A DNA stretch of 64,000 bases from Paenibacillus rhizosphaerae (GTDB lineage Bacteria; Bacillota; Bacilli; Paenibacillales; Paenibacillaceae), in contig NZ_JACHXJ010000002.1 in assembly GCF_014192015.1 (NCBI RefSeq), positions 620,001-684,000 of the forward strand, read 5' to 3'. Of the stretch, positions 1-64,000 are shown piece by piece. The position numbers and the translations under genes are program-made. Each line of letters begins with the position of its first letter. Position 1 is the stretch's first letter. Below the pieces are notes generated by a model. It was not told the DNA's origin. It worked only from the letters and a program-made list of their open reading frames with translations, and did no database searches.

Positions 1-2
1 GC

Positions 3-119
3 GATTTGGTTCTGTGCCGGAAAGTGTTCAATGAAGAAACCGGCGGAGCAGGTATAGCAGGCCAGATTAAGGATAAAATACAGGAAATGTGGCAGCGTGC
101 CAGCAAGATGGAAATGTGA
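3..119 (+). CDS. DUF2487 family protein, C-terminal fragment (YpiF-like)
   Basis: An open frame enters from the left edge and stops at TGA 117-119, giving 38 residues that include the stretch FNEETGGAGIAGQI and end in KMEM. The 5' part lies outside the window. In Bacillus subtilis the gene just before qcrA is ypiF, a DUF2487 protein of unknown function. Position and the short visible sequence fit that gene, but the fragment is too short to prove it. Confidence 0.55.
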   Translation, partial: DLVLCRKVFNEETGGAGIAGQIKDKIQEMWQRASKMEM

Positions 120-180
120 CAGAAATTCAACAATTTAATTGGGTGAATCTTCTTCCGCCTCATAAAAGAGTTGGATATTC

Positions 181-209
181 TTGACGGTCTTATAAGGCTA
201 ATATATTAT
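181..209 (+). promoter_or_regulatory. Sigma-A type promoter for qcrABC
   Basis: TTGACG (181-186) is separated by exactly 17 bases from TATTAT (204-209). It lies about 80 bases before the qcrA start and no gene intervenes, so it is the likely promoter of the qcr operon. Confidence 0.65.
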
Positions 210-289
210 TATTATGTCCTAGTAAGTCGTGTGATAATAATCATTGAAAGCACTTTAAGACTTGGTTGACAAAGGGGGTTGAAGACATT

Positions 290-832
290 ATGAGCAACCA
301 AAATGAGCACCATGAACCATCTCACAAACCACCCGGTCGTAAAGAAATGTCCCGTCGACAATTTCTGACTTATACATTGGGCGGTGCCACTGCTTACATG
401 GCAGCCGGTGCAGTCCTGCCGATGGTGCGTTTTGCTGTGGATCCGATCCTGCACAAGAAGGGCGAGGGAGAGTTCATTAAAGTTGTCGAAGAAAGCAAGA
501 TTACCGACGAGCCTCAGGAATTCTCTTTTGAGCTGAAACAGCAGGATGGATGGTATGCAAGCACTGCAACATTAACTGCTTGGATCCGCAAGGATGAACA
601 GGGAAAAATCTATGCGCTGTCCCCGATCTGTAAGCATTTGGGCTGTACGGTCGGCTGGAACAATGATAAAAGCTTCCCGGATGAATACCATTGCCCATGC
701 CACGGGGCACGTTATACCAAAGAAGGCAAGAACTTGGCTGTAGCACCGAAGCCGCTCGACACCTACAAATTGAAAATTGAAAACGGTTGGATTTATTTGG
801 GCGGGGTAGAGCCAAATACTGAAGTGAAATAG
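290..832 (+). CDS. qcrA: Rieske iron-sulfur subunit of menaquinol:cytochrome c reductase
   Basis: Subunit of the membrane bc-type complex that passes electrons from menaquinol to cytochrome c. The protein has 180 residues. A twin-arginine motif (SRRQFL, residues 21-26) precedes a hydrophobic segment at about 28-50, so it is probably exported by Tat and anchored at its N-terminus. The Rieske cluster ligands are visible as CKHLGC (114-119) and CPCHGARY (135-142): two Cys and two His ligands plus the disulfide pair. I chose ATG 290, which follows AAGGGGG at 271-278. A TTG at 266 is in frame but lacks a ribosome site. First gene of qcrABC. Confidence 0.95.
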   Translation: MSNQNEHHEPSHKPPGRKEMSRRQFLTYTLGGATAYMAAGAVLPMVRFAVDPILHKKGEGEFIKVVEESKITDEPQEFSFELKQQDGWYASTATLTAWIRKDEQGKIYALSPICKHLGCTVGWNNDKSFPDEYHCPCHGARYTKEGKNLAVAPKPLDTYKLKIENGWIYLGGVEPNTEVK

Positions 833-847
833 GAGGCGTAGATTCGG

Positions 848-1519
848 ATGTTTAAGAATGTCTACAACTGGATTGATGAACGTCTTGATGTCACGCCGAT
901 TTGGAGAGACGTGGCGGACCATGAAGTGCCGGAGCACGTTAACCCGGCGCATCATTTCTCTGCGTTTGTATACTGTTTTGGCGGATTGACGTTTTTTATC
1001 ACGGTCATCCAGATCCTGTCGGGGATGTTCCTGACTATGTATTACGTTCCGGACATCATTAACGCCTACGCCAGCGTTGAGTACCTCCAGACGAAAGTAG
1101 CCTTCGGGCAAATCGTCCGCGGTATGCACCACTGGGGGGCGAGCTTGGTTATCGTTATGATGTTCCTACATACCATGCGCGTGTTCTTCACAGGTTCCTA
1201 TAAGGCGCCTCGCGAAATGAACTGGGTTGTGGGTATGCTGATATTCTTTATCATGCTGGGTTTGGGCTTGACAGGCTATCTCCTTCCATGGGATAACAAG
1301 GCCTACTTTGCAACAAAGGTTACGCTGGAAATTGCGAATTCCGTTCCATGGCTTGGGCCGATCATTAAGGAATTCCTGCAGGGCGGTACAATCGTAGGTG
1401 CCGAGACGTTAACGCGTTTCTTCGCACTTCACGTCTTTTTCCTCCCGGCCGTGTTGCTCATTCTTCTGGTCGGACATTTTATCATGATCCGCAGACAGGG
1501 CATTTCCGGTCCACTATAA
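848..1519 (+). CDS. qcrB: Cytochrome b6-type subunit of menaquinol:cytochrome c reductase
   Basis: Heme-b-carrying membrane subunit (223 residues) that forms the quinol site of the bc complex. Four hydrophobic helices are visible. Two carry paired histidines for the b hemes: the GMHHWGAS...FLHTMR helix and the FFALHVFFLP...VGHFIM helix. The conserved GYLLPWDNKAYFA segment lies between helices. The start ATG at 848 follows AGGAGG at 832-837, which begins on the last base of qcrA, so the two genes are closely coupled. Length is that of the b6-type split protein rather than full cytochrome b. Confidence 0.96.
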   Translation: MFKNVYNWIDERLDVTPIWRDVADHEVPEHVNPAHHFSAFVYCFGGLTFFITVIQILSGMFLTMYYVPDIINAYASVEYLQTKVAFGQIVRGMHHWGASLVIVMMFLHTMRVFFTGSYKAPREMNWVVGMLIFFIMLGLGLTGYLLPWDNKAYFATKVTLEIANSVPWLGPIIKEFLQGGTIVGAETLTRFFALHVFFLPAVLLILLVGHFIMIRRQGISGPL

Positions 1520-1538
1520 TAAGAAGGGAGGAATATCG

Positions 1539-2414
1539 ATGGCACACGGAAACAATTCAAAAGAAAAAGTGGTATATGTAGGCGACTCGCGTGTCCGCAA
1601 AGGCAACGGGTTCATTACGCCGCCGGACTACACGTCGTATCCAGGTAAATCGGAAGCGTTTATCCCTAACTTTCTTTTGAAAGAATGGATGGTCGGTGTT
1701 GTTGTACTCGTCGGATTTCTCGTACTCACCATTGCGGAGCCAGCTCCACTGTGGTTTCCTGCGAACCCGAGTGCGTCTATTATTCCAATGCCTGACTGGT
1801 ACTTCTTGTTCCTGTATCAATACCTGAAGCTGCCATATGCATCTGGTGATTATGTCGTGTTAGGCGTCATCGGGGTGAGTGGTGTAGCATTTGGTTCGTT
1901 GCTATTGGCACCGTTTCTGGATACAGGCAAAGAACGCCGCTTCTATCGTAGACCGATCGCATCCTCGCTCATGCTGCTGTCTTTGATAGCCTGCGTTTAT
2001 TTAACAAACAGCGCATGGCACCACTACAAAGAAGAAATGGCTGCATCCGGTCAAATTCCGGAGAACATCCAGCGTGAAGAGAAAGCGGCCGAAAACAAGG
2101 CAAAAGGACTTCCGACGACCAGCGCGAACCAGCAAAAAGAGATCGCGATCGTCGACAAAGAAGATCCGGCAATGGAATCTTATAAAAAAGCAGGCTGCAT
2201 TACCTGCCACGCAGCGGATATGAAAGGTGCTGCGGGTCCGTCTCTCCGTGGAGTCGGCGACAAACATAACAAAGAAGACATTCTGAAGATCATCAAAGAG
2301 GGCTATGAAGGAAAGATGCCTGCGATGTACGACTCAGCAATCGCTGCAGGCCTGACCGACAAAGACATCGATCATTTGGCAGAATGGCTTTCGAAGCAAA
2401 AGGCAGAGCAATAA
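1539..2414 (+). CDS. qcrC: Cytochrome b/c subunit (subunit IV fused to cytochrome c)
   Basis: A 291-residue fusion typical of Firmicute bc complexes. The N-terminal part resembles subunit IV of b6f, with about three membrane helices and the PMPDWYFLFLYQYLK motif. A charged linker follows, then a C-terminal cytochrome c domain with the heme motif CITCH (residues 220-224) and a candidate axial methionine in GKMPAMYD. It passes electrons onward to terminal oxidases. GAAGGGAGG at 1523-1531 precedes ATG 1539. Last gene of the operon, closed by a terminator at 2431. Confidence 0.96.
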   Translation: MAHGNNSKEKVVYVGDSRVRKGNGFITPPDYTSYPGKSEAFIPNFLLKEWMVGVVVLVGFLVLTIAEPAPLWFPANPSASIIPMPDWYFLFLYQYLKLPYASGDYVVLGVIGVSGVAFGSLLLAPFLDTGKERRFYRRPIASSLMLLSLIACVYLTNSAWHHYKEEMAASGQIPENIQREEKAAENKAKGLPTTSANQQKEIAIVDKEDPAMESYKKAGCITCHAADMKGAAGPSLRGVGDKHNKEDILKIIKEGYEGKMPAMYDSAIAAGLTDKDIDHLAEWLSKQKAEQ

Positions 2415-2430
2415 GCGGCCATACTTATGA

Positions 2431-2462
2431 AAACCTGATCGTAAATACGATCAGGTTTTTTT
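2431..2462 (+). terminator. Rho-independent terminator after qcrC
   Basis: An 11-bp stem (AACCTGATCGT with ACGATCAGGTT) and a short AAAT-type loop are followed by a T run, 17 bases after the qcrC stop. Confidence 0.9.
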
Positions 2463-2567
2463 AAGAGATAAAGAAAGTGAGCCTGCTTGCTAAAAAACAC
2501 AGTGAACGAATCACAATAGCCCCAGCGTTTGGGCAAAGGTATCGTGGAAGTACAAGGAGGGACAAGC

Positions 2568-3191
2568 GTGTCGATCGCATATTTCTGGAGCCGTTCACTT
2601 CTCGGGAACCGGGGATTTCTATGGCTCCTGTTATGGTGCAACCTGCTGGGAACAGTATACGGTTACTATTGGTATGCCGAACAAATGGAATACACCGTGG
2701 CGAATAATCCCCTGTGGCAGGTCATTTTCGTTCCGGACAGTCCGACGGCAAGCTTATTTTTTACAATCGCTGTATACATGCTGCTGTATCCGCCAAAGAC
2801 GAAGTTCGGCTACGGATTCCGGCTGCTGATTGAGTCGCTGGCCGTCGTGACGTCGGTGAAGTACGGCATCTGGGCGGTAAGCATGATATTTGCCGGATTT
2901 GCACAGGGTTCCGCGCTGGTATGGCAGGATTGGATGCTGGTCGTCTCTCATTCGGCCATGGCCATTGAAGCGCTGCTGTACGTCCGCCTGTTCAAGTTAG
3001 GCGAGACGATGCTGATTCCGGCTGCGGCCTGGACATTTTTGAACGATACGGTGGATTATACATACGGGGTATTTCCTTGGCTGCCCGTTCAGTTGATGGA
3101 TGATATCGCGAGCGTTCAATATTTTACCTTCGGCTTGACGCTGTTCAGCGCCCTGCTGGCTTGGCTTGTCATAAGACAGGCCAGGCGCTGA
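2568..3191 (+). CDS. ypjA: DUF1405 membrane protein (YpjA-like)
   Basis: A 207-residue protein that is mostly hydrophobic, with about six membrane helices. It fits the DUF1405 family of unknown function, represented by B. subtilis YpjA, which sits in the same place after qcrC. Aromatic-rich segments such as GYYWYAEQMEY and VDYTYGVFPWLP are typical of the family. GTG 2568 is the best start because AAGGAGGG (2554-2561) ends six bases before it. An upstream in-frame start at 2529 has no ribosome site and would add a polar N-terminus. Confidence 0.8.
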   Translation: MSIAYFWSRSLLGNRGFLWLLLWCNLLGTVYGYYWYAEQMEYTVANNPLWQVIFVPDSPTASLFFTIAVYMLLYPPKTKFGYGFRLLIESLAVVTSVKYGIWAVSMIFAGFAQGSALVWQDWMLVVSHSAMAIEALLYVRLFKLGETMLIPAAAWTFLNDTVDYTYGVFPWLPVQLMDDIASVQYFTFGLTLFSALLAWLVIRQARR

Positions 3192-3209
3192 GTCCAAGAT
3201 CGGTTCTAT

Positions 3210-3251
3210 GGACATCCCTTCTGCCATACATATACGGTAGGAGGGATGTCC
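3210..3251 (+). promoter_or_regulatory. Hairpin that buries the ypjB ribosome binding site
   Basis: The left arm starting GGACATCCCTTC (3210-3221) pairs with GGAGGGATGTCC (3240-3251), with one G-U pair. Four more pairs (TGCC with GGTA) extend the stem to about 16 bp around a 10-base loop. The right arm contains the GGAGGG ribosome site of ypjB, and ATG 3253 lies one base beyond it. No T run follows, so it is not a terminator. A role in limiting ypjB translation, perhaps relieved by ribosomes finishing ypjA, is inference. Confidence 0.6.
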
Positions 3252-3252
3252 C

Positions 3253-4134
3253 ATGTTACGTAGAGGCACGGCTGCCAGATGGAGCCTGGCGGTCATCATG
3301 GTGCTGATTGGACTCGGCTGCAGCCTATCCTGGGTGGCGGCGGACGCCGATGCGTTGTCGGCTTCAGGAGGTTCGGGGAAGAATGCTGAGGCGGCGAAGC
3401 AGGCGGAGCAGCTCGATCTACTGGCCGATTCGGTTTATAAGCATGTACTGGAAGGCAACATCAATCTCGTCCGGCAGGAAATTCTGCAGGCCAGCGATAT
3501 ATTTGAGCATTCTTCCTTTCAAGGCTTGACGAGTGTGGAAGGATTTCATGCCCTGTCGGAGAGTTTGGTGGAAATGAAGGAAGCGACGAATCAGGCGCAA
3601 ATCCAGCAGGAACAATGGCTGACCGCTTCGGCCAAATTCCGTTTGGCCGCAGACAGCTTAAGCCACCCCAAGCAGCCGATGTGGATGCAGTACTACAAGG
3701 TGCTCCGTGAGGATCTGAGCGAATTGAAGGCCCGGGCGGCCGCTGCCGACTCCCGGGGGATGAAAGCGGCTTACGAGAGCCTGCAGAACCATTATGAGAT
3801 CATCCGCCCGGCCGTGATCATTCAGCGTAAGCCGGAGGAAATCACCGCAGCGGATGCCTGGGTATCCTATGCAGGCGGGTTAGTTCAGTCTTCATCGTCC
3901 TCGGCAGCCGAAATTCAGGATGTGGTGACTTCCGGCGAGGAAGTGTTTAACGGCTTGTTCGGAAAGAAAAAAGACGATAACCCGGCCTTCGCCCCTATTG
4001 ACGAGGTCAACGGACTATGGCCGTGGACCTTCTGGGCGGGCTCGTTTATCATCCTGATCCTGACTTATACCGGTTACCGGAAATATAAAGGGGAGCGGGA
4101 AAGCTTCAAAAGCGTGAAGCCCAAAGAGCTGTAG
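3253..4134 (+). CDS. ypjB: Sporulation-type membrane protein YpjB
   Basis: A 293-residue protein with an N-terminal signal or anchor (about residues 13-33), a long helical and Ala/Glu/Gln-rich middle that is probably extracytoplasmic, and a C-terminal membrane helix (WTFWAGSFIILILTYTGY). Order and topology fit the sporulation protein YpjB, which follows ypjA in B. subtilis. Its biochemical role is unknown. ATG 3253 directly follows the GGAGGG site that is sequestered in the preceding hairpin. Confidence 0.75.
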   Translation: MLRRGTAARWSLAVIMVLIGLGCSLSWVAADADALSASGGSGKNAEAAKQAEQLDLLADSVYKHVLEGNINLVRQEILQASDIFEHSSFQGLTSVEGFHALSESLVEMKEATNQAQIQQEQWLTASAKFRLAADSLSHPKQPMWMQYYKVLREDLSELKARAAAADSRGMKAAYESLQNHYEIIRPAVIIQRKPEEITAADAWVSYAGGLVQSSSSSAAEIQDVVTSGEEVFNGLFGKKKDDNPAFAPIDEVNGLWPWTFWAGSFIILILTYTGYRKYKGERESFKSVKPKEL

Positions 4135-4172
4135 GTCATATTCGTACGAGGCCCATGTTCCTGTCCATTGAT

Positions 4173-4208
4173 AAAGCCCGCCAGCTTGGAGAGCCGGCGG
4201 GCTTTTTT
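4173..4208 (+). terminator. Terminator after ypjB
   Basis: A GC-rich stem (AAGCCCGCC with GGCGGGCTT) is followed by a T run. It lies between the convergent ypjB and yitT-like genes and is oriented mainly for the + strand. Confidence 0.88.
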
Positions 4209-4218
4209 GTGCTTCCGA

Positions 4219-5088
4219 CTATTCTTCCTTAAAACCTTCGCCGTGAACGTCATGCACATCACTAATGATGACGAATGCCCGCGGGTCCACCGATTTCACA
4301 ATGTCGTTGAGCCTGCGGATCTCCTGCCGTCCAACGACGCAGTAGGCCATATGCTTGGCCTGCTTGGAGTACGCGCCAATAGCCGGAATCAGCGTTACGC
4401 CGCGCTCCATCTCGACCGTGATTTGGTCGGCGATTTCCTGTGCATGGTCGCTAATAATCGTAAAAGCTTTGGCTGCATATGCACCTTCCTGGATAAAATC
4501 AATCACCTTGGAGGCGATGAAGACGGCTACGAAGGTGTACAGAATCCGCTCTCTAGGGATGAAGAATAGGGAAGCCCCGATAATGATAATATCAATCACG
4601 AGGATGACCCGACCCATGCTCCAGCCAAACCGCCTGTTGCAAATGCGTGCAATGATATCCGATCCGCCGGTCGTGCCGCCGAAGCGGAATACGATGCCCA
4701 GTCCGGCTCCGAGAGTGACGCCTGCATACAGGGAAGCCAATATGTAGTCTCTTTCCGTTTGAAACGGTGTGATCCATCCGGTATCGATCAGCTTTTCGAT
4801 GAACCACAGAAAAAACGTCAGCGATGCGATCCCGACGCCCGTATAAATCATCTGTCTGCCGCCAAGGATCTTCCAGCCGAGCAGGAAGAGCGGGATGTTG
4901 AGCACCAGGGTCGACAGGGAAGGCGGAATGGAAAATGCATAATTCAGGAGGACCGTTACCCCTGTAACGCCCCCTTCCATAAGCTGGTTAGGGATAATGA
5001 AATAAAGCAGGCCGAAGGCATATACGGCAGAGCCCAAAATGATGGGCAGTACGAGCTTGAGCTGAATAAACAACTTGGATGAACTCAT
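4219..5088 (-). CDS. YitT family membrane protein (DUF161 + DUF2179)
   Basis: A 289-residue protein. The first ~200 residues hold five to six hydrophobic helices with the family's glycine-rich loop (YAGVTLGAGLGIVFRFGGTTGGSD). The C-terminal ~80 residues form a soluble DUF2179 domain (FTIISDHAQEIADQI to the end). Function is not established. I chose ATG 5088 (complement), preceded by GGGGG, over an upstream start that would add a non-family N-terminus. A YitT-type gene also sits between ypjB and the mazG-like gene in B. subtilis. Here it is on the opposite strand to its neighbours. Confidence 0.85.
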   Translation of the reverse strand: MSSSKLFIQLKLVLPIILGSAVYAFGLLYFIIPNQLMEGGVTGVTVLLNYAFSIPPSLSTLVLNIPLFLLGWKILGGRQMIYTGVGIASLTFFLWFIEKLIDTGWITPFQTERDYILASLYAGVTLGAGLGIVFRFGGTTGGSDIIARICNRRFGWSMGRVILVIDIIIIGASLFFIPRERILYTFVAVFIASKVIDFIQEGAYAAKAFTIISDHAQEIADQITVEMERGVTLIPAIGAYSKQAKHMAYCVVGRQEIRRLNDIVKSVDPRAFVIISDVHDVHGEGFKEE

Positions 5089-5143
5089 GAAATCCCCCGC
5101 AATACCAGAAGTAGGAAGAATGGTTTTCTTCGCTCCATCCCAT

Positions 5144-5172
5144 AGTATACCTTTTTCCCCGGTGATTAAAAA
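5144..5172 (-). promoter_or_regulatory. Possible promoter of the yitT-like gene
   Basis: On the complement a good -10 box TATACT (5149-5144) lies 17 bases after a weak TTTTTA -35 box. It is about 55 bases before the chosen start. Confidence 0.4.
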
Positions 5173-5176
5173 ATAT

Positions 5177-5205
5177 TTGTTTTCATTTCCGCTTTGCGAT
5201 AACAT
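5177..5205 (+). promoter_or_regulatory. Possible promoter of the MazG-like gene
   Basis: TTGTTT (5177-5182), 17 bases, then TAACAT (5200-5205), about 65 bases before the mazG-like start. Both boxes are only moderate matches to sigma-A. Confidence 0.35.
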
Positions 5206-5268
5206 ATGGAGTAAACTAGCGTCCGGCGTGACGTGATACATACGAAAGAAGGGGGACGGTTCGGTATC

Positions 5269-5598
5269 ATGGAAAAGTCAATGGCAGAGATGCAGCGGGA
5301 AGTCGACCGGTACATCTCCCAGTTTAAAGAGGGGTATTTCAGTCCGTTATCGATGCTGGCAAGGATGTCCGAAGAGGTCGGCGAGCTGGCCCGCGAGGTT
5401 AACCACCGTTTTGGGGAGAAGCCGAAGAAGCCTTCCGAAGCGGAAAATTCCATTGAGCTCGAGCTCGGAGATATTTTGTTCATTACGATGTGCTTTGCGA
5501 ATTCGTTGGGGATCGACCTGACGGAAGCACATGACAAAGTCATGCACAAATTCAATACGCGCGATAAGGACCGGTGGACGAAAAAGGACACCGATTAG
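5269..5598 (+). CDS. ypjD: MazG-type nucleotide pyrophosphohydrolase (YpjD-like)
   Basis: A 109-residue single-domain member of the MazG/all-alpha NTP pyrophosphatase family, which removes pyrophosphate from non-canonical nucleotides. Metal-binding acids are visible as EEVGE near residue 33 and ELGD near residue 64, with the interhelical spacing normal for the family. B. subtilis YpjD, between ypjC and dapB, has nearly the same length. ATG 5269 follows GAAGGGGG with a longish gap; the upstream GTG at 5233 has no ribosome site. The substrate cannot be told from sequence. Confidence 0.85.
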   Translation: MEKSMAEMQREVDRYISQFKEGYFSPLSMLARMSEEVGELAREVNHRFGEKPKKPSEAENSIELELGDILFITMCFANSLGIDLTEAHDKVMHKFNTRDKDRWTKKDTD

Positions 5599-5648
5599 GC
5601 GGAATGAACATATGCTGTAGGAAAACCGCCTGAACGGGGGGAGCAGCT

Positions 5649-6185
5649 ATGCAGTCCGAACCTTTTGTCCAAAAGGCTTACCATTGTATTTTGCAAAACG
5701 ATTTTGAAGAAGCACTTCATTGGTTTGAAGCAGCGATCGCCGAAAACCCCGAGGATGCAGAAATTCATTATAGATGCTCCGTGACCTATGCAAGAAGCAA
5801 CCGGCTGGATAAGGCCATGGAACGTGCGTTTGAAGCCTCCAGGCTCGCACCCGATAAGCCGGAATACGGTTTGTATGTTCAGCATTTGCAAGCGATGCGC
5901 ATCGTGCAGGACGCGAAGAAAACGATCGATTCTCCCGATGTAGCACCTGCGAATCAATTGTATGAAGCGGTATCTATTTTGAAGGAAGCGGTGCGGCTCG
6001 ACCCGCTCTACGGGGAGGCGTATATTTGGCTTGCGCTTGCCTATAGCCAGCTGAACGAGCACGCGCTTGCGATATCGGCTATCAAGGAAGTCATCGCCCT
6101 TCAACCCCATGACCACGGCCTGCAGGATATGCTGGAGCAGTTAAAAGGCCGGCTTAACTCGTATTTATACGATTCATCCACCTAA
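5649..6185 (+). CDS. Tetratricopeptide repeat protein
   Basis: A 178-residue protein with no signal or membrane segment. TPR-like helix pairs are visible: one around residues 6-35 (ALHWFEAAIAENPEDAE), one at about 38-68, and a C-terminal pair (AYIWLALAYSQLNEHALAISAIKEVIALQP). Such repeats bind partner proteins; no enzyme domain is present. GGGGGGAGCAGCT precedes ATG 5649. It lies between the MazG-like gene and dapB, where B. subtilis has no obvious counterpart. Function unknown. Confidence 0.8.
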   Translation: MQSEPFVQKAYHCILQNDFEEALHWFEAAIAENPEDAEIHYRCSVTYARSNRLDKAMERAFEASRLAPDKPEYGLYVQHLQAMRIVQDAKKTIDSPDVAPANQLYEAVSILKEAVRLDPLYGEAYIWLALAYSQLNEHALAISAIKEVIALQPHDHGLQDMLEQLKGRLNSYLYDSST

Positions 6186-6274
6186 ATAGAATGAACTAAA
6201 GCTTTTCTCATGTTATCTCTGGATCCCCGGGGCATTTTCCGTGTCAGAAAAGGACTTTCTTTAGTTCATTCTAT
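6186..6274 (+). repeat. Palindromic intergenic element, copy A
   Basis: An 89-bp unit has 16-bp perfect terminal inverted repeats (ATAGAATGAACTAAAG at 6186-6201 and its complement at 6259-6274). A second nested pair is CTTTTCT (6202-6208) with AGAAAAG (6246-6252), and the centre holds CCCCGGGG. It fills the gap between the TPR gene and dapB. A related unit with GAACTAAAG/CTTTAGTTC ends and CCCGGGG in the middle lies at 50534-50623. It has no T run, so it is not a plain terminator. It could be a dispersed MITE-like repeat or a structured RNA. Confidence 0.6.
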
Positions 6275-6302
6275 ATCAATCATGAGAAAGTGGGGAGCTA
6301 AC

Positions 6303-7103
6303 ATGTCAACCATCAAAGTAGCCGTCGCAGGAGCAGCCGGCAGAATGGGCAAGGAAGTCGTCAAACTGGTACTCGAGGATCCCGATCTGGAGCTGGTTGC
6401 CGCCGTCGGACGGTCTGGAGAGGGGACGGACGCTGGCATTTTGGCTGGACTGCCGGAATGCGGCGTGAAGCTCACCTCCGATCTGGAGATGGCCCTGGTC
6501 GAAGGAAAGCCGGACGTTCTGGTGGACTTTACGACGCCGCAGTTCGCATACCCCAACACGGCCTTGGCCGTAGCCCACGGGGTTCGTCCCGTGATCGGAA
6601 CGACGGGCTTCACCCCGGAACAAATCGAAGAGTTGGACAAGCTGTGCAAGGAGAAGGGCATCGGCGGGCTGATCTCGCCGAATTTCTCCATCGGGGCCAT
6701 TCTGATGATGAAATTTGCGGCTCAGGCGGCCAAGTATTTCCCTCATCTCGAAATCATGGAGTTCCATGGGGATCAGAAGCTCGACGCACCATCCGGAACC
6801 GCGATCAAAACGGCTGAGATGATTGCCCAGAACCGCCAGGAAATCCGCCAGGGGAATCCGAAAGAGGAAGAGACGATTGAAGGATCCCGCGGGGGATATT
6901 ATAACGGTTTCCGCATTCACAGCGTCCGGCTTCCAGGCGTATTCGCCCAGCAGGAAGTACTGTTCGGAGGCTTTGGCCAAACGCTGAAGATCCGCCACGA
7001 TTCCTATGAGCGGGCAGGATATATGCCTGGCGTCAAAATGGCTGTCGAGAAGGTTATGACGTACGAGGGTATGGTTTACGGGTTTGACCATTTTATAGAG
7101 TAG
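6303..7103 (+). CDS. dapB: 4-hydroxy-tetrahydrodipicolinate reductase
   Basis: NAD(P)H-dependent reductase of the lysine/diaminopimelate pathway, giving tetrahydrodipicolinate (266 residues). The N-terminal Rossmann motif is VAGAAGRMGKEV. The substrate loop is EFHGDQKLDAPSGTA, and the C-terminal part has the family signature IHSVRLPGVFAQQEVLFG. ATG 6303 is preceded by GTGGGGAG. A longer reading from 6210 would run through the palindromic element and lacks a ribosome site. Products feed peptidoglycan and spore dipicolinate. The neighbouring mgsA follows as in B. subtilis. Confidence 0.96.
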   Translation: MSTIKVAVAGAAGRMGKEVVKLVLEDPDLELVAAVGRSGEGTDAGILAGLPECGVKLTSDLEMALVEGKPDVLVDFTTPQFAYPNTALAVAHGVRPVIGTTGFTPEQIEELDKLCKEKGIGGLISPNFSIGAILMMKFAAQAAKYFPHLEIMEFHGDQKLDAPSGTAIKTAEMIAQNRQEIRQGNPKEEETIEGSRGGYYNGFRIHSVRLPGVFAQQEVLFGGFGQTLKIRHDSYERAGYMPGVKMAVEKVMTYEGMVYGFDHFIE

Positions 7104-7121
7104 TTCAGGAGGGGTTACACC

Positions 7122-7544
7122 ATGCTAAAAATCGCATTCATCGCACACGACCGAAAAAAAGACGAGATGGTCAACTTTGTCACGGCTTATGAGCATGTGT
7201 TTGAGGGGCACCAGCTGTATTCCACAGGTACGACCGGACAGCGGATTATGGAAGGCACCAGCCTGAAAATCCACCGGTTCATGTCGGGTCCGCTCGGCGG
7301 TGACCAGCAGATCGGGGCGCTCGTGGCCGAAAATGAGATGGACCTTATTATTTTCCTGCGGGATCCGCTTATGGCTCAGCCTCACGAGCCGGACATCAAT
7401 GCGCTGCTCCGTCTATGCGACGTCCAGGGCATTCCGCTCGCGACCAACATCGCAACGGCCGAAATTCTGGTCAAAGCGCTGGACCGCGGGGATTTTGCCT
7501 GGCGAGAGCTGGTACATAAGTATAAGCCGGGTGCTGAAATATGA
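7122..7544 (+). CDS. mgsA: Methylglyoxal synthase
   Basis: Converts dihydroxyacetone phosphate to methylglyoxal and phosphate, a bypass that frees phosphate under sugar overload. The length of 140 residues is normal. The family motifs [11 protein letters not shown] at the N-terminus, the phosphate-binding TGTTG, and [12 protein letters not shown] with its catalytic aspartate are all present. AGGAGGGG precedes ATG 7122 by a short gap. Its stop overlaps the bshB1 start by four bases (ATGA), so the two are translationally coupled. Bacillithiol made by the next genes helps detoxify methylglyoxal, which gives the pairing a plausible logic. Confidence 0.95.
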
Positions 7545-8254
7545 GTGAACGGCTGGATATTCTGATCTTCGGAGCTCATGCGGACGATGCCGAAATCGGG
7601 ATGGGCGGCACCATGATCAAGCATGTGCAGGCCGGACTTAAGGTGGGGGTCTGCGATTTGACTTATGCGGAAATGTCCTCCAATGGGACGGTCGAGCGCA
7701 GAAAGCAGGAAGCGGCAGCCGCGGCTGGCGTTCTTGGTCTTTCCATGCGGAGCAGCCTCGGTCTGCCGGACCGGGGACTGTTCATTACACCGGAACATGT
7801 GGAGGCCATCACCGCTGAAATCCGCCGTCATGCGCCAAGGGTTGTTTTCGCTCCGTATTGGGAAGACCGCCATCCCGATCATGTAGCCTGCAGCAAGCTG
7901 GTTGAGGAAGCGGTGTTCAACGCCAAGCTGCGCCGGTATATGCCGGATAAGCCGCCTGTACAGGTGGAGCAGCTGTATTTTTACTTTATTAATGATATGG
8001 GCAGAGCCGATTTGATGGTGGATATTACCGCCCAGCAGGAAATGAAGGAACAGGCGCTCCTTTGTTACCGGTCACAGTTTGAGATGACTCCGGTTGAAGG
8101 AGACACGGTTGTTACCCCGCTGAATCAGGGATATATCGAACGCGTTCGATCCCGCGACAGGCTGACCGGCCAGCGCAGGCTTGTTCCATACGCGGAAGGC
8201 TTTGCGATCAAGTCGCCTTACGTCGTGGACATGTTCATTTCAGGTTCCCAATAA
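7541..8254 (+). CDS. bshB1: Bacillithiol biosynthesis deacetylase BshB1
   Basis: LmbE/PIG-L family zinc hydrolase (237 residues) that deacetylates GlcNAc-malate, the second step of bacillithiol synthesis. The zinc motif AHADDAEIG (residues 11-19) and the later HPDH (about residue 109) are visible. It overlaps mgsA by four bases and is followed by a terminator, then bshA. The pair bshB1-bshA in this order next to mgsA is the arrangement known from B. subtilis, which supports the assignment over other LmbE-type deacetylases. Confidence 0.93.
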
Positions 8255-8266
8255 TGACCGATAGAC

Positions 8267-8319
8267 AGGACTGAAGTCAAGCGCCCAATCTTTAGGCTTG
8301 ATTTCAGTTCTGACTTTTT
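8267..8319 (+). terminator. Terminator between bshB1 and bshA
   Basis: A 16-bp stem (AGGACTGAAGTCAAGC with GCTTGATTTCAGTTCT, two G-U pairs) is followed by GACTTTTTA. It suggests that bshA has its own promoter or depends on read-through. The rest of the gap up to 8440 shows no clear feature. Confidence 0.75.
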
Positions 8320-8454
8320 ATAAGCTGAAAGCGCGCAAGCAAAATGCGCCGGTTCGGGCGGTTGGCCGCTGAAAATGTTGCGTCGCGAGACGTTTTTAAT
8401 ATTCTCTGGGTACATAATATAGAGAAGATATGTTAAGAAGGGGGGACACGAAGC

Positions 8455-9618
8455 TTGGGTCAATCACTTAAAATTGGCATCACCTGCTATCCGTCGCTCG
8501 GAGGCTCAGGTGTGGTCGCGACCGAGCTCGGCAAGCTGCTGGCCGAAAAGGGCCACCAGGTACATTTTATTGCCCACAGTATTCCATTCCGGCTGGGAGG
8601 GCAATTTCATAAAAACATTTTTTATCATGAGGTCGAAGTCAGTGATTATTACGTATTCCGCTATCCTCCGTATGACTTATCCCTTGCGACCAAAATGGCA
8701 CAAGTGGCCAATATGCAGCAGCTGGACATTTTGCATGTCCATTACGCGGTTCCTCACGCGGTGTGCGCCTTCTTGGCTAAGCAGATGGTAGGAAGCAACC
8801 TGAAGGTGGTTACAACGCTTCATGGCACGGATATTACGGTGCTGGCGCAGGACGAATCGTTAAAGGACCTGATTCGGCTGGCGATCAACGAAAGCGATGC
8901 GGTTACGGCGGTATCCGGAGACTTGATCCGGGAAACCCGCGAAGTGCTGGACATCAGCCGCGATATCGATCTGACGTACAATTTTGTGGATAAGCGCATC
9001 TATTATCCGCGCGATACATCCTCGCTCCGCGGCGACTATGCCGAACCGAACGAGAAAATTTTGATGCATATTTCCAACTTCCGCCCGGTCAAACGCGTCG
9101 GTGACGTCGTAGACATCTTCGCCAAGGTCAACGAGCGGATGCCTTCCAAGCTGTTGTTTGTCGGAGAAGGTCCGGAGCTGCCGAAGGTCCAGTGTAAGAT
9201 CAAGGAGCTCGGGCTGGGGCATAAGGTTCACTTTTTGGGCAAGCAGGACGAGATCGCCCAGGTCATTTCGCTGGCAGACGTGCTTTTGCTTCCATCGGAA
9301 AAAGAAAGCTTCGGTCTGGTCGCGCTGGAAGCGATGGCATGCGGCGTTCCGACGGTGGGATCACTCGCCGGAGGTATTCCCGAGCTGGTGGTTCATGGCG
9401 AAACCGGGTTCCTTTCCCCGATCGGAGATACGGACCAGATGGCCGATCAGGTACTTCGGCTGCTGTCGGACGGCGATCTTGCCGCACGGTTCCGCGAGGC
9501 CTGTCTGATCCGGGCGTGCAGGGAATTTTCCGACGCGTTGATCACACGCAAGTATGAACAGATCTATTATCGCGTTCTCGGCCGCGAGGTGCCCCAGCTG
9601 GATGCGGTGTGCAGATAA
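8455..9618 (+). CDS. bshA: N-acetyl-alpha-D-glucosaminyl L-malate synthase
   Basis: GT4-family glycosyltransferase (387 residues) that joins UDP-GlcNAc to L-malate, the first step of bacillithiol synthesis. The N-terminal loop GGSGVVATELG, the HVHYAVPHA segment, and the C-terminal ESFGLVALEAMACGVP (the EX7E donor-binding motif) are clear. Translation appears to start at TTG 8455, since AAGGGGGG lies about eight bases before it and the family N-terminus (LKIGITCYPSLGGSG) follows within five residues. The next gene is cca, the same order as in B. subtilis. Confidence 0.94.
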   Translation: MGQSLKIGITCYPSLGGSGVVATELGKLLAEKGHQVHFIAHSIPFRLGGQFHKNIFYHEVEVSDYYVFRYPPYDLSLATKMAQVANMQQLDILHVHYAVPHAVCAFLAKQMVGSNLKVVTTLHGTDITVLAQDESLKDLIRLAINESDAVTAVSGDLIRETREVLDISRDIDLTYNFVDKRIYYPRDTSSLRGDYAEPNEKILMHISNFRPVKRVGDVVDIFAKVNERMPSKLLFVGEGPELPKVQCKIKELGLGHKVHFLGKQDEIAQVISLADVLLLPSEKESFGLVALEAMACGVPTVGSLAGGIPELVVHGETGFLSPIGDTDQMADQVLRLLSDGDLAARFREACLIRACREFSDALITRKYEQIYYRVLGREVPQLDAVCR

Positions 9619-9649
9619 GAGGTTGTCATTTAGGGGGTCATGGAAAGTT

Positions 9650-10915
9650 ATGAAATGGAAGCAGGCGGATGCCGGGATGGCCGGCTGCGCCGAGCAGGTA
9701 CTGTCCGTCCTCGAAACGCATGGGCATGAAGCGTATTGGGTCGGCGGATGTGTGCGTGACGAACTGATGGGCCGCCCGGTCAACGATATGGATATCACGA
9801 CTTCGGCACGCCCCGATGAAGTGACCCGGCTTTTTGAACGGACGGTGCCTACGGGGATTGAGCACGGGACGGTCACCGTTCTGGTCGAAAATCACGCCTT
9901 CGAGGTTACTACATATCGGGTGGAAGGTTCTTACGAAAATCACCGCCGGCCGTCGGAAGTGGCCTTCGTGCGTAATCTGTCCGAGGATTTGCGCCGTCGG
10001 GATTTTACGATGAACGCGATTGCCTGTGACCGGCAGGGACGGATCGTTGACCCTTACCATGGTGAACAGGATATTCGCGAAGGCGTCATCCGCTGCGTTG
10101 GAGAGGCCCGCGTCCGGTTTCAAGAGGATGCCCTGCGTATGGTGCGATGCATCCGATTTGCCTCGGTGTTCGGCTACCGGATCGCCTTTAACACCTGGAA
10201 AGGTCTTCTCCTGGAGAGAGACGGAATACAATATATCGCGCTGGAGCGGATCCGGGCGGAGCTCGACAAAATGATGGAGGGTCCTCATCCTTATCTCGGG
10301 CTGTGCCTGCTGGGAAGGAGCCGGTTGCTGGAAAAAGCCCGGGTACCGTTTACATGTGCCCCTACGGACGGCTTCCTGTCCAGGATCGGCGAGATCCCTT
10401 CCTCGGAGGCTGCTGTCCGATGGGCCCTGCTTATGATAGCCTGCGGCTTATCCGGACAGGATGCCGGAAACGTGATGCGTCAGTATACGTTTTCCAATGA
10501 GGCCCGCGAGAGGGTTGAAGCCCTTTTGTATTTGGACACAGACGTAAAAGGGTTAAGTCGCGAGACCCCTCTCAGGGAGCAGTGGGTAGGTCTGGTGTTG
10601 AAATACGGCGGGGAATCTGTCCGGCGCTGGCTTCTGCTCTGCTCGGTACTGCCGCAGGAGCACAGGGGAACGGCAGCGGATGAGCTGCTGGCCCACGGAA
10701 GGGAATGGATGGACGCAATGAAGATTTTCCGCCTGCACGAGCTCCAGATCGGCGGTTCCGATTTGATCGCGATTTCGGGCAAGAGGGGCGGACCTTGGGT
10801 GGGGGAACTGCTGAAGCGATTGCTGTTTAAAGTGGCGGCAGGCATGCTGCCCAATACGAAATTGGATTTGACTGAAGAAGTGAGACGGGTGATGGTTACC
10901 GATGAAAAAGGCTGA
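9650..10915 (+). CDS. cca: CCA-adding tRNA nucleotidyltransferase
   Basis: Class II nucleotidyltransferase (421 residues) that adds or repairs the 3' CCA end of tRNAs. The active-site motifs run in order: VGGCVRDELMGRP near residue 23, the catalytic DMDITTSARP, and RRDFTMNAIA near residue 115. The C-terminal half is the helical tRNA-binding region. ATG 9650 follows AGGGGG at 9632-9637. A longer reading from 9554 would overlap bshA and has no ribosome site. The last 14 bases overlap birA. Confidence 0.94.
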   Translation: MKWKQADAGMAGCAEQVLSVLETHGHEAYWVGGCVRDELMGRPVNDMDITTSARPDEVTRLFERTVPTGIEHGTVTVLVENHAFEVTTYRVEGSYENHRRPSEVAFVRNLSEDLRRRDFTMNAIACDRQGRIVDPYHGEQDIREGVIRCVGEARVRFQEDALRMVRCIRFASVFGYRIAFNTWKGLLLERDGIQYIALERIRAELDKMMEGPHPYLGLCLLGRSRLLEKARVPFTCAPTDGFLSRIGEIPSSEAAVRWALLMIACGLSGQDAGNVMRQYTFSNEARERVEALLYLDTDVKGLSRETPLREQWVGLVLKYGGESVRRWLLLCSVLPQEHRGTAADELLAHGREWMDAMKIFRLHELQIGGSDLIAISGKRGGPWVGELLKRLLFKVAAGMLPNTKLDLTEEVRRVMVTDEKG

Positions 10916-11876
10916 GACCCTTTTGGATATACTGCTGGATGCGGAAAAATTTGTTTCGGGCGAGGAGATCAGCCGGCGGTTGTCGGTCAGCAGAACCGCG
11001 GTTTGGAAACAGATTAACAAGCTCCGTGAGGCAGGCTACGAGTTTGAAGCGGTTCCCCATAAAGGCTACCGGATTGTCAGCAAGCCGGACCTGCTGGATC
11101 AGCAGGAGCTGGCGCAGCGCATCCAGTCCAAGGTGATGGGAGCGCAGCTAAAAATTTTGGGAACGACGGTATCGACGCAGGAAGAAGCGAAAGTGCTGGC
11201 TGAAGAGGGAGCGCCGGAAGGCACCCTGGTCATCGCCGAAGAACAGACCGGCGGGAAGGGAAGAATGGGCCGCAAATGGTTTTCGCCTTATGGAAAAGGC
11301 ATCTGGATGAGCCTGATCCTTCGGCCCGAGCAGCCGCTTCATTACACACCCCAGCTTACGCTCTTGACCGGTGTGGCGGTGTGCCGGGCGGTCCGCAAGG
11401 TGACCGGCGTCATGGCAGGCCTGAAGTGGCCGAACGACCTGCTGGTCGACGGACGGAAAATATGCGGCATCTTGCTGGAGTCGGCGGCAGAAGACGAGCA
11501 TGTCCGGTACTGCATTGCCGGCATCGGGATCAGCGCCAATCTGGACCGTGCCGATTATCCGGAAGAGCTGACCGGGATCGGAACTTCCCTGAAGATCGAG
11601 GCGGGAGAGCCGATCGACCGGATGACGCTCATCGCTTCGGTGATGGAAGAGTTTGAAATGCTGTACGAGCTGTACCGCAAAGACGGATTTCAGCCCATCG
11701 CCTCGCTGTGGGAGGCGCTCTCGGTAACGTTGGGCAAGCGTGTGTCGATTCAGACCGCACGCGGGCCGATCGAAGGTTTGGCCGACGGTCTCGATGCAAG
11801 CGGCGCGCTCCGGGTTCGAACCGAATCGGGCGAGCAGATTCCTGTTTTTTCCGGAGATGTCGAACTTAGACGATGA
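10902..11876 (+). CDS. birA: Biotin-protein ligase and biotin operon repressor
   Basis: Bifunctional protein (324 residues) that attaches biotin to carboxylases and, with biotinyl-AMP, represses biotin genes. Residues 1-60 form a winged helix (EEISRRLSVSRTAVWKQINKL). The catalytic domain carries the biotin/AMP loop TGGKGRMGRKWFSP and KWPNDLLVDGRKICGIL, and a small C-terminal SH3-like domain ends the protein. The DNA-binding domain is intact, so a regulator role is likely. It overlaps cca by 14 bases and is probably co-transcribed with it. Confidence 0.95.
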   Translation: MKKAETLLDILLDAEKFVSGEEISRRLSVSRTAVWKQINKLREAGYEFEAVPHKGYRIVSKPDLLDQQELAQRIQSKVMGAQLKILGTTVSTQEEAKVLAEEGAPEGTLVIAEEQTGGKGRMGRKWFSPYGKGIWMSLILRPEQPLHYTPQLTLLTGVAVCRAVRKVTGVMAGLKWPNDLLVDGRKICGILLESAAEDEHVRYCIAGIGISANLDRADYPEELTGIGTSLKIEAGEPIDRMTLIASVMEEFEMLYELYRKDGFQPIASLWEALSVTLGKRVSIQTARGPIEGLADGLDASGALRVRTESGEQIPVFSGDVELRR

Positions 11877-11892
11877 AAATGTGATGAAGTTT

Positions 11893-11901
11893 TGGTATAC
11901 T
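11893..11901 (+). promoter_or_regulatory. Extended -10 promoter for the pan leader
   Basis: TGG directly precedes TATACT (11896-11901), an extended -10 element about 245 bases before panB. No convincing -35 box is present. The distance leaves room for the leader described next. Confidence 0.4.
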
Positions 11902-12019
11902 GACATGTAGAGGCGGTATCGGCGAGTGATCGAACTGCACTCTGCATGTTTTTGTTTGAAGAACGCCCTCATAACTGCAAATGGAATATTGCCGTTACGT
12001 TGGATTCTGCTCTGAGCCG

Positions 12020-12104
12020 GAAGGACCGAGACAGAAGGGACGATCGCAAGTGACCCTTTATGCCCTTTCGGACCTTTTTAGTGACTCACTAAAAGGTTTT
12101 TTTG
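12020..12104 (+). promoter_or_regulatory. Structured leader of panBCD with attenuator terminator (pan-motif candidate)
   Basis: A stem forms from GGACCGA (12023-12029) and TCGGACC (12068-12074), each strand with an unpaired A. An inner hairpin pairs AAGGGAC with GTGACCCTT. Its last bases overlap a terminator: CCTTTTTAGTGA (12073-12084) with TCACTAAAAGG (12086-12096) and a T run. Rho-independent termination just before panB implies attenuation. The known pan RNA motif occurs upstream of panB in Firmicutes and has bulged adenosines. This resembles it, but I could not run a covariance search. Confidence 0.5.
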
Positions 12105-12146
12105 TTTTTATCTATTTTACCACCCATCGAAAGGGGAAGAAGCACA

Positions 12147-13019
12147 ATGGCCAACAAACAACCACTGAATATCGTGAAGATGAAAAAGATGAAGGCGGAT
12201 GGCATTCCGCTCTCCATGGTAACCGCCTATGACTATCCTTCAGCTAGCTTGGCGGAGGAAGCCGGCGTGGATATGATCCTGGTCGGAGACTCCCTCGGGA
12301 ACGTGGTGCTCGGTTATGACTCCACGCTGCCGGTGACGATCGACGACATGGTGTACCATACGAGATCGGTTGTCAGAGGCGCTGAGCATACATTTATCGT
12401 AGCTGATATGCCGTTCATGACGTATCACGGAAGCATCGACAGCACGCTGGACAACGTCAAACGCCTGATGCAGGACGGTCATGCCCATGCCGTAAAAATG
12501 GAGGGCGGACGCGAAATCTGCGCCGCGGTGGAAACGATCGTCAAAGCCGGCGTTCCCGTCCTCGGCCACATCGGCTTAACGCCGCAGTCGGTCAACCAAA
12601 TCGGGGGTTACCGGATTCAAGGAAAAGATGAGGCGGATGCCGCCAGATTGCTGGAGGATGCGATGGCCCTCGAAAAAGCAGGGGCATTCGGCGTTGTGCT
12701 TGAACTGGTAACGGAGGAAGTGGCCCGCTATATTTCCGAGCAGCTGACGATCCCGACCATCGGGATTGGAGCCGGGCGGTATGTCGACGGTCAAGTGCTC
12801 GTATTCCATGATTTGTTTAAGTACGCATCCCCGTATCGCGACAAGCGTTTTGTCAAAACCTATGGTGACATCGGAACGATCGTTCGCGACGGGATCAGCC
12901 AATACGTTCATGACGTGAAGAGCCGCTCTTTTCCGGATGAAACCCATGTATTTACGGCAGACGACCAGGTTGTCGAGAATCTGTACGGCAAAGGAAAGGA
13001 GAAGGTGGGACGCGCATGA
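12147..13019 (+). CDS. panB: 3-methyl-2-oxobutanoate hydroxymethyltransferase
   Basis: First committed enzyme of pantothenate synthesis: it transfers a one-carbon unit from methylene-tetrahydrofolate to ketoisovalerate (290 residues). Family motifs are VTAYDYPSA, DMILVGDSLGNVVLGYDST (Mg-binding) and GHIGLTPQSVN. ATG 12147 follows AAAGGGGAAGAAG; the longer frame from 12102 would start inside the terminator and is rejected. It overlaps panC by four bases, so panBCD reads as one operon behind an attenuator. Confidence 0.97.
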   Translation: MANKQPLNIVKMKKMKADGIPLSMVTAYDYPSASLAEEAGVDMILVGDSLGNVVLGYDSTLPVTIDDMVYHTRSVVRGAEHTFIVADMPFMTYHGSIDSTLDNVKRLMQDGHAHAVKMEGGREICAAVETIVKAGVPVLGHIGLTPQSVNQIGGYRIQGKDEADAARLLEDAMALEKAGAFGVVLELVTEEVARYISEQLTIPTIGIGAGRYVDGQVLVFHDLFKYASPYRDKRFVKTYGDIGTIVRDGISQYVHDVKSRSFPDETHVFTADDQVVENLYGKGKEKVGRA

Positions 13020-13903
13020 AGGCTGTAAGAACGATAGAAGAACTGCGCAGCAGTATACGAGCGCTACAAAACCATTTGGGACCGGAAGCCACGGTCGGCC
13101 TGGTTCCAACGATGGGATATTTGCATGAGGGGCATGCCAGCTTAATCCGCCGTGCCCGCGAAGATAACGGTATCGTCGTCGTCAGCATTTTCGTCAATCC
13201 GATCCAGTTCGGGCCTGGCGAGGACTACGAAACCTATCCGCGTGATGAAGCAAGAGATTTGGCGCTGGCTGAAGCGGAAGGAGCGGATCTGGTCTTCCTT
13301 CCGTCGGTGGAGACGATGTATCCCCAGCCGACCAAGACCAAAATCATGGTGTCGGACATTACGACACGTTTGTGCGGCGCCTCCCGTCCGGGACATTTTG
13401 ACGGCGTGACGACGGTGGTGAGCAAGCTGTTCAACATCGTTCAGCCCGATAAAGGCTATTTTGGCATGAAGGATGTGCAGCAGGTCGCCGTGCTTGAGCA
13501 GATGGTACAGGATCTCAACATGAACGTGGAGATTGTTCCCTGCCCGATCGTACGTGAGGAAGACGGCTTGGCTCTAAGCTCGCGCAACGTGTACTTGAGC
13601 GAAGAGGAACGCCGGCAGGCACTCGTGCTGTCACACTCTCTGCGCGAGGCTGCAGCCGCTGTGAGCGAGGGGACGGCGGCAACCGCCGGAGACATTCGAA
13701 ACCTCTTGCAGCGGGTCATCAGCCAGTCTCCGCTGGCCGATATCGAATACGCCGAGGTCGTGTCGTTCCCGGGGCTTCAGCCTTATCCCGATGACGAAGA
13801 AATCAGCCGGAAAGACGAGGCCGTTCTGATGGCCTTAGCCGTCCGTTTCGGTCGGACGCGCCTGATCGATAACCGTTTATTTAATCCTAAGGAGGCGAAT
13901 TGA
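13016..13903 (+). CDS. panC: Pantothenate synthetase
   Basis: ATP-dependent ligase that joins pantoate and beta-alanine (295 residues). The nucleotide-binding PTMGYLHEGHASLI with the HIGH-like motif, IFVNPIQFGPGEDYETYPR, and the KMSKS-like SSRN segment are present. The ATG overlaps the panB stop (ATGA). beta-Alanine is supplied by panD, three bases downstream. All three enzymes of the pathway branch are therefore together. Confidence 0.97.
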   Translation: MKAVRTIEELRSSIRALQNHLGPEATVGLVPTMGYLHEGHASLIRRAREDNGIVVVSIFVNPIQFGPGEDYETYPRDEARDLALAEAEGADLVFLPSVETMYPQPTKTKIMVSDITTRLCGASRPGHFDGVTTVVSKLFNIVQPDKGYFGMKDVQQVAVLEQMVQDLNMNVEIVPCPIVREEDGLALSSRNVYLSEEERRQALVLSHSLREAAAAVSEGTAATAGDIRNLLQRVISQSPLADIEYAEVVSFPGLQPYPDDEEISRKDEAVLMALAVRFGRTRLIDNRLFNPKEAN

Positions 13904-13906
13904 CCG

Positions 13907-14290
13907 ATGTACAGAACGATGATGAAATCCAAAATCCACCGTGCGATCGTTACCGAAGCGAATTTGAATTATGTGGGAAGCATTACGATAGATGAAGATT
14001 TGATGGAAGCCGCCGACCTGCTGGAGAACGAAAAGGTTCAAGTGGTGGATAACAATAACGGAGCGCGTCTGGAAACCTACGTCATTCCCGGTCCCCGCGG
14101 GAGCGGTGTGATCTGTTTGAACGGGGCGGCAGCCCGCATGGTTCAGCCCGGCGATACCGTCATTATTATATCCTACGCCGTCATGTCCGATGAGGAAATC
14201 AAAAGCCACAAGCCGACGGTAGTTTTTGTGAATGAATCCAACAAGCCGATGAACACGATGAGCAAAGAGGTTCACGCCACGATTATTTAA
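13907..14290 (+). CDS. panD: Aspartate 1-decarboxylase precursor
   Basis: Pyruvoyl enzyme (127 residues) that makes beta-alanine from aspartate. The self-cleavage site is intact: Gly24-Ser25 in YVGSIT, where Ser25 becomes the pyruvoyl group. The [11 protein letters not shown] segment and the conserved [10 protein letters not shown] are also visible. AAGGAGGCGAATTGACCG provides the ribosome site. End of the pan operon; a hairpin at 14363-14411 follows. Confidence 0.97.
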
Positions 14291-14362
14291 GGACTCCGTC
14301 GGTGCGCGAGGGGAAGATGAGACAAGGAATGGCAGCCCGAAGTGGGAATGAAAAAGCTCCGG

Positions 14363-14411
14363 TTAACAAAAAATGAGTTCAGGTGACCGCACTGATTTCA
14401 TTTTTGTTTAA
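14363..14411 (+). terminator. Hairpin after panD, possible terminator
   Basis: Two 20-base arms pair with few mismatches (left ends GAGTTCAG, right begins CTGATTTC). The distal part is A/T-only, so the T run lies in the right arm itself. It works on either strand in principle and separates panD from the TPR gene. Confidence 0.5.
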
Positions 14412-14425
14412 GGTGGGATGCAGCC

Positions 14426-15055
14426 ATGTTTCAACATGTATTCGCGGAAATGAACAACATGTTAGACGAAATCGTGAAACATTACCCCACAGCGCAGGAG
14501 GCCCAAAAGCATCAGCTGATCCAAAAGTGGAATTTGCTCAAAACGATGAGCGACGGCATCATAGAAGAATGGTTGTCATTTGAAGAGAAAATGGGCGCTT
14601 TCCGGGAGCAGGCCAAGATCTCGCCTGTATTTCCGCAGCATGAAACGCCCGAGGTCGAGATGGATTCCTTTATCCGGGGACAGGGATACTTCAAACTGCT
14701 GATGTACAGGCAGGCGGCACAGCAGTTTGCCCAGGTGATCCTCGAATTCCCCGACAGCTTTGTGGCCCGGATGTACCTGGCCATGGCGTATTTGCACCTG
14801 GAGGAGGCGGCGGAAGCCCGCCATCATTTCCAGTGGATTCTGCCGCTTGCCCAGCATCCCAAGCTGAAGGCGATGGTGCTGAATGCGCTTGGCTGTGTCG
14901 AGGCGATGCAAGGGGAGCTTGGCAAGGCCCAGGATTATTTTACCCTGGCGCTTTCGCATGATCCGTCGTCCCCGGATCCGCTAATGAATCTGCAGGTTTG
15001 CCAGCAACAGTGCGGTCAGCTTCAGTATGGAAGCCAGTTAATATCGCTGATGTAA
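14426..15055 (+). CDS. Tetratricopeptide repeat protein
   Basis: A 209-residue soluble protein. The N-terminal ~70 residues are helical and charged. Residues ~80-200 hold about three TPR units, such as YRQAAQQFAQVILEFPDSF, VARMYLAMAYLHLEEAAEA and LGKAQDYFTLALSHDPSSP. AAGGTGGGATGCAGCC precedes ATG 14426. It sits alone between hairpins, between panD and dinG. The partner and role are unknown. Confidence 0.8.
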   Translation: MFQHVFAEMNNMLDEIVKHYPTAQEAQKHQLIQKWNLLKTMSDGIIEEWLSFEEKMGAFREQAKISPVFPQHETPEVEMDSFIRGQGYFKLLMYRQAAQQFAQVILEFPDSFVARMYLAMAYLHLEEAAEARHHFQWILPLAQHPKLKAMVLNALGCVEAMQGELGKAQDYFTLALSHDPSSPDPLMNLQVCQQQCGQLQYGSQLISLM

Positions 15056-15065
15056 TGCTTGTGAG

Positions 15066-15109
15066 AAGACGATGCCCGCTGCACGGATAGCGCCGGGTGT
15101 CGTCTTTTT
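15066..15109 (+). terminator. Terminator after the TPR gene
   Basis: A 13-bp stem (AAGACGATGCCCG with CGGGTGTCGTCTT, two G-U pairs) is followed by TTT, directly before the dinG promoter region. Confidence 0.8.
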
Positions 15110-15167
15110 CTATAGAACCGGAAGTTCAAGTTTTTCCTTCCTTGAATTTTCAAATGTGAAATCTTCT

Positions 15168-15175
15168 GTTATGCT
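15168..15175 (+). promoter_or_regulatory. Possible extended -10 promoter of dinG
   Basis: TGT precedes TATGCT (15170-15175), about 35 bases before the dinG start. The -35 region is weak. Confidence 0.3.
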
Positions 15176-15208
15176 GTTAAGGAGACTGGACGAAAGGATT
15201 TAGGAATC

Positions 15209-18070
15209 ATGAAATTTGCCGTACTTGACTTCGAAACGACAGGCAACCAGTCCGCAGATGAAATTATTCAAGTTGGACTTGCCATTATAGAAGAGGATGG
15301 GACGATTTCAAGGGTGTATGGATCTTATGTCAACCCGGGTGTCGAAATTCCTCCGTTTATTACTGGGCTTACCGGCATTACGAATGAGGATGTGGCCGCA
15401 GCTCCTGCCCTGGAAGAAATGATGATGGAGCTAGTGCCGCTGCTCGATGACGTGGTCCTGGTGGGGCATAACGTAGCATTCGATTTTAATTTTTTGCAAA
15501 ACGCACTCGACCGGTGCGGTTATTTGCCGTTCTCGGGGCGAATTCTGGACACGCTCGATTTGCTCAAAATATGCTTTCCTTCGCTGACCTCCTACCAGCT
15601 GGGCATGGTGACCGGGCACTTCGGTCTTCAACATGACCGTCCGCATCAGGCCGACAGCGACGCTTTGGCCACGGCATACGTGCTGCTAAAGTGCCTGGAT
15701 GAGCTGAACAGCCTGCCTTTGATTACGCTGCAGCGGCTGGCCGAGCTGTTTGCCGATGAGGACAGTGACCTTGGCTGGTATTTCGACGGTCTGTGCCAAG
15801 AAAAGGAGCGGGAACCCGCCCAGGATTTAAACAGCCACACCTTTTACCGCCAGCTGGCGCTTAAGGTCGATGACTGGACCGAAATGGCACCTCCGCGCGA
15901 CGACGTTGACGACAATCCGCTCAAGGGCGTCGAGTTCAAGGAATATTTGGCCGAGATCGAAAAACGGCTGCGCGATATTATGCCTCATTACGAGGAGCGC
16001 GAGCCGCAGACGATCATGTTCGATGAGGTCATGAATGCGCTGGATCAGGACAAGCATCTGCTGATCGAAGCCGGGACCGGAACGGGCAAGTCGCTCGGCT
16101 ACTTGATCCCCTCGATTTATCAGAGCGTGAAACAGGACCAGAAAGTGATGGTCAGCACCCATACGATCAACCTGCAGGAGCAGCTCCGGGAGCGGGATAT
16201 CCCGCTGCTGACGCAGGTCGTGCCGTTCCCGTTCAAGGCTGCCGTCTTTAAGGGCAGACAGCATTATTTGTGTTTGAGAAAATTTGAACATAAAATAAAC
16301 AGAAGAGACTTTATCAATCCGAAGGAAGACACCATTACAGCCGCCCAGATGATCGTCTGGCTCGCCCAGACCGAATCGGGGGATGACGAGGAGCTGAGCC
16401 TCGGCGGCCGTGCGGGAGACTTCTGGGAGACCGTAAGCAGCGACTCGGACTCCTGTCAGGGCCGTGCCTGCCCTTGGTTCCGCAAGTGCTATTACCACCG
16501 GGCCAAGCATGAAGCCGGAATTGCGGATGTCGTCATAACGAACCATTCCAAGCTGTTTACGGACGTCAAGGCAGGCCATCAGCTGCTGCCTTCCTACGAG
16601 CGGCTCGTGATCGACGAGGCCCATCACCTGGAAGACGTTGCCGGCAAGCATCTCGGACTTCATTTGAAATATTTTACCGTTGTCCATACGCTGACCCGGC
16701 TCTATAAGGATGCCCGGAGCGGGCAGCTGCCGGTGCTTCGCCAGCTGCTTCAATCGTCGGCCTATGAGCAGGCCGGTGAATGGATCGCCGTGATCGACCG
16801 GATGAGCGAGGATTTGGTCGATGTCAAAGAGCACTGGGACAAGCTGAGCGAATTGCTCTTCGGCCTCCTCCCGGAACGCAGCGACGCTGCTCCGGGAGAC
16901 GGCGGCCAGTACACGCTCCGCCTTCAGCCGGGGAAAAAGCCGAAAGAGTGGGAGACGCTGGCGGCGCTCGAAAATCAGATCTTTGTCACCGTGGGGGAAA
17001 TCGTCCGCAAAGGCGAAAAGATGCTGGCCGATTACAAAGAGGAGCAGGATGAATACGGTTCCGACAGCTTGATCACCGATATCGGCGGATTGCTCAAGGA
17101 CCTCAGCTCGGAGCGGGAGAATCTCCGGTTCTTTATGACGCTGAACGACGAAACCGTCGTGTACTGGATGGAGGCGAGCGGCCATTTCCGCAGCAAGTCG
17201 CTCCAGCTGTACGCCGTTCCCGTCGACGTCAGCAAGCAGCTCAAGGAGCTGTTTTTTGACAAGAAGAAGAGCGTCATTCTGACGTCCGCTACCTTATCCG
17301 TAGACAAATCGTTCCAGTATATGATCGATAACCTGGGGCTGCAGGAGGACCAGGACAGCGGGCGCCTCGTGACGGTCCAGCTTCCGTCCCCGTTCCGGTA
17401 CAGGGATCAGGCGCTGCTCGTCATTCCGCGGGATTTTCCAAGCGTGAAGGGAAGTGTGGGGGACGCCCGGTTCGTCGAAACGCTGGCCCGCTCGCTGGCG
17501 GACGCCGCGATCGTGACCCACGGCAGGATGCTGGTGCTGTTCACCTCGTACCGGATGCTGCGCCAGGTATACGAACCGCTGAAAGAAGCCCTGTCGCACA
17601 GTGACATCGCCGTGCTCGGGCAGGGTGTGGACAGCGGCAGCCGCACGAAGCTGATCCGGCGGTTTACGGACAGCAGCGCCTCGGTGCTGCTCGGCACGAG
17701 CAGCTTCTGGGAAGGCGTGGACATCCCGGGTGAAGCGCTGACGTGTCTGGCCATCGTGCGCCTCCCGTTCCAGCCGCCGAACCATCCGCTGGTGGAAGCG
17801 AAGAGCGAGCTGCTGCAGCGCCAGAAGAAGAACCCGTTCATGAAGCTGTCGGTCCCGCAGGCCGTTATCCGCTTCAAGCAGGGCTTCGGGCGGCTGGTCC
17901 GCACCGCCCATGACCGGGGCATTGTCATCGTATACGATACGCGCGTTATTGAATCGTATTACGGGAAATACTTCCTGTATTCACTGCCTGGACCGAAAAT
18001 GGAGCATATGCAGACAGACCAGATGGTTCCGCGCATCTCTGAATGGCTTCATCAGGACGGTGTGTCTTAA
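15209..18070 (+). CDS. dinG: DinG-family helicase fused to a DEDD exonuclease
   Basis: A 953-residue protein. Residues 1-170 are a DnaQ-like 3'-5' exonuclease (DFETTG at 8-13, later HNVAFDFNFL and the HQADSDA motif). Residues ~265-950 form an XPD/DinG superfamily 2 helicase with Walker A AGTGTGKS (~288), DEAH (~468) and a C-terminal QGFGRLVR motif. Four cysteines fit an iron-sulfur site: one in HYLCLRK and a C-X4-C-X5-C group in SCQGRACPWFRKC. The exonuclease fusion is standard in Firmicutes; retained cysteines are not universal there. The likely role is DNA repair. Confidence 0.93.
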   Translation: MKFAVLDFETTGNQSADEIIQVGLAIIEEDGTISRVYGSYVNPGVEIPPFITGLTGITNEDVAAAPALEEMMMELVPLLDDVVLVGHNVAFDFNFLQNALDRCGYLPFSGRILDTLDLLKICFPSLTSYQLGMVTGHFGLQHDRPHQADSDALATAYVLLKCLDELNSLPLITLQRLAELFADEDSDLGWYFDGLCQEKEREPAQDLNSHTFYRQLALKVDDWTEMAPPRDDVDDNPLKGVEFKEYLAEIEKRLRDIMPHYEEREPQTIMFDEVMNALDQDKHLLIEAGTGTGKSLGYLIPSIYQSVKQDQKVMVSTHTINLQEQLRERDIPLLTQVVPFPFKAAVFKGRQHYLCLRKFEHKINRRDFINPKEDTITAAQMIVWLAQTESGDDEELSLGGRAGDFWETVSSDSDSCQGRACPWFRKCYYHRAKHEAGIADVVITNHSKLFTDVKAGHQLLPSYERLVIDEAHHLEDVAGKHLGLHLKYFTVVHTLTRLYKDARSGQLPVLRQLLQSSAYEQAGEWIAVIDRMSEDLVDVKEHWDKLSELLFGLLPERSDAAPGDGGQYTLRLQPGKKPKEWETLAALENQIFVTVGEIVRKGEKMLADYKEEQDEYGSDSLITDIGGLLKDLSSERENLRFFMTLNDETVVYWMEASGHFRSKSLQLYAVPVDVSKQLKELFFDKKKSVILTSATLSVDKSFQYMIDNLGLQEDQDSGRLVTVQLPSPFRYRDQALLVIPRDFPSVKGSVGDARFVETLARSLADAAIVTHGRMLVLFTSYRMLRQVYEPLKEALSHSDIAVLGQGVDSGSRTKLIRRFTDSSASVLLGTSSFWEGVDIPGEALTCLAIVRLPFQPPNHPLVEAKSELLQRQKKNPFMKLSVPQAVIRFKQGFGRLVRTAHDRGIVIVYDTRVIESYYGKYFLYSLPGPKMEHMQTDQMVPRISEWLHQDGVS

Positions 18071-18122
18071 ATGAGTCCATTTATCAAATAAATATTCAAG
18101 CCGTTCAATAGGGGGAACATGC

Positions 18123-18809
18123 ATGAAATCGGAGAAAATATCCGAGGCGGTTGTCCGCAGATTGCCTATATATCTTAGATATCTAAATGAGCTAAACAAG
18201 CGGGAGGTGGCCACGGTCTCCTCCCAGGAGCTCGGGCAGAAGCTGGATCTCAACCCGGCGCAGATCCGCAAGGATTTGGCGTATTTCGGGGATTTTGGCC
18301 GTAAGGGGATAGGATATGACGTGTCCTATCTCATCGAGAAGATCCGTCAAATTCTGAATTTGGACCAGCAGATCAACGCGGTGCTGGTCGGAGCGGGGAA
18401 TCTTGGTCAAGCTTTGTCCAACTATAACTTTTACCTGAAGGAAAATATGAAGATCGTGGCCGTGTTCGACGCCAATCCGTCCAAAATCGGCACGCGCATC
18501 AACACCTTGACGGTACAGGCCATGGATGAGCTGAAAGAAACGGTACAAAGCAAAAATATCCGGATCGGGATCATTACCGTCCCGGATTTCGAAGCGCAAA
18601 ATGTCGCCGACCAGCTGATCGCAGCCGGGATCGAGGCGATACTGAATTTTGCGCCGACGATTCTGAAGGCGCCGGCAAGCATCCGGATTCATGCCGCCGA
18701 TTTTACGACGGATTTGCTCAGCCTGGCTTATTATTTGAACAACGGAAAGGACGACACGGAAGATGACGGACAATTTGAAGAGCTCCAGCAGCCGGAACGC
18801 CAATCCTAA
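18123..18809 (+). CDS. rex: Redox-sensing transcriptional repressor Rex
   Basis: NADH/NAD+-sensing repressor of fermentation and respiration genes (228 residues). The N-terminal winged helix carries SSQELGQKLDLNPAQIRKDL. The Rossmann domain has VLVGAGNLGQALSNY at about residues 86-100, and the C-terminal swap helix lies in IHAADFTTDLLSLAYYLN. AGGGGGAACATGC precedes ATG 18123. Its last 47 bases overlap the next gene. Plausible targets in the window, such as ackA and the hydroxyacyl-CoA dehydrogenase, show no clear Rex box by eye. Confidence 0.95.
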   Translation: MKSEKISEAVVRRLPIYLRYLNELNKREVATVSSQELGQKLDLNPAQIRKDLAYFGDFGRKGIGYDVSYLIEKIRQILNLDQQINAVLVGAGNLGQALSNYNFYLKENMKIVAVFDANPSKIGTRINTLTVQAMDELKETVQSKNIRIGIITVPDFEAQNVADQLIAAGIEAILNFAPTILKAPASIRIHAADFTTDLLSLAYYLNNGKDDTEDDGQFEELQQPERQS

Positions 18810-20097
18810 ATGGGCCATCAAGAACGGCAGCTTTGCCGTTTTGCGGCCGGAACAGCCGGTATTGCACGGCTGGATGGTGATTGAGGGCGACCGCATCACC
18901 TATATCGGTGAAGAGGAGCCGCAGATGGAGGAGGGTGTACAGGTCGTCGACGGCACACATTTATTTTTTATGCCGGGACTGATTAATACCCATGGACATA
19001 CCGCCATGTCGCTGCTGCGCGGTTACGGAGACGACATGGTGCTCCAGGAATGGCTGCAGGAAAAAATGTGGCCGATGGAAGCGAAGTTTACGTCCAGTGA
19101 CGTGTACTGGGGGACTTCGCTGTCGGTGCTTGAAATGCTGAAGGGCGGTACGACGACGTTCCTCGATATGTACGATCACATGGATCAGGTGGGCAAAGTG
19201 GTGGCCGAATCCGGCATGCGCGCTGCCCTGACCCGTGGGGTCATCGGTCTGTGCCCGGAGGATGTGCAGCGGCACAAACTGAACGAAGCCATTCAGTTCG
19301 CCAAGGACTGGCACGGGCAGGCGGACGGCCGGATTACGGCGATGATTTCTCCGCATGCGCCGTACACATGCCCTCCCGATTTTATCGAGAAGTTCGTTCA
19401 GGCGGCGCATGACTTGGATCTGCCGATGCATACGCATATGTCGGAGACCAAGGCGGAAGTGGAGCAGAACGTGCGCGATTACGGAACACGTCCGGCGGTT
19501 CATTTAGAGAAGCTCGGCATGTTCTCACGGCCGACGATTCTGGCGCACGCGGTCCATTTGACGGACGAGGAAATCGACATTTTGGCGAAGCATCACGTGA
19601 CGGTATCGCACAACCCGGGCAGCAACCTGAAGCTGGCGAGCGGCGTGGCCCGCGTTACCGACATGATGCAGGCAGGCATTACGGTTTCCCTGGGAACCGA
19701 CAGTGCGGCGAGCAACAACAATTTGGACATGTTTGAAGAAATGCGCCTGGCCGCTTTGATACATAAAGGCGTCTCGGGAGATCCGACGGCGGTTCCCGCG
19801 TCGGAAGCGCTGCGAATGGGCACGATCTACGGAGCCCAATCCTTGTTCCTTGAGGGAGTCGGTGCGCTTGAAGCCGGGATGAAGGCGGATTTTATCGCGG
19901 TAAATACCGATCAGGCTCATTTCCTGCCGCGTACGGACTTCATTTCCCACGTCATTTATTCGGCCAGCGCCAAGGACGTCGAGCACGTCTGGGTGGACGG
20001 GAAGCAGGTCGTGAAGCACGGCAGCTGTCTCACCCTGGATGAGGAACGGATTCGCAGGGAAGCCCAAGCGGCTTTTGAAGGTCTTCTCTCCCGGTAA
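18763..20097 (+). CDS. mtaD: 5-methylthioadenosine/S-adenosylhomocysteine deaminase
   Basis: Metal-dependent amidohydrolase (444 residues) that likely deaminates MTA or SAH. Metal ligands and motifs are visible: GLINTHGHTAMSLLRG (about 70), HMSETKAE (about 225), LAHAVHLTDEE, and LGTDSAASNNNLDM (about 310). ATG 18763 lies inside rex, giving a 47-base overlap. No in-frame start closer to the rex stop would keep the N-terminal beta domain (GSFAVLRPEQ), so the overlap seems real. The exact substrate (MTA, SAH, or another adenosine compound) cannot be read from sequence. Confidence 0.85.
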   Translation: MTDNLKSSSSRNANPKWAIKNGSFAVLRPEQPVLHGWMVIEGDRITYIGEEEPQMEEGVQVVDGTHLFFMPGLINTHGHTAMSLLRGYGDDMVLQEWLQEKMWPMEAKFTSSDVYWGTSLSVLEMLKGGTTTFLDMYDHMDQVGKVVAESGMRAALTRGVIGLCPEDVQRHKLNEAIQFAKDWHGQADGRITAMISPHAPYTCPPDFIEKFVQAAHDLDLPMHTHMSETKAEVEQNVRDYGTRPAVHLEKLGMFSRPTILAHAVHLTDEEIDILAKHHVTVSHNPGSNLKLASGVARVTDMMQAGITVSLGTDSAASNNNLDMFEEMRLAALIHKGVSGDPTAVPASEALRMGTIYGAQSLFLEGVGALEAGMKADFIAVNTDQAHFLPRTDFISHVIYSASAKDVEHVWVDGKQVVKHGSCLTLDEERIRREAQAAFEGLLSR

Positions 20098-20138
20098 TAC
20101 CGGGATGATGACCTCACCTTTCAGAAAGGAAGTTCAGG

Positions 20139-20657
20139 TTGAAGAACAAGAAAAGATGGATCTTTCTCGGCATTGTCGCCCTGCTGCTGATCATTTTCGG
20201 CGCTTACCGTTATTTTATTTACGTGCTGCAGGATCAATGGAGCGAAAAGGACACCGCTATTGCCAAAGCGAAGCAGGAAGCCGGAATCGTGTCGGTCACC
20301 GATGCCCAAAAATCCGTATGGGACCAGAACAGCATCTACTGGGTCGTGCAAGGAACGAACAAGACCGGCCAGGAGGTCATGGTCTGGGTGCAGTATACCG
20401 ATCAGGGCAAACCCAAGGATGGTCAGAATACCGTACATCAAGAGCTTTTAAACAGCGGTATGTCCAGAGAGAAGATGAAGGCCAAGATCAAAAGCTCCAT
20501 TCCCGGTATTAAAGACATGCGCCTCGTACCGGGTGTCTATAACGGAGAATACGTATGGCAGCTGTTCTACAAAGTGAAAGATCACTATTACTATCAGTTT
20601 TACCGGTTCAGCGACGGTGCGGAAATCGGCAGTCCGTTCACGCTGCCCAATCGATGA
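20139..20657 (+). CDS. ypmB: DUF5590-type single-pass membrane protein (YpmB-like)
   Basis: A 172-residue protein with a short cytoplasmic N-terminus, one membrane helix (WIFLGIVALLLIIFGAYRYF) and an extracytoplasmic domain resembling YpmB/DUF5590, which has a cystatin-like PepSY fold. The start is TTG 20139, after GAAAGGAAG at the usual distance. In B. subtilis ypmB lies between dinG and aspB/asnS, so the position fits. Function unknown. A terminator follows 27 bases after the stop. Confidence 0.75.
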   Translation: MKNKKRWIFLGIVALLLIIFGAYRYFIYVLQDQWSEKDTAIAKAKQEAGIVSVTDAQKSVWDQNSIYWVVQGTNKTGQEVMVWVQYTDQGKPKDGQNTVHQELLNSGMSREKMKAKIKSSIPGIKDMRLVPGVYNGEYVWQLFYKVKDHYYYQFYRFSDGAEIGSPFTLPNR

Positions 20658-20683
20658 TTATATTTAGCGGCCATAACATGCAG

Positions 20684-20716
20684 AAAGAACCCCATCCTCA
20701 AATGGGGTTCTTTGGC
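20684..20716 (+). terminator. Terminator after ypmB
   Basis: A 12-bp stem (AAAGAACCCCAT with ATGGGGTTCTTT) and six-base loop with T's in the right arm. Confidence 0.85.
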
Positions 20717-21120
20717 TTACAAAGGATAATATTTAAAATATATTCACACTTTTCCTTCGATTTAGTATATACAATGTGATATACTCTTATTTGTATTGAA
20801 GAGATATATATATGACGAACAGCTTGGATTGTACTATAATTAGAGGATAGCGTTTTTCTCTAAAATTCAGAAGCCCGCTTCAGTTTGGAAGGAGATTTCT
20901 GCTCTTTATTGAAAAACATGGTATATAGAAATGCGGTCAGATGCGTGTTTTGAACGAGGGAGATATGTTTGTTTTGCGCGAAACGCAAAAACATCCATCG
21001 ATTTGGTCAGAATTGAAGCATGGTGACCGACCAATGGACTTGAACCGCTAACGAAAATTTTATTTTGTCATCTATTGTTTGCTTTTTTTTTGCTTTACCA
21101 TTTCGAAAGGGGGACAACAA
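20717..21120 (+). other. Unexplained 400-base leader/intergenic region
   Basis: No gene is supported here. Visible elements: an extended -10 box (TGA then TATACT, about 20779-20787) inside the inverted repeat GTATAT...ATATAC (20764-20783). A hairpin lies at about 20964-20993 (ATGTTT...TTTTGCG with CGCAAAA..ACAT). A second hairpin at 21003-21034 has ends TTGGTC/GACCAA and an alternative inner pairing GGTCA/TGACC. A run of nine T's lies at about 21082-21090. If the promoter is real, the transcript leader for the next two genes is over 300 bases long. Confidence 0.4.
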
Positions 21121-21645
21121 GTGAAATTGCGTCCATTGCCTATTATTATAACTGTTGTGGTATCGGCTGCTGTGCTGTTTGGCGGCTGGTTCTTCTATCG
21201 GCAAACGACCCTGCAGGGTCCGCTGCAAAAAATCGTCAGCAATTATCAGGGCGTGAATAACGCACATTTTAATATTACCCGCGATCAGGTGGATTTGAAA
21301 CTCGATTTGAAGCCGAATGTTAATTTGGCTGATTTGGCGGGCAAAATCTCCACCGAAGGCAAATCCGTTGTCGGCAGCCGCACGCTGAAATTTGATTTTG
21401 TGGATCATTCATCGGACAAGCTGAACCAGTATTGGGATAAAGCGATGTTCTCCGTCGCCGAAGCGATGGAAAACAAGCGTTATACGGAAATTCCGGTCAA
21501 GCTGGAGGATTTGGCCAAGGGTACCGGGATTCAGACTAAAGCCGAAATGGATACGAAAAATGTATATATTACGCTGACGGACGGCAGCTCAAGCAAGTTT
21601 CTAGTTCTGCCCCGTGATCCCGGCAAGATGGGAGTGTGGGAATAA
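21121..21645 (+). CDS. Single-pass membrane protein coupled to the FtsH-like protease
   Basis: A 174-residue protein with an N-terminal membrane helix (about residues 6-25, IIITVVVSAAVLFGGWFFY) and a ~145-residue soluble domain, probably outside the membrane. I do not recognise the domain. GTG 21121 follows AAAGGGGGAC at good spacing; an upstream start at 21079 has no site. Its stop overlaps the protease start (TAATG), so the products are probably made together. A role as partner, adaptor or substrate receptor of the protease is inference from this coupling. Confidence 0.75.
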   Translation: MKLRPLPIIITVVVSAAVLFGGWFFYRQTTLQGPLQKIVSNYQGVNNAHFNITRDQVDLKLDLKPNVNLADLAGKISTEGKSVVGSRTLKFDFVDHSSDKLNQYWDKAMFSVAEAMENKRYTEIPVKLEDLAKGTGIQTKAEMDTKNVYITLTDGSSSKFLVLPRDPGKMGVWE

Positions 21646-23147
21646 TGCCTAAATTGCTGAAGGAAGTTTTAATCGGATTTGTGCCGGTATTATTCATTTT
21701 TCTTGCTTTTGTAGGGGTCAATATCATCCCTCTCATTATCGCCAGCCTGATGATCGGCGGACTGCTGTTTATGACCAACATGAGAGGCGGACTGACGGTC
21801 GGTGCAGCTTCGGAACGCAAGCGTAAAAAGGGCGGGCCGAAGAAGCTGACTTTTGAAGAAATCGGGGGCCAGGATAATGCCAAGCAGGAGCTGCGCGAGG
21901 CACTGGACTTCCTGATCCGTCACGATGAAATCCAGAAGCTCGGCATTCGCCCGTTAAAAGGGATTCTGCTGACGGGCCCTCCCGGAACAGGGAAGACGCT
22001 GATGGCCAAAGCGGCCGCTCATTACACGGATTCGATATTCGTTGCCGCGTCCGGCAGTGAATTCGTGGAAATGTACGTCGGTGTCGGCGCGGGCCGTGTC
22101 CGGGATCTGTTCCGCGATGCGAGAAACCGGGCAGCCAAGGAGAACAAGCAGAGCGCGATCATTTTCATCGATGAGATCGACGTCATCGGCGGCAAGCGCG
22201 AAGGCGGGCAGCAGCGCGAATACGACCAGACGCTGAACCAGCTGCTGACCGAGATGGACGGCATCTATTCGTCGGACAGCCCGAGAATCCTTTTGATTGC
22301 GGCGACCAACCGCAAGGAGATGCTGGACAGTGCACTGCTTCGTCCGGGACGCTTCGACCGCCATATTCAGGTGGACCTGCCTGACAAGAAGGGGCGCAAG
22401 CACATCCTGGAGCTGCATGCGAAGAACAAGCCGCTGCACGAGGATGTCAACCTCGATAAAATCGCCGAGGAATCTTACGGCTTCTCCGGCGCCCAGCTCG
22501 AGAGCGTCATGAACGAAGCTGCGATCTACACGATGCGCGAAGGTCTGAAAGAGATCGAGCAGCGCCATCTGTCCATGTCCATCGACAAGGTGATGATGGG
22601 TGAACGCACCGACCGCGAATCGACGATCGAGGAGAAGAAACGCGTCGCCATCCATGAGCTTGGACATGCCATCATGGCAGAGCTGGTGCGTCCGGGCAGT
22701 GTCAGCCAGGTGGCCCTCAGCCCACGCGGCAAGGCGCTCGGTTATGTTCGCCACAATCCGCAATCGGAGCAGTACCTGTACACGAAATCGTTCCTGGAAG
22801 AGCAGATCATGATCGCTCTCGGCGGCGCGGCGTCGGAGGAAATTTTCTACGGCGGGCGCAGCACCGGTTCGAGCAACGACTTTGAACAGGCGCTGGACAT
22901 CGTCAAGACGATGATGAGATCCGGCCTTACGTCACTGGGCATCGTGAACATGGATATGGTGACGACCGAAGAGCTGATGAAGGTGAACAATGAGATTCTG
23001 GAAGACCTGATGGGCAGAACCCGCAGCCTTCTGGAGAACCACCGGATTATTTTCGACAAATCTCTGGATATTTTGCTGGCAGAAGAAACGCTGTCCGGCG
23101 AACAATTCCGCAAGCTGTTTCATGAGTTTTCACTGCTGCCAGCCTAA
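21645..23147 (+). CDS. Compact FtsH-like ATP-dependent zinc metalloprotease
   Basis: A 500-residue membrane AAA+ protease. Two hydrophobic stretches lie almost back to back at residues ~8-27 and ~28-43, so the ~75-residue outside domain of canonical FtsH is missing. The AAA module has Walker A GPPGTGKT (about 110-117), Walker B IIFIDEID and SRH arginines in RPGRFDRH. The peptidase motif HELGH is at about 336-340, with a downstream acidic ligand region ([12 protein letters not shown]). Canonical FtsH is around 640 residues. It is translationally coupled to the preceding membrane protein and is likely a second, specialised FtsH. Confidence 0.88.
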
Positions 23148-23166
23148 TGCGCTGGCTCTTTTTTTA
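23138..23166 (+). terminator. Terminator overlapping the FtsH-like stop codon
   Basis: A six-bp GC stem (GCCAGC with GCTGGC) has the TAA stop in its loop and is followed by a long T run. Confidence 0.8.
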
Positions 23167-23270
23167 CTTTTTTTTAATGCTGCGTTATTATTATAAGTTG
23201 GGTCGTAAATGTATTTTTCGACAAGAAGGGTACAATAAATATAGAAGACCATGGAAGGTGGAGCAGAAAC

Positions 23271-24143
23271 ATGTACTTTAAAAAAATTGGTGTTATCGGC
23301 GGGGGGACGATGGGCCAAGGCATAGCCGAAATGCTGGCCGCCAGAGGTCTGGACGTTCTGCTGGTCGAGAAAACGCCGGAGAAACTCGATTATTCGTACA
23401 GCATGATCGAAACGAGTCTCGATAAGCAGCTTGAGAAATGGGCGATCACCCAGGCGGAGAAAAAGCTCATTTTGGGCCGGATCCAGAAGGTGGTCCATTT
23501 TGCCGAGCTGGGAAGCTGCGATATGGTCATTGAGACCATTTCCGAAGACCTCGAAGCGAAAAAGGAAGTATTTGCCCAGCTGGATCAAGTGTGTCCTAAT
23601 CATATTATTCTCGCCAGCAATACTTCCACGCTCAGCTTAACGGAGCTTGCGAGCACGACGATGTATCCGGAGCGTGTCATCGGTCTGCACTTTATCCATC
23701 CCGTGAGCAAGGTTGATCTCGTGGAAATTATCCGCGGCCTGAAGACGTCCGATTCCACGTTCGGGGAAACGAAGCGTTTTGTGGAGGAAGTCGTGGACAA
23801 GAAAGGGATCATGGTCTATGAGTCCCCAGGCTTTGTGACGAGCCGCATGATCTGCCTGATGATTAACGAAGCGCTGCACATCCTGCAGGAAGGCGTCGCT
23901 TCCGCGGAAGATATTGACGATGCGATGCGGATCGGCTATTCGTTCCAGCACGGACCGCTTGAAATGGCGGACCGTTTCGGTCTGGATTCGGTTCTGGCTG
24001 CACTGGAGCGCATGTTCCGCGAGTTCGGCGAACTGAAGTACCGCCCGTCCATCGTGCTGAAGAAAAATGTTCGTGCCGGGCATTTGGGCGTGAAAACGGG
24101 CGTAGGCTTCTTCAAGTATGACAAGGATGGTGACCGCGTGTGA
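23271..24143 (+). CDS. 3-hydroxyacyl-CoA (3-hydroxybutyryl-CoA) dehydrogenase
   Basis: NAD-dependent dehydrogenase (290 residues) acting on 3-hydroxyacyl-CoA in beta-oxidation or butyrate-type pathways. The Rossmann motif is GVIGGGTMGQGIAEMLA at residues 7-23. The active-site GLHFIHPVSKVDLVEII contains the catalytic His, and GFVTSRMICLMINEA starts the C-terminal domain. AGGTGGAGCAGAAAC precedes ATG 23271. It overlaps ackA by four bases, suggesting a shared acyl-CoA/acetate role. Confidence 0.9.
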   Translation: MYFKKIGVIGGGTMGQGIAEMLAARGLDVLLVEKTPEKLDYSYSMIETSLDKQLEKWAITQAEKKLILGRIQKVVHFAELGSCDMVIETISEDLEAKKEVFAQLDQVCPNHIILASNTSTLSLTELASTTMYPERVIGLHFIHPVSKVDLVEIIRGLKTSDSTFGETKRFVEEVVDKKGIMVYESPGFVTSRMICLMINEALHILQEGVASAEDIDDAMRIGYSFQHGPLEMADRFGLDSVLAALERMFREFGELKYRPSIVLKKNVRAGHLGVKTGVGFFKYDKDGDRV

Positions 24144-25348
24144 AAATTTTGGTAATCAATGCTGGCAGCTCTTCGCTGAAATACCAGCTGTATGATATGA
24201 CAGACGAAAGCGTGCTTGCCAAAGGACTCGTTGAACGGATCGGCATGGACTCATCTATCGTTACCCATAAACCTACCGGCCGTCCGGATGTGACCGAAGT
24301 CAGCGAAATTCTGGAGCATACGACGGCGATCCGCAAGGTGCTTGCGCTGTTGACGGACAAAGAGAACGGCGTGATCGAATCCGTGGATGAAATCCAGGCG
24401 GTCGGCCACCGGGTCGTGCACGGGGGAGAATTCTTCAAGGAATCCGCTCTGGTGGATGCTGAAGCCAAGTCTAAAATCCGCCAGCTGTTCGATCTGGCGC
24501 CGCTTCATAATCCGGCTTCCATGCTGGGGATCAAAGCGACAGAGGCGAATATGCCTGAAGTTCCGCAGGTCGTCGTGTTCGATACCGCATTCCATCAGAC
24601 CATGCCGGAGACGGCTTATCTGTATGCCATTCCGAGAGTGCTGTACAACAAATACAAAGTCAGACGTTACGGTATGCATGGCACTTCCCATGATTTTGTC
24701 AGCAAAGCTGCAGCAGACTTCCTGGGCCGGCCGCTGGAAGAGCTGAAAATGATCACCTGCCACATTGGCAACGGGGCCAGCCTGACCGCCGTGGATGGCG
24801 GAAAATCGGTTGACACCTCCATGGGCATGACGCCGCTCGAAGGCCTGATGATGGGTACGCGCAGCGGTGACCTGGATCCAGCGATCGTTCCTTACGTGAT
24901 AAACAAGGAAGAGCTGACGGTCAACGAAGTGAACTCTATGCTGAACAAGCACAGCGGTCTATTGGCCATTTCCGGCATCAGCAGCGACATGCGCGAAATT
25001 ACTGAAGGGATGGAGAAGGGCGATGCCCATTCCAAGCTGGCCTTTGACATGTACGAATACCGTCTGCGCAAGTACATCGGTTCATACGCAGCCGCGCTGA
25101 ACGGCGTGGACGTGATTGTCTTTACGGCAGGCGTCGGTGAGAATTCGGTTGTTTTGCGCAAAAAAGTATGCGAAAATTTGACTTACCTGGGCGTGGAATT
25201 GGACGAAGAACTGAACGCCGTCCGTTCCGGCGAACCGCGCCGCATTTCTTCCAAGAACTCCAAGGTGGAAGTGCTGGTCGTTCCGACGAACGAGGAGCTG
25301 GTGATCGCGCGCGATACCAACCGGATCGTTCAATCCTTGAACGCCTAG
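24140..25348 (+). CDS. ackA: Acetate kinase
   Basis: Makes ATP from acetyl phosphate and ADP, or the reverse (402 residues). Motifs INAGSSSLKYQLYD at the N-terminus, HRVVHGGEFF, HNPASMLGI, GMHGTSHDFVS and the phosphate loop HIGNGASLTAV are all present. Translation begins with GTG 24140, overlapping the preceding stop by four bases (GTGA). No pta gene is nearby. asnS follows after 44 bases with no strong terminator. Confidence 0.97.
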   Translation: MKILVINAGSSSLKYQLYDMTDESVLAKGLVERIGMDSSIVTHKPTGRPDVTEVSEILEHTTAIRKVLALLTDKENGVIESVDEIQAVGHRVVHGGEFFKESALVDAEAKSKIRQLFDLAPLHNPASMLGIKATEANMPEVPQVVVFDTAFHQTMPETAYLYAIPRVLYNKYKVRRYGMHGTSHDFVSKAAADFLGRPLEELKMITCHIGNGASLTAVDGGKSVDTSMGMTPLEGLMMGTRSGDLDPAIVPYVINKEELTVNEVNSMLNKHSGLLAISGISSDMREITEGMEKGDAHSKLAFDMYEYRLRKYIGSYAAALNGVDVIVFTAGVGENSVVLRKKVCENLTYLGVELDEELNAVRSGEPRRISSKNSKVEVLVVPTNEELVIARDTNRIVQSLNA

Positions 25349-25392
25349 GCTCAAGGGATACAGGCAAGTAAAGTTAAGGGAGAGATTGAGGC

Positions 25393-26688
25393 ATGGCCAC
25401 CAAAAGTGTAATTCGTGACGTAAGCAAGCACGTGGGTGAAACCGTCACGATTGGCAGCTGGATCAACAACAAGCGTTCCAGCGGTAAAATTCAATTTTTG
25501 CAGCTGCGCGACGGCACCGGATACATCCAGGGCGTCGTCGTCAAGAGCGAAGTCACCGATAAAGTGTGGGAGGACGCCAAAAGCTTGACGCAGGAGAGCT
25601 CCCTGTACGTCACAGGCGTTGTGCGCGAGGAACCGCGCAGCCCGTCCGGCTATGAAATGACCGTCACAGATGTCGAAATCATTCATCTGACGGAGAATTA
25701 TCCGATTACACCGAAAGAGCATGGCGTCGACTTTCTGATGGATCACCGCCACCTGTGGCTCAGATCGTCCAAGCAGCGGGCGATTCTGGTAATCCGCGCC
25801 GAAATTATCCGCGCCGTGCAGGAGTTCTTTGACCAGAACGGCTTTACCCTGGTGGACCCGCCGATCTTGACGCCGACGTCCGCAGAAGGAACCACGAACC
25901 TGTTCCATACGAAATATTTCGAGGAGGACGCCTATCTTACGCAAAGCGGTCAGCTGTACATGGAAGCCGCGGCAATGGCCCTCGGAAAGGTGTACTCCTT
26001 CGGACCTACCTTCCGTGCCGAGAAGTCCAAAACCCGCCGCCATCTGATCGAGTTCTGGATGATCGAGCCGGAAATGGCATTTACCGATCACGAAGAGAGT
26101 CTCCATGTGCAGGAGGAGTTCATTGCGCATGTGGTGCAGTCCGTCGTCAAAAACTGCCGCGCAGAGCTGGAAGCGGTGGGACGCGATGTGTCCAAGCTGG
26201 AGAACATCAAGGCGCCATTCCCGCGCATCACGTACGATGAAGCGATCGAATTTTTGCATGGAAAAGGCTTCGATATTCCTTGGGGCGAGGATTTCGGCGC
26301 TCCGCATGAAACGGCGATTGCCGAAAACTATGACAAGCCGGTGTTCATTACGCACTATCCGGTCGGCATCAAGGCGTTCTATATGAAGCCGGATCCGAAC
26401 CGTCCGGACGTAGTGCTGTGCGCCGATATGATCGCTCCCGAGGGATACGGCGAAATTATCGGCGGCTCGCAGCGGATCGACGATCCGCAGCTGCTGGAAG
26501 AACGCTTCAAGGAGCATGAGCTGTCCACGGACGCCTACCAATGGTACTTGGACCTGCGTAAATACGGAACTGTGCCGCATTCCGGATTTGGCCTTGGACT
26601 CGAACGGACGGTAGCCTGGATTTGCGGTCTGGATCATGTGCGCGAGACGATTCCGTTCCCGCGGACGCTGTACCGCTTGTACCCATAA
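25393..26688 (+). CDS. asnS: Asparaginyl-tRNA synthetase
   Basis: Class IIb aminoacyl-tRNA synthetase (431 residues). The N-terminal OB-fold anticodon domain covers residues ~1-110 ([23 protein letters not shown]). The catalytic core has motif 2 [19 protein letters not shown] and motif 3 [16 protein letters not shown]. Its length and the asnS-dnaD order match B. subtilis. It lacks the long insert seen in some archaeal-type AspRS/AsnRS. No T-box fits in the 44-base gap before it. Confidence 0.96.
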
Positions 26689-26708
26689 TGCCGGAAGAGG
26701 TGGAGCTC

Positions 26709-27401
26709 ATGGACAATGCAGGTTGGAAGACATGGGCCGAGGGAGCATCATCCGGACTCGGGGCAGGCATGGCGGTCATTCCGTATGTGCTGCTTCGCCA
26801 TTACCGCAAGCTGAAGCTGACGGATAGCGAAGCGATGCTGCTCGTTCACCTGATTGCGTTCAAGCAGGTTGAGCAGAAGGACTTTCCGACGATGGAGGAG
26901 CTGGAAGAGGTTACGGGATCTGGCGCCCAATCGATTGCGGAGTCGCTGCAGAAGCTGATGAGGGCAGGGTTTATCGCCATCGATGAGGAGCTGGACGAGC
27001 TGCGCGGCATTCAATATGAACGGTACAACTTGTCCGGCCTGTATCATCAGCTGAGCCTGTGCCTGGCGAGCGAGGAGAAGCAGCGTACCCAGGCTGCGAA
27101 CCGACGGACGAAGAAGGCGGGCAAGCCGGAGACGGACAGCAGCAATATGTTTACCGTGTTTGAAAAGGAATTCGGCCGTCCTCTCTCACCGATGGAATGC
27201 GAAACGATATCGGGTTGGATGGACCAGGACCGTTACCCTGAAGAGCTCATCCGCATGGCGCTGAAGGAGGCGGTCTTTGCCGGTAAAGTCCATTTTCGGT
27301 ACATAGACCGGATCCTGCTGGAATGGAGCCGCAACCGGGTGCGCAGTGCCGAGGACGCCAGAGCCTACACACAGAAGTTCCGCGGCGGCGGCAGAGCCTG
27401 A
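26709..27401 (+). CDS. dnaD: DNA replication initiation/restart protein DnaD
   Basis: Helps remodel DNA and load the helicase during replication start (230 residues). The N-terminal winged-helix DDBH1 domain spans residues ~15-110. The C-terminal DDBH2 domain lies at about 140-215, including FEKEFGRPLSPMECETISGW and the basic RIDRILLEWSRN-like tail (YIDRILLEWSRNRV). ATG 26709 follows AGGTGGAG; an ATG at 26688 also overlaps the asnS stop. In B. subtilis nth comes next, but here a terminator and unrelated genes follow. Confidence 0.92.
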   Translation: MDNAGWKTWAEGASSGLGAGMAVIPYVLLRHYRKLKLTDSEAMLLVHLIAFKQVEQKDFPTMEELEEVTGSGAQSIAESLQKLMRAGFIAIDEELDELRGIQYERYNLSGLYHQLSLCLASEEKQRTQAANRRTKKAGKPETDSSNMFTVFEKEFGRPLSPMECETISGWMDQDRYPEELIRMALKEAVFAGKVHFRYIDRILLEWSRNRVRSAEDARAYTQKFRGGGRA

Positions 27402-27416
27402 CATCAAAGCCGTTGG

Positions 27417-27458
27417 AAGCGTGCCTTTCCGGTTACTCGGAAGGGTACGCTTTTTTTT
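27417..27458 (+). terminator. Terminator after dnaD
   Basis: A long interrupted stem (AAGCGTGCCTTTCCG with CGGAAGGGTACGCTT) is followed by eight T's. Confidence 0.9.
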
Positions 27459-27620
27459 GCGTCTGAATAAAAACGGTTAGGCCGCCGTGCGATTGGATGA
27501 GGACAGCTGCTGCTTGGAAGCAGTTTGTTTTCCGAGTACATGATCCGATTCGATGGACGTTTCCATATGAAAATAGTGAATTGAGCGGGCAGCGGGGACA
27601 TGTTCATCAGGCAGGAGTAT

Positions 27621-27628
27621 GGTACAAT
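27621..27628 (+). promoter_or_regulatory. Possible extended -10 promoter of the SDR gene
   Basis: TGG precedes TACAAT (27623-27628), about 60 bases before the SDR start. The -35 match is poor. Confidence 0.3.
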
Positions 27629-27645
27629 ATCTCATAATGTTCAAG

Positions 27646-27667
27646 AAGCTGGGCTGTCAGCTTTTTT
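27646..27667 (+). terminator. Small hairpin with T run in the SDR leader
   Basis: AAGCTG (27646-27651) pairs with CAGCTT (27658-27663), followed by T's, between the candidate promoter and the AAGGAGG ribosome site. It could act as a weak attenuator. Confidence 0.4.
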
Positions 27668-27688
27668 ATACGATAAAGGAGGATATCC

Positions 27689-28576
27689 ATGAAGAACATA
27701 CTGATTCTTGGCGGTACCCGTTTCTTCGGCAAACGGCTGGTTGAGCGGCTGCTGGAGGATGGGCATGAAGTGACCATCGCAACAAGAGGAAATACGCCGG
27801 ATCCCTTTGGCGACCGGGTGGAGCGGCTGGTACTGGATCGCGAGAACAAGGAATCTCTGGCTCAGGCCGTGGCGGACGGCAGGATGTGGGAGGTCGTATA
27901 TGACAACATCTGCTACTCCCCTCAAGCGGCCCAGGATGCCTGCGACGTATTTCAGGGGAAAGTCAAGCGATACATACTTACCTCGTCCCTGTCGGTGTAC
28001 GAGCCTTCTTCGCACCGGAATCAGGAGAAGGACGTCAACCCGTACATTTATCCGATCACGATGGGAGGCAAGGATGACTTCTCCTATGCAGAAGGTAAGC
28101 GGCTCTCCGAGGCTGTTTTTTTCCAAAAGGCAGACTTTCCGGTATGTGCCGTCCGCTTCCCGATCGTCCTAGGGGAGGATGATTACACGGAGCGGCTTGA
28201 ATTCCATATCCGGCGGGTCCAAAGCGGTACGCCGATCGGCATCCCGAATCTGAGCGCCAAGCTGTCGTTTATCGATTCTGAAGAGGCCGCCTCTTTCTTG
28301 AACTGGCTGAGAACCCAGCGCGTCGAAGGGCCGATCAATGCCTGCTCGCAAGGGGATGTCAAACTGTCGGAGATCGTCGGTTGGATCGAAAAGGAGACGG
28401 GGCGCAAAGCCATCATCCAGCGGGAGTCGGCGAAAGAAAATGCTTCCCCTTTTGGCGTTCCGGAGTCCTGGACGATGGATACCTCCAAGGCGGAACGGCT
28501 GGGGTACGCGTTCAAACCGATCCGCTCGTGGGTTCCGGCTTTAATCAAGCAGCTATCGCAGCAGGAGAATGTTTAA
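27689..28576 (+). CDS. NAD(P)-binding SDR-family protein (epimerase-like)
   Basis: A 295-residue atypical extended short-chain dehydrogenase. The nucleotide motif GGTRFFGKRLVERLLEDGHEV lies at the N-terminus (GGTxxxG) and the YAEGKR motif (about residue 133) supplies Tyr and Lys of the active site. It resembles the group that includes CSP41-like and dTDP-sugar-like epimerases, but the substrate is not clear. AAAGGAGGATATCC gives a strong ribosome site for ATG 27689. It stands alone, with its own terminator downstream. Confidence 0.85.
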   Translation: MKNILILGGTRFFGKRLVERLLEDGHEVTIATRGNTPDPFGDRVERLVLDRENKESLAQAVADGRMWEVVYDNICYSPQAAQDACDVFQGKVKRYILTSSLSVYEPSSHRNQEKDVNPYIYPITMGGKDDFSYAEGKRLSEAVFFQKADFPVCAVRFPIVLGEDDYTERLEFHIRRVQSGTPIGIPNLSAKLSFIDSEEAASFLNWLRTQRVEGPINACSQGDVKLSEIVGWIEKETGRKAIIQRESAKENASPFGVPESWTMDTSKAERLGYAFKPIRSWVPALIKQLSQQENV

Positions 28577-28647
28577 AACGAATTTGCGGCGCTTCAGCTG
28601 AACTGGGGCTGCCATGTGCGGCTTCATTCAACAGGCCATTTGAGGAC

Positions 28648-28679
28648 GGCTTCTTCCTTCGGGGAGGGGCTGTTTTTCT
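28648..28679 (+). terminator. Terminator after the SDR gene
   Basis: A nine-bp stem (GCTTCTTCC with GGGAGGGGC, several G-U pairs) closes a TTCG loop and is followed by TGTTTTTCTTTT. Confidence 0.65.
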
Positions 28680-28771
28680 TTTGGATGATATTGGCACGCA
28701 TTTTTTTTGAAAAACATGCAGGGTTAACCGGGAGGACCGGCGTCTATAGATACGGGAAGGAGGAGAGAGTT

Positions 28772-29320
28772 ATTGACGAGGAAGCATTGATCGAGCAAAT
28801 TCGTGAGGGCGACCAAAGCGCGTTCCGCACGCTCGTGGAGCGTTACGGACAGCATGTGTTCCATACGGCCTACTCGGTGCTGAAAGATGCCAAGGAAGCC
28901 GAGGACGCGGCCCAGGAAGCCTTTATACAAGTGTATAAATCTCTCTCCGAATACCGTTCCCAAGGATTCAAGACGTGGTTGACCCGCATTGCTTTACATA
29001 AAGCCATCGATGCCAAAAGAAAGCTGGGCAGGCGCAGGGAAGACCAGCTTGCGGATACAGAGCAGCTGAACCAGTGGCCTTCCGGCGAAGCGGATCTGCT
29101 GGCCCAGCTGGTCAAGAAGGAGAAGAAAGAGACGCTGGAGCGGAGATTGCATCACCTGCCGCAGCAGCACCGCGAAATTTTAATTCATTTTTATATTCAG
29201 GAAAAAAATTACGAGCAGATCGCCAAGGAGCAGGGAATTGCCGTTAAAACGGTGGAATCCAGGCTCTACCGGGCGCGAAGCTGGGTTCGCACCCATTGGA
29301 AGGAGGAGGAGTGGAAATGA
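28772..29320 (+). CDS. ECF-family RNA polymerase sigma factor, apparent ATT start
   Basis: SigW-like sigma factor (182 residues). Sigma-2 spans about residues 5-75 (AFRTLVERYGQHVFHTAYSV, then DAAQEAFIQVYKSL), and sigma-4 about 120-175 (LPQQHREILIHFYIQ and the YEQIAKEQGIAVKTVESRLYRAR helix-turn-helix). The only good ribosome site, AAGGAGG at 28757-28763, sits eight bases before ATT 28772, exactly where the family N-terminus begins (DEEALIEQI). The overlapping TTG at 28773 is in the wrong frame and stops after five codons. The nearest in-frame ATG lies far upstream without a site. Its stop overlaps the anti-sigma start. Confidence 0.85.
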   Translation: MDEEALIEQIREGDQSAFRTLVERYGQHVFHTAYSVLKDAKEAEDAAQEAFIQVYKSLSEYRSQGFKTWLTRIALHKAIDAKRKLGRRREDQLADTEQLNQWPSGEADLLAQLVKKEKKETLERRLHHLPQQHREILIHFYIQEKNYEQIAKEQGIAVKTVESRLYRARSWVRTHWKEEEWK

Positions 29321-29772
29321 GTCACAAAGGGCGCTCCAAGCCGGTGACGCAGGACTGGGTGGAGTACATTCAGGGGTCTTGTTCCCCGGAAAAAGCGGCT
29401 TCGCTGGAGTCGCTGCTGCTGGAGGACGATTCGGCCCTGGCGGCATACATGCAGGTCATGAATGATATGGGACCGAACCTGCCCGGTCTCGAATCTAAGC
29501 AGCGGTTCATCGATAACGTCATGGATGCTCTTCCTTCCGATGATAAGGAAGCGGAGCTCGGAGCAAACGAAAATGGGCGCCGCCGGTGGTACGAGCATCG
29601 CATGTTCCATTACGCGGTGGCGGCCTGCATTACGCTTATTTTCCTGTCGGCTGGATGGTTCGACAAGCTGGGCCCGGGAACGCTGCAAAAGGCGGAGCCA
29701 AGCGGCCAGCCGACGTATGGTGAAAAGCTCGTTAACGTGACGACAGGCTGGCTGGACCGGCTGAAGCCATAA
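29317..29772 (+). CDS. Putative membrane anti-sigma factor
   Basis: A 151-residue protein whose ATG overlaps the sigma factor stop by four bases. Residues 1-95 are soluble, with a helical N-terminal part (SPEKAASLESLLLEDDSALAAY) like anti-sigma domains. One membrane helix follows at about 97-117 (YAVAACITLIFLSAGW), then a short tail outside. There is no HxxxCxxC zinc motif, so it is not a standard ZAS protein. Assignment rests on position, coupling and topology. It probably holds the sigma factor at the membrane until a signal arrives. Confidence 0.7.
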   Translation: MSHKGRSKPVTQDWVEYIQGSCSPEKAASLESLLLEDDSALAAYMQVMNDMGPNLPGLESKQRFIDNVMDALPSDDKEAELGANENGRRRWYEHRMFHYAVAACITLIFLSAGWFDKLGPGTLQKAEPSGQPTYGEKLVNVTTGWLDRLKP

Positions 29773-29813
29773 ATAACGGGAATAGATAACCAATCAGAAT
29801 AAAGGAAGGAACG

Positions 29814-31046
29814 ATGACTTTGTATCCACAACGCAGTAAGATGGCTGCTTTTATTCTCAATTTCATCCCGGGCCTCGGCCACTTTTACATGGGACGGAAG
29901 CTGAGAGGGGTGATTTACCCTATGCTGTTTTTTGGAGGTATTTTGTTTGGGGTTATGGTGTCGATCGCACTGGGGGAAGGCGGCATGTTTTTTGCTTTTA
30001 CCCTGCTGTGTGCGGCCATTCTATGGGGAATCTGCATGCTGGACCTGATCGTGTATCTGGTGCGCATTCCTGCCCAGCAGCCCGGGTATCCGCAGCAGCC
30101 TTATCCTCCGCATTGGGAACCGGCGGCGGGCCCTTACCCGGGAGGATATGGCGGACAGGGGCAGCCTGGTTTTCCGGAGAACGGACCTGGTTTTGCCCAG
30201 GAAGGCGTGTATCCGCAGCAGCCGTACCCTCCGTATCCACAGCCCAGCCTGGAAAACGAGCGTTTCTTTACGATTCTGCTCTCCTTTATTCCAGGGCTTG
30301 GACATCTTCATATGGGATTCATGCAGCGGGGCTTGTCGTTCCTGATCGCCTTTTTCGGCCTGGGGACCGTCATGTTCTTCCTGACCGGCCTGACCAACCA
30401 TACGTTCTTTATGCTGTTCCTCGGTATCTTGCCGATCATTTGGCTGTACTGCATGTTTGACGCCGTGCAGCTGATCCACCGCAAGCAGGCCGGCGAGCGG
30501 ATCGAGGACCGCACCTTGTTCGACGAGATGGAGGCCGGCCGTGCGGAAGGACGCCGCAGCAAAGTGCTCGCCACGCTGCTGTCTGCTTTTCCCGGGGCTG
30601 GACATATGTACCTCGGCCTGCAAAAAAGAGGTCTGCAGCTAATGGTGATTTTCCTCGGGAGCGTCTACATTCTGGATTTGCTGCGCCTGTCCCTGTTCAT
30701 GTTCCTCATTCCACTCATCTGGTTTTACGCCTTCTTTGACGGCCTGCAGCAGACGAGCAGATACGGGAGGGAGATCCTCATCGACCGGCCTGTCATTGAA
30801 GGCATCAGGCTTCACCAGAAGTGGCTTGGCATCGGTCTGATGGTACTCGGCGTGTATTATATCGCCACGAGCCTGATCATTCCCGAACTTGAAGCACGGT
30901 TTCCCGAGTTCCATATCGATTACCGGATTTCGCATTATTTGAAAACAGCCCTCGTGGCCCTGCTGCTGATCGGCGTAGGAATCCGGCTGCTGGCCGGGTC
31001 CAAAGCAAGTGGAGCGGGCAGAGGGAGAAGCCACGGGGAGTTTTAA
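29814..31046 (+). CDS. Membrane protein with three TM2-like repeats
   Basis: A 410-residue protein in which a unit beginning FIPGLGH(F/L)(Y/H)MG recurs three times: near residues 16-26, 158-168, and, as FPGAGHMYLG, about 261-270. Each is followed by hydrophobic helices and a charged turn, the pattern of TM2-type domains. A Pro/Gln/Tyr/Gly-rich linker (QQPGYPQQPYPPH and similar) lies between units one and two. C-terminal helices end in a basic tail. It starts 41 bases after the anti-sigma gene and may belong to its regulon. Function unknown. Confidence 0.75.
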   Translation: MTLYPQRSKMAAFILNFIPGLGHFYMGRKLRGVIYPMLFFGGILFGVMVSIALGEGGMFFAFTLLCAAILWGICMLDLIVYLVRIPAQQPGYPQQPYPPHWEPAAGPYPGGYGGQGQPGFPENGPGFAQEGVYPQQPYPPYPQPSLENERFFTILLSFIPGLGHLHMGFMQRGLSFLIAFFGLGTVMFFLTGLTNHTFFMLFLGILPIIWLYCMFDAVQLIHRKQAGERIEDRTLFDEMEAGRAEGRRSKVLATLLSAFPGAGHMYLGLQKRGLQLMVIFLGSVYILDLLRLSLFMFLIPLIWFYAFFDGLQQTSRYGREILIDRPVIEGIRLHQKWLGIGLMVLGVYYIATSLIIPELEARFPEFHIDYRISHYLKTALVALLLIGVGIRLLAGSKASGAGRGRSHGEF

Positions 31047-31086
31047 AACGGGGTTTCACTCTAAGAAACGGTTTGCCCTACAATGC

Positions 31087-31115
31087 AGCCTGACTTGAGT
31101 CAGGCTGTTTTTTTA
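31087..31115 (+). terminator. Terminator after the TM2-like gene
   Basis: An eight-bp stem (AGCCTGAC with GTCAGGCT), a TTGA loop and a T run. Confidence 0.9.
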
Positions 31116-31148
31116 TGGGGCTGAGAAGACTGACCTTGCTGAATTGAA

Positions 31149-31178
31149 TTGCGTCCGGGAATCAGGAAATGGTATGAT
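31149..31178 (+). promoter_or_regulatory. Promoter of the 63-residue protein/phosphotransferase pair
   Basis: TTGCGT (31149-31154), 18 bases, then TATGAT (31173-31178) with TGG just before the -10 box. The first gene starts 48 bases later. Confidence 0.5.
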
Positions 31179-31225
31179 AGCCCATGCTCGATTGTTGTCC
31201 TGCGAGAGGGAAAGGAGTGGAATGG

Positions 31226-31417
31226 ATGAAGGTTTGCCGCTTTGACCAAGTGGTCAGAAAAGAAATTGCTGTGCTTGGAAGCCGCGATCTGGTGATGTCC
31301 AAAAACCTGATGAGCGAGCATGAATCCTGTCCGCAATTGGGCATGACGATGATTCCCGTGGAAGGTCCGATGCCAGCCCCGGACATGCCTGTAGTGGAGG
31401 TGCAGCCGTACTCATGA
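31226..31417 (+). CDS. Small hypothetical protein
   Basis: A 63-residue protein. AAAGGAG (31211-31217) lies nine bases before ATG 31226; an ATG four bases earlier is in another frame. The sequence begins MKVCRFDQVVRKEIAVLG and ends in a Pro-rich acidic tail (PMPAPDMPVVEVQPYS). No motif is recognised. It overlaps the next gene by four bases (ATGA), which argues that it is translated and coupled to the phosphotransferase-like protein. Confidence 0.6.
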   Translation: MKVCRFDQVVRKEIAVLGSRDLVMSKNLMSEHESCPQLGMTMIPVEGPMPAPDMPVVEVQPYS

Positions 31418-32322
31418 ACCAGTGGGATGCCGATATGCATATCACGGACGCTATGGTCCGTTTACTGATCGAAAGCCAGTTCCCGGAGCTATCCGGTCTT
31501 CGGATCAGGCGGATTGGTGAAGGCTGGGACAACGCCGTATATCGGGTGGGAGACAGCTATACGTTCCGTTTTCCAAGAAGAAGCATCGCGGTTGAACTGC
31601 TTCGAACCGAAGGGAGGCTGCTGCCGCTCCTGGACGAATACATCACGCTTCCCTATCCAAAACCTTTATTTTACGGACAGGAAAGTGAAGCATATCCAGT
31701 TCCGTTTCTGGGCTATACCTATATTCCCGGAACCTTTCCCGTTGGACTGGGCGATGAACAGCGGCGTTTATCGGCCGCATCTTTAGCGCGCTTTCTGCGT
31801 AAACTTCATTCGTTCCCGGTTGGAACGGCCAGGGAAGCGGGAGCTTCGGAAGACCACCGGAACTTGACGGACGTGGCTGCACGCAAGGAGAAAATGGTTG
31901 GCGTTCTGTCCGGCCTGAAGCCTCATCTGCCGATGGAGGAGTATGATACCGTCCAGGAATATTTAAAACGTGTTACCGTGAAACGGATTACCAGGCAGGA
32001 AGTGATGCTTCACGGCGATCTGCACTTTAAAAATATGCTGGCGGACGAGCGTGGACAAATCCGCGGCGTGATCGACTGGGGAGATCTGAATGTCGGCCAT
32101 CCGGGCTGCGATCTCAATATCGCATACAGCTTTTTGGGGCCGGCAGAGAGGCGGCTGTTCTTCGAACAGTACGGCGAAGTGAATGAGGAATCGCGGCTGC
32201 TGGCCAGGCTGATCGGCGTGTTTATTCCGATGCTCCTTTTGGCTCAGGCCGTTCAAATCCAGGATGTCGGAGTGGCGGAAGAGGCGCGGGCCAGTATATG
32301 CCGGGCTCTGTCGGGTGATTGA
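31414..32322 (+). CDS. Aminoglycoside phosphotransferase-family kinase
   Basis: A 302-residue APH/choline-kinase-fold protein. The nucleotide region includes RIGEGWDNAVYRVG near residue 32. The catalytic loop is LHGDLHFKNML (about 200-210) with Asp as base, and the metal site is GVIDWGDLNVGHPGCDL (about 218-234). Such enzymes phosphorylate drugs, sugars or other small molecules; the substrate here is unknown. Resistance to any drug cannot be claimed from sequence. It is coupled to the preceding small gene. Confidence 0.85.
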   Translation: MNQWDADMHITDAMVRLLIESQFPELSGLRIRRIGEGWDNAVYRVGDSYTFRFPRRSIAVELLRTEGRLLPLLDEYITLPYPKPLFYGQESEAYPVPFLGYTYIPGTFPVGLGDEQRRLSAASLARFLRKLHSFPVGTAREAGASEDHRNLTDVAARKEKMVGVLSGLKPHLPMEEYDTVQEYLKRVTVKRITRQEVMLHGDLHFKNMLADERGQIRGVIDWGDLNVGHPGCDLNIAYSFLGPAERRLFFEQYGEVNEESRLLARLIGVFIPMLLLAQAVQIQDVGVAEEARASICRALSGD

Positions 32323-32385
32323 AGAGGCCGCTTAGCAAACGATTTGGAACATTCAAACGAAAATGCCAAGGCAGTAAACATCCGC

Positions 32386-32766
32386 TTAACCGCCGGGGAT
32401 TTTGGTCAGCTCAAACCGGCTGCCCCATCTTTGGGTAGTGGCGATGAGGGTACGGTCTCCATTTGAAAAAAAATAGCCGTTCCCTTCATGCTGCTCATAG
32501 TTCCACCCCTGCTTCTCCAGCATGGAAATGATGAGCTGACCATTCTGCTGCGAATTGAGCCGGCTGATATACCATGTATTTTTCCCATCCGACAGCAGGA
32601 TCGCAGGCGTATCGCCGGACCGCATCCCCTGATTCCAGGCCGTCTTTTTGTCGATCCCTTGAAGTGGGAGAGCCGGGTACAAAAGGTGGGTTTGAAGCAT
32701 GAGCCACAGTATAACGGATAGCAGAACCAGAGCCCCCGACGAACCAATGAACCATTTTTTCAACAC
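32386..32766 (-). CDS. Hypothetical single-pass membrane protein
   Basis: A 126-residue protein on the - strand with an N-terminal membrane helix (about residues 8-26, GALVLLSVILWLMLQ) and a ~100-residue soluble part rich in Gly, Gln and Trp. No known domain is recognised. On the complement, GGGGAAAA lies before ATG 32766. It points away from the lipoprotein gene that follows, with a 189-base divergent gap holding the palindrome GCCTAGCTAGGC (about 32856-32867). Confidence 0.6.
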   Translation of the reverse strand: MLKKWFIGSSGALVLLSVILWLMLQTHLLYPALPLQGIDKKTAWNQGMRSGDTPAILLSDGKNTWYISRLNSQQNGQLIISMLEKQGWNYEQHEGNGYFFSNGDRTLIATTQRWGSRFELTKIPGG

Positions 32767-32955
32767 TTCATTTTTCCCCTTTGTTTATCAGATGAAGCTA
32801 GTATGCTAAAACTTTCTCTATCTTTGATTTCATTATAGCCCGGCTTCCCGATGCCTAGCTAGGCCTACATAAACCAATCAGGCGTTACCAATGCGCTTCT
32901 GAAGCGTTCTATACCAAGAGTATGACTTTACAGAACGTTTGAAGGGGGTGCTCTA

Positions 32956-33471
32956 TTGAAAAGTATAATCACCGCTTTTCTACTGAGTGTGTTCATCTTA
33001 GCGGGCTGCAGCCAGGAGAGGAATGCATTCAGTTCTCCGCTGTATCAAGGCCGAAGCTTGATGATTGGGGTGATCGGCGATGTTCCGGTGGTGCGGGAGA
33101 GTAACGTTACATTGAAGCAAATGACGTTTGATGATTTGGAAAAAGGCACGCCGGAATTATCCGGATATGACGCTGTGTTTATCATGAAAGAGCAGCTGCC
33201 AGTTGCTGCATCGCCGCAGCATGCTAAGATCTATAAACTCGCTGGAATTCCGTTCTTTTTCTTCGAATCTTCCAAAATCCTTGCCGCCTATATAGACGCT
33301 ACGATTTCTTATCAAGATTTCCCGGACACATTATCTGGTTTCTTCGTACTTGGATATGATGGAGGGACAGAGCATCAATTTGGCTCGGGTTTGTACAACG
33401 ACACAAAAAACGAAACGAATATCCGTAGTGCCTACTCTGATATTTTTAGGCGGATTGAAACCGGGCTTTAG
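32956..33471 (+). CDS. Putative lipoprotein
   Basis: A 171-residue protein with a lipoprotein signal peptide: a hydrophobic stretch and the lipobox LAGC, cysteine at about residue 18. It starts with TTG 32956 after AAGGGGGTG. The mature part begins with a compact alpha/beta-like domain (SLMIGVIGDVPVV, then YDAVFIMKEQL). The C-terminus, FFVLGY...IRSAYSDIFRRIETGL, closely resembles the end of the next small gene. Function unknown. Confidence 0.7.
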   Translation: MKSIITAFLLSVFILAGCSQERNAFSSPLYQGRSLMIGVIGDVPVVRESNVTLKQMTFDDLEKGTPELSGYDAVFIMKEQLPVAASPQHAKIYKLAGIPFFFFESSKILAAYIDATISYQDFPDTLSGFFVLGYDGGTEHQFGSGLYNDTKNETNIRSAYSDIFRRIETGL

Positions 33472-33509
33472 CCGGATATTAAGTATTGATTAAAGAGGAG
33501 CAACCTCTT

Positions 33510-33692
33510 TTGAGCGGAGAGGGTTTGCTCCGGAAGAATACTTCCCAGTCCTATAAATTTGCGTTAGGTTATGTGAAGAAGGGAGAGCAGAATAAAACAT
33601 TTTCCTTGGTCTTGGACGAACACAATGACCCTTTCGCTAACCTGGAGAACGCCTATACGATCCTATTTAAAACAGTCGAATCGGGGATATAA
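33510..33692 (+). pseudogene. Truncated copy of the preceding lipoprotein's C-terminus
   Basis: A 60-residue frame starts at TTG 33510 after AGAGGAG, or at TTG 33486 for 68 residues. Its tail FALGY...LENAYTILFKTVESGI lines up with FFVLGY...IRSAYSDIFRRIETGL of the gene before it, including spacing and the stop position. The signal peptide and most of the mature domain are missing. It is best read as the remnant of a tandem duplicate. A ribosome site is present, so translation of the small protein remains possible. Confidence 0.5.
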
Positions 33693-33695
33693 ATC

Positions 33696-33750
33696 AAAAA
33701 AAATCCTTACGCCGCGGCCGGGAAGTTCCGGTACGGAATAAGGATTTTTT
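33696..33750. terminator. Bidirectional terminator
   Basis: Twelve-base arms (AAAAAATCCTTA at 33698-33709 and its exact complement at 33739-33750) bracket a GC-rich centre. A's on the left and T's on the right allow use by the lipoprotein side (+) and by mtnB (-). Confidence 0.85.
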
Positions 33751-33796
33751 GCTCATTTCCTATAGGGACCAGCGGCAAGGCTGCTTCCGCGGTTGC

Positions 33797-34474
33797 TTAA
33801 CGACGGCCATCCAGCGTAAGCGGGGCGGCGCTGCTCTGAAGAAGCATGCTGCGGTATAAATATTCGAAAATAAATTCAAACGCCTCCAGATGCTTTTTCG
33901 CTTCAAACGCGTTTTTGCCCCAGGCATAAATGCCGTGGTTACGGAGCAGGATTCCCGGTACGGCTGGGTTCAGCACGCCTTCCACGAGTTCGGCAATGCG
34001 GGGAATATCCGCATAGTTCGGAAGCACAGGGATGGAAATCGGCGCATTCTCCTCCCAAATGTTGAACGCTTTGATCAACTCGATGCCCTGTGCAGGCACG
34101 GCGCCGGCCTCACCAAACCATTCGCTGATCAGGTTGTTGAAGATCGTATGCACATGGAATACGGCACCGCAGCCGGTGAGACGGTATATTTCGCAGTGGA
34201 TTTGCGTCTCCGCGCTGGGTTTCAACGAGGTTGTTTCCACCGCCCGGCCGCTCTTGTCCACGAACAGAAAGTCTTCTGGCGTCGTCAGCGACTTGTCTTT
34301 TCCGCTCGCCGTAATGGCAAAATAAAAGGCCTCCGGGTCAAATTCGCCAACCCGCATCGAAAGATTGCCGCTGGTTCCCGGGAACCAGTTCTTGGCGGCA
34401 AACTGCTGTTTGATCAGGCTCAACTCTCCGAGAACCTGCTGCTTATGCTCCAGGCTTATGCCGGCAAAGGTCAT
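33797..34474 (-). CDS. mtnB: Methylthioribulose-1-phosphate dehydratase
   Basis: Class II aldolase-fold zinc enzyme (225 residues) of the methionine salvage pathway, which dehydrates methylthioribulose-1-P. Visible motifs: FPGTSGNLSMRV, the zinc histidines in VFHVHTIFNN, and LLRNHGIYAWG. It is the last gene of the long - strand operon. Its start lies two bases after the mtnX stop. The acireductone dioxygenase gene mtnD that usually follows is not here; a terminator closes the operon instead. Confidence 0.93.
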   Translation of the reverse strand: MTFAGISLEHKQQVLGELSLIKQQFAAKNWFPGTSGNLSMRVGEFDPEAFYFAITASGKDKSLTTPEDFLFVDKSGRAVETTSLKPSAETQIHCEIYRLTGCGAVFHVHTIFNNLISEWFGEAGAVPAQGIELIKAFNIWEENAPISIPVLPNYADIPRIAELVEGVLNPAVPGILLRNHGIYAWGKNAFEAKKHLEAFEFIFEYLYRSMLLQSSAAPLTLDGRR

Positions 34475-34476
34475 GT

Positions 34477-35151
34477 CTACAGCACTCCTTGTCGTTGTTT
34501 CTTCTTCATGTCCTCGATAATATCAAAAAAAGTTTCAAAAGGGACATGGTTCACGCCAAGCTCCGCGCATTTGTCCGTCAAGATGGAGCGGGAGTAGACG
34601 AGGTCGGCGATTTTGGCGCCTTCAAAATCGGTCAGACTGTCGCCGATCAGAATCCGCTCATACTCGTCTTCCGGGAACCGGCGCATGACCGTCGTTTTAC
34701 ACATCCCGCAGCCGTTATGGCAGGGGTCCTGGCAAGGGTGCGGCCAGAGAATCTCCATCCGCTCTCCGCTGAAATCGGCGCTGTTGCAGAAAATATGGTC
34801 GGACGGAATTCCGAACGGCTCGAGGAGCGGGTCGATAAAAAAGTCCATGCCGCCGCTGGTCACGTAAAAGTCGATATTTTCCTCTTTGGCATAGTCCAGA
34901 AATTCACGGAAGCCGTCGCGAATGCCCGCCCGGTTCAAGACATAACCGACAATTTCATCCTTCATCGAGGAAGGCAGCAGGGCGAACATAGCGCCGACGC
35001 CTTCGCGCAGGGTGATCTTCTGGCTGACCGTATCTTCCATGAGCGGCTTGTACCCGGCGGGGTCAAAATGCTTCATGATCGCCACAATGTTATCCGACAG
35101 CGTGATTGTCCCGTCAAAATCGCAAAAGATTACGCGTTTCTTGGCTGTCAT
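34477..35151 (-). CDS. mtnX: 2-hydroxy-3-keto-5-methylthiopentenyl-1-phosphate phosphatase
   Basis: HAD-superfamily phosphatase (224 residues) of methionine salvage. The nucleophile motif is FCDFDGTITLSDN at the N-terminus. YVTSGGMDFFIDP carries motif II, and LIGDSLTDFEGA carries motif IV. A cysteine-rich stretch (PHPCQDPCHNGCGMC) is characteristic of MtnX. Its start overlaps the mtnW stop by four bases. The order mtnW-mtnX-mtnB is that of B. subtilis. Confidence 0.94.
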   Translation of the reverse strand: MTAKKRVIFCDFDGTITLSDNIVAIMKHFDPAGYKPLMEDTVSQKITLREGVGAMFALLPSSMKDEIVGYVLNRAGIRDGFREFLDYAKEENIDFYVTSGGMDFFIDPLLEPFGIPSDHIFCNSADFSGERMEILWPHPCQDPCHNGCGMCKTTVMRRFPEDEYERILIGDSLTDFEGAKIADLVYSRSILTDKCAELGVNHVPFETFFDIIEDMKKKQRQGVL

Positions 35152-36371
35152 CGTTCGCCTCCCCAGGCGTCTAGGGCGGCCTTCAGCTCAGGATGGCGGT
35201 CTTCGGCATACCGGGCGAGCGGAATGGATTGCTGCGCCGCAGCAATCGCCTGCACAAACGCGCGTCCGCCGGCTTCTGTACCCATCGGGTGGCCATGAAT
35301 GCCGCCGCCTGCGTTCACGACAACGTCGGTTCCGAAATCCCGCAGGATGAGCGGCACGAGTCCCGGGTGAATCCCCGCTGAAGGCACCGGCATGCTGGCC
35401 TTCATTGGCAGTTCCCGGCTGATCAGCTCGTCACGGATCGCCATGTTTTCCGCCTTAGGCATCGTCACGGATCCGTAAGGGGAAGGGAAGAGCACCAGAT
35501 CTGCGCCGGCGAGCCGCATAAGCTGGCCGAGCAGCACCGAGGCTGAGATGCCGTAATGCGGTGACGGGTAGACGGCACCCGCCAAGGCCGGATGCGCGGC
35601 GATCGGAACGGTAATCTCCGGATCGCTGCTGAGTTCATGCAGCACGTCGAAGCCGTAGGACAAGACGTTGAACAGCAGCGCGTTCGCGCCGGCGCCGATC
35701 GCCTTCTTCGCCTGGCTCTTCAGACTGGACGTCGGTCCGGTCAAGTTGGCCGCATACAGCAGCTTCTTGCCTGTTTCCTTTTGCGCCGCTTCCGCCGCCT
35801 TCAGGCATACTTCGACGCGCTTTTCGATCGGCGTCAGCTCGTTCTCGAACAGGATCTCGTCGTCTTTAATCAGGTCGACGCCCCCGAGGGCCTGTTTCAG
35901 AAACTGCTCGCGCAGCTCGTCCACATTCAGGCCGATGACGGACTTGAAAATGCTCATCAGGAGCGGACGGTCATGGACGCCGAGAATGTCCCGAATGCCG
36001 GTGATACCGAATTTGGGGCCGGGGAATCCCTGCAAGAAATGATCTGAAAAGCCGAGGCGGCTCAGCTTGATTTTGCCGTCCATCGAAATTTTGCCGAAAA
36101 CGGTGACGAGCAGGGCCGGAATATCCCGGCTGAAGTTAATGTCGGGGTATGCGATGGTCACGTCGGCGTACCGTTCGCCGGGTGCGGCACCCTCCGGCTC
36201 GTGAACATCCACCTGGAGCACTTCGCCAAGATGCTTCTGCATCGATTCCCGCTTCGCTTGGGGAAGCTCGGTCCAGCTGCCGACGGTCATGCCGACGGCG
36301 ATCGATTCGGCCTTTTTACGAAAATCAGCCTTGTCGTCATACAGCCGGTACGTGGCCGTGCAGCGGCTCAT
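35148..36371 (-). CDS. mtnW: 2,3-diketo-5-methylthiopentyl-1-phosphate enolase (RuBisCO-like)
   Basis: RuBisCO form IV protein (407 residues) that enolises DK-MTP-1-P in methionine salvage. The metal region has GGVDLIKDDEILFENE in place of the carboxylase GLDFTKDDE context. The phosphate-binding VNAGGGIHGHPMGTEAGG is clear. Its start overlaps the proC stop by four bases (ATGA), so it is translationally coupled to a proline gene. This is an unusual partner for a pathway normally controlled by S-box riboswitches. Confidence 0.95.
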   Translation of the reverse strand: MSRCTATYRLYDDKADFRKKAESIAVGMTVGSWTELPQAKRESMQKHLGEVLQVDVHEPEGAAPGERYADVTIAYPDINFSRDIPALLVTVFGKISMDGKIKLSRLGFSDHFLQGFPGPKFGITGIRDILGVHDRPLLMSIFKSVIGLNVDELREQFLKQALGGVDLIKDDEILFENELTPIEKRVEVCLKAAEAAQKETGKKLLYAANLTGPTSSLKSQAKKAIGAGANALLFNVLSYGFDVLHELSSDPEITVPIAAHPALAGAVYPSPHYGISASVLLGQLMRLAGADLVLFPSPYGSVTMPKAENMAIRDELISRELPMKASMPVPSAGIHPGLVPLILRDFGTDVVVNAGGGIHGHPMGTEAGGRAFVQAIAAAQQSIPLARYAEDRHPELKAALDAWGGER

Positions 36372-37228
36372 GAAATTCCCTCCTTCAGCGCGGCCCCCAT
36401 TTCGCGGGATCGTTCCGCGCAGCGGTTCACGGCCGCAATGACCGTCTCGAAGAAATCGCCTTTATCAAGCGTCTCCAGTGCCGCCTGCGTGGAGCCGTTC
36501 GGCGAAGTCACCTTCGCCCGGAGGGCGGCAGGCTCCTCGCCGGTCTGCTGCACCATCCGTGCCGCGCCGAGAACCGTCTGCACGGTAAGCTCCTTGCACT
36601 GCTGCGGCGTCAGTCCGCCGCGGATGCCGGCAGCCATCATCGCTTCCATCATGTAATAGATATAAGCGGGGCCGCTGCCGGAGATGCCGGTCAGAATTTC
36701 CAGCTTGTCTTCCTCCACAACCGTTACCGTACCGACGGCCTGGAACAGCGTCATGACCGTCTGGCGGTCCTGGTCGTTGATTTCCTTGGAGAAGGAGACG
36801 CCGGTCGCGCCGAGGCCGATGGAACTGGAAGTGTTCGGCATCGTCCGGGCGACGGGCTGCTTGCGTCCGAGCAGATCCTGGATCGTGCGGATTGTCAGAC
36901 CTGCGATAACGGATATGATCAGCGTGTTATCGGAGAGCAGCGGACCGAGTTTGCGCAGCACGTTAGCCGCATCCTTCGGTTTGATGGCGAGCACAATAAT
37001 CGGAGATTCACGCAAAATTTCCTCGGTTTCCGCCGGGGCGTTGTTTGTTTTGACATTGTAACGGTGCTTAAGCTCTTCAAGCCGCCCCGAGTTGGAGCGG
37101 TTCAGCATGGTCAGGCTTCCGGCATTGACGACCGATCTTCCGATCAATCCTCTGACAATGGCTTCCGCCATCGCTCCGGCACCGTAAAATGTAATGGGCT
37201 GGGCAATCATGGCCTGTTGTTGACTCAT
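36368..37228 (-). CDS. proC: Pyrroline-5-carboxylate reductase
   Basis: Last enzyme of proline synthesis, using NAD(P)H (286 residues). The N-terminal FYGAGAMAEAIVRGL is the nucleotide motif. ARTMPNTSSSIGLGATGVS and the C-terminal TGISGSGPAYIYYMMEAM with VTSPNGSTQAAL are diagnostic. AAGGAGG precedes ATG 37228. It follows proA by 45 bases and overlaps mtnW by four. B. subtilis has several paralogs (proG, proH, proI); this one sits with proBA. Confidence 0.95.
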   Translation of the reverse strand: MSQQQAMIAQPITFYGAGAMAEAIVRGLIGRSVVNAGSLTMLNRSNSGRLEELKHRYNVKTNNAPAETEEILRESPIIVLAIKPKDAANVLRKLGPLLSDNTLIISVIAGLTIRTIQDLLGRKQPVARTMPNTSSSIGLGATGVSFSKEINDQDRQTVMTLFQAVGTVTVVEEDKLEILTGISGSGPAYIYYMMEAMMAAGIRGGLTPQQCKELTVQTVLGAARMVQQTGEEPAALRAKVTSPNGSTQAALETLDKGDFFETVIAAVNRCAERSREMGAALKEGIS

Positions 37229-37273
37229 TATAATTCCTCCTTGCGCGGCAGACCGGGGGTTAGAGCCCCGGTA

Positions 37274-38521
37274 TTACCCGCGAATTTGTCCATTTCCATG
37301 GATGATGTATTTCGTGGAAGTCAGAGCCGGCAGGCCCATCGGGCCGCGGGCGTGCAGCTTTTGCGTGCTGATGCCGATCTCCGCACCGAATCCGAATTCG
37401 AAGCCGTCCGTAAAGCGGGTGGATGCGTTATGGTAAACGGCGGCAGCGTCCACTTCCTGCAGGAAACGTTCGGCATGGCGCTGATCAGCGGTAACGATGC
37501 ATTCGGAATGCTTGGTACCGTAAGCAGCAATGTGCTGCATGGCCTCATCTATCGATTCTACAATTTTTACGTTCAAAATGTAATCATTGTACTCTGTTGC
37601 ATAATCTTCCTCTGTGACCGGGAGAGCCCAGTCCACGATTCTGCGGGTTTCTTCGTCGCCGCGCAGTTCCACGCCGGCTTCCTTCAATTTACCGGCCAGC
37701 GCCACGAGATGTTCCCGGGCAAACGCCTGGTGCACGATCAGCGTCTCCATCGAATTGCAGACTGAGGGACGCTGCACCTTGGCGTTGATCGAAATCGCCT
37801 CGGCCATATCGAGATCAGCCGTCTCATCCAGATACGTATGGCAGATGCCGGCGCCCGTTTCGATGACCGGCACCGTGGCGTTTTCCACTACAGTGCGTAT
37901 CAGCGAGCTGCCTCCGCGCGGAATGACAACGTCGAGCAGGCCGTTTAGCTTGAGCATCTCGTCGACCGAGGAACGGTTCGGATCCTCGATCAGCTGCAGG
38001 GCCTCCGGCGGAATGGCGGTGGTGGCCAGGGCGCCGTGGAGTACCTCGACGATTTTGCGGTTGGAGGAGAGGGCGGAGGAACCGCCCCGCAGCACCACGG
38101 CGTTGCCCGTCTTCAGGCACAGGCCGGCGGCGTCGACGGTCACGTTCGGACGCGCTTCGTAAATGATGCCGATAACGCCAAGCGGTACGCGCAATTTACG
38201 GATGCGGAGCCCGTTCGGCCGCTCGATATTCTCCAGCTCGTCGCCGACCGGATCGGGGAGCTGGACGATTTGCTCGAGCCCGGCGGCGATGGCGTCGATC
38301 CGCTGCGCATTAAGCGCCAGGCGGTCAAGCAGCGAGGATGAGGTTCCCTGCTGACGGCCGCGCTCCAGATCCTCGGCGTTGGCCACGATAATTTCATCCT
38401 GCTTCTGGCGCAGCGCCTCGGCCATGCGAAGCAGCGCCTGATTTTTGTCGTCGCTGCTCAGCCGGTTTAATACGGCGGCGGCAGCGCCGGCGCGTTCTGC
38501 TTTTGATCTTACTTCACTCAT
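37274..38521 (-). CDS. proA: Glutamate-5-semialdehyde dehydrogenase (gamma-glutamyl phosphate reductase)
   Basis: Reduces gamma-glutamyl phosphate to glutamate semialdehyde with NADPH (415 residues). Aldehyde dehydrogenase superfamily. Visible are LGVIGIIYEARPNVTVDAAGLCLKTGNA in the cofactor region, GNAVVLRGGSSA, and the catalytic cysteine in VQRPSVCNSMETLIVH. GGAGG lies before ATG 38521. It is the second gene of proBAC, 37 bases after proB. Confidence 0.96.
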   Translation of the reverse strand: MSEVRSKAERAGAAAAVLNRLSSDDKNQALLRMAEALRQKQDEIIVANAEDLERGRQQGTSSSLLDRLALNAQRIDAIAAGLEQIVQLPDPVGDELENIERPNGLRIRKLRVPLGVIGIIYEARPNVTVDAAGLCLKTGNAVVLRGGSSALSSNRKIVEVLHGALATTAIPPEALQLIEDPNRSSVDEMLKLNGLLDVVIPRGGSSLIRTVVENATVPVIETGAGICHTYLDETADLDMAEAISINAKVQRPSVCNSMETLIVHQAFAREHLVALAGKLKEAGVELRGDEETRRIVDWALPVTEEDYATEYNDYILNVKIVESIDEAMQHIAAYGTKHSECIVTADQRHAERFLQEVDAAAVYHNASTRFTDGFEFGFGAEIGISTQKLHARGPMGLPALTSTKYIIHGNGQIRG

Positions 38522-38558
38522 ATCATAAAGGCCTCCTTGTTCTTATTATGTGAGTAAC

Positions 38559-39662
38559 CTATTTTAAGGTAATCCACTCATCCCTATGAATCACTTCCAG
38601 CCGGTGAACGGTATCCAGCGTCCGGATCACATCAGCGCTGCCCTTGCCCTGGATCCGTCTGAGCTGCTCATCGTCATAATTGACGATGCCGCGGCCGCAG
38701 ACCGTCCCTTCCAGGTTCAGCACTTCGACGACGTCGCCGGCATGAAACTGGCCTTCGACCTGCTTCACGCCAACGGGGAGGAGACTGTGGCCGCCATGAA
38801 CGAGCGCTTCTTCCGCCCCCCGGTCCACATACAAGGTGCCGAGAGGGGTGGACATGAACCCGAGCCACTGTTTTTTCATTGGCAGGGAATGCAGCTCGGT
38901 GTCAAAGTAGGTTCCTTTGCCGCGGCCTTCCATGGCACTTCGAAGATCGCCGTTCTCGGTCACGCGGCCCACAAAGACCGGCACGCCGCCGCGGGTAGCG
39001 ATTTTGGCGGCGTCTACCTTGGAACGCATACCGCCCGTACCGACGGATGAACCGGCGCCGCCGGCAATGGAGTAAATCTCCTCGGTAATTTCCCCGACGT
39101 GGTCAAACCGGATCGCATTCGGGTTATTCCTTGGATCGGCCGTATAAAGACCGTCCGTATCGGTCAGGATCAGCAGGTGCTGGGCCTTGACCAAGTTGGC
39201 GACAAGCGCTGACAGCGTGTCGTTGTCGCCGAATTTCAGCTCATCGACAGAAACGGTATCGTTCTCATTGAATATGGGGACCGCCCCCTGCTTCAGCAGC
39301 TCCTCGACGGTCATGCTGGCATTGTTCATACGCTTTCGGCTGCAAAAGTCGGTACGGGTAAGCAGGATTTGCGCGGCGGTGATGCCGTGCGAGGCGAATG
39401 CTTCCTGGTACGCCTGCATGAGCAGCGCCTGGCCGACGGAGGCTGCGGCCTGCTTTTCGTGCAGAAGCTTGGGCCGGAAGCTGTAGCCGATCGTCCGGAA
39501 CCCGGCCGCAACGGCTCCGGAGGTCACGAGCAGCACTTCGCATCCTGCTTTTTTGAGGGCTGAAATTTCGCCTGCAAAGAAGGCGACCGCATCGCGGTTC
39601 AGTCCGCCTTCAACGCTTGTGAGCGAGCTGCTGCCGATTTTGACGACGACTCGAGATGGCAT
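38559..39662 (-). CDS. proB: Glutamate 5-kinase
   Basis: First enzyme of proline synthesis (367 residues), phosphorylating glutamate. The kinase domain covers residues 1-255 with VVKIGSSSLTS, LLVTSGAVAAGF, FNENDTVSVDELKFGDND and GTGGMRSKVDAA. A C-terminal PUA domain covers about 280-360. In many bacteria the kinase is feedback-inhibited by proline. AAAGGAATGTG precedes ATG 39662. The gene is controlled by the T-box leader immediately upstream. Confidence 0.96.
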   Translation of the reverse strand: MPSRVVVKIGSSSLTSVEGGLNRDAVAFFAGEISALKKAGCEVLLVTSGAVAAGFRTIGYSFRPKLLHEKQAAASVGQALLMQAYQEAFASHGITAAQILLTRTDFCSRKRMNNASMTVEELLKQGAVPIFNENDTVSVDELKFGDNDTLSALVANLVKAQHLLILTDTDGLYTADPRNNPNAIRFDHVGEITEEIYSIAGGAGSSVGTGGMRSKVDAAKIATRGGVPVFVGRVTENGDLRSAMEGRGKGTYFDTELHSLPMKKQWLGFMSTPLGTLYVDRGAEEALVHGGHSLLPVGVKQVEGQFHAGDVVEVLNLEGTVCGRGIVNYDDEQLRRIQGKGSADVIRTLDTVHRLEVIHRDEWITLK

Positions 39663-39728
39663 ATGATATCACATTCCTTTTCTAATATAAGACTGCGCTA
39701 TTTTCCTCATAAAAACATCTTGAAACAA

Positions 39729-40005
39729 CAAAAAAACTTTCGTCCTTTGGAGCAAAGGACGAAAGTTTATACTTCCGCGGTACCACCTTTATTGATGAAT
39801 GAATCATCCGGCTTTGGGCCCTGTAACAGAAGGCACTGTCCCGCACATAGGCAGGCCGCTCAGGGGTAGGTTTCGGAAGGGCTCGCGGTAAATTCTTTCA
39901 GCCGGTGGAATTTACTCTCTGGGCGCGAGTGGTCGTTCTTACTGGTCCCGTCAACGCGTTTCATTATGTTACTGCATGCTTTCTCTGGTTCATCCGCTTT
40001 ATTTT
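39729..40005 (-). promoter_or_regulatory. T-box leader with proline specifier, upstream of proB
   Basis: On the complement the conserved T-box GGTGGTACCGCGG is at 39787-39775. It is followed by a strong terminator: 16-base arms at 39768-39753 and 39749-39734, then a T run. Stem I hallmarks upstream include AGAGAG and GGCTGAAAGA. In the 3' side of stem I, GAAACCTA places a CCT (Pro) codon at 39870-39868 followed by a purine. The leader should read through when tRNA-Pro is uncharged and so raise proline synthesis. Confidence 0.9.
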
Positions 40006-40010
40006 CACCT

Positions 40011-40039
40011 AGAATACCACGAAGCGGCGGTCTTTGCAA
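40011..40039 (-). promoter_or_regulatory. Promoter of the proB T-box transcript
   Basis: On the complement TTGCAA (40039-40034), 17 bases, then TATTCT (40016-40011). It lies just past the mtnE stop and directly before the T-box stem I. Confidence 0.65.
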
Positions 40040-40043
40040 AAGG

Positions 40044-41255
40044 TTATACGAACAGATTCAGCCGTCCGATCCGCTCGGCTGCTTCCTGCAGCCTCTCCTC
40101 GGACGTCAGCAGCCCGACGCGGACGTAACCTTCGCCATGCCGGCCGAAACCGATGCCGGGAGCAACGGCCACCTTGGCTTCATTCAGCAGGAGGTCGGCA
40201 AACGACTCCGACGTAAAGCCTTTGGGCACGGGCAGCCAGCTGAAGAAGGAACCGCCCGGTTTCTCCGCCGCCCAGCCGATGCGGCCGAGAACATCGAAAA
40301 AGGCGTTGCGCCGCGATTCATACCGCTGCACGAGCTCCTGTACGCAGTCCTGGGAGGAGGTGAGCGCCGCAGCCGCCGCGGCTTGGATGCCGCCGAACAG
40401 GCTGACATAGATATGATCCTGCAGGTTGTTGATGAGCGAAATCACGTCCCGGTTGCCCAGCGCAAATCCGACGCGCCAACCGGCCATGTTGTACGTTTTG
40501 GACAAGGTGTAGAATTCGATGCCGACCTCCTTGGCCCCCGGTGCCTGCAGGAAGCTGACGGGGCGTTCGCCGTCAAAGCCGATGGCGCCGTAAGCAAAAT
40601 CGCTCGCGACGACGATCCCGTTCTCTCTGGCGAAGCGGACCGTATCCTCGTAGAAGGTTAGCGGGGCGACGGCTGATGTCGGATTGTTCGGATAGTTCAG
40701 GAACATCAGCTTGGCGCGTGCCCGGTCCGCCGGGCTGATTCGGCTGTAATCCGGCAGGAAGGCATTGTCCGGCAGCAGCGGCATAAATGCCATTTCGGCT
40801 TTGGCCAGCGCAACGCCGGACCAGTAATCGGGGTATCCCGGATCCGGAACGAGGCACAGATCACCCGGATTGAGCAAAATCTGCGGGAGCTGCACCAGTC
40901 CTGTTTTTCCGCCGAACAAAATGGCAACCTCTTGCTCGGGGTCAAGCTCCACGCCATAGTCTTCGAGATAGCGCTTCGCGATTGCTTCCTTTAAAAAGGC
41001 ATAGCCTGTGAACGGCGAATATTTATGATAGAGCGGGTTGGCTGCCGCTTCCTGCAGCGCGGACACGATGTGTCCCGGCGTCGGTGTATCCGGATTGCCT
41101 TGCCCCAGATTGATGACGTCATGCCCCGCCGCGATTTCCCGGTTCACCTTCTGGACGAGGGTGGCGAAAAACTGGGTCGGCAGCTGAGTCATCACCTCGG
41201 CGGGTACGATGGGAAAAGCGGATGTCAGACGTGCGTTGTCCTCTGATGAATGCAT
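40044..41255 (-). CDS. mtnE: Methionine-salvage aminotransferase MtnE
   Basis: PLP-dependent class I/II aminotransferase (403 residues). It transaminates ketomethylthiobutyrate to methionine with glutamine as donor. The opening (LPTQFFATLVQKVNR, HDVINLGQGNPDTPTPGHI) and closing (GEGYVRVGLLTSEERLQEAAERIG) segments match B. subtilis MtnE (YkrV) almost word for word as I recall it. The PLP lysine lies in YTLSKTYNMAGWRVGF. It is divergent from mtnU, as its partner. GGAGTG precedes ATG 41255. Confidence 0.9.
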   Translation of the reverse strand: MHSSEDNARLTSAFPIVPAEVMTQLPTQFFATLVQKVNREIAAGHDVINLGQGNPDTPTPGHIVSALQEAAANPLYHKYSPFTGYAFLKEAIAKRYLEDYGVELDPEQEVAILFGGKTGLVQLPQILLNPGDLCLVPDPGYPDYWSGVALAKAEMAFMPLLPDNAFLPDYSRISPADRARAKLMFLNYPNNPTSAVAPLTFYEDTVRFARENGIVVASDFAYGAIGFDGERPVSFLQAPGAKEVGIEFYTLSKTYNMAGWRVGFALGNRDVISLINNLQDHIYVSLFGGIQAAAAAALTSSQDCVQELVQRYESRRNAFFDVLGRIGWAAEKPGGSFFSWLPVPKGFTSESFADLLLNEAKVAVAPGIGFGRHGEGYVRVGLLTSEERLQEAAERIGRLNLFV

Positions 41256-41339
41256 ATCAAATCACTCCGGTCTAGACTTGAGAATAATATGTTTAAATCT
41301 ATCACGATTTATCCGGGCTGTATAGAGGGAAATGACAGC

Positions 41340-41368
41340 TTGCACGCGGAATGGGCAGGGACTATTAT
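41340..41368 (+). promoter_or_regulatory. Promoter of mtnU
   Basis: TTGCAC (41340-41345), 17 bases, TATTAT (41363-41368), about 62 bases before the mtnU start. The 175-base divergent gap shows no S-box riboswitch. Confidence 0.6.
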
Positions 41369-41430
41369 GGTATACAAATGAGATTTGCGGATCAAATCGT
41401 TCGCGTCTTGATCCAGGGGAGGAACCAATC

Positions 41431-42249
41431 ATGCCTTTAACTGAGCACGCGGCGCTGCGGGCCGCTTTGATACAGGCCGATATTCAAATCGGCCGGCCGG
41501 AGGCGAACCGCAGCCATATGGAAGATCTGATGGAGCGGGCGGTGTCTGCCGATCCGAAGCCGGACCTGCTGGTGCTGCCGGAAATGTGGAATACAGGATA
41601 CGCGCTGGAGCAGATCCAGGAGCTCGCGGATCCGGATGGCAGGGAGAGCCGGGAATGGTTATCAGCTTTTGCCAAGCGGCACGGAGTGACGATCGTTGGC
41701 GGCTCCATCGCGGAGAAAAAGGACGGCGGCATCTACAACACGATGTACGTTTTTAACGAACAAGGTGACACTACGGCCCAATATTCCAAGATTCACCTGT
41801 TCCGGTTGATGGACGAGGAGAAGCATCTTGAGGCGGGCGGCGAAATCGTCAGCTTTGCCCTGCGTGAGGGCTTTCAAGCCGGGGCTTCGATCTGCTACGA
41901 CATCCGTTTTCCGGAGCTGGCCCGCACCCAGGCCCTGAATGGCGTAAAAGTACTGATCGTGCCGGCCGAATGGCCGCATCCGCGACTGCACCACTGGCGC
42001 ACACTGCTGATGGCCCGGGCGATCGAAAACCAGATGTATGTCATCGCTTGCAATCGCGTTGGCGTGAGCGGAACCACCGAGTTCTTCGGCCATTCGCTCA
42101 TCATCGACCCCTGGGGCGAGATTGTGGCCGAAGGCGGCGATGGCGAAGAGATCGTGACCGGTGAACTGGATCTTGGGCTGGTCGATGAAGTGAGGGGCCG
42201 GATTCCGGTGTTCGAGGACCGGCGCCCCGATATTTACCGTAAATTGTAA
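41431..42249 (+). CDS. mtnU: Omega-amidase / nitrilase-family hydrolase MtnU
   Basis: Carbon-nitrogen hydrolase (272 residues) with the catalytic triad Glu in LVLPEMWNTGY (about 51), Lys in YSKIHLF (about 120) and Cys in SICYDIRFPE (about 154). Next to a glutamine-type MtnE, it is best read as YkrU/MtnU, which is proposed to hydrolyse the 2-oxoglutaramate released by that transaminase. ATG 41431 follows GGGGAGG; a longer frame from 41332 would include the promoter. Terminates convergently with the LysR gene. Confidence 0.85.
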   Translation: MPLTEHAALRAALIQADIQIGRPEANRSHMEDLMERAVSADPKPDLLVLPEMWNTGYALEQIQELADPDGRESREWLSAFAKRHGVTIVGGSIAEKKDGGIYNTMYVFNEQGDTTAQYSKIHLFRLMDEEKHLEAGGEIVSFALREGFQAGASICYDIRFPELARTQALNGVKVLIVPAEWPHPRLHHWRTLLMARAIENQMYVIACNRVGVSGTTEFFGHSLIIDPWGEIVAEGGDGEEIVTGELDLGLVDEVRGRIPVFEDRRPDIYRKL

Positions 42250-42285
42250 ACCGCACACCGCTAAAGCACAACGCACAACGCACAC

Positions 42286-42316
42286 AAAAAAGTCCGGGCT
42301 CTCCGCCCGGACTTTT
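42286..42316. terminator. Bidirectional terminator between mtnU and the LysR gene
   Basis: A 12-bp stem (AAAAGTCCGGGC with GCCCGGACTTTT) has A's before and T's after, serving both convergent genes. Confidence 0.9.
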
Positions 42317-42326
42317 ACACGTTTTT

Positions 42327-43238
42327 TTAAACCAGATCATTCAGCGTATCCTTGAACGTTTCAATAAAAGCCTCGGCCGCTTTGGACAAATACCGTCCGC
42401 GCCGGTATGCGACCACAAGCGTCCGGCTCGGCACCGGCTCGGCAAGGGGAAGGTATACCGGCACGAATTCGCTTCGCGGCGCGCGCGCGATAAACCGCGG
42501 CACCAGCGTGATGCCCATGCCCGTGGCAACGAGCGACTGGATCGTCTCCATGTTGTTGCTCTCAAAGACGACCTTGGGCTCGAAGCCGGCCTGCTGGCAC
42601 AGATCAAAGGTTATTTTGCGGAAACCCTGCCCCTTTTTGAGCACGATAAACGATTCTTCGCTCAGCTCATCGATCCGTACGGGAACCGGCTTCCCGCCTT
42701 TGGCTCTGGCCGCAAGCGCATGCGATTCCGGTACGGCAAGATCGATCTTTTCTTCGCCGATCACCTCGTATGTCAGCGAAGGCTCCTGCAGCGGCAGGGA
42801 GAGCAAGCTGAGGTCCGATTTGCCTCCGGCCGTCAGCTTCTCCAGGTTCATGGAAGAGTCCTCCAGCAGGGTGATTTCGATGTCAGGGTACTGGCGTTTG
42901 AATGTGGGAAGCACATGCGGCAGCAAGTGCGCGCCTGTAATCGGCATGCTGCCGATGACCACCTTTCCGCTCTTCAGCTGGGAGATATCAGCCATTTCCT
43001 GGCGCAGCAGCTCTACGGCGTCCATAATTTTTTGGGCCTGCTCCATGAAGGAAGCCCCGGCATGGGTCAGTTCCACTGTGCTGGTATTGCGCTGGAACAG
43101 CAGCACCCCGAGCTCTTTCTCCAGCTTGGACAGCTGTTGGCTCAAGGAGGGCTGGGCGATGTGCAGCTTCTCGGCGGCTCGGGAGAAATTCCGCTCCTGG
43201 GCGATTTGGAGTGCGTATTGTAGCTGTCTAAATTCCAT
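42327..43238 (-). CDS. LysR-family transcriptional regulator
   Basis: A 303-residue regulator. The N-terminal winged helix spans residues 1-62 (MEFRQLQYALQIAQERNFSR, AAEKLHIAQPSLSQQLSKLE). The effector domain covers about 90-295 (KVVIGSMPITGAHLLPHVL, GMGITLVPRF). It is divergently placed from leuCD with a 204-base gap holding a T-N11-A type palindrome. A role in control of leuCD and of itself is the standard inference for this layout. The effector is unknown. Confidence 0.9.
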   Translation of the reverse strand: MEFRQLQYALQIAQERNFSRAAEKLHIAQPSLSQQLSKLEKELGVLLFQRNTSTVELTHAGASFMEQAQKIMDAVELLRQEMADISQLKSGKVVIGSMPITGAHLLPHVLPTFKRQYPDIEITLLEDSSMNLEKLTAGGKSDLSLLSLPLQEPSLTYEVIGEEKIDLAVPESHALAARAKGGKPVPVRIDELSEESFIVLKKGQGFRKITFDLCQQAGFEPKVVFESNNMETIQSLVATGMGITLVPRFIARAPRSEFVPVYLPLAEPVPSRTLVVAYRRGRYLSKAAEAFIETFKDTLNDLV

Positions 43239-43288
43239 GAGACACCTTCCTTTGCTTTCTATAAATTAGCGGATGAAACGCGCTTTGC

Positions 43289-43328
43289 TTGATAGTTAAT
43301 TCCTATTACTTTTATAGATATTATATCT
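43289..43328 (+). promoter_or_regulatory. leuC promoter with LysR-type operator
   Basis: A possible promoter is TTGATA (43289-43294), 18 bases, TATAGA (43313-43318). The palindrome CTAT-N7-ATAG (43303-43317), a T-N11-A motif, covers the -10 box. A second palindrome, AGATATTATATCT (43316-43328), overlaps it. The LysR-family neighbour is the obvious candidate to bind here. Confidence 0.45.
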
Positions 43329-43442
43329 TGGATCAATTAAGCTGCAAATGCTATATTTATTGTAATTCAAGAGGCTGCCGGGCCGGATTGCCTTGTGTCC
43401 GGCGTCTCTTCCAAGGATCGAAACCATGAAGAGGTGACAGTG

Positions 43443-44867
43443 ATGAGTAAAAGAACGATGTTTGAGAAAATCTGGGATAACCACGTGATTCATCAGGAAG
43501 AAGGCAAGCCGAGCATTTTGTACATCGATTTGCACCTCGTCCACGAGGTAACGTCCCCGCAAGCCTTCGAGGGCCTGCGCCTGAGCGGCCGCAAGGTACG
43601 CCGTCCGGAGCTGACGTTCGCAACGATGGACCATAACGTACCGACAAAGGACCGCTTTAACATTAAGGACCCGATCTCCAAGCAGCAGATCGATACGCTG
43701 TCGCAGAACTGCCGCGACTTTGGCGTCACCCTCTTTGATCTGGATACGATTGATCAAGGGGTCGTGCACGTTATGGGACCGGAACTCGGGTTGACCCATC
43801 CGGGCAAAACGATTGTCTGCGGCGACAGCCACACCTCGACTCACGGCGCATTCGGCGCTCTGGCGTTTGGGATCGGCACAAGCGAAGTGGAACACGTGCT
43901 GGCTACCCAATGCTTGCAGCAGGCCAAAGCAAAGACGATGGAAGTGCGCTTCGTCGGCAAGCGCAATCCCGGCGTAACGGCGAAAGACATGATCCTCGGC
44001 GTCATCGCCAAGTACGGCACGGATTTTGCTACAGGCTATGTCATTGAGTACACGGGCGAAGCGATTCGCGAGCTGTCGATGGAAGAGCGGATGACCGTCT
44101 GCAACATGTCGATCGAAGGCGGTGCGAGAGCGGGCATGATCGCTCCGGATGAAACGACGTTCGAATATTTGCGCGGACGCCAATACGTGCCGCAAGGCAG
44201 CGATTTTGACCAAACGGTGGAGCAGTGGAAGCAGCTCGTCACTGACGAAGGCGCAGCTTACGACCGTGTGGTGGAGTTCGACGTGGAAACACTGATCCCG
44301 CAAGTGACCTGGGGAACGAGCCCGGGTATGGGCACGGACATTACGTCTCGTGTGCCGGTGCCGGCGGAACTGCCGACCGAAAACGAACGCAAAGCGGCTG
44401 AGAAAGCGATTGAATATATGGGCTTGACTCCAGGGACACCGATGTCGGAAATCGAAATCGACTACGTATTTATCGGTTCCTGCACCAACGGCCGGATCGA
44501 GGACCTGCGTGCCGCCGCCCAGGTTGCCAAGGGCCACAAGGTATCCGAACGGGTAACGGCGATCGTTGTTCCGGGCTCGGGACGCGTCAAGATCCAGGCG
44601 GAGAAGGAAGGACTGGACCAAATTTTCACCGAAGCGGGCTTCGAATGGCGCGATGCCGGATGCAGCATGTGCCTGGCGATGAACCCGGACGTTCTCCAAC
44701 CGGGACAGCGCTGCGCATCGACGTCCAACCGTAACTTCGAAGGTCGTCAGGGCCGCGGCGGACGCACGCATCTCGTATCCCCGGCAATGGCTGCGGCAGC
44801 AGCGATCAAGGGTCGGTTCACGGATGTCCGTGATTGGAACTTCAAAACGGAAGCGGTCAGCAGCTAA
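43443..44867 (+). CDS. leuC: 3-isopropylmalate dehydratase large subunit
   Basis: Aconitase-family [4Fe-4S] enzyme of leucine synthesis (474 residues), isomerising 2- to 3-isopropylmalate with LeuD. The motifs [19 protein letters not shown] and [14 protein letters not shown], with a cluster cysteine, and the later [10 protein letters not shown] with two more cysteines are all present. ATG 43443 follows GAAGAGGTGACAG. The rest of the leu genes are not in the window, so leuCD stand apart from an ilv-leu operon. Confidence 0.97.
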
Positions 44868-44881
44868 GGAGGAGAATAAAC

Positions 44882-45484
44882 ATGGAAGCTTTTACGAAAT
44901 TAACAGGTCTCGTCGCTCCGGTAGACCGGGTGAACGTGGATACGGATGCCATTATTCCTAAACAATTTTTGAAGCGGATCGAGCGCACCGGTTTCGGACA
45001 ATTTCTGTTCTATGAATGGAGATTCGATGAGCAGGGCAACGACATCCCGCAATTTTCGCTGAACCAGCCGCGCTATAAAGGCGCTTCGGTCCTGATTTCC
45101 AGAGCCAACTTCGGCTGCGGATCTTCCCGTGAGCATGCGCCATGGGCGATCATGGACTACGGGTTCAAATGCATCATTGCTCCGTCGTTCGCAGACATTT
45201 TCTACAACAACTGCTTTAAGAACGGCATTCTGCCGATCAAGCTGTCTGAAGAGCAGGTGGAAGATCTGTTCCAGCGTACGGCAGCGAATGAAGGCTACGA
45301 GCTGAACGTTGATTTGGAAAACAAAACGATCACGGATGCCCAAGGTCTGCATATCGATTTCGAACTGGATGAGCACCGCCGTCAGTTCCTGCTGCAAGGC
45401 CTGGACGATATCGGCCTGACCCTTCAACATGAAGACGCCATCGCCGCCTATGAGCAAAAGCGCGGGGCTCGCTTGTTCGCGTAA
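44882..45484 (+). CDS. leuD: 3-isopropylmalate dehydratase small subunit
   Basis: Swivel-domain subunit (200 residues) that completes the LeuCD enzyme. The signature segments [17 protein letters not shown] and [15 protein letters not shown] (substrate-binding) are visible. AAGGAGGAG precedes ATG 44882, 14 bases after the leuC stop. A strong terminator at 45521 ends the operon. Confidence 0.97.
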
Positions 45485-45520
45485 CTTAGCCAGCCGGATG
45501 GGCCCTGCCCTTCATTATAA

Positions 45521-45558
45521 GCTCCCATGCTCCGATAAGGAGTATGGGGGCTTTTTTT
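45521..45558 (+). terminator. Terminator after leuD
   Basis: A 13-bp stem with G-U pairs (GCTCCCATGCTCC with GGAGTATGGGGGC) and seven T's. The remaining gap to 45783 is AT-rich with no clear feature. Confidence 0.9.
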
Positions 45559-45783
45559 GCTGGAACCAGTGGTATACCCAGAGGAGTAGAAGTAGTCATG
45601 GGAGGTCGATATTTGGATAAATTGGGGAATGAAACAGGTAAAAACTTGTAAAATCAAGCAGGAATATAAGCTTAGCACACAGAAATTGTTATACATCAAA
45701 CACCGTTAATGTTTTTTTTATACATAAATTCTGCCGGCTTTGTCACGAGCAGCAGCAAAAAATCAGTTTGTCAGAGGTGGAAC

Positions 45784-47286
45784 ATGAAGAAATTCGGCTT
45801 TTTACTGTTTTTATTGATGTTCGCCTTTATTGTCGGCGCCCAGGCGCCGTCGGTATCGGCGGCAAGCGGCACGGAGATCGTGCTGGACGGCAAGCAACTG
45901 GACATGCCAGTGGATGCAGGCGTTGTCAACGTGAACGGGAGCATCATGGTTCCCTTCCGCGTGGTCGGTGAAAATCTTGGATTTGCCGTAGATTGGGAGC
46001 AGAAGTCGCAGAAGGTCACGATTGAGAAAGGCAGCACCAAGATGCTGCTTGTCGTGAAGCAGAAATCGGCAACCGTTAACGGCAAAAAGGTGAGCCTGGA
46101 TCAGCCGCCGCTCCTGCAGAAGGGCAGCGTCGTTGTGCCGATCCGGTTCGTGAGCGAGCAAATGGGGCTTGCGGTCAGTTGGGATGGCGTTAATAAAACC
46201 GTGTATCTGGCGACGGATGCAACGAATCCTTCGGGATCCGATCCGGGAACAGGTGCAGGCAGCGGAGGCACGATACCGGTTCCCGATACGGGGAGCGGCA
46301 ATTCCAACAACACCGCTCCGGCAGGCAGCTCTGAAGGATCCGGCATGACCGGTCAGGAGGGGATTGCCGAGCTGACAGGCATCAGCTTTAGCGACAACCG
46401 GTTGATGATCGCTACCTCCGGCAACGGCGATGTGGTGCCGAAAGTGTTTACGATGAAGGATCCGGACCGCATCGTCGTGGATCTGCCGCAGACCCAATTC
46501 TCGTCAGCGCTGGGCGATACGCTGAACCTGAACGCCGACGCCCAAGGCAAACTGGACGTCAGCGGGTATCCCGACGTTTCCGGAATCCGGTATTCGTTGT
46601 TCAGCAGCAGCCCGTCTACCGTTCGGATCGTGATTGATTTGAACTATGCCAAAAATTATGCCGCTTACCCGGACCCGTCCGGAAGCGGAATGTTTATCGT
46701 CGATTTGAATTTAGCTTCGGAGACGCCGTCGGTTCCGGTCGGAGGCAGCGGGAAGAAGGTCGTCGTGATTGATGCCGGCCATGGGGCCAAGGATCCCGGG
46801 ACGATCGGTTATTCGAAAACGAAGGAGAAGGACTTCAACTTGGCGGTTGCCCTGAAAGTCGGACAGCTTCTCGGGAATGAGTCCAACATCGATTTTGTTC
46901 TGACGAGAAGCGATGACACTTTCCTCGAGCTGAAGGACCGTGTTAAAATAGCCAACGATCTGAATGCCGACGTGTTTGTATCCATCCATGCGAACAGCGC
47001 GGGCTCGTCCGCGGCGAGCGGCAGCGAAACGTATTATCAGCGTGATGCGAGCAAATCACTGGCAAACGTGCTGCACAAGTATTTGGTTCAGGCTACGGGC
47101 CTGGCGGACCGGGGAGTGAAATACGGAAACTTCCACGTTATTCGGGAGACCAAAATGCCGGCTGTTCTCTTGGAGGCTGGATATCTAAGCAATCCGAAGG
47201 ATGAGGCAACCTTGTTCTCCGAAGACGTCCAGCAGGCCGTCGCGCAGGGGATCGTGAACGGCATCAAGGAATATTTGGGATTGTAG
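45784..47286 (+). CDS. N-acetylmuramoyl-L-alanine amidase, cassette copy 1
   Basis: Exported cell-wall hydrolase (500 residues) cutting the amide between MurNAc and the stem peptide. Signal peptide at residues 1-25. A copper-amine-oxidase-N-like domain spans about 30-140 (MVPFRVVGENLGFAVDWEQ). A Gly/Ser/Pro linker and an AMIN domain (about 199-310) follow, then the catalytic Amidase_3 domain (about 324-500). Zinc ligands and catalytic Glu are in VIDAGHGAKDPG, SIHANSAGS and VLLEAGYLSN. ATG 45784 follows AGAGGTGG. It pairs with the GerMN lipoprotein downstream, and both recur in a second copy. Confidence 0.92.
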   Translation: MKKFGFLLFLLMFAFIVGAQAPSVSAASGTEIVLDGKQLDMPVDAGVVNVNGSIMVPFRVVGENLGFAVDWEQKSQKVTIEKGSTKMLLVVKQKSATVNGKKVSLDQPPLLQKGSVVVPIRFVSEQMGLAVSWDGVNKTVYLATDATNPSGSDPGTGAGSGGTIPVPDTGSGNSNNTAPAGSSEGSGMTGQEGIAELTGISFSDNRLMIATSGNGDVVPKVFTMKDPDRIVVDLPQTQFSSALGDTLNLNADAQGKLDVSGYPDVSGIRYSLFSSSPSTVRIVIDLNYAKNYAAYPDPSGSGMFIVDLNLASETPSVPVGGSGKKVVVIDAGHGAKDPGTIGYSKTKEKDFNLAVALKVGQLLGNESNIDFVLTRSDDTFLELKDRVKIANDLNADVFVSIHANSAGSSAASGSETYYQRDASKSLANVLHKYLVQATGLADRGVKYGNFHVIRETKMPAVLLEAGYLSNPKDEATLFSEDVQQAVAQGIVNGIKEYLGL

Positions 47287-47314
47287 GATCCGGAACTTGG
47301 CTGAAAGGAGTGTT

Positions 47315-47995
47315 ATGGTGAATAAAAAAATATGGTGCGCAGTTCTTCTGTCCGCCGTGATGATTGTGGGAGCAGGCTGCGGTCAGAAAGCGAAGACGGC
47401 TCCGCCTCCGCCGGCGAGCGCTTCCGAACCGAGCTCGTTTCAAGCGGACGACAGCACGTCGCCGCCGGACGCGGAAAGCACTCCGCCGGATGACAGTACG
47501 ACAGGCAGCGCTTCGGGCAACGACAGCGGTGGAGATACTGGGGAAACAAAGGGAGAAGCGGGCGGTCAGGCAGTTCAGGATCAACCCAGCGTTCAGAAAT
47601 TGACTATTGATGTATTTTACACCGACCCGCAGGAAATGGAGCTGAAAAAGGCTCAGAAGGAGATCAGCTTCGAATCGGATATCGAGAAGTACGTGCACGC
47701 GTTTAAGGCGCTTCAAGACAGCGGCAGCAGCGACCTCGTTCCGCTGTGGGGTAAAATCGAACTGACCAAAATGTCAGTGGACCCGCAGGATGCAGGTCTC
47801 CTGCATATGGACATTCATATTCCGGACGAAGCCCGGCTGGGGTCGGGCGGGGAACAATTTGCCCTCGACTCGCTCAAGCAAACGATGTTTCAATTCGACG
47901 AAATCAAAGCGATCGACCTCCTCGTCGACGGCCAAGCCGTGGAGAGCCTGATGGGCCATATGGACCTCGACCATCCGATCAAGAGAGGCGAATAA
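47315..47995 (+). CDS. GerMN-domain lipoprotein, cassette copy 1
   Basis: A 226-residue lipoprotein: signal peptide with lipobox VGAGC, cysteine at about residue 20, then a disordered Pro/Ser/Thr-rich acidic linker (about 25-100). The C-terminal GerMN domain begins LTIDVFYTDPQEMELKKAQ and ends in the ARLGSGGEQFALDSLKQTMFQF region. GerM is a sporulation/germination protein of B. subtilis. Together with an amidase it suggests a role in cell-wall remodelling, perhaps in sporulation. AAAGGAG precedes ATG 47315. Confidence 0.85.
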   Translation: MVNKKIWCAVLLSAVMIVGAGCGQKAKTAPPPPASASEPSSFQADDSTSPPDAESTPPDDSTTGSASGNDSGGDTGETKGEAGGQAVQDQPSVQKLTIDVFYTDPQEMELKKAQKEISFESDIEKYVHAFKALQDSGSSDLVPLWGKIELTKMSVDPQDAGLLHMDIHIPDEARLGSGGEQFALDSLKQTMFQFDEIKAIDLLVDGQAVESLMGHMDLDHPIKRGE

Positions 47996-48024
47996 GGCCT
48001 CACTTCAATCCATGAACGAATAAG

Positions 48025-48060
48025 CATGCCGATTCCTAACGGGAGTCGGCATGTTTTTTT
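48025..48060 (+). terminator. Terminator after cassette copy 1
   Basis: A stem CATGCCGATTCC with GGGAGTCGGCATG is followed by seven T's. It separates the two amidase/GerMN cassettes transcriptionally. The following 215 bases up to 48276 show no supported gene. Confidence 0.88.
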
Positions 48061-48276
48061 GAGAAACCGTGCTTTTCAGCAGGGGTGTTTGAATCATGGA
48101 TACATAAAATCCCGGTTTTGTCCATCCAAAGTCATAGTAAAACTTTTGCATATAGAGGAATATATTCGCAACTTTTCAAGGGGGCTCGCGTCTAATAAAT
48201 GTCTGGTGATGTCGAAGATGCCTAAGCCGAAACGTCAAAAAGTAGTTGAAAAATTTGAGAATGGTAGGGGTGAATA

Positions 48277-49719
48277 ATGAAGAAGTTTGGTTTTTTGTTA
48301 GCGTTTATTTTTGTCTTCATTTTGGCGTTTCCTCATAATGGACAGGCTGCGGCAGGGAGCACAAAGATTTTTTTGAATGACAATGAGCTGAAGCTTACAG
48401 GTAATGCAGTGGTTGAAAATGTGAAGGGCAATACGATGATCCCATTTCGTGTGGTCGGAGAGAGTCTGGGATTTGATGTCACATGGGAGCAGAAGACCGG
48501 CACGGTAACCATACAAAAGGACTCGACAGTCATAAAGCTTGTTGTTAATCAAAAGAATGCTACGGTTAACGGCAGTAAGGTTGCACTTCATATCGCGCCG
48601 ATTCTGCGCACCGACACGGTCATCGTCCCGCTTCGCTTTGTGAGTGAGCAAATGGGACTGACCGTCAGCTGGGATAATGTGAAGAAAGCGGTATATTTAA
48701 TTACCCCGGATTCGAACTCCGGAAACAGCGGAAATGCCGGCACCGGTGCAGGCAATGGCGGCTCGACCGTACCTGGCAGCGGAAGCGGCGACAACGACAG
48801 CAGCGTCGGGCTGGTGAATGGACTCAGCTTTAGCGACAACCGGCTGCTGATCGCAACCAGCGGATCGGTCAAGGCCAGCAGTTTTAAAATGACAGGTCCC
48901 GACCGGGTCGTCATCGATCTGACGAACGCGAAGTTTTCGGATCAATTCAGCGGTTCTTCTCCGCTGGACAGCAATTATAACGGCTCAATCAGCGTCAGCG
49001 GCTATCCGGATGTTTCCAAGATCCGTTACTCGCTGTATAACGATAATCCTTCCACAGTACGCGTGGTCATTGATCTGAATTATGCGAAAAATTATAAGCT
49101 GACCAATGAAAACGGGATGTATATCATCGACTTGAACACATCAGACAGCGGCACTCCTTCCACACCAGTTGGCGGAGGCGGCAAAAAGATCGTCGTCATT
49201 GATGCGGGCCATGGCGATCAGGATCCAGGCGCATCAGGCGTTTCCGGCAAAAAGGAAAAAGCGTTTAACCTGGCGGTTGCCCTTAAAGTAGGGGCTCTGC
49301 TCAAAAATGATCCAAACATCGATGTCGTTCTTACCCGCAGCGACGATACGTTCCTGGAGCTGAGCGAACGGGTGAAGATCGCTAACGATTTGAAGGCGGA
49401 TGTGTTTATTTCCATCCATGCGAACAGTGCAGGTTCCTCCGTGGCAACGGGAAGTGAAACTTATTATCAGCGGGATGCCAGCAAGGCGCTGGCCAACGTG
49501 ATGCATAAATACCTGGTACAAGCCACTGGACTGAAGGACCGCGGCGTCCGCTACGGCAATTTCCACGTCATCCGCGAAACGAAGATGCCGGCCGTGCTGT
49601 TGGAAGTCGGTTATCTGAGCAACAAAAACGATGAGGCCGCGCTCTTCTCGGAGAGCTTCCAGCAGCGGGTTGCCAAAGGCATCGTCAGCGGGATTAAAGA
49701 GTATTTGGGTGTGAACTAA
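48277..49719 (+). CDS. N-acetylmuramoyl-L-alanine amidase, cassette copy 2
   Basis: A 480-residue paralog of the amidase at 45784, with the same domain order: signal peptide, copper-amine-oxidase-N-like domain (about 28-138), shorter linker, AMIN (about 182-290), Amidase_3 (about 303-480). The catalytic residues in VIDAGHGDQDPG, SIHANSAGS and VLLEVGYLSN are intact. The linker and N-terminus differ most; the catalytic domains are nearly the same. GTAGGGGTG precedes ATG 48277. Its 5' part is visibly more AT-rich than copy 1. Confidence 0.92.
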   Translation: MKKFGFLLAFIFVFILAFPHNGQAAAGSTKIFLNDNELKLTGNAVVENVKGNTMIPFRVVGESLGFDVTWEQKTGTVTIQKDSTVIKLVVNQKNATVNGSKVALHIAPILRTDTVIVPLRFVSEQMGLTVSWDNVKKAVYLITPDSNSGNSGNAGTGAGNGGSTVPGSGSGDNDSSVGLVNGLSFSDNRLLIATSGSVKASSFKMTGPDRVVIDLTNAKFSDQFSGSSPLDSNYNGSISVSGYPDVSKIRYSLYNDNPSTVRVVIDLNYAKNYKLTNENGMYIIDLNTSDSGTPSTPVGGGGKKIVVIDAGHGDQDPGASGVSGKKEKAFNLAVALKVGALLKNDPNIDVVLTRSDDTFLELSERVKIANDLKADVFISIHANSAGSSVATGSETYYQRDASKALANVMHKYLVQATGLKDRGVRYGNFHVIRETKMPAVLLEVGYLSNKNDEAALFSESFQQRVAKGIVSGIKEYLGVN

Positions 49720-49753
49720 TGATGAGTCGCAGGAAAAAGGAGGCGGGAAGTCA

Positions 49754-50455
49754 ATGAATAAAAAAGTTTGGTGTGCAGGAGTTCTGGCTCTGGCGTTGGT
49801 TGCTTTGGCAGGCTGCGGCCAGAAGCCGACCGCCGCACCAGATCAGCAGCAGGAGACGGCCTCCGATCAGCAGGTGACTGGCAGCGGCGGAGATGCGGCA
49901 GCCGGAGAAACAGGAACTGAAGGCACCGATAGTGCCGTGAGTTCCGGCAGCGGGCAGGACCAAAGTTCAGACCAAGGACAAGCCCCATCCGGTTCGCAAG
50001 GGCAGGGTCAAGAGGCGGCTGGCCAGGGCCAATCCACGTCCTCGCAAACGACCGATTCGACCCAAAAAAGCCTGAATATCGACGTCTATTATACAGACCC
50101 TGAGGAACTGGATTTGCACAAAGCCCAGAAGGAAATCAGCTTCAGCAGCGACGATGAAAAGTATAAGAAGGCATTCGAAGCGCTGCAGGCCAGCGACAAA
50201 TCCGACCTCGTTCCTCTGTGGGGCAAGGTGGAACTCAAATCGCTGAGCATGAAGGACGGCCAGCTTACAATGGACATTCATCTGCCGGATGAGGCCCGTC
50301 TTGGTGCAGGGGGCGAGCAGTTCGCCCTGGATGCGCTCGGCAACACCCTGTTCCAGTTTGACGAAGTAAAGTCGATCGAGCTGCTGGTTGACGGCGCCAA
50401 GGTGGAAAGCCTGATGGGGCATGTCGATTTGGAGCATCCAATGACAAGACACTGA
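49754..50455 (+). CDS. GerMN-domain lipoprotein, cassette copy 2
   Basis: A 233-residue paralog of the lipoprotein at 47315. The lipobox is LAGC, cysteine at about residue 21. The linker is Gln/Gly/Ser-rich (repeats such as GQGQEAAGQGQ) instead of Pro-rich. The GerMN domain (LNIDVYYTDPEELDLHKAQ to the ARLGAGGEQFALDALG region) is strongly conserved with copy 1. AAGGAGGCGGG precedes ATG 49754, 34 bases after the amidase stop. Confidence 0.86.
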   Translation: MNKKVWCAGVLALALVALAGCGQKPTAAPDQQQETASDQQVTGSGGDAAAGETGTEGTDSAVSSGSGQDQSSDQGQAPSGSQGQGQEAAGQGQSTSSQTTDSTQKSLNIDVYYTDPEELDLHKAQKEISFSSDDEKYKKAFEALQASDKSDLVPLWGKVELKSLSMKDGQLTMDIHLPDEARLGAGGEQFALDALGNTLFQFDEVKSIELLVDGAKVESLMGHVDLEHPMTRH

Positions 50456-50533
50456 TTTTTTTGGGGAAATTCAGGAAAAAAAGCAGGAGCTCGGCTCCTG
50501 GATGTCGAATTATATACAGCTAGAGAATGGCTG

Positions 50534-50623
50534 ATAGTAACGAACTAAAGTCGGAGCGCCGCGCATCCTTTGCGGGAGCTATTATTCCCGGGGAACGGGC
50601 GCATCCGCTTTAGTTCTTTCTAT
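50534..50623 (+). repeat. Palindromic intergenic element, copy B
   Basis: A 90-base unit has ends GAACTAAAG (50542-50550) and CTTTAGTTC (50608-50616), flanked by ATAG and CTAT. A nested stem pairs CGGAGCGCC with GGGCGCATCCG and the centre holds CCCGGGG. It shares outer ends, length and core with the element at 6186-6274, but the internal arms differ. It lies in the leader of the SLH gene, ending about 23 bases before its start. Confidence 0.55.
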
Positions 50624-50646
50624 TTATTTCAGAGAGGGGCACTATC

Positions 50647-53382
50647 ATGGTTCATAAACGCAGCAATCATTCCTTACCTTCTAAAAAAGTCGTCTCCGCC
50701 GTACTGGTCGGTATGATGGCATTGAGCTCGGGAACAGCGGTATTCGCGGATACCCAGACGACGACTGGAGCGAGCGTAACAGCAGCCTCCGTTGGCCAAT
50801 TCAGTGATGTCAAGAGCGGATTTTGGGCTGAGAAGCATATATACAAGCTTGCTGCCCAAGGCATTATCCTCGGCGATAAAGGCCTGTTCCGTCCAAACGA
50901 TTATGTGACCCAGCAGGAAGCCGTAACGATGGCGATCCGCTTTGCCGGGCTTCAGAACAAGCTGAGCACGGACACGGCCGTTGCGCTGCCTGAGAATGTG
51001 GTCGTAAATAATTACTTCAAGCCATACGTTGCACTGGCTTTCCAGCAAAGCCTGCTGAACAAGACGTCCGAAAGCGCGGCCACCGGTCAAAAGGGAACCT
51101 GGGGCGAGCGGAAGGCGAGCCGGGAATGGATCACCGAAGTGCTGGTACGCGCCCTGGGCAAGGAAAGCGAAGCTTCCGCCGCGGCCTCAAAGGCCACGAC
51201 GTTTGCCGATAACAGCAAGATTTCTGCTTCAAAACGCGGCTTTGTGAACGTTGCGCTGGAGCTGGGCTTGACGAACGGTGTGGATGGGAACCGCTTTGAT
51301 CCGCAAGGATCGGTTACGCGCGCCCAGCTGGCGACCTTTTTCAGCCGGGCCGAAGCCCACAACAACATTAAGTACGACAACTCCGCCGAAGGCATCATCA
51401 CCGGGCTGAGCGATAACAAGCTAGATTTGTATGTAGACGGCAGTGTGCGGAGCTACACGATTGATGCGTCAACCGGTTATTTTACAAGCGATTCGGAAAC
51501 AAAGATTGCCTTTGCGGATCTGAAGCCGTACACGAAAGTGATGGTCATCGGCAGCGGGACGAAGGCGGGATACGTGGAAGTGACGGATCCAACCGTTCAG
51601 CTGGAAAGCACGGAAGGAACGTTCCAGAAGCTGTCTCCGGGGAACATTCTCTGGATCGAAACGAACAGCACGTTCCAGCAGTTTACATATGATGCGGGCA
51701 CGACGTTCCTGGACCAGAACGGAGCGAAGATCGATCCTTCCGCCATCGCGGTCGGCAGCAAGGTGTCGGTATCCCGTGAGACGTTCAGCTCTGCCAAGAA
51801 AACAGTCATCGTTCAAGTGAAGTCCGGGATCGTGAACAAGACGGGCACCGGAACGCTGCAGAGCATCGATACGGCCACCAAATCGCTCGTCATCAAAAAT
51901 GACGCGGGCAATCTTGAGAGCTACACTTGGGATGCCAGCTCGTTCTTCAGTTACCAGAATGAGATTCTGTCTCCGTCCGAGCTGAAAGCGGGTTCCACCA
52001 TTAATTACACGATCAAGAACAACATCATTCAGTCGATTGAATTAAAACAGGGAGTGGAGCGGACGATCCGCGGATCCTTGTATGAGATTGGAGCAAACGG
52101 CTCGACTATTACCTACAAGCGGGACGGCGGAGCTCTCGAAGTGAAGCTTCTCGCCAGCAAGCCGGAAATCGTCATCAGCGGCATCAGCGCACCGCTTCTG
52201 AGCGATCTGATCGCGGATTCCACCGCCGGCGACCAGGTGCAAATTACGCTGAACCCTGACGAGCAGGTAACCAAAATCGAGGTGCTGAACCGTCAAATGG
52301 AGCAAAAACGCGGAGCCTCGGTCGTATCCTATGAACCGAAGACGAAGCTGCTCACGCTGATGGACGCCAACAAAAAGCCGTTCGTCGTGACGCTCGACGA
52401 CAAAACCAAGCTGGTGTACAACACGGCAAATCCGACGCTGTCCGGCATCGAATCGCTGCTGACGACCGGCCGTAAGGTGAACGTCAGCTACTTGACGAAC
52501 CGGGCGCTGTCGCTGGAGGTCATCTACCAGTACGACGGCAAGGTAACCGCGATCGATACGGCTGCCAAGAAAATTACCGTGGTCACGCCGGGCGGGGAAT
52601 CACTCGTGCTGCCGTACAGTAATCCGGCCGTTCAAGCATACGGCAAAAGTAACGCGTCCCTGTCCGACGTGAAGGTCGGAAGCGAGGTTGCCCTCGTGCT
52701 GAATGCGGCGCAGGATGCGGTTTCGTCCATTTTGCTGAAATCGACGGTTCAGTTTGAAGTCGTGGACATGAACTATACAAGCAGCCGGATTACGGTGAAA
52801 AAGGATGGCGTAACGAGCCAATTCTATCTGGATAAAGCCGCCCTGACAGGAGATAACGGTCAGGCTGTGGAGCTGGCGGATATTCGCGCCGGACAAATCC
52901 TCAACGTGACCATTAACGGCACGAACGCGGCGGCCGCACAAATCGTCAAGCTGACGACGGGCCAAATCACCGCGGTGGATTCTTCTGCGGCATCGCCAAG
53001 CATTACGGTGAAGGATTATGCCGGAACGACGGAAACGTTCAAGCTCGGAACCGGGTCGAAAATCGTCAATGACGCCGGCAGCGCTCTGAGCCTGGGGAAT
53101 CTGGCTGCGGGCAACCGCATCGAAGTCCGCAAGGACGAAAGCGGCAATGCCGTGGTCAAGGTGCTGAACGTAACGACCCAGACCTACTGGAAATATGACA
53201 GTTATGCGAAGGAAATATATGTGAAACGGCAAAATGTCAATGATGCCAACCAATACACGCTTTCGCCGGGCGCATATATTCACCAAGGTGACACGATATT
53301 GACCGTGCAATCCCTGAAAGAAAATGATACTATTGTATTGTATTTAAACAATGGAACGATTGTAGAAATACAGAAACAATAG
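50647..53382 (+). CDS. S-layer homology (SLH) domain surface protein
   Basis: A 911-residue exported protein. Signal peptide at about residues 1-36. An SLH region follows: repeat 1 at about 53-105 (FSDVKSGFWAEKHIYKLAA), a degenerate repeat 2 around 115-172, and repeat 3 at about 183-236 (RFDPQGSVTRAQLATFFSRA). SLH domains bind pyruvylated wall polymer. The remaining ~670 residues are beta-rich, with recurring units such as GTGTLQSIDTATKSLVIKN and GKVTAIDTAAKKITVV, probably repeated small beta domains. GAGAGGGGC precedes ATG 50647. It is likely a wall-anchored structural protein. Confidence 0.88.
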   Translation: MVHKRSNHSLPSKKVVSAVLVGMMALSSGTAVFADTQTTTGASVTAASVGQFSDVKSGFWAEKHIYKLAAQGIILGDKGLFRPNDYVTQQEAVTMAIRFAGLQNKLSTDTAVALPENVVVNNYFKPYVALAFQQSLLNKTSESAATGQKGTWGERKASREWITEVLVRALGKESEASAAASKATTFADNSKISASKRGFVNVALELGLTNGVDGNRFDPQGSVTRAQLATFFSRAEAHNNIKYDNSAEGIITGLSDNKLDLYVDGSVRSYTIDASTGYFTSDSETKIAFADLKPYTKVMVIGSGTKAGYVEVTDPTVQLESTEGTFQKLSPGNILWIETNSTFQQFTYDAGTTFLDQNGAKIDPSAIAVGSKVSVSRETFSSAKKTVIVQVKSGIVNKTGTGTLQSIDTATKSLVIKNDAGNLESYTWDASSFFSYQNEILSPSELKAGSTINYTIKNNIIQSIELKQGVERTIRGSLYEIGANGSTITYKRDGGALEVKLLASKPEIVISGISAPLLSDLIADSTAGDQVQITLNPDEQVTKIEVLNRQMEQKRGASVVSYEPKTKLLTLMDANKKPFVVTLDDKTKLVYNTANPTLSGIESLLTTGRKVNVSYLTNRALSLEVIYQYDGKVTAIDTAAKKITVVTPGGESLVLPYSNPAVQAYGKSNASLSDVKVGSEVALVLNAAQDAVSSILLKSTVQFEVVDMNYTSSRITVKKDGVTSQFYLDKAALTGDNGQAVELADIRAGQILNVTINGTNAAAAQIVKLTTGQITAVDSSAASPSITVKDYAGTTETFKLGTGSKIVNDAGSALSLGNLAAGNRIEVRKDESGNAVVKVLNVTTQTYWKYDSYAKEIYVKRQNVNDANQYTLSPGAYIHQGDTILTVQSLKENDTIVLYLNNGTIVEIQKQ

Positions 53383-53411
53383 TATGCTTTGGGAATGGTC
53401 ATAAGATACAC

Positions 53412-53454
53412 CGTCTTGATGCGGGGTTCTTACCCGCGTCAGGACGTTTTTTTT
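53412..53454 (+). terminator. Terminator after the SLH gene
   Basis: A stem CGTCTTGATGCGGG with CCCGCGTCAGGACG and eight T's, ending just before the nth ribosome site (AGGAGGT at 53459-53465). Confidence 0.88.
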
Positions 53455-53472
53455 GTGCAGGAGGTACTTCGC

Positions 53473-54147
53473 ATGAAGGCTGAAACCGTTCGCTATATTT
53501 TGGACACGATCGGAGCGATGTTTCCCGATGCGCATTGTGAATTAAACCACAGCAATGCGTTCGAGCTGACGATCGCGGTCCTGTTGTCCGCCCAGTGTAC
53601 GGACGAAACGGTAAACAAGGTAACCAAGGATCTTTTTCAAAAGTATAAAACGCCTGAGGATTATGTTTCGGTTCCCTTGGAGGAGCTCGAACAGGATATC
53701 CGCCGGATCGGTCTGTACCGGAACAAAGCAAAGCATATCCATAACCTGTGCCGAATTCTGATCGAACAGTACGGCGGCGAGGTTCCGCATGAGCATGACA
53801 AGCTGGTACAGCTTCCCGGCGTAGGACGCAAGACGGCCAATGTGGTGGTGTCGAATGCGTTTGACGTTCCGGCGATTGCGGTGGATACACATGTTGAACG
53901 GGTATCCAAACGGCTTGCGCTGGCGGGCTGGAAAGATTCGGTGCTTGAAGTGGAGAAAAAGCTGATGAAGCGGGTGCCCAAGGATGAGTGGACGATCACG
54001 CACCACAGGCTCATCTTCTTCGGCCGGTATCACTGCAAGGCGCAGAATCCGAAATGTCAGGTATGTCCGCTGCTCGATGTGTGCCGTGAAGGAAAAAAAC
54101 GTATGAAGACGTCCCAAATCAGAAAAGATAAGGAACATACAGGATAG
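53473..54147 (+). CDS. nth: Endonuclease III (DNA glycosylase/AP lyase)
   Basis: Base-excision repair enzyme for oxidised pyrimidines (224 residues). The helix-hairpin-helix LPGVGRKTANVV carries the catalytic Lys, the catalytic Asp is in AVDTHVERVSKRL, and the iron-sulfur loop is C-X6-C-X2-C-X5-C (CKAQNPKCQVCPLLDVC). ATG 53473 follows AGGAGGT; a longer frame from 53389 would read through the terminator. In B. subtilis nth directly follows dnaD; here about 26 kb separate them. Confidence 0.95.
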   Translation: MKAETVRYILDTIGAMFPDAHCELNHSNAFELTIAVLLSAQCTDETVNKVTKDLFQKYKTPEDYVSVPLEELEQDIRRIGLYRNKAKHIHNLCRILIEQYGGEVPHEHDKLVQLPGVGRKTANVVVSNAFDVPAIAVDTHVERVSKRLALAGWKDSVLEVEKKLMKRVPKDEWTITHHRLIFFGRYHCKAQNPKCQVCPLLDVCREGKKRMKTSQIRKDKEHTG

Positions 54148-54179
54148 GAAGAACAAAGATGGAGAAGGATGGGATTTAG

Positions 54180-54452
54180 ATGAAATGCATTTCGGTGTAC
54201 ACAGACAATTTTGAAATGTTTTCCGATATTTTCGACACGGTCGTGGAAAGCAAACTGAACGAAAACGAAGAGAAGGAAGTCGAAGGAATCACGGTGAGCC
54301 ATTCGGGCGACGTGCCCGAGCATTACCTGGACCGGATGTCCGTCAAGCCTGAAGTCGTCGTCATGAAGGACAAGTCCCGGGGATTGACGATTCTGCAGCA
54401 CGGCAAAGTCTTTGAGATTTTGATTCCGGAACTCGAAAGCGCGTCGATTTAA
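54180..54452 (+). CDS. Small hypothetical protein
   Basis: A 90-residue acidic soluble protein beginning MKCISVYTDNFEMFSDIFD. It starts 32 bases after nth and ends before a terminator, so it is probably co-transcribed with nth. A GGATGGG site precedes the ATG. No motif is recognised. Confidence 0.65.
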   Translation: MKCISVYTDNFEMFSDIFDTVVESKLNENEEKEVEGITVSHSGDVPEHYLDRMSVKPEVVVMKDKSRGLTILQHGKVFEILIPELESASI

Positions 54453-54483
54453 CGGCCTGTATATGCATAGCAAGGCCCAGGAT

Positions 54484-54516
54484 AAAACCGAATGGTGATT
54501 CGGTTTTATTTTTTTT
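54484..54516 (+). terminator. Terminator after the nth operon
   Basis: A ten-bp stem (AAAACCGAAT with ATTCGGTTTT) and a long T run. Confidence 0.9.
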
Positions 54517-54641
54517 GTCCGGCAAAATGATTTCCAACCCATCCGTGGAATGTTAAAATAAAACTATTTGAATGGGTTTTCAGGCAAAAAGCGTCACGAG
54601 CCGCCTCATTCGGTCAATTGACACAAGGGAGAGTAGTCAGC

Positions 54642-57600
54642 ATGTCGTTCACTGTCCAAACCACAGCTAGCCAAGGATCTCTTGCGCTGCAGCCTCTGAA
54701 GGAGCAGCTTGCCGCTTGGGGCGATGCGAGATCTGCGAGTCTAATCGAGGATTTAATACATAAAGCAGACGCCGGGGAAATGACCATTGCCTTTTGCGGC
54801 CATTTCTCGGCGGGGAAATCCAGCATGATCAATTCCTTATGCGGCCGAAAGGTGCTTCCTTCCGGTCCAGTGCCGACCAGCGCCAACGTCGTCTCTATCC
54901 GCAATGGCGAGCCGCGCGCCCTGATCTATCCAGCCGCAGGCGCGGGTGACGAAGCCTTCAGGGAGACCGCAGACCCGCTGCAGGTCTCATTGGAGGAACT
55001 GTACGAATACTGTACCAACGGCGGAGACTATTCATCGGTGGAAGTGTGGGATCAAGTCCCTCTGCTTGGGGAGCACGGCGTGTTCATGGATACGCCCGGG
55101 GTGGATTCGACGGACGACGGCCATCAAAAAGCAACCCACTCCGCGCTTCATTTGGCGGATGTCGTTCTGTATGTGATGGACTATAACCATGTCCAGTCCG
55201 AAAACAATTTGGTGTTTGCCAAGAGCCTGTCGGATTGGGGCAAACCGCTGTACTTGATCGTCAACCAAATCGATAAGCACAGGGAGCGTGAGCTATCCTT
55301 TGATACCTACCGCGAGGAAGTGGAGGCTGCTTTCAAGCGGTGGCAGGTTCATTACGAAAATTTGCTGTTTCTCTCGCTGAAAAACCCTGAGCATCCGTAT
55401 AACCAGCGGGCTCAGCTGGATGGCCTGGTGCAGGAGCTGATCGCCCAGCGGGCGCCGCTCTTGTCTTACAGCATCGACTGCTCCGCGCGTCATATCGCCG
55501 AGCAGCATACGGCGCAATTCGCCGATTCGCTGCAGGAAGAGATGGAGCAGCTGCTGCAGGAGATGGGTGGCGCGGAGAAGGCGGCGGAGCTGGAACGGGA
55601 GATGGGCGCGCTCAGGGAGGAGATCGGCCGGCTTGAAAACATCAAGCAGCTTGAGCGCGAAACGGTCCGCCATGAGGTGGAAGGGCTGCTGGAGAATGCC
55701 AACCTGACGCCGGCCGATCTGCGCGACCGGGTGCAGTTGTTTCTCGAAAGCCGCAAGCCGGGCTTCAAGAAGGGCTTTCTGTTCTCCGGGGCAAAGACGG
55801 AGCAGGAGAAACAGGAACGATTAGAAGGCTTACTGTCGTCCCTGCGGGAGCAGTGCGCCTCCCAGATCGGGTGGCATCTTCAGGAGCTGCTGCGACGCTG
55901 GGGACAATCCCACCGGATTTGGAACGAGGCACGCGATAAGCAGCTTGCCGATCTGATGCCGGTCATCGGGCCGGAGCTGTTGGAGAGCACGGTGGAGCCG
56001 GGCGCGGTGCTGTCCGGCGAATATTTGCTGAACTACTGCCGCAAGCTGTCGGCAGAGATCAAGGCGCTGTACCGCCGCGCTGCGCTGGACGCGGCGGAAG
56101 AGATGCTGGCGGATGTCGAGGCATCCGCCGCGCCCGCCAAGCAGCGCGCACAGCAGGAGCTGGCCGCGCTGCAGGAGCAGTCCGCCGCAATGGCCCGCTA
56201 CACGGAGCTGGCAGCGGCCATCGCGGCGCGCAAGGAAGCGGCGGCGCGCCTGCTGCCGCCGCACCAGGCGCTCACCCCCGGCACCCTGCCGCGGGTGAGC
56301 GCCCCAGCCCGGCCGGCTGCGCCGCCGGCCGGGGAAGAAGCGGGCGCGCCGATGGCGGCGCCCGCTGTGAAGCCCGCCCCGCATGCAGGGGCGGGGCCGC
56401 AGGGCGGCGCGGCCAAGGGCCGCCGCCAGCGGCTTGACGCGGCCGCGGCGCAGCTGCGCGAAGCGGCTGCGCTGCTGGGGCGCCATCCCGCGCTCGCTTC
56501 CGCCGCGCGGGGGCTGGAGGGCCGAGCCGAGGCGCTGGCCGGCGGCTCGTTCACGATGGCACTGTTCGGCGCGTTCAGTGCCGGCAAGTCTTCGTTCGCC
56601 AACGCTCTGCTCGGCGACAGCGTGCTGCCCGTCTCGCCGCATCCGACGACAGCGGCGATCAACCGCATTCTGGCCCCCGAGGGCGAGTATGCGCACGGGA
56701 CGGCCAGGGTGCAGATGAAGTCGGCCGAGGCCTTCCAGGACGATTTGGCGTATTCCTTCTCGATCCTCCAGCTCGGTAAGCCTGAAGGCGACGGTTGGCT
56801 CGAAGCGGTACGTTCCATGAAGCCGGAAGGCGTTCATCCGGCCGGCCTGCCGCATTACGGATTTCTCAAGGCGGCCGCCGCGGGTTGGGAACTGGCAAAG
56901 CCGCTGCTGGGCAGCGATCAGACCGTTGACATGGCCGAGTACCGCTCTTTTGTGGCGGATGAGACCAAATCTTGCTATGTCGACCGGATTGATCTGTATT
57001 ACAGCTCTCCGCTGACGGAGCAGGGGATCGTGCTTGTGGATACGCCGGGGGCCGATTCACTGCACGCCCGCCATACCGGCGTGACGTTCCAATACATGAA
57101 GCAGGCGGACGCCATCGTTTTTGTGACGTATTATAACCATGCGTTTTCCAAAGGCGATAGGCAGTTCCTGGCCCAGCTCGGCCGGGTGAAGGACAGCTTT
57201 GCCCTCGATAAAATGTTTTTCATCGTCAACGCGGCCGATCTGGCCTCTTCCCCGGATGAACTGGAGCAGGTCGTCAAGCATGTGGACGGCAACCTGAAAG
57301 CCCGGGGCATCCGGCTGCCGCATATTTACCCCCTCTCCAGCATGACCGCGCTCGAGGCGAAGCTGGGCGGAGATGAAGCGATGCTGGCACATTCGGGGCT
57401 CGGCGCATTCGAGGATGCGCTCGGGGCCTTCGCCGGGGAAGAACTGCCCAAGCTGTCCCTTCAAGCCGCCGCATCCGAGGTGTCGGCTGCGCGGAAAAGG
57501 GCGGAGGAATGGGCGCGTCTGTCCCGTCAGGATGCAGGCAGCAGGCAGCAGCGCAAGCAGGAGCTGGTCCGGACAGCCGAGCAGGCCAAGGGGCTTGTCG

Positions 57601-58313
57601 GGCAGTTTGCCTCAATGCAGCAGGGGAACCTGATTGCACAGGAAACGAAAGAGCTGCTGTTCCACGTGAGACAGCGGATCGGTTTCGGAATGGGTGACTT
57701 TTTTAACGAAACGTTCCATCCTTCCGTTCTGCGTGAGGATGCGGGACAGCTGAAGCGGGTGTTTACCGGGTGCGGACGCGAGCTGGAACGGACGCTCGTT
57801 CGTGAGCTGGAACAGGAGCTGCTTGCCACGACGCTTCGTTTGGAGAACAAAGGCAAACAAATCGTGTATGCGGCTGCCGTACAGACGACAGAGGATATAT
57901 CCGCTCTAGATGCCGGGTTGGTGCTGAATCCGCCGGAGGAAAAAGAGTGGGAAACGCCGGAGCTTAAGGAAGTTCAGCTGGAAGGCATCGTCGACTGGAA
58001 CGCGGGCTGGGGATATTTCAAATCGCCGAAGGCTTTTTTTGAAGGCGGAGGACGCGAAAAAATGCGCGCGGCTGTTGAAGAACAGATCAAAGAAGCACTG
58101 AGCCGCGAAGTTTCCGCTCAGGAGGGGCTGCTGTCGGATTTTTACGCACAGCGGATGGCGGATGCTCAGCATAGGCAGGCCGGCAGGCTGCAGGAGCAGC
58201 TGGAGGAAACGGTCGATGCGCTGACCGCCTCGCTGGAACAGGGCGAACGGCCGGAGACGTGGGATACCCTCGCATCCGAACTCCTTCATATTGAACAGCG
58301 AATGACATCTTAG
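54642..58313 (+). CDS. dynA: Bacterial dynamin-like protein with two GTPase domains (DynA-like)
   Basis: A 1223-residue fusion of two dynamin-like units, like B. subtilis DynA (YpbR). Unit 1 has P-loop GHFSAGKSSMINSL (about 53-66) and the switch DTPGVDSTDDG. Unit 2 has P-loop GAFSAGKSSFANAL (about 645-658) and DTPGADSLHARH. Helical stalk regions follow each. An Ala/Pro/Gly-rich, very GC-rich linker sits at about residues 530-590. Such proteins bind and tether membranes, and DynA is known for membrane protection under stress and phage attack. ATG 54642 follows GGGAGAGTAG. Confidence 0.93.
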   Translation: MSFTVQTTASQGSLALQPLKEQLAAWGDARSASLIEDLIHKADAGEMTIAFCGHFSAGKSSMINSLCGRKVLPSGPVPTSANVVSIRNGEPRALIYPAAGAGDEAFRETADPLQVSLEELYEYCTNGGDYSSVEVWDQVPLLGEHGVFMDTPGVDSTDDGHQKATHSALHLADVVLYVMDYNHVQSENNLVFAKSLSDWGKPLYLIVNQIDKHRERELSFDTYREEVEAAFKRWQVHYENLLFLSLKNPEHPYNQRAQLDGLVQELIAQRAPLLSYSIDCSARHIAEQHTAQFADSLQEEMEQLLQEMGGAEKAAELEREMGALREEIGRLENIKQLERETVRHEVEGLLENANLTPADLRDRVQLFLESRKPGFKKGFLFSGAKTEQEKQERLEGLLSSLREQCASQIGWHLQELLRRWGQSHRIWNEARDKQLADLMPVIGPELLESTVEPGAVLSGEYLLNYCRKLSAEIKALYRRAALDAAEEMLADVEASAAPAKQRAQQELAALQEQSAAMARYTELAAAIAARKEAAARLLPPHQALTPGTLPRVSAPARPAAPPAGEEAGAPMAAPAVKPAPHAGAGPQGGAAKGRRQRLDAAAAQLREAAALLGRHPALASAARGLEGRAEALAGGSFTMALFGAFSAGKSSFANALLGDSVLPVSPHPTTAAINRILAPEGEYAHGTARVQMKSAEAFQDDLAYSFSILQLGKPEGDGWLEAVRSMKPEGVHPAGLPHYGFLKAAAAGWELAKPLLGSDQTVDMAEYRSFVADETKSCYVDRIDLYYSSPLTEQGIVLVDTPGADSLHARHTGVTFQYMKQADAIVFVTYYNHAFSKGDRQFLAQLGRVKDSFALDKMFFIVNAADLASSPDELEQVVKHVDGNLKARGIRLPHIYPLSSMTALEAKLGGDEAMLAHSGLGAFEDALGAFAGEELPKLSLQAAASEVSAARKRAEEWARLSRQDAGSRQQRKQELVRTAEQAKGLVGQFASMQQGNLIAQETKELLFHVRQRIGFGMGDFFNETFHPSVLREDAGQLKRVFTGCGRELERTLVRELEQELLATTLRLENKGKQIVYAAAVQTTEDISALDAGLVLNPPEEKEWETPELKEVQLEGIVDWNAGWGYFKSPKAFFEGGGREKMRAAVEEQIKEALSREVSAQEGLLSDFYAQRMADAQHRQAGRLQEQLEETVDALTASLEQGERPETWDTLASELLHIEQRMTS

Positions 58314-58872
58314 GAAACCGCACGGTCACGGACGCGAGACACTGATTCGCATTTGGCCGATAGCCGTTTCGATACCGAGATCTTCGGTCCGATGGCCAGG
58401 GAGCAGTCGATAAGGGCCGTTCTCATCGGAAACCTCATGCAAAACAGGAATGAATGACGTTAACTAAATACTCCATCACCGGCAAAGCCGGTAATTTCAA
58501 TGCCGAAGCCCCTGCTGCAGGGGCTTTTTTATTTTCAATATGTTGGGCCGGCAAGTCCAGGTATTGACCGGTCCGCTGACCCCGCGACGGCCGTTTCGGA
58601 CACCGAAAAATGGAAGCTTTCCCCCAAGTCAGGAAGCGCTTTTACAACACCAGATGGCTTTTTATCGGGAAGTGCAGAGATTGAGAGGATTTGGCATGAT
58701 TTGATAAGTAAACCCGGATTATATACAGTTAATGCCGAACCATTGACAAAGCGGCGAAAATATGCGCTGTTATCCTCTTTGCCGCCTCTGAGAGACGGTG
58801 TTAAACTTCATAAATGTTCACAACTTACGCGAATGATTTTCAAGCATTCACATGACTCGAAGGAGGAGAACC
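58314..58872 (+). other. Long leader before the ABC exporter
   Basis: No convincing protein gene is present. A terminator stands at 58507-58531, preceded by a small ACCGGC/GCCGGT hairpin (about 58479-58493). Short frames with AGGA sites end just before these (MNDVN at about 58453-58470). About 340 bases then follow to the strong AGGAGGAG site of the exporter. A frame from 58500 runs out of the terminator with no ribosome site and is rejected. The region could hold an attenuator like that of bmrBCD, but this is not shown. Confidence 0.4.
58507..58531 (+). terminator. Terminator in the gap before the ABC exporter
   Basis: AGCCCCTGC pairs with GCAGGGGCT and T's follow. It lies about 190 bases after dynA, so it may end dynA transcription or act as an attenuator. 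Confidence 0.8.
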
Positions 58873-60645
58873 ATGAATGTTCTCAGGCAAATGCAGGGCT
58901 TTTTTTGGGCGAAGCGCAGTTTTCTTTATTTATCTATACTCTGCCTCGCCATAGCTACTGCGCTGGGGCTTGTTACCCCGAATTTGCTGCGGAAGCTGAT
59001 CGACGATGCGATCGTTCCGCGGCATTTTGAGCTCGTTCCCGCTCTGGCGCTCACCGTTATCGGTGTCGTCACCCTCAAAGCCGTAATGCAGTTTTTAAGC
59101 GGCATGCTCGGCGGAAGACTGGGGAACTATCTGGCATACCGTTTGCGTAACGGCTGCTATGAGAAGCTGCAAGTATTGTCTTTCCGCTATTACGACACGG
59201 CCAGAACCGGTGACCTGATGTCCCGTCTGACCGGGGATCTCGAAGCGATCCGTCAATTTATCGCCTTCGGCATCCCGCAAATCCTGAACACGATTCTGAT
59301 GGTTGTGTTCGGGGCGATCATGATGCTGTCCATCAGCTGGCAGCTGACCTTGGCTACCATGATCAGCATCCCGTTCCTGGTGTTTGTCGCCCTGAAGTTC
59401 GAAGGCAAGATTCACCCGGCATTCCAGGAAATGCGCCTGGCGCTGAGTGCGCTGACGACTTCGGTGCAGGAGAACATTACAGGAGTTCGTACGGTCAAAT
59501 CATTTGCGCGTGAGCCTCACGAAGTCGACAAGTTTTCCTTGCGGAACGAACGCTACAAAAACAACCAGATCTTCGCTTCGGGTTTATGGAGCCGCTACTT
59601 TCCGGTCATGGAGCTTCTCGCGTCCATCTGCGTCGTGCTGCTCCTCGGCGTCGGAGGCACGCTGGTCATCCATCAATCGCTGTCTCTGGGCGAACTCGTT
59701 GCTTTCTTCAGCTTGATCTGGTACATTATCGGCCCGATGTGGAATATCGGTTATCTCATCAACAACTACACGCAGTCGGAAGCTTCGGGAGAGCGGGTGA
59801 TCGAGCTCCTGAACCAGCCGATTGACGTCAAGGATAAAGACAATGCCGTCCCTTTGTCTTCCGACGAAGTGAAAGGGCATGTCACTTTTGAGCATGTTAC
59901 CTTTGCCTATGGCAACAAGCTGGCCGCTATCCAGGACATCAATTTGGATGCGCCTCCAGGATCGGTCATCGGCCTGCTCGGCGGAACCGGATCAGGGAAA
60001 TCGACGATCATTCAGCTGCTGATGCATGCGTATAACGTCAACAGCGGCAGCATCAAGCTGGACGGCAAGAACATCAATGACATTCAAGTCCGGAGCCTGC
60101 GCAGCCAAATCGCGTCGGTGTTCCAGGAGACGTTCCTGTTCTCGTCCAGCATCCGCAATAACATCGCGTACGGCCTGAAGGACGTGACGATGGACGAGAT
60201 CATCCGGGCTGCCAAGCTGGCGAAAGCTCACGACTTCATTATGGAAATGCCGGACGGCTACGATACGGTGGTCGGCGAGCGGGGCATGGGTCTCTCCGGA
60301 GGGCAGAAGCAGCGGATCGCGATTGCACGCGCGCTGCTGAAGAATCCGAAGATCCTCATCCTCGATGACGCGACAAGCGCCGTCGACATGGAAACCGAGC
60401 ATGAAATCCAGTCGGGCTTCCAGGAAGTGATGAAGGGCCGGACGACGTTTATCATCGCCCACCGGATCTCTTCCCTGCGGCACGCGGACCAGATTCTGGT
60501 GCTGAACGAGGGCAAAATCGTGCAGCGCGGCAAGCATGAAGATTTGATCACGGTGCCTGGCCCTTACCAGGATGTATACCATATTCAATATGCAGACCAC
60601 ATTGCCCGGATGAATGGGAATGCAGGAGAGCAGGTGAGCTCATGA
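58873..60645 (+). CDS. ABC exporter half-transporter 1 (BmrC-like, degenerate site)
   Basis: A 590-residue multidrug-type half-transporter: six membrane helices (about 15-310) and one ATPase domain (about 340-575). Walker A is GGTGSGKST, the signature is LSGGQKQ, and Walker B ends ILILDDATSAVD, where Asp replaces the catalytic Glu. That change marks the non-canonical subunit of heterodimeric exporters such as BmrCD. ATG 58873 follows AGGAGGAG. It overlaps the second subunit by four bases. The substrate is not known. Confidence 0.92.
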   Translation: MNVLRQMQGFFWAKRSFLYLSILCLAIATALGLVTPNLLRKLIDDAIVPRHFELVPALALTVIGVVTLKAVMQFLSGMLGGRLGNYLAYRLRNGCYEKLQVLSFRYYDTARTGDLMSRLTGDLEAIRQFIAFGIPQILNTILMVVFGAIMMLSISWQLTLATMISIPFLVFVALKFEGKIHPAFQEMRLALSALTTSVQENITGVRTVKSFAREPHEVDKFSLRNERYKNNQIFASGLWSRYFPVMELLASICVVLLLGVGGTLVIHQSLSLGELVAFFSLIWYIIGPMWNIGYLINNYTQSEASGERVIELLNQPIDVKDKDNAVPLSSDEVKGHVTFEHVTFAYGNKLAAIQDINLDAPPGSVIGLLGGTGSGKSTIIQLLMHAYNVNSGSIKLDGKNINDIQVRSLRSQIASVFQETFLFSSSIRNNIAYGLKDVTMDEIIRAAKLAKAHDFIMEMPDGYDTVVGERGMGLSGGQKQRIAIARALLKNPKILILDDATSAVDMETEHEIQSGFQEVMKGRTTFIIAHRISSLRHADQILVLNEGKIVQRGKHEDLITVPGPYQDVYHIQYADHIARMNGNAGEQVSS

Positions 60646-62516
60646 ATCCCGCAGCGGAAACGAATAAACAGCGGCCGGGAGCCGCAAATACGAATAACCC
60701 GAAGGGCAAGACGCCGGGTGTAACCGGCGAACGCTTCGTGTATCAGGATGACGAAGTCATCGAAAAGCCGTTTAACTGGTCCCAGCTGACCCGGCTGTTC
60801 GCTTATATGAAGCCTTACGCCAAGCAAATGCTGCCGCTCGTCCTGCTGATGATGGTCCTCGGGACGATTACGAAACTGACCGTTCCGTTCCTGACCAGTC
60901 AGGCGATCGACAAGGCGATCGCTCCGAAAGACGGCGATTCGAGTCTGACGCTTTTGTATCTGCTTACGGCAGCGGCACTTGTTCTTTACATTATTCAGTG
61001 GGTCGCGAGTACGTACCGCATCCGCCTGACCAACATTATCGGACAGCGCGTCATCTACGACCTGCGTTCGCATTTGTTCCAGCACATCCAGAAGCTGTCC
61101 TTCAACTTCTTTGACAAGCGGCCGGCAGGTTCCGTGCTCGTGCGTATCACCAACGACGTCAACTCCCTGCAGGAGCTGTTCACCAACGGCGTCGTCAACC
61201 TGATGATCGACTGCGTTCAGCTGGTCGGAATCGTGGTCATTTTGATGCTGATCAACTGGAAGCTCGGGCTTGCGGTCGTTCTGACCGTCCCGATCATGTT
61301 TTTCATTTCCACGAAGCTGCGGGTCAAGATCCGCCGCGCCTGGCAGGAAGTGCGAATGAAGAACTCCCGGATCAACTCGCATTTGAACGAATCCATCCAG
61401 GGGATCCGTGTCACACAGGCCTACACGCAGGAGCAGGAGAACATCAAATTTTTTGATAAAATGAACATGGACAGCAAAAAGTCGTGGGACCGCGCGTCCA
61501 CGCTGAACCAAGGGTTCGGCCCGCTGATCGAAATCACCGGGGGCATCGGCACCTTGATCCTGTTCTGGTTGGGGTCTTATCTGATACAGGAGGGCCAGCT
61601 GACCGTCGGCCTTCTGGTCGCCTTCTCCAGCTACGTCGGCAACTTCTGGGAGCCGATCAACCGGCTTGGACAAATGTACAATCAGCTGCTGGTGGCGATG
61701 GCTTCCTCGGAGCGGATCTTCGAATTTATCGATGAGAAGCCGCATATCGATGACAAGCCGAATGCCCAGCCGATGCCGAAAATTAACGGCGACATCAAGC
61801 TGGAGAACGTCGTGTTCGAGTACGAGAAGGGCCGCCCGGCACTCAAGGGCATCAACCTCGACGTCAAGGCCGGTCAGACGATCGCCCTCGTGGGGCATAC
61901 CGGTTCAGGAAAAAGTACAATCATTAATTTGCTCAGCCGGTTCTATGATATAACTGGGGGCAAAATTACGATTGACGGACTGGATATCCGGGACGTGAAG
62001 CTGGATACGCTCCGCAGCCAAATCGGAATCGTGCTGCAGGACACGTTTATCTTCTCGGGAACGATCCGAGATAACATTCGCTTTGGACGGTTGGATGCGA
62101 CCGATGAGGAGATCGAAGAAGTAGCCAAGGCCGTCGACGCACACGAATTTATTATGAAGCTGCCGAACGGCTACGATACGGAGGTCGAGGAGCGGGGGAA
62201 CATGCTCTCCATGGGGCAGCGTCAGCTGCTGTCCTTCGCCCGGGCGCTTCTTGCCGATCCCCGCATCCTTATCCTGGATGAGGCGACGGCCAGCATCGAT
62301 ACAGAGACCGAGCTGAAAATTCAGGAAGCGCTGAAGGTGCTCCTGAAAGGCCGGACTTCCTTTATCGTTGCTCACCGTCTATCGACGATCCGCCATGCGG
62401 ACAAAATCGTCGTGCTGGATCACGGCGAAATCAAGGAGGAAGGCAACCACCAGGAACTGATGCAGAAGCAGGGAACGTACCACGGTCTGATCGAAGCGCA
62501 GTTCCGGTTTGTCTGA
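60642..62516 (+). CDS. ABC exporter half-transporter 2 (BmrD-like)
   Basis: A 624-residue half-transporter with a ~50-residue polar N-terminal extension, six membrane helices and an ATPase domain (about 385-620). Walker A is GHTGSGKST. Walker B ends ILILDEATASID with the catalytic Glu present, but the signature is LSMGQRQ instead of LSGGQ. Combined with subunit 1 this gives one working and one degenerate ATP site, as in BmrC/BmrD. The four-base overlap (ATGA) supports equal production. Confidence 0.93.
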   Translation: MNPAAETNKQRPGAANTNNPKGKTPGVTGERFVYQDDEVIEKPFNWSQLTRLFAYMKPYAKQMLPLVLLMMVLGTITKLTVPFLTSQAIDKAIAPKDGDSSLTLLYLLTAAALVLYIIQWVASTYRIRLTNIIGQRVIYDLRSHLFQHIQKLSFNFFDKRPAGSVLVRITNDVNSLQELFTNGVVNLMIDCVQLVGIVVILMLINWKLGLAVVLTVPIMFFISTKLRVKIRRAWQEVRMKNSRINSHLNESIQGIRVTQAYTQEQENIKFFDKMNMDSKKSWDRASTLNQGFGPLIEITGGIGTLILFWLGSYLIQEGQLTVGLLVAFSSYVGNFWEPINRLGQMYNQLLVAMASSERIFEFIDEKPHIDDKPNAQPMPKINGDIKLENVVFEYEKGRPALKGINLDVKAGQTIALVGHTGSGKSTIINLLSRFYDITGGKITIDGLDIRDVKLDTLRSQIGIVLQDTFIFSGTIRDNIRFGRLDATDEEIEEVAKAVDAHEFIMKLPNGYDTEVEERGNMLSMGQRQLLSFARALLADPRILILDEATASIDTETELKIQEALKVLLKGRTSFIVAHRLSTIRHADKIVVLDHGEIKEEGNHQELMQKQGTYHGLIEAQFRFV

Positions 62517-63028
62517 GGATGATATAATATAAGTTGACCTAAAGAATACGATGTGAGCAAGGGAGTAAAATGATTCCGAAGAAGCGAAGCGGTCTCATTT
62601 GGCTTTCGGATTTCTGCCTCATGTGGGTTCCATCAAATCAAGAAATCCGAAAACAAGAGAGATCGTAGGGACATTTTACGTACTTGCCACCATCATCATT
62701 CATTGGTATCACTTATATAGGCTTTCAGCTGAGCCGAAATATTCTGGCCGAAATACTTCTGCTAAAAATGGATTGTCTTCCGTAGGTACATCGTTGGATC
62801 TATTTCTTATCCTTGGCCGCCGACAGTTAACGGTGCGTTTACAGCCCATTAACAAACAACCAAAATTGTAAAATGAAGCAAGCTTCTCCAATGATCGCCA
62901 TTCAAATAAGGAGAGATTGTGAATTTTGCAGGAAAATGTCGGAGCACTCTTGCATTCTTCCTTCGGAACCCCGAAAATGATAGAGAAGTATACATTTGTG
63001 GTATACATTAGTAGGGGGGAATTGGGAA
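62517..63028 (+). other. 512-base region before purT with a long hairpin
   Basis: No gene is supported. A long stem-loop lies at about 62590-62672: CGGTCTC pairs with GAGATCG, and inside it TTTCGGATTTCT pairs exactly with AGAAATCCGAAA around a ~24-base loop. TATAAT at 62524-62529 may be a -10 box just before it. Near purT, GTATAC-N7-GTATAC (about 62991-63010) includes TGG-TATACA, an extended -10 candidate. The purine, ZTP and THF riboswitch cores I know are not visible. Confidence 0.4.
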
Positions 63029-64000
63029 GTGGTGTGGGGTGCTCCTTTTTCTGCACATGCTACAAAACTGCTGCTTCTAGGCAGCGGCGAACTGGGAAAA
63101 GAAGTAGTTCTCGAGGCTCAGCGTTTGGGCGTAGAAACCATTGCCGTGGACCGATATGAACATGCCCCTGCGATGCAGGTGGCCCATCGAAGCCATGTCA
63201 TTGATATGCTCGATCCCGAATCGCTGAAGCGGATTATTCATCAGGAACATCCGGACATCATCGTCCCGGAAATTGAAGCTATAGCTACACAGGCTCTCCT
63301 GGAGCTGGAAGAGGAAGGGTACCGCGTCATTCCGACGGCTCGCGCCGCCCGGCTGACGATGGACCGCGAAGGGATTCGCCGCCTGGCTGCGGAAGATCTC
63401 GGACTTCCTACGGCGGACTATCGTTTCGCCGACAGCCTTGAGGAGCTGCAAGAAGCGGTAGCCGTGCTCGGCACGCCATGCGTGGTTAAGCCGATCATGA
63501 GCTCATCCGGTAAAGGGCAGAGTGTTTGCCGCACGCCAGAAGATGTGGAAGAATGCTGGAATGCAGCCCTGGAAGGCGGACGAGCGAAGAGCACCTGCGT
63601 GATCGTTGAAGCATTTGTTACGTTTGAGAGCGAAATTACGCTCTTGACCGTCCGCTCTGTGAGCGGAACCACATTCTGCCCGCCGATTGGACATATTCAA
63701 AAGGACGGGGATTATGTAGAATCCTGGCAGCCCCATGTTATTAGTGAAGAGCAGCTGCAGGAGGCAGAGTCCATTGCCAAAGCCATTACAGACGAGCTCG
63801 GGGGATATGGCATTTTCGGAGTGGAGCTGTTTGTTACAAAGCAAGGCATCATATTCAGTGAAGTATCCCCGCGTCCGCATGACACCGGCATGGTGACCAT
63901 GGTGACGCAGGATTTATCGGAGTTCGCCCTGCATGTCAGAGCGATTCTCGGACTTCCGGTACCCTCAGTTGAACTGCTGACACCGGGAGCTTCGGCAACT
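63029..64000 (+). CDS. purT: Formate-dependent phosphoribosylglycinamide formyltransferase, 5' part
   Basis: ATP-grasp enzyme that formylates GAR using formate, ATP and no folate. The frame is open from GTG 63029, after AGGGGGG (63013-63019), to the window edge: 324 codons of an expected ~390. Motifs include [55 protein letters not shown] (ATP loop) and GIFGVELFV with [13 protein letters not shown]. The 3' end is missing because of the window, not a mutation. It is separated from the ABC exporter by 512 bases. Confidence 0.93.

Follow-up and report, generated by a model that had tools for sequence, protein, structure and literature searches.

The window analysed here is a 64,000-nt stretch of Paenibacillus rhizosphaerae (GCF_014192015.1, contig NZ_JACHXJ010000002.1), and all coordinates follow its numbering. 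Between 45784 and 50455 it carries four complete open reading frames in the order amidase, lipoprotein, amidase, lipoprotein (A1-G1-A2-G2), exactly where the first-pass annotation had placed two tandem cassettes of an amidase and a GerMN lipoprotein. The features of the locus are as follows.

44882..45484, + strand: leuD, the conserved upstream neighbour (itself preceded by leuC), recognised by domain and synteny.
45515..45562, + strand: terminator 3' of leuD and upstream border of cassette 1, found by a scan (fold -27.7 kcal/mol, z -7.1).
45658..45685, + strand: sigma-H-like box GCAGGAATA-N12-ACAGAAA, 98 nt before A1, one mismatch to the consensus.
45784..47286, + strand: A1, predicted secreted N-acetylmuramoyl-L-alanine amidase of 500 aa (signal peptide, Cu_amine_oxidN1, AMIN, Amidase_3).
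47318..47995, + strand: G1, one-GerMN lipoprotein of 225 aa with a Pro-rich linker (Pfam, sequence).
48018..48070, + strand: terminator between the cassettes, a hairpin followed by T7 (fold -25.6 kcal/mol, z -6.6).
48169..48194, + strand: ECF-type promoter-like element CAACTT-N14-CGTCTA (AAC-N16-CGTC), 82 nt before A2, found by motif search.
48277..49719, + strand: A2, second amidase of 480 aa with the same domains as A1 and a CwlV-like catalytic domain (Pfam, PDB match).
49754..50455, + strand: G2, one-GerMN lipoprotein of 233 aa with a Gln/Gly-rich linker (Pfam, AlphaFold model match).
50647..53382, + strand: SLH-domain protein, the conserved downstream neighbour (Pfam, synteny).

The start of A1 was placed at the MKKFG codon of a reading frame open from 45709, and the GTG start of G1 was picked through its match to G2 in a frame open from 47297. 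The terminator that had been proposed to divide the cassettes was recovered by folding and is absent from the list of the simple terminator scan; together with the two different promoter-like elements, it supports the prediction that the cassettes are separate transcription units. The 5' part of A2 had also been called AT-richer, which holds and extends to its upstream region, with a GC content of 0.416 (48000-48499) and 0.460 (48250-48749) against 0.50-0.57 in the next windows and 0.54-0.58 across most of cassette 1. Rfam gave no match in 45300-50800 at E values up to 1.

Both amidases contain Cu_amine_oxidN1 (PF07833), AMIN, and Amidase_3 domains according to Pfam (Amidase_3 E 2e-58 and 6.2e-58); the last two had been named before, while the N-terminal Cu_amine_oxidN1 had been overlooked. 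A1 and A2 are 60% identical (E 0.0), far above chance, and H333, E348, H402, and E464, which we take to be the zinc ligands and catalytic residue, are intact in 120/120 aligned amidase rows. Their sequences place A1 and A2 among CwlV-like Amidase_3 wall amidases with complete zinc and catalytic residues, for which activity is predicted. The Amidase_3 profile matches each of them as one unbroken stretch, whereas the AmiA/B/C models give two stretches, suggesting that the blocking-helix insert of the AmiA/B/C type is absent from both. An identity as the spore-cortex amidase CwlD was rejected, as the two score 126 and 128 bits on the CwlD equivalog model against a cut-off of 221.55. The catalytic domains of A1 and A2 differ by 0.19 within the window, so the earlier description of them as very alike is correct there, but it is peculiar to the window's clade rather than a general trait: in four of five other groupings the A1/A2 catalytic divergence exceeds the A2 divergence between clades, and in the fifth the two are equal.

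The Germane/GerMN domain was detected by Pfam in both lipoproteins (G1 25.2 bits, G2 44.6, cut-off 23), with G1 barely passing, and the two proteins are 50% identical (2e-66). The linker divergence noted in the first-pass annotation, Pro-rich versus Gln/Gly-rich, is real and lies in these lipoproteins. A relaxed lipobox pattern was matched in 118/121 lipoprotein copies, and G1 and G2 are accordingly classified as lipoproteins with a lipobox and a single GerMN domain. The AlphaFold model of G2 matches 5j7r as well as GerM (6gzb/6gz8; Foldseek E 1e-5 to 1.5e-4 for the GerM match). Neither protein is GerM itself, since each has one GerMN domain and a two-GerMN protein is encoded by a separate gene elsewhere in the genome, directly upstream of rph; because of that separate protein, the GerMN domain does not make G1 and G2 sporulation proteins.

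The pairing of the two genes is regular. All 121 of 121 amidase-GerMN pairs lie on one strand with a median gap of 30 nt, and a GerMN gene follows such an amidase in 39/39 further loci, 18 of which keep the pairing with neither leuCD nor nth seen in the retrieved stretch (one, L126, spanning only 3 kb). The amidase is kept in 20 genomes of the family where GerMN is absent at 30/30 loci examined (17 of these genomes gave no GerMN match and three a weak one, E 2e-8 to 1.5e-4); the lipoprotein is therefore not essential to the enzyme, and an obligate role was ruled out. Conversely, 8/20 more distant loci have a GerMN gene and no such amidase in the retrieved stretch. The divergence of the lipoprotein tracks both the N and the catalytic domains of the amidase (partial correlations 0.47 and 0.42), and its paralogue distance per locus correlates at 0.70 with the catalytic domain and at only 0.14 with the N domain. 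We infer a role for the lipoprotein in localising the amidase or regulating it. It is also conceivable, if rather unlikely, that the lipoprotein has its own role in the wall or in sporulation, for example in an assembly like SpoIIIA-SpoIIQ, and is merely co-transcribed; GerMN being a domain of GerM and the 20 genomes with the amidase alone would fit such a role, whereas the separate two-GerMN protein beside rph, the pairing that persists at the 18 loci, and the shared divergence argue against it.

The history of the locus was traced in a sample of 92 loci (the window stretch and L010-L100), reduced to 86 by leaving out the duplicates L021, L022, L026, L028, and L032 and the truncated L019; L033 was reduced to its first four matches and L085 to its first two, and L140 is not among the loci used. 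Most loci share the order lysR-leuC-leuD-[cassette]-SLH-nth-dynamin, and two amidases are present in 63/86. In a tree of leuC, leuD, and nth from 78 loci (eight had too few flanking genes), loci with a single cassette fall mostly outside, and one clade has two amidases in 59/60 rows; a single cassette is the usual outgroup state. Identity, conserved synteny, and trees thus support the earlier claim of duplication rather than separate transfer. The neighbour-gene tree puts P. pini (L012) alongside clade III and the amidase trees put it alongside the window's clade, so inheritance was not strictly vertical throughout; for the most part, though, this old locus has been passed on vertically.

The full-length amidase tree clusters paralogues by clade, and trees show separate duplications in L068 and in L077/L078, as would be expected if an A-G or A unit had been duplicated several times independently. 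L068, L077, and L078 were excluded from the domain trees, and 46 of the 60 two-amidase loci then left entered the careful ones; there the catalytic domain unites the A2 copies of Paenibacillus with A1 of the window's clade (94/91). The N and catalytic domains also have unequal ratios of paralogue to orthologue distance in 4/6 groupings (permutation p at most 0.0004). AU tests, for which the groups were named after the trees had been inspected, rejected an unmixed A2 clade for the N domain (p 0.0009); for the catalytic domain, both the clade-wise grouping (p 0.31) and an A2 clade lacking A1 of the window's clade (p 0.23) survived. The domain trees suggest an old duplication followed by homogenisation, of which the AU tests back only part, and the claim of proven gene conversion was withdrawn because the alternative survived two of the three tests. 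Repeated duplication, favoured by the full-length tree, the separate events, and the clade-wise grouping left standing, is therefore a serious competitor, but the two-amidase state in 59/60 rows of one clade, the catalytic tree, and the unequal domain ratios weigh against it, and we hold it to be the less probable course.

The predicted ECF-type promoter of A2 is the new regulatory element reported here. Its exact motif precedes 58/63 A2 and 19/23 single copies, compared with 0/35 A1 of four-gene loci and 3/28 A1 of AAG loci (0.01 of 231 expected by chance after shuffling in 30-nt blocks). With two substitutions allowed, for which the chance level was not computed, the counts are 63/63 for A2, 22/23 for single copies, 4/35 for A1 of four-gene loci, and 15/28 for A1 of AAG loci. 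When spacers of 11-15 were allowed, 106/111 matches had 14. The 7.55 Mb genome contains three exact sites and the reversed control none; with one mismatch, this genome has nine sites (three exact) versus 20 in the control and is not above it. Across 61 genomes there are 168 sites versus 19 in the reversed control (summed by eye), and of 52 sites inspected, 50 lie upstream of genes for exported, membrane, or wall proteins, target classes of which one or two members each were checked in Pfam. Conserved -35 and -10 elements, fixed spacing, and a place upstream of envelope genes are consistent with a putative ECF regulon. No sigma gene was found among the genes read downstream of the exact sites, and none was recognised by eye downstream of the six non-exact sites, three of which gave no ORF. 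A structured RNA leader 3' of the A2 promoter was considered and rejected: the leader is conserved, yet clade alignments, in which a wrongly chosen start codon shortened some leaders, fold weakly and differently (-3.0, -10.8, and -2.6 kcal/mol).

Upstream of A1 the signal is of another kind. Relative to the sigma-H consensus RNAGGAWWW-N11/12-RNNGAAT, the window's own box has its mismatch in the -10 element (GAAA for GAAT). Within the window's clade, 12/13 A1 copies carry a box with at most one mismatch (0.24 expected) and 8/13 an exact one; the A1 box of L029, exact in a separate scan, falls outside the 12/13 count owing to a mis-picked start. The strict pattern also precedes 5/39 further amidases (0.0 expected), and with one mismatch it occurs at 6/35 A2 of four-gene loci (0.7 expected) and at 0/12 A1 copies of clade II. 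As a positive control, the strict consensus gave 12 sites genome-wide versus one reversed; two are upstream of SpoVG, and the other ten precede no gene that we would connect with sigma-H.

These A1 and A2 signals make a different timing of the two cassettes plausible, as transition-phase versus envelope control. The first-pass annotation had instead proposed vegetative versus spore stages and pointed to sigma-E or sigma-G, an assignment that finds no support in that form: sigma-E, G, F, and K patterns upstream of 35 A1 and 35 A2 of four-gene loci are no commoner than in shuffles. In the A1 copies of 28 AAG loci, sigma-E patterns number 2 versus 0.6 expected and sigma-F patterns 2 versus 0.1. 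Sigma-H acts as sporulation begins, which, if it is used at A1, lends the spore assignment something, and we still regard it as highly improbable. Plain redundancy, with two autolysins in the same role, the second cassette retained for gene dosage, and no effect of the differing promoters, would suit the low catalytic difference in the window's clade and the active sites intact in all aligned copies; the separation of A1 and A2 promoter classes across many species and the presence of two amidases at 63/86 loci make it improbable.

We consider an old duplicated autolysin module of the Paenibacillaceae, an amidase with its partner lipoprotein in copies under two controls, the best explanation, with a probability of about 0.6. 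The module would consist of a secreted wall-binding zinc amidase and a membrane-anchored GerMN lipoprotein working with it, and its tandem duplication would long predate P. rhizosphaerae. The downstream copy may have retained an ancestral ECF-type promoter common to other envelope genes, while the upstream copy would have lost it and, in the window's clade, gained a sigma-H-like one. If both promoters are in use, as we infer, the same cutting activity would answer to two controls, one tied to envelope homeostasis and the other to the start of stationary phase, and domain-wise homogenisation might keep the copies alike.

Gram-positive autolysins need restraint, and to our knowledge few dedicated partners of Amidase_3 enzymes have been described; the lipoprotein that follows the amidase at each Paenibacillales locus studied makes a strong candidate partner. 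A bolder reading, which we advance tentatively and rate below even odds, is that it represents a new cofactor class, a dedicated membrane-anchored amidase regulator, with the tandem copies split between ECF envelope and sigma-H-like control. Such a class would reach across the Paenibacillales and beyond in 12/20 distant loci, and the ECF regulon would also take in S-layer proteins, LytR-type ligases, and L,D-transpeptidases. A literature search of titles and abstract starts, with subscription journals mostly missing, returned no paper on the amidase-GerMN pair or the ECF-motif regulon. With two kinds of promoter, a single tool for remodelling the wall could be used on two occasions. This would be a natural example of duplicates that part ways in their regulation even as gene conversion may keep their coding regions alike, and the ECF motif outlines a candidate envelope regulon across Paenibacillus that is directly testable.

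Among known systems, the closest relative of the A2 catalytic domain is CwlV of Paenibacillus polymyxa var. colistinus, the best PDB match (1jwq, 176 residues, E 2.8e-77), whose gene presumably stands in a cwlU-cwlV tandem. In the tree, the CwlV domain, with 36% of columns filled, is placed next to A2 copies from AAG loci (support 84). In the passages available, CwlV is reported to prefer zinc (PMC6934232) and to be active on its own (PMC8496864), and no GerMN partner or promoter comes up in these descriptions. CwlD-GerS of Clostridioides difficile likewise joins an Amidase_3 enzyme to a lipoprotein partner, but the portion of the source consulted does not call GerS a GerMN protein (PMC8496864), and A1 and A2 lie under the CwlD model cut-off. 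GerM of Bacillus subtilis (6gzb/6gz8) shares the GerMN fold of the lipoprotein and differs in having two GerMN domains, against one each in G1 and G2. Finally, the A2 motif has the same promoter shape and envelope targets as the ECF envelope-stress regulons of Streptomyces sigma-E and B. subtilis sigma-M/W/X, for which the table rows consulted give AAC-N16/17-CGTCTA upstream of envelope genes (PMC6767563).

The window holds two complete amidase-lipoprotein cassettes with intact active-site residues, which are separated by a terminator and preceded by differing promoter-like elements. The four open reading frames, all in the same direction, are as follows:

45784-47286, A1, first amidase
47318-47995, G1, lipoprotein partner of A1
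48277-49719, A2, second amidase
49754-50455, G2, lipoprotein partner of A2

According to pairwise comparison, A1 and A2 share 60% identity and G1 and G2 share 50%; together with the matching domains, this bears out the two adjacent cassettes described in the first-pass annotation. The signal peptide, AMIN and Amidase_3 named there were recovered by Pfam in both amidases, while the first domain, Cu_amine_oxidN1, had been overlooked; each lipoprotein carries one GerMN domain. Fold prediction placed one terminator 3' of leuD and, as also claimed, another between the cassettes. Active-site residues are complete in all 120 aligned amidase rows.

Each of the 121 lipoproteins in the 86 loci kept lies on the same strand as, and directly 3' of, such an amidase, with a median gap of 30 nt (at most 200 nt in all but one case), and the pairing recurs in 39/39 further loci from the order, second sites and other family genomes; 18 of these show neither leuCD nor nth in the stretch fetched, which for one of them (L126) is just 3 kb. 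Because the paired loci were located via the lipoprotein, what they establish is its constant company of an amidase there, and they say nothing on the converse. The converse fails: the amidase is kept in 20 family genomes selected because GerMN matches were absent (17) or weak (3), and at none of the 30 amidase loci examined in them does a GerMN gene lie closer than about 1.5 kb. At class level, 12 of 20 loci contain the pair, and the eight without it mostly have lower-scoring GerMN genes. Lipoprotein divergence follows that of the amidase, with partial correlations of 0.47 (N domain), 0.27 (AMIN) and 0.42 (catalytic domain); the per-locus paralogue distance of the lipoprotein correlated at 0.70 with that of the catalytic domain, but at 0.14 with that of the N domain.

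Counted as matches to a G1/G2 alignment (E <=0.001), the lipoprotein was found in 99/100 genus genomes (96/96 good ones), 131/148 family genomes (127/144 good ones; 18/19 genera; best match weak, E 9e-4 to 2e-8, in eight of those matching) and 44/60 genomes of an order sample. The 86 loci comprise 35 with both cassettes (A-G-A-G), 28 with two amidases and one lipoprotein (A-A-G), which always follows the second amidase (28/28), and 23 single cassettes (A-G). Within the stretches fetched, most loci follow the order lysR, leuC, leuD, cassette(s), SLH protein, nth, dynamin; the dynamin-family protein of this conserved neighbourhood has 1231 aa and two matched stretches (window 54618-58313). In three loci (L023, L027, L031) the cassettes, both intact, are separated by 3-8 kb of intervening DNA.

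In a tree of leuC+leuD+nth from 78 loci, two amidases occur in 59/60 rows of one large clade, and a single cassette in 16/18 rows outside it. L077/L078 underwent duplication separately, and the amidase tree places another separate event in L068. P. pini (L012) is a misfit, belonging to clade III by neighbour genes (98) and to the window clade by amidases. Paralogues cluster clade by clade in the full-length amidase tree and likewise in the lipoprotein tree (76 rows). In the N-domain tree, A1 and A2 of clade II form one group (100/99) and those of the window clade another (92/89); in the catalytic-domain tree, A1 of the window clade joins all A2 of the Paenibacillus rows (94/91). Dividing paralogue distance by A2-orthologue distance gives, in clade II, 0.81 for the N domain and 1.17 for the catalytic domain, and this ratio shifts similarly in the groupings III, AAG and G7 (permutation p <=0.0004). 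No significant shift was found in the window clade (0.88 vs 0.79, p 0.33) or G18 (0.93 vs 1.00, p 0.36); in the window clade, homogenisation is strongest in the part of the catalytic domain that begins at residue 386 (ratios 0.58-0.74). AU tests, with groups named only after the trees had been inspected, rejected an A2 clade on N-domain data (p 0.0009) and no alternative on catalytic data (p 0.31 and 0.23). Since domain trees and ratios differ while the catalytic tests reject no alternative, a single old duplication followed by domain-wise homogenisation is favoured over repeated duplication, though not proven.

When the upstream regions of 13 clade members were aligned, a near-invariant block stood out 5' of A2, with the core CAACTT-N14-CGTCTA, i.e., the ECF promoter form AAC-N16-CGTC; Streptomyces sigma-E targets tabulated in PMC6767563 include GGCAAC...CGTCTA. 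The exact motif precedes A2 in 58/63 cases and single copies in 19/23, and A1 in 0/35 A-G-A-G and 3/28 A-A-G loci (chance expectation 0.01 among 231 upstream regions). Allowing <=2 substitutions, the raw counts are 63/63 for A2, 22/23 for single copies, 4/35 for A-G-A-G A1 and 15/28 for A-A-G A1, and the window's own A1 match is a chance match inside leuD. As the motif is present before A2 and single copies and scarce before A1, the downstream copy looks to have retained a seemingly ancestral promoter. The stretch from the A2 promoter to the start (window 48189-48276) is strongly conserved within clades and folds weakly and differently between them.

This genome has three exact ECF sites vs 0 control matches; one stands ahead of A2-G2, and the other two precede genes for a secreted Cu_amine_oxidN1 protein and an SLH protein. 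With one mismatch allowed, sites were not above control. Across 61 genus genomes, 168 sites vs 19 in a reversed control were found, with at least one in 55/61. The downstream gene was read for 52 sites (29 one per genome, three from this genome, 20 hand-chosen to avoid the amidase) and classed by BLAST clustering, with Pfam on one or two members of each class: amidase (17), Cu_amine_oxidN1 proteins (11), SLH (7), SIMPL (6) and LytR-type proteins (4), L,D-transpeptidases (2), a second, different Cu_amine_oxidN1 group (2), a protein with lipoprotein-like start (1), ribosomal L15 (1, likely chance) and no clear gene (1). The motif thus marks envelope genes. CAACTTT-N13-CGTCTA marks such a set (S-layer, Cu_amine_oxidN1, SIMPL, LytR-type, L,D-transpeptidase) across the genus (stretches L200:1488-4131, L201:2093-5376 and L202-L250). 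A single promoter motif precedes genes in which Cu_amine_oxidN1 is joined to amidases, to an L,D-transpeptidase and to further surface proteins, one of them with a sub-threshold PKD match (L219:547-1452, L247:1691-3475, L239:585-3317); the domain therefore looks more like a module for wall targeting than like part of an oxidase.

Upstream of A1, a sigma-H-like box lies about 95 nt before the start in the window clade, strict in 8/13 and with <=1 mismatch in 12/13 (expected 0.24); L029, the thirteenth member, outside the 12/13 count, had a strict box in a separate scan. The window's own box has one mismatch and ends GAAA. Clade III A1 has the box in 1/5 (strict) and 4/5 (<=1 mismatch), and clade II A1 in 0/12. 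Matches with <=1 mismatch precede 6/35 A2 copies vs 0.7 expected, and strict boxes 5/39 amidases of the further loci (expected 0.0). As a positive control, the strict consensus gave 12 sites in this genome vs one reversed; two precede SpoVG, whose gene is sigma-H-dependent in B. subtilis, and the other ten precede no gene with an obvious link to sigma-H. Contigs 1 and 2 of the genome (L252, L254) carry two near-identical methyltransferase-like genes (named by eye) behind the same strict sigma-H-like sequence.

The sigma-E/G boxes sought for the suggested vegetative versus spore timing did not emerge: in A-G-A-G loci, neither A1 nor A2 is preceded by sigma-E, G, F or K patterns above chance level. 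Among the 28 A1 of A-A-G loci, sigma-F patterns number 2 vs 0.1 expected and sigma-E patterns 2 vs 0.6. The genome has four GerMN matches, namely G1, G2 and two within one 356-aa protein immediately upstream of the ribonuclease PH gene, recalling the gerM-rph order of B. subtilis. Since this protein is separate from G1 and G2, their GerMN domain is no indication of sporulation function. The predicted G2 model (pLDDT >90 in the domain, 78 overall) matched 5j7r with E 4e-7, but rmsd 14, and B. subtilis GerM with E 1e-5 to 1.5e-4 and rmsd 3.4-12.

In the proposed working, the amidase would be exported, with its N-terminal domains keeping it attached to the wall, and the membrane-held lipoprotein would place or tune it; A2-G2 may serve envelope homeostasis, together with S-layer and ligase genes, and A1-G1 the passage into stationary phase. 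In the titles and abstract openings of mostly open-access literature, no account of the lipoprotein pairing, of the split between promoters or of the ECF regulon turned up. The catalytic domain of A2 is CwlV-like (PDB 1jwq), and the autolysin genes cwlU and cwlV lie in tandem. CwlD-GerS, described in PMC8496864, is the closest known case in which a lipoprotein acts on an Amidase_3 enzyme. Because CwlV is active alone according to the same paper, localisation or restraint by the lipoprotein appears likelier than switching on.
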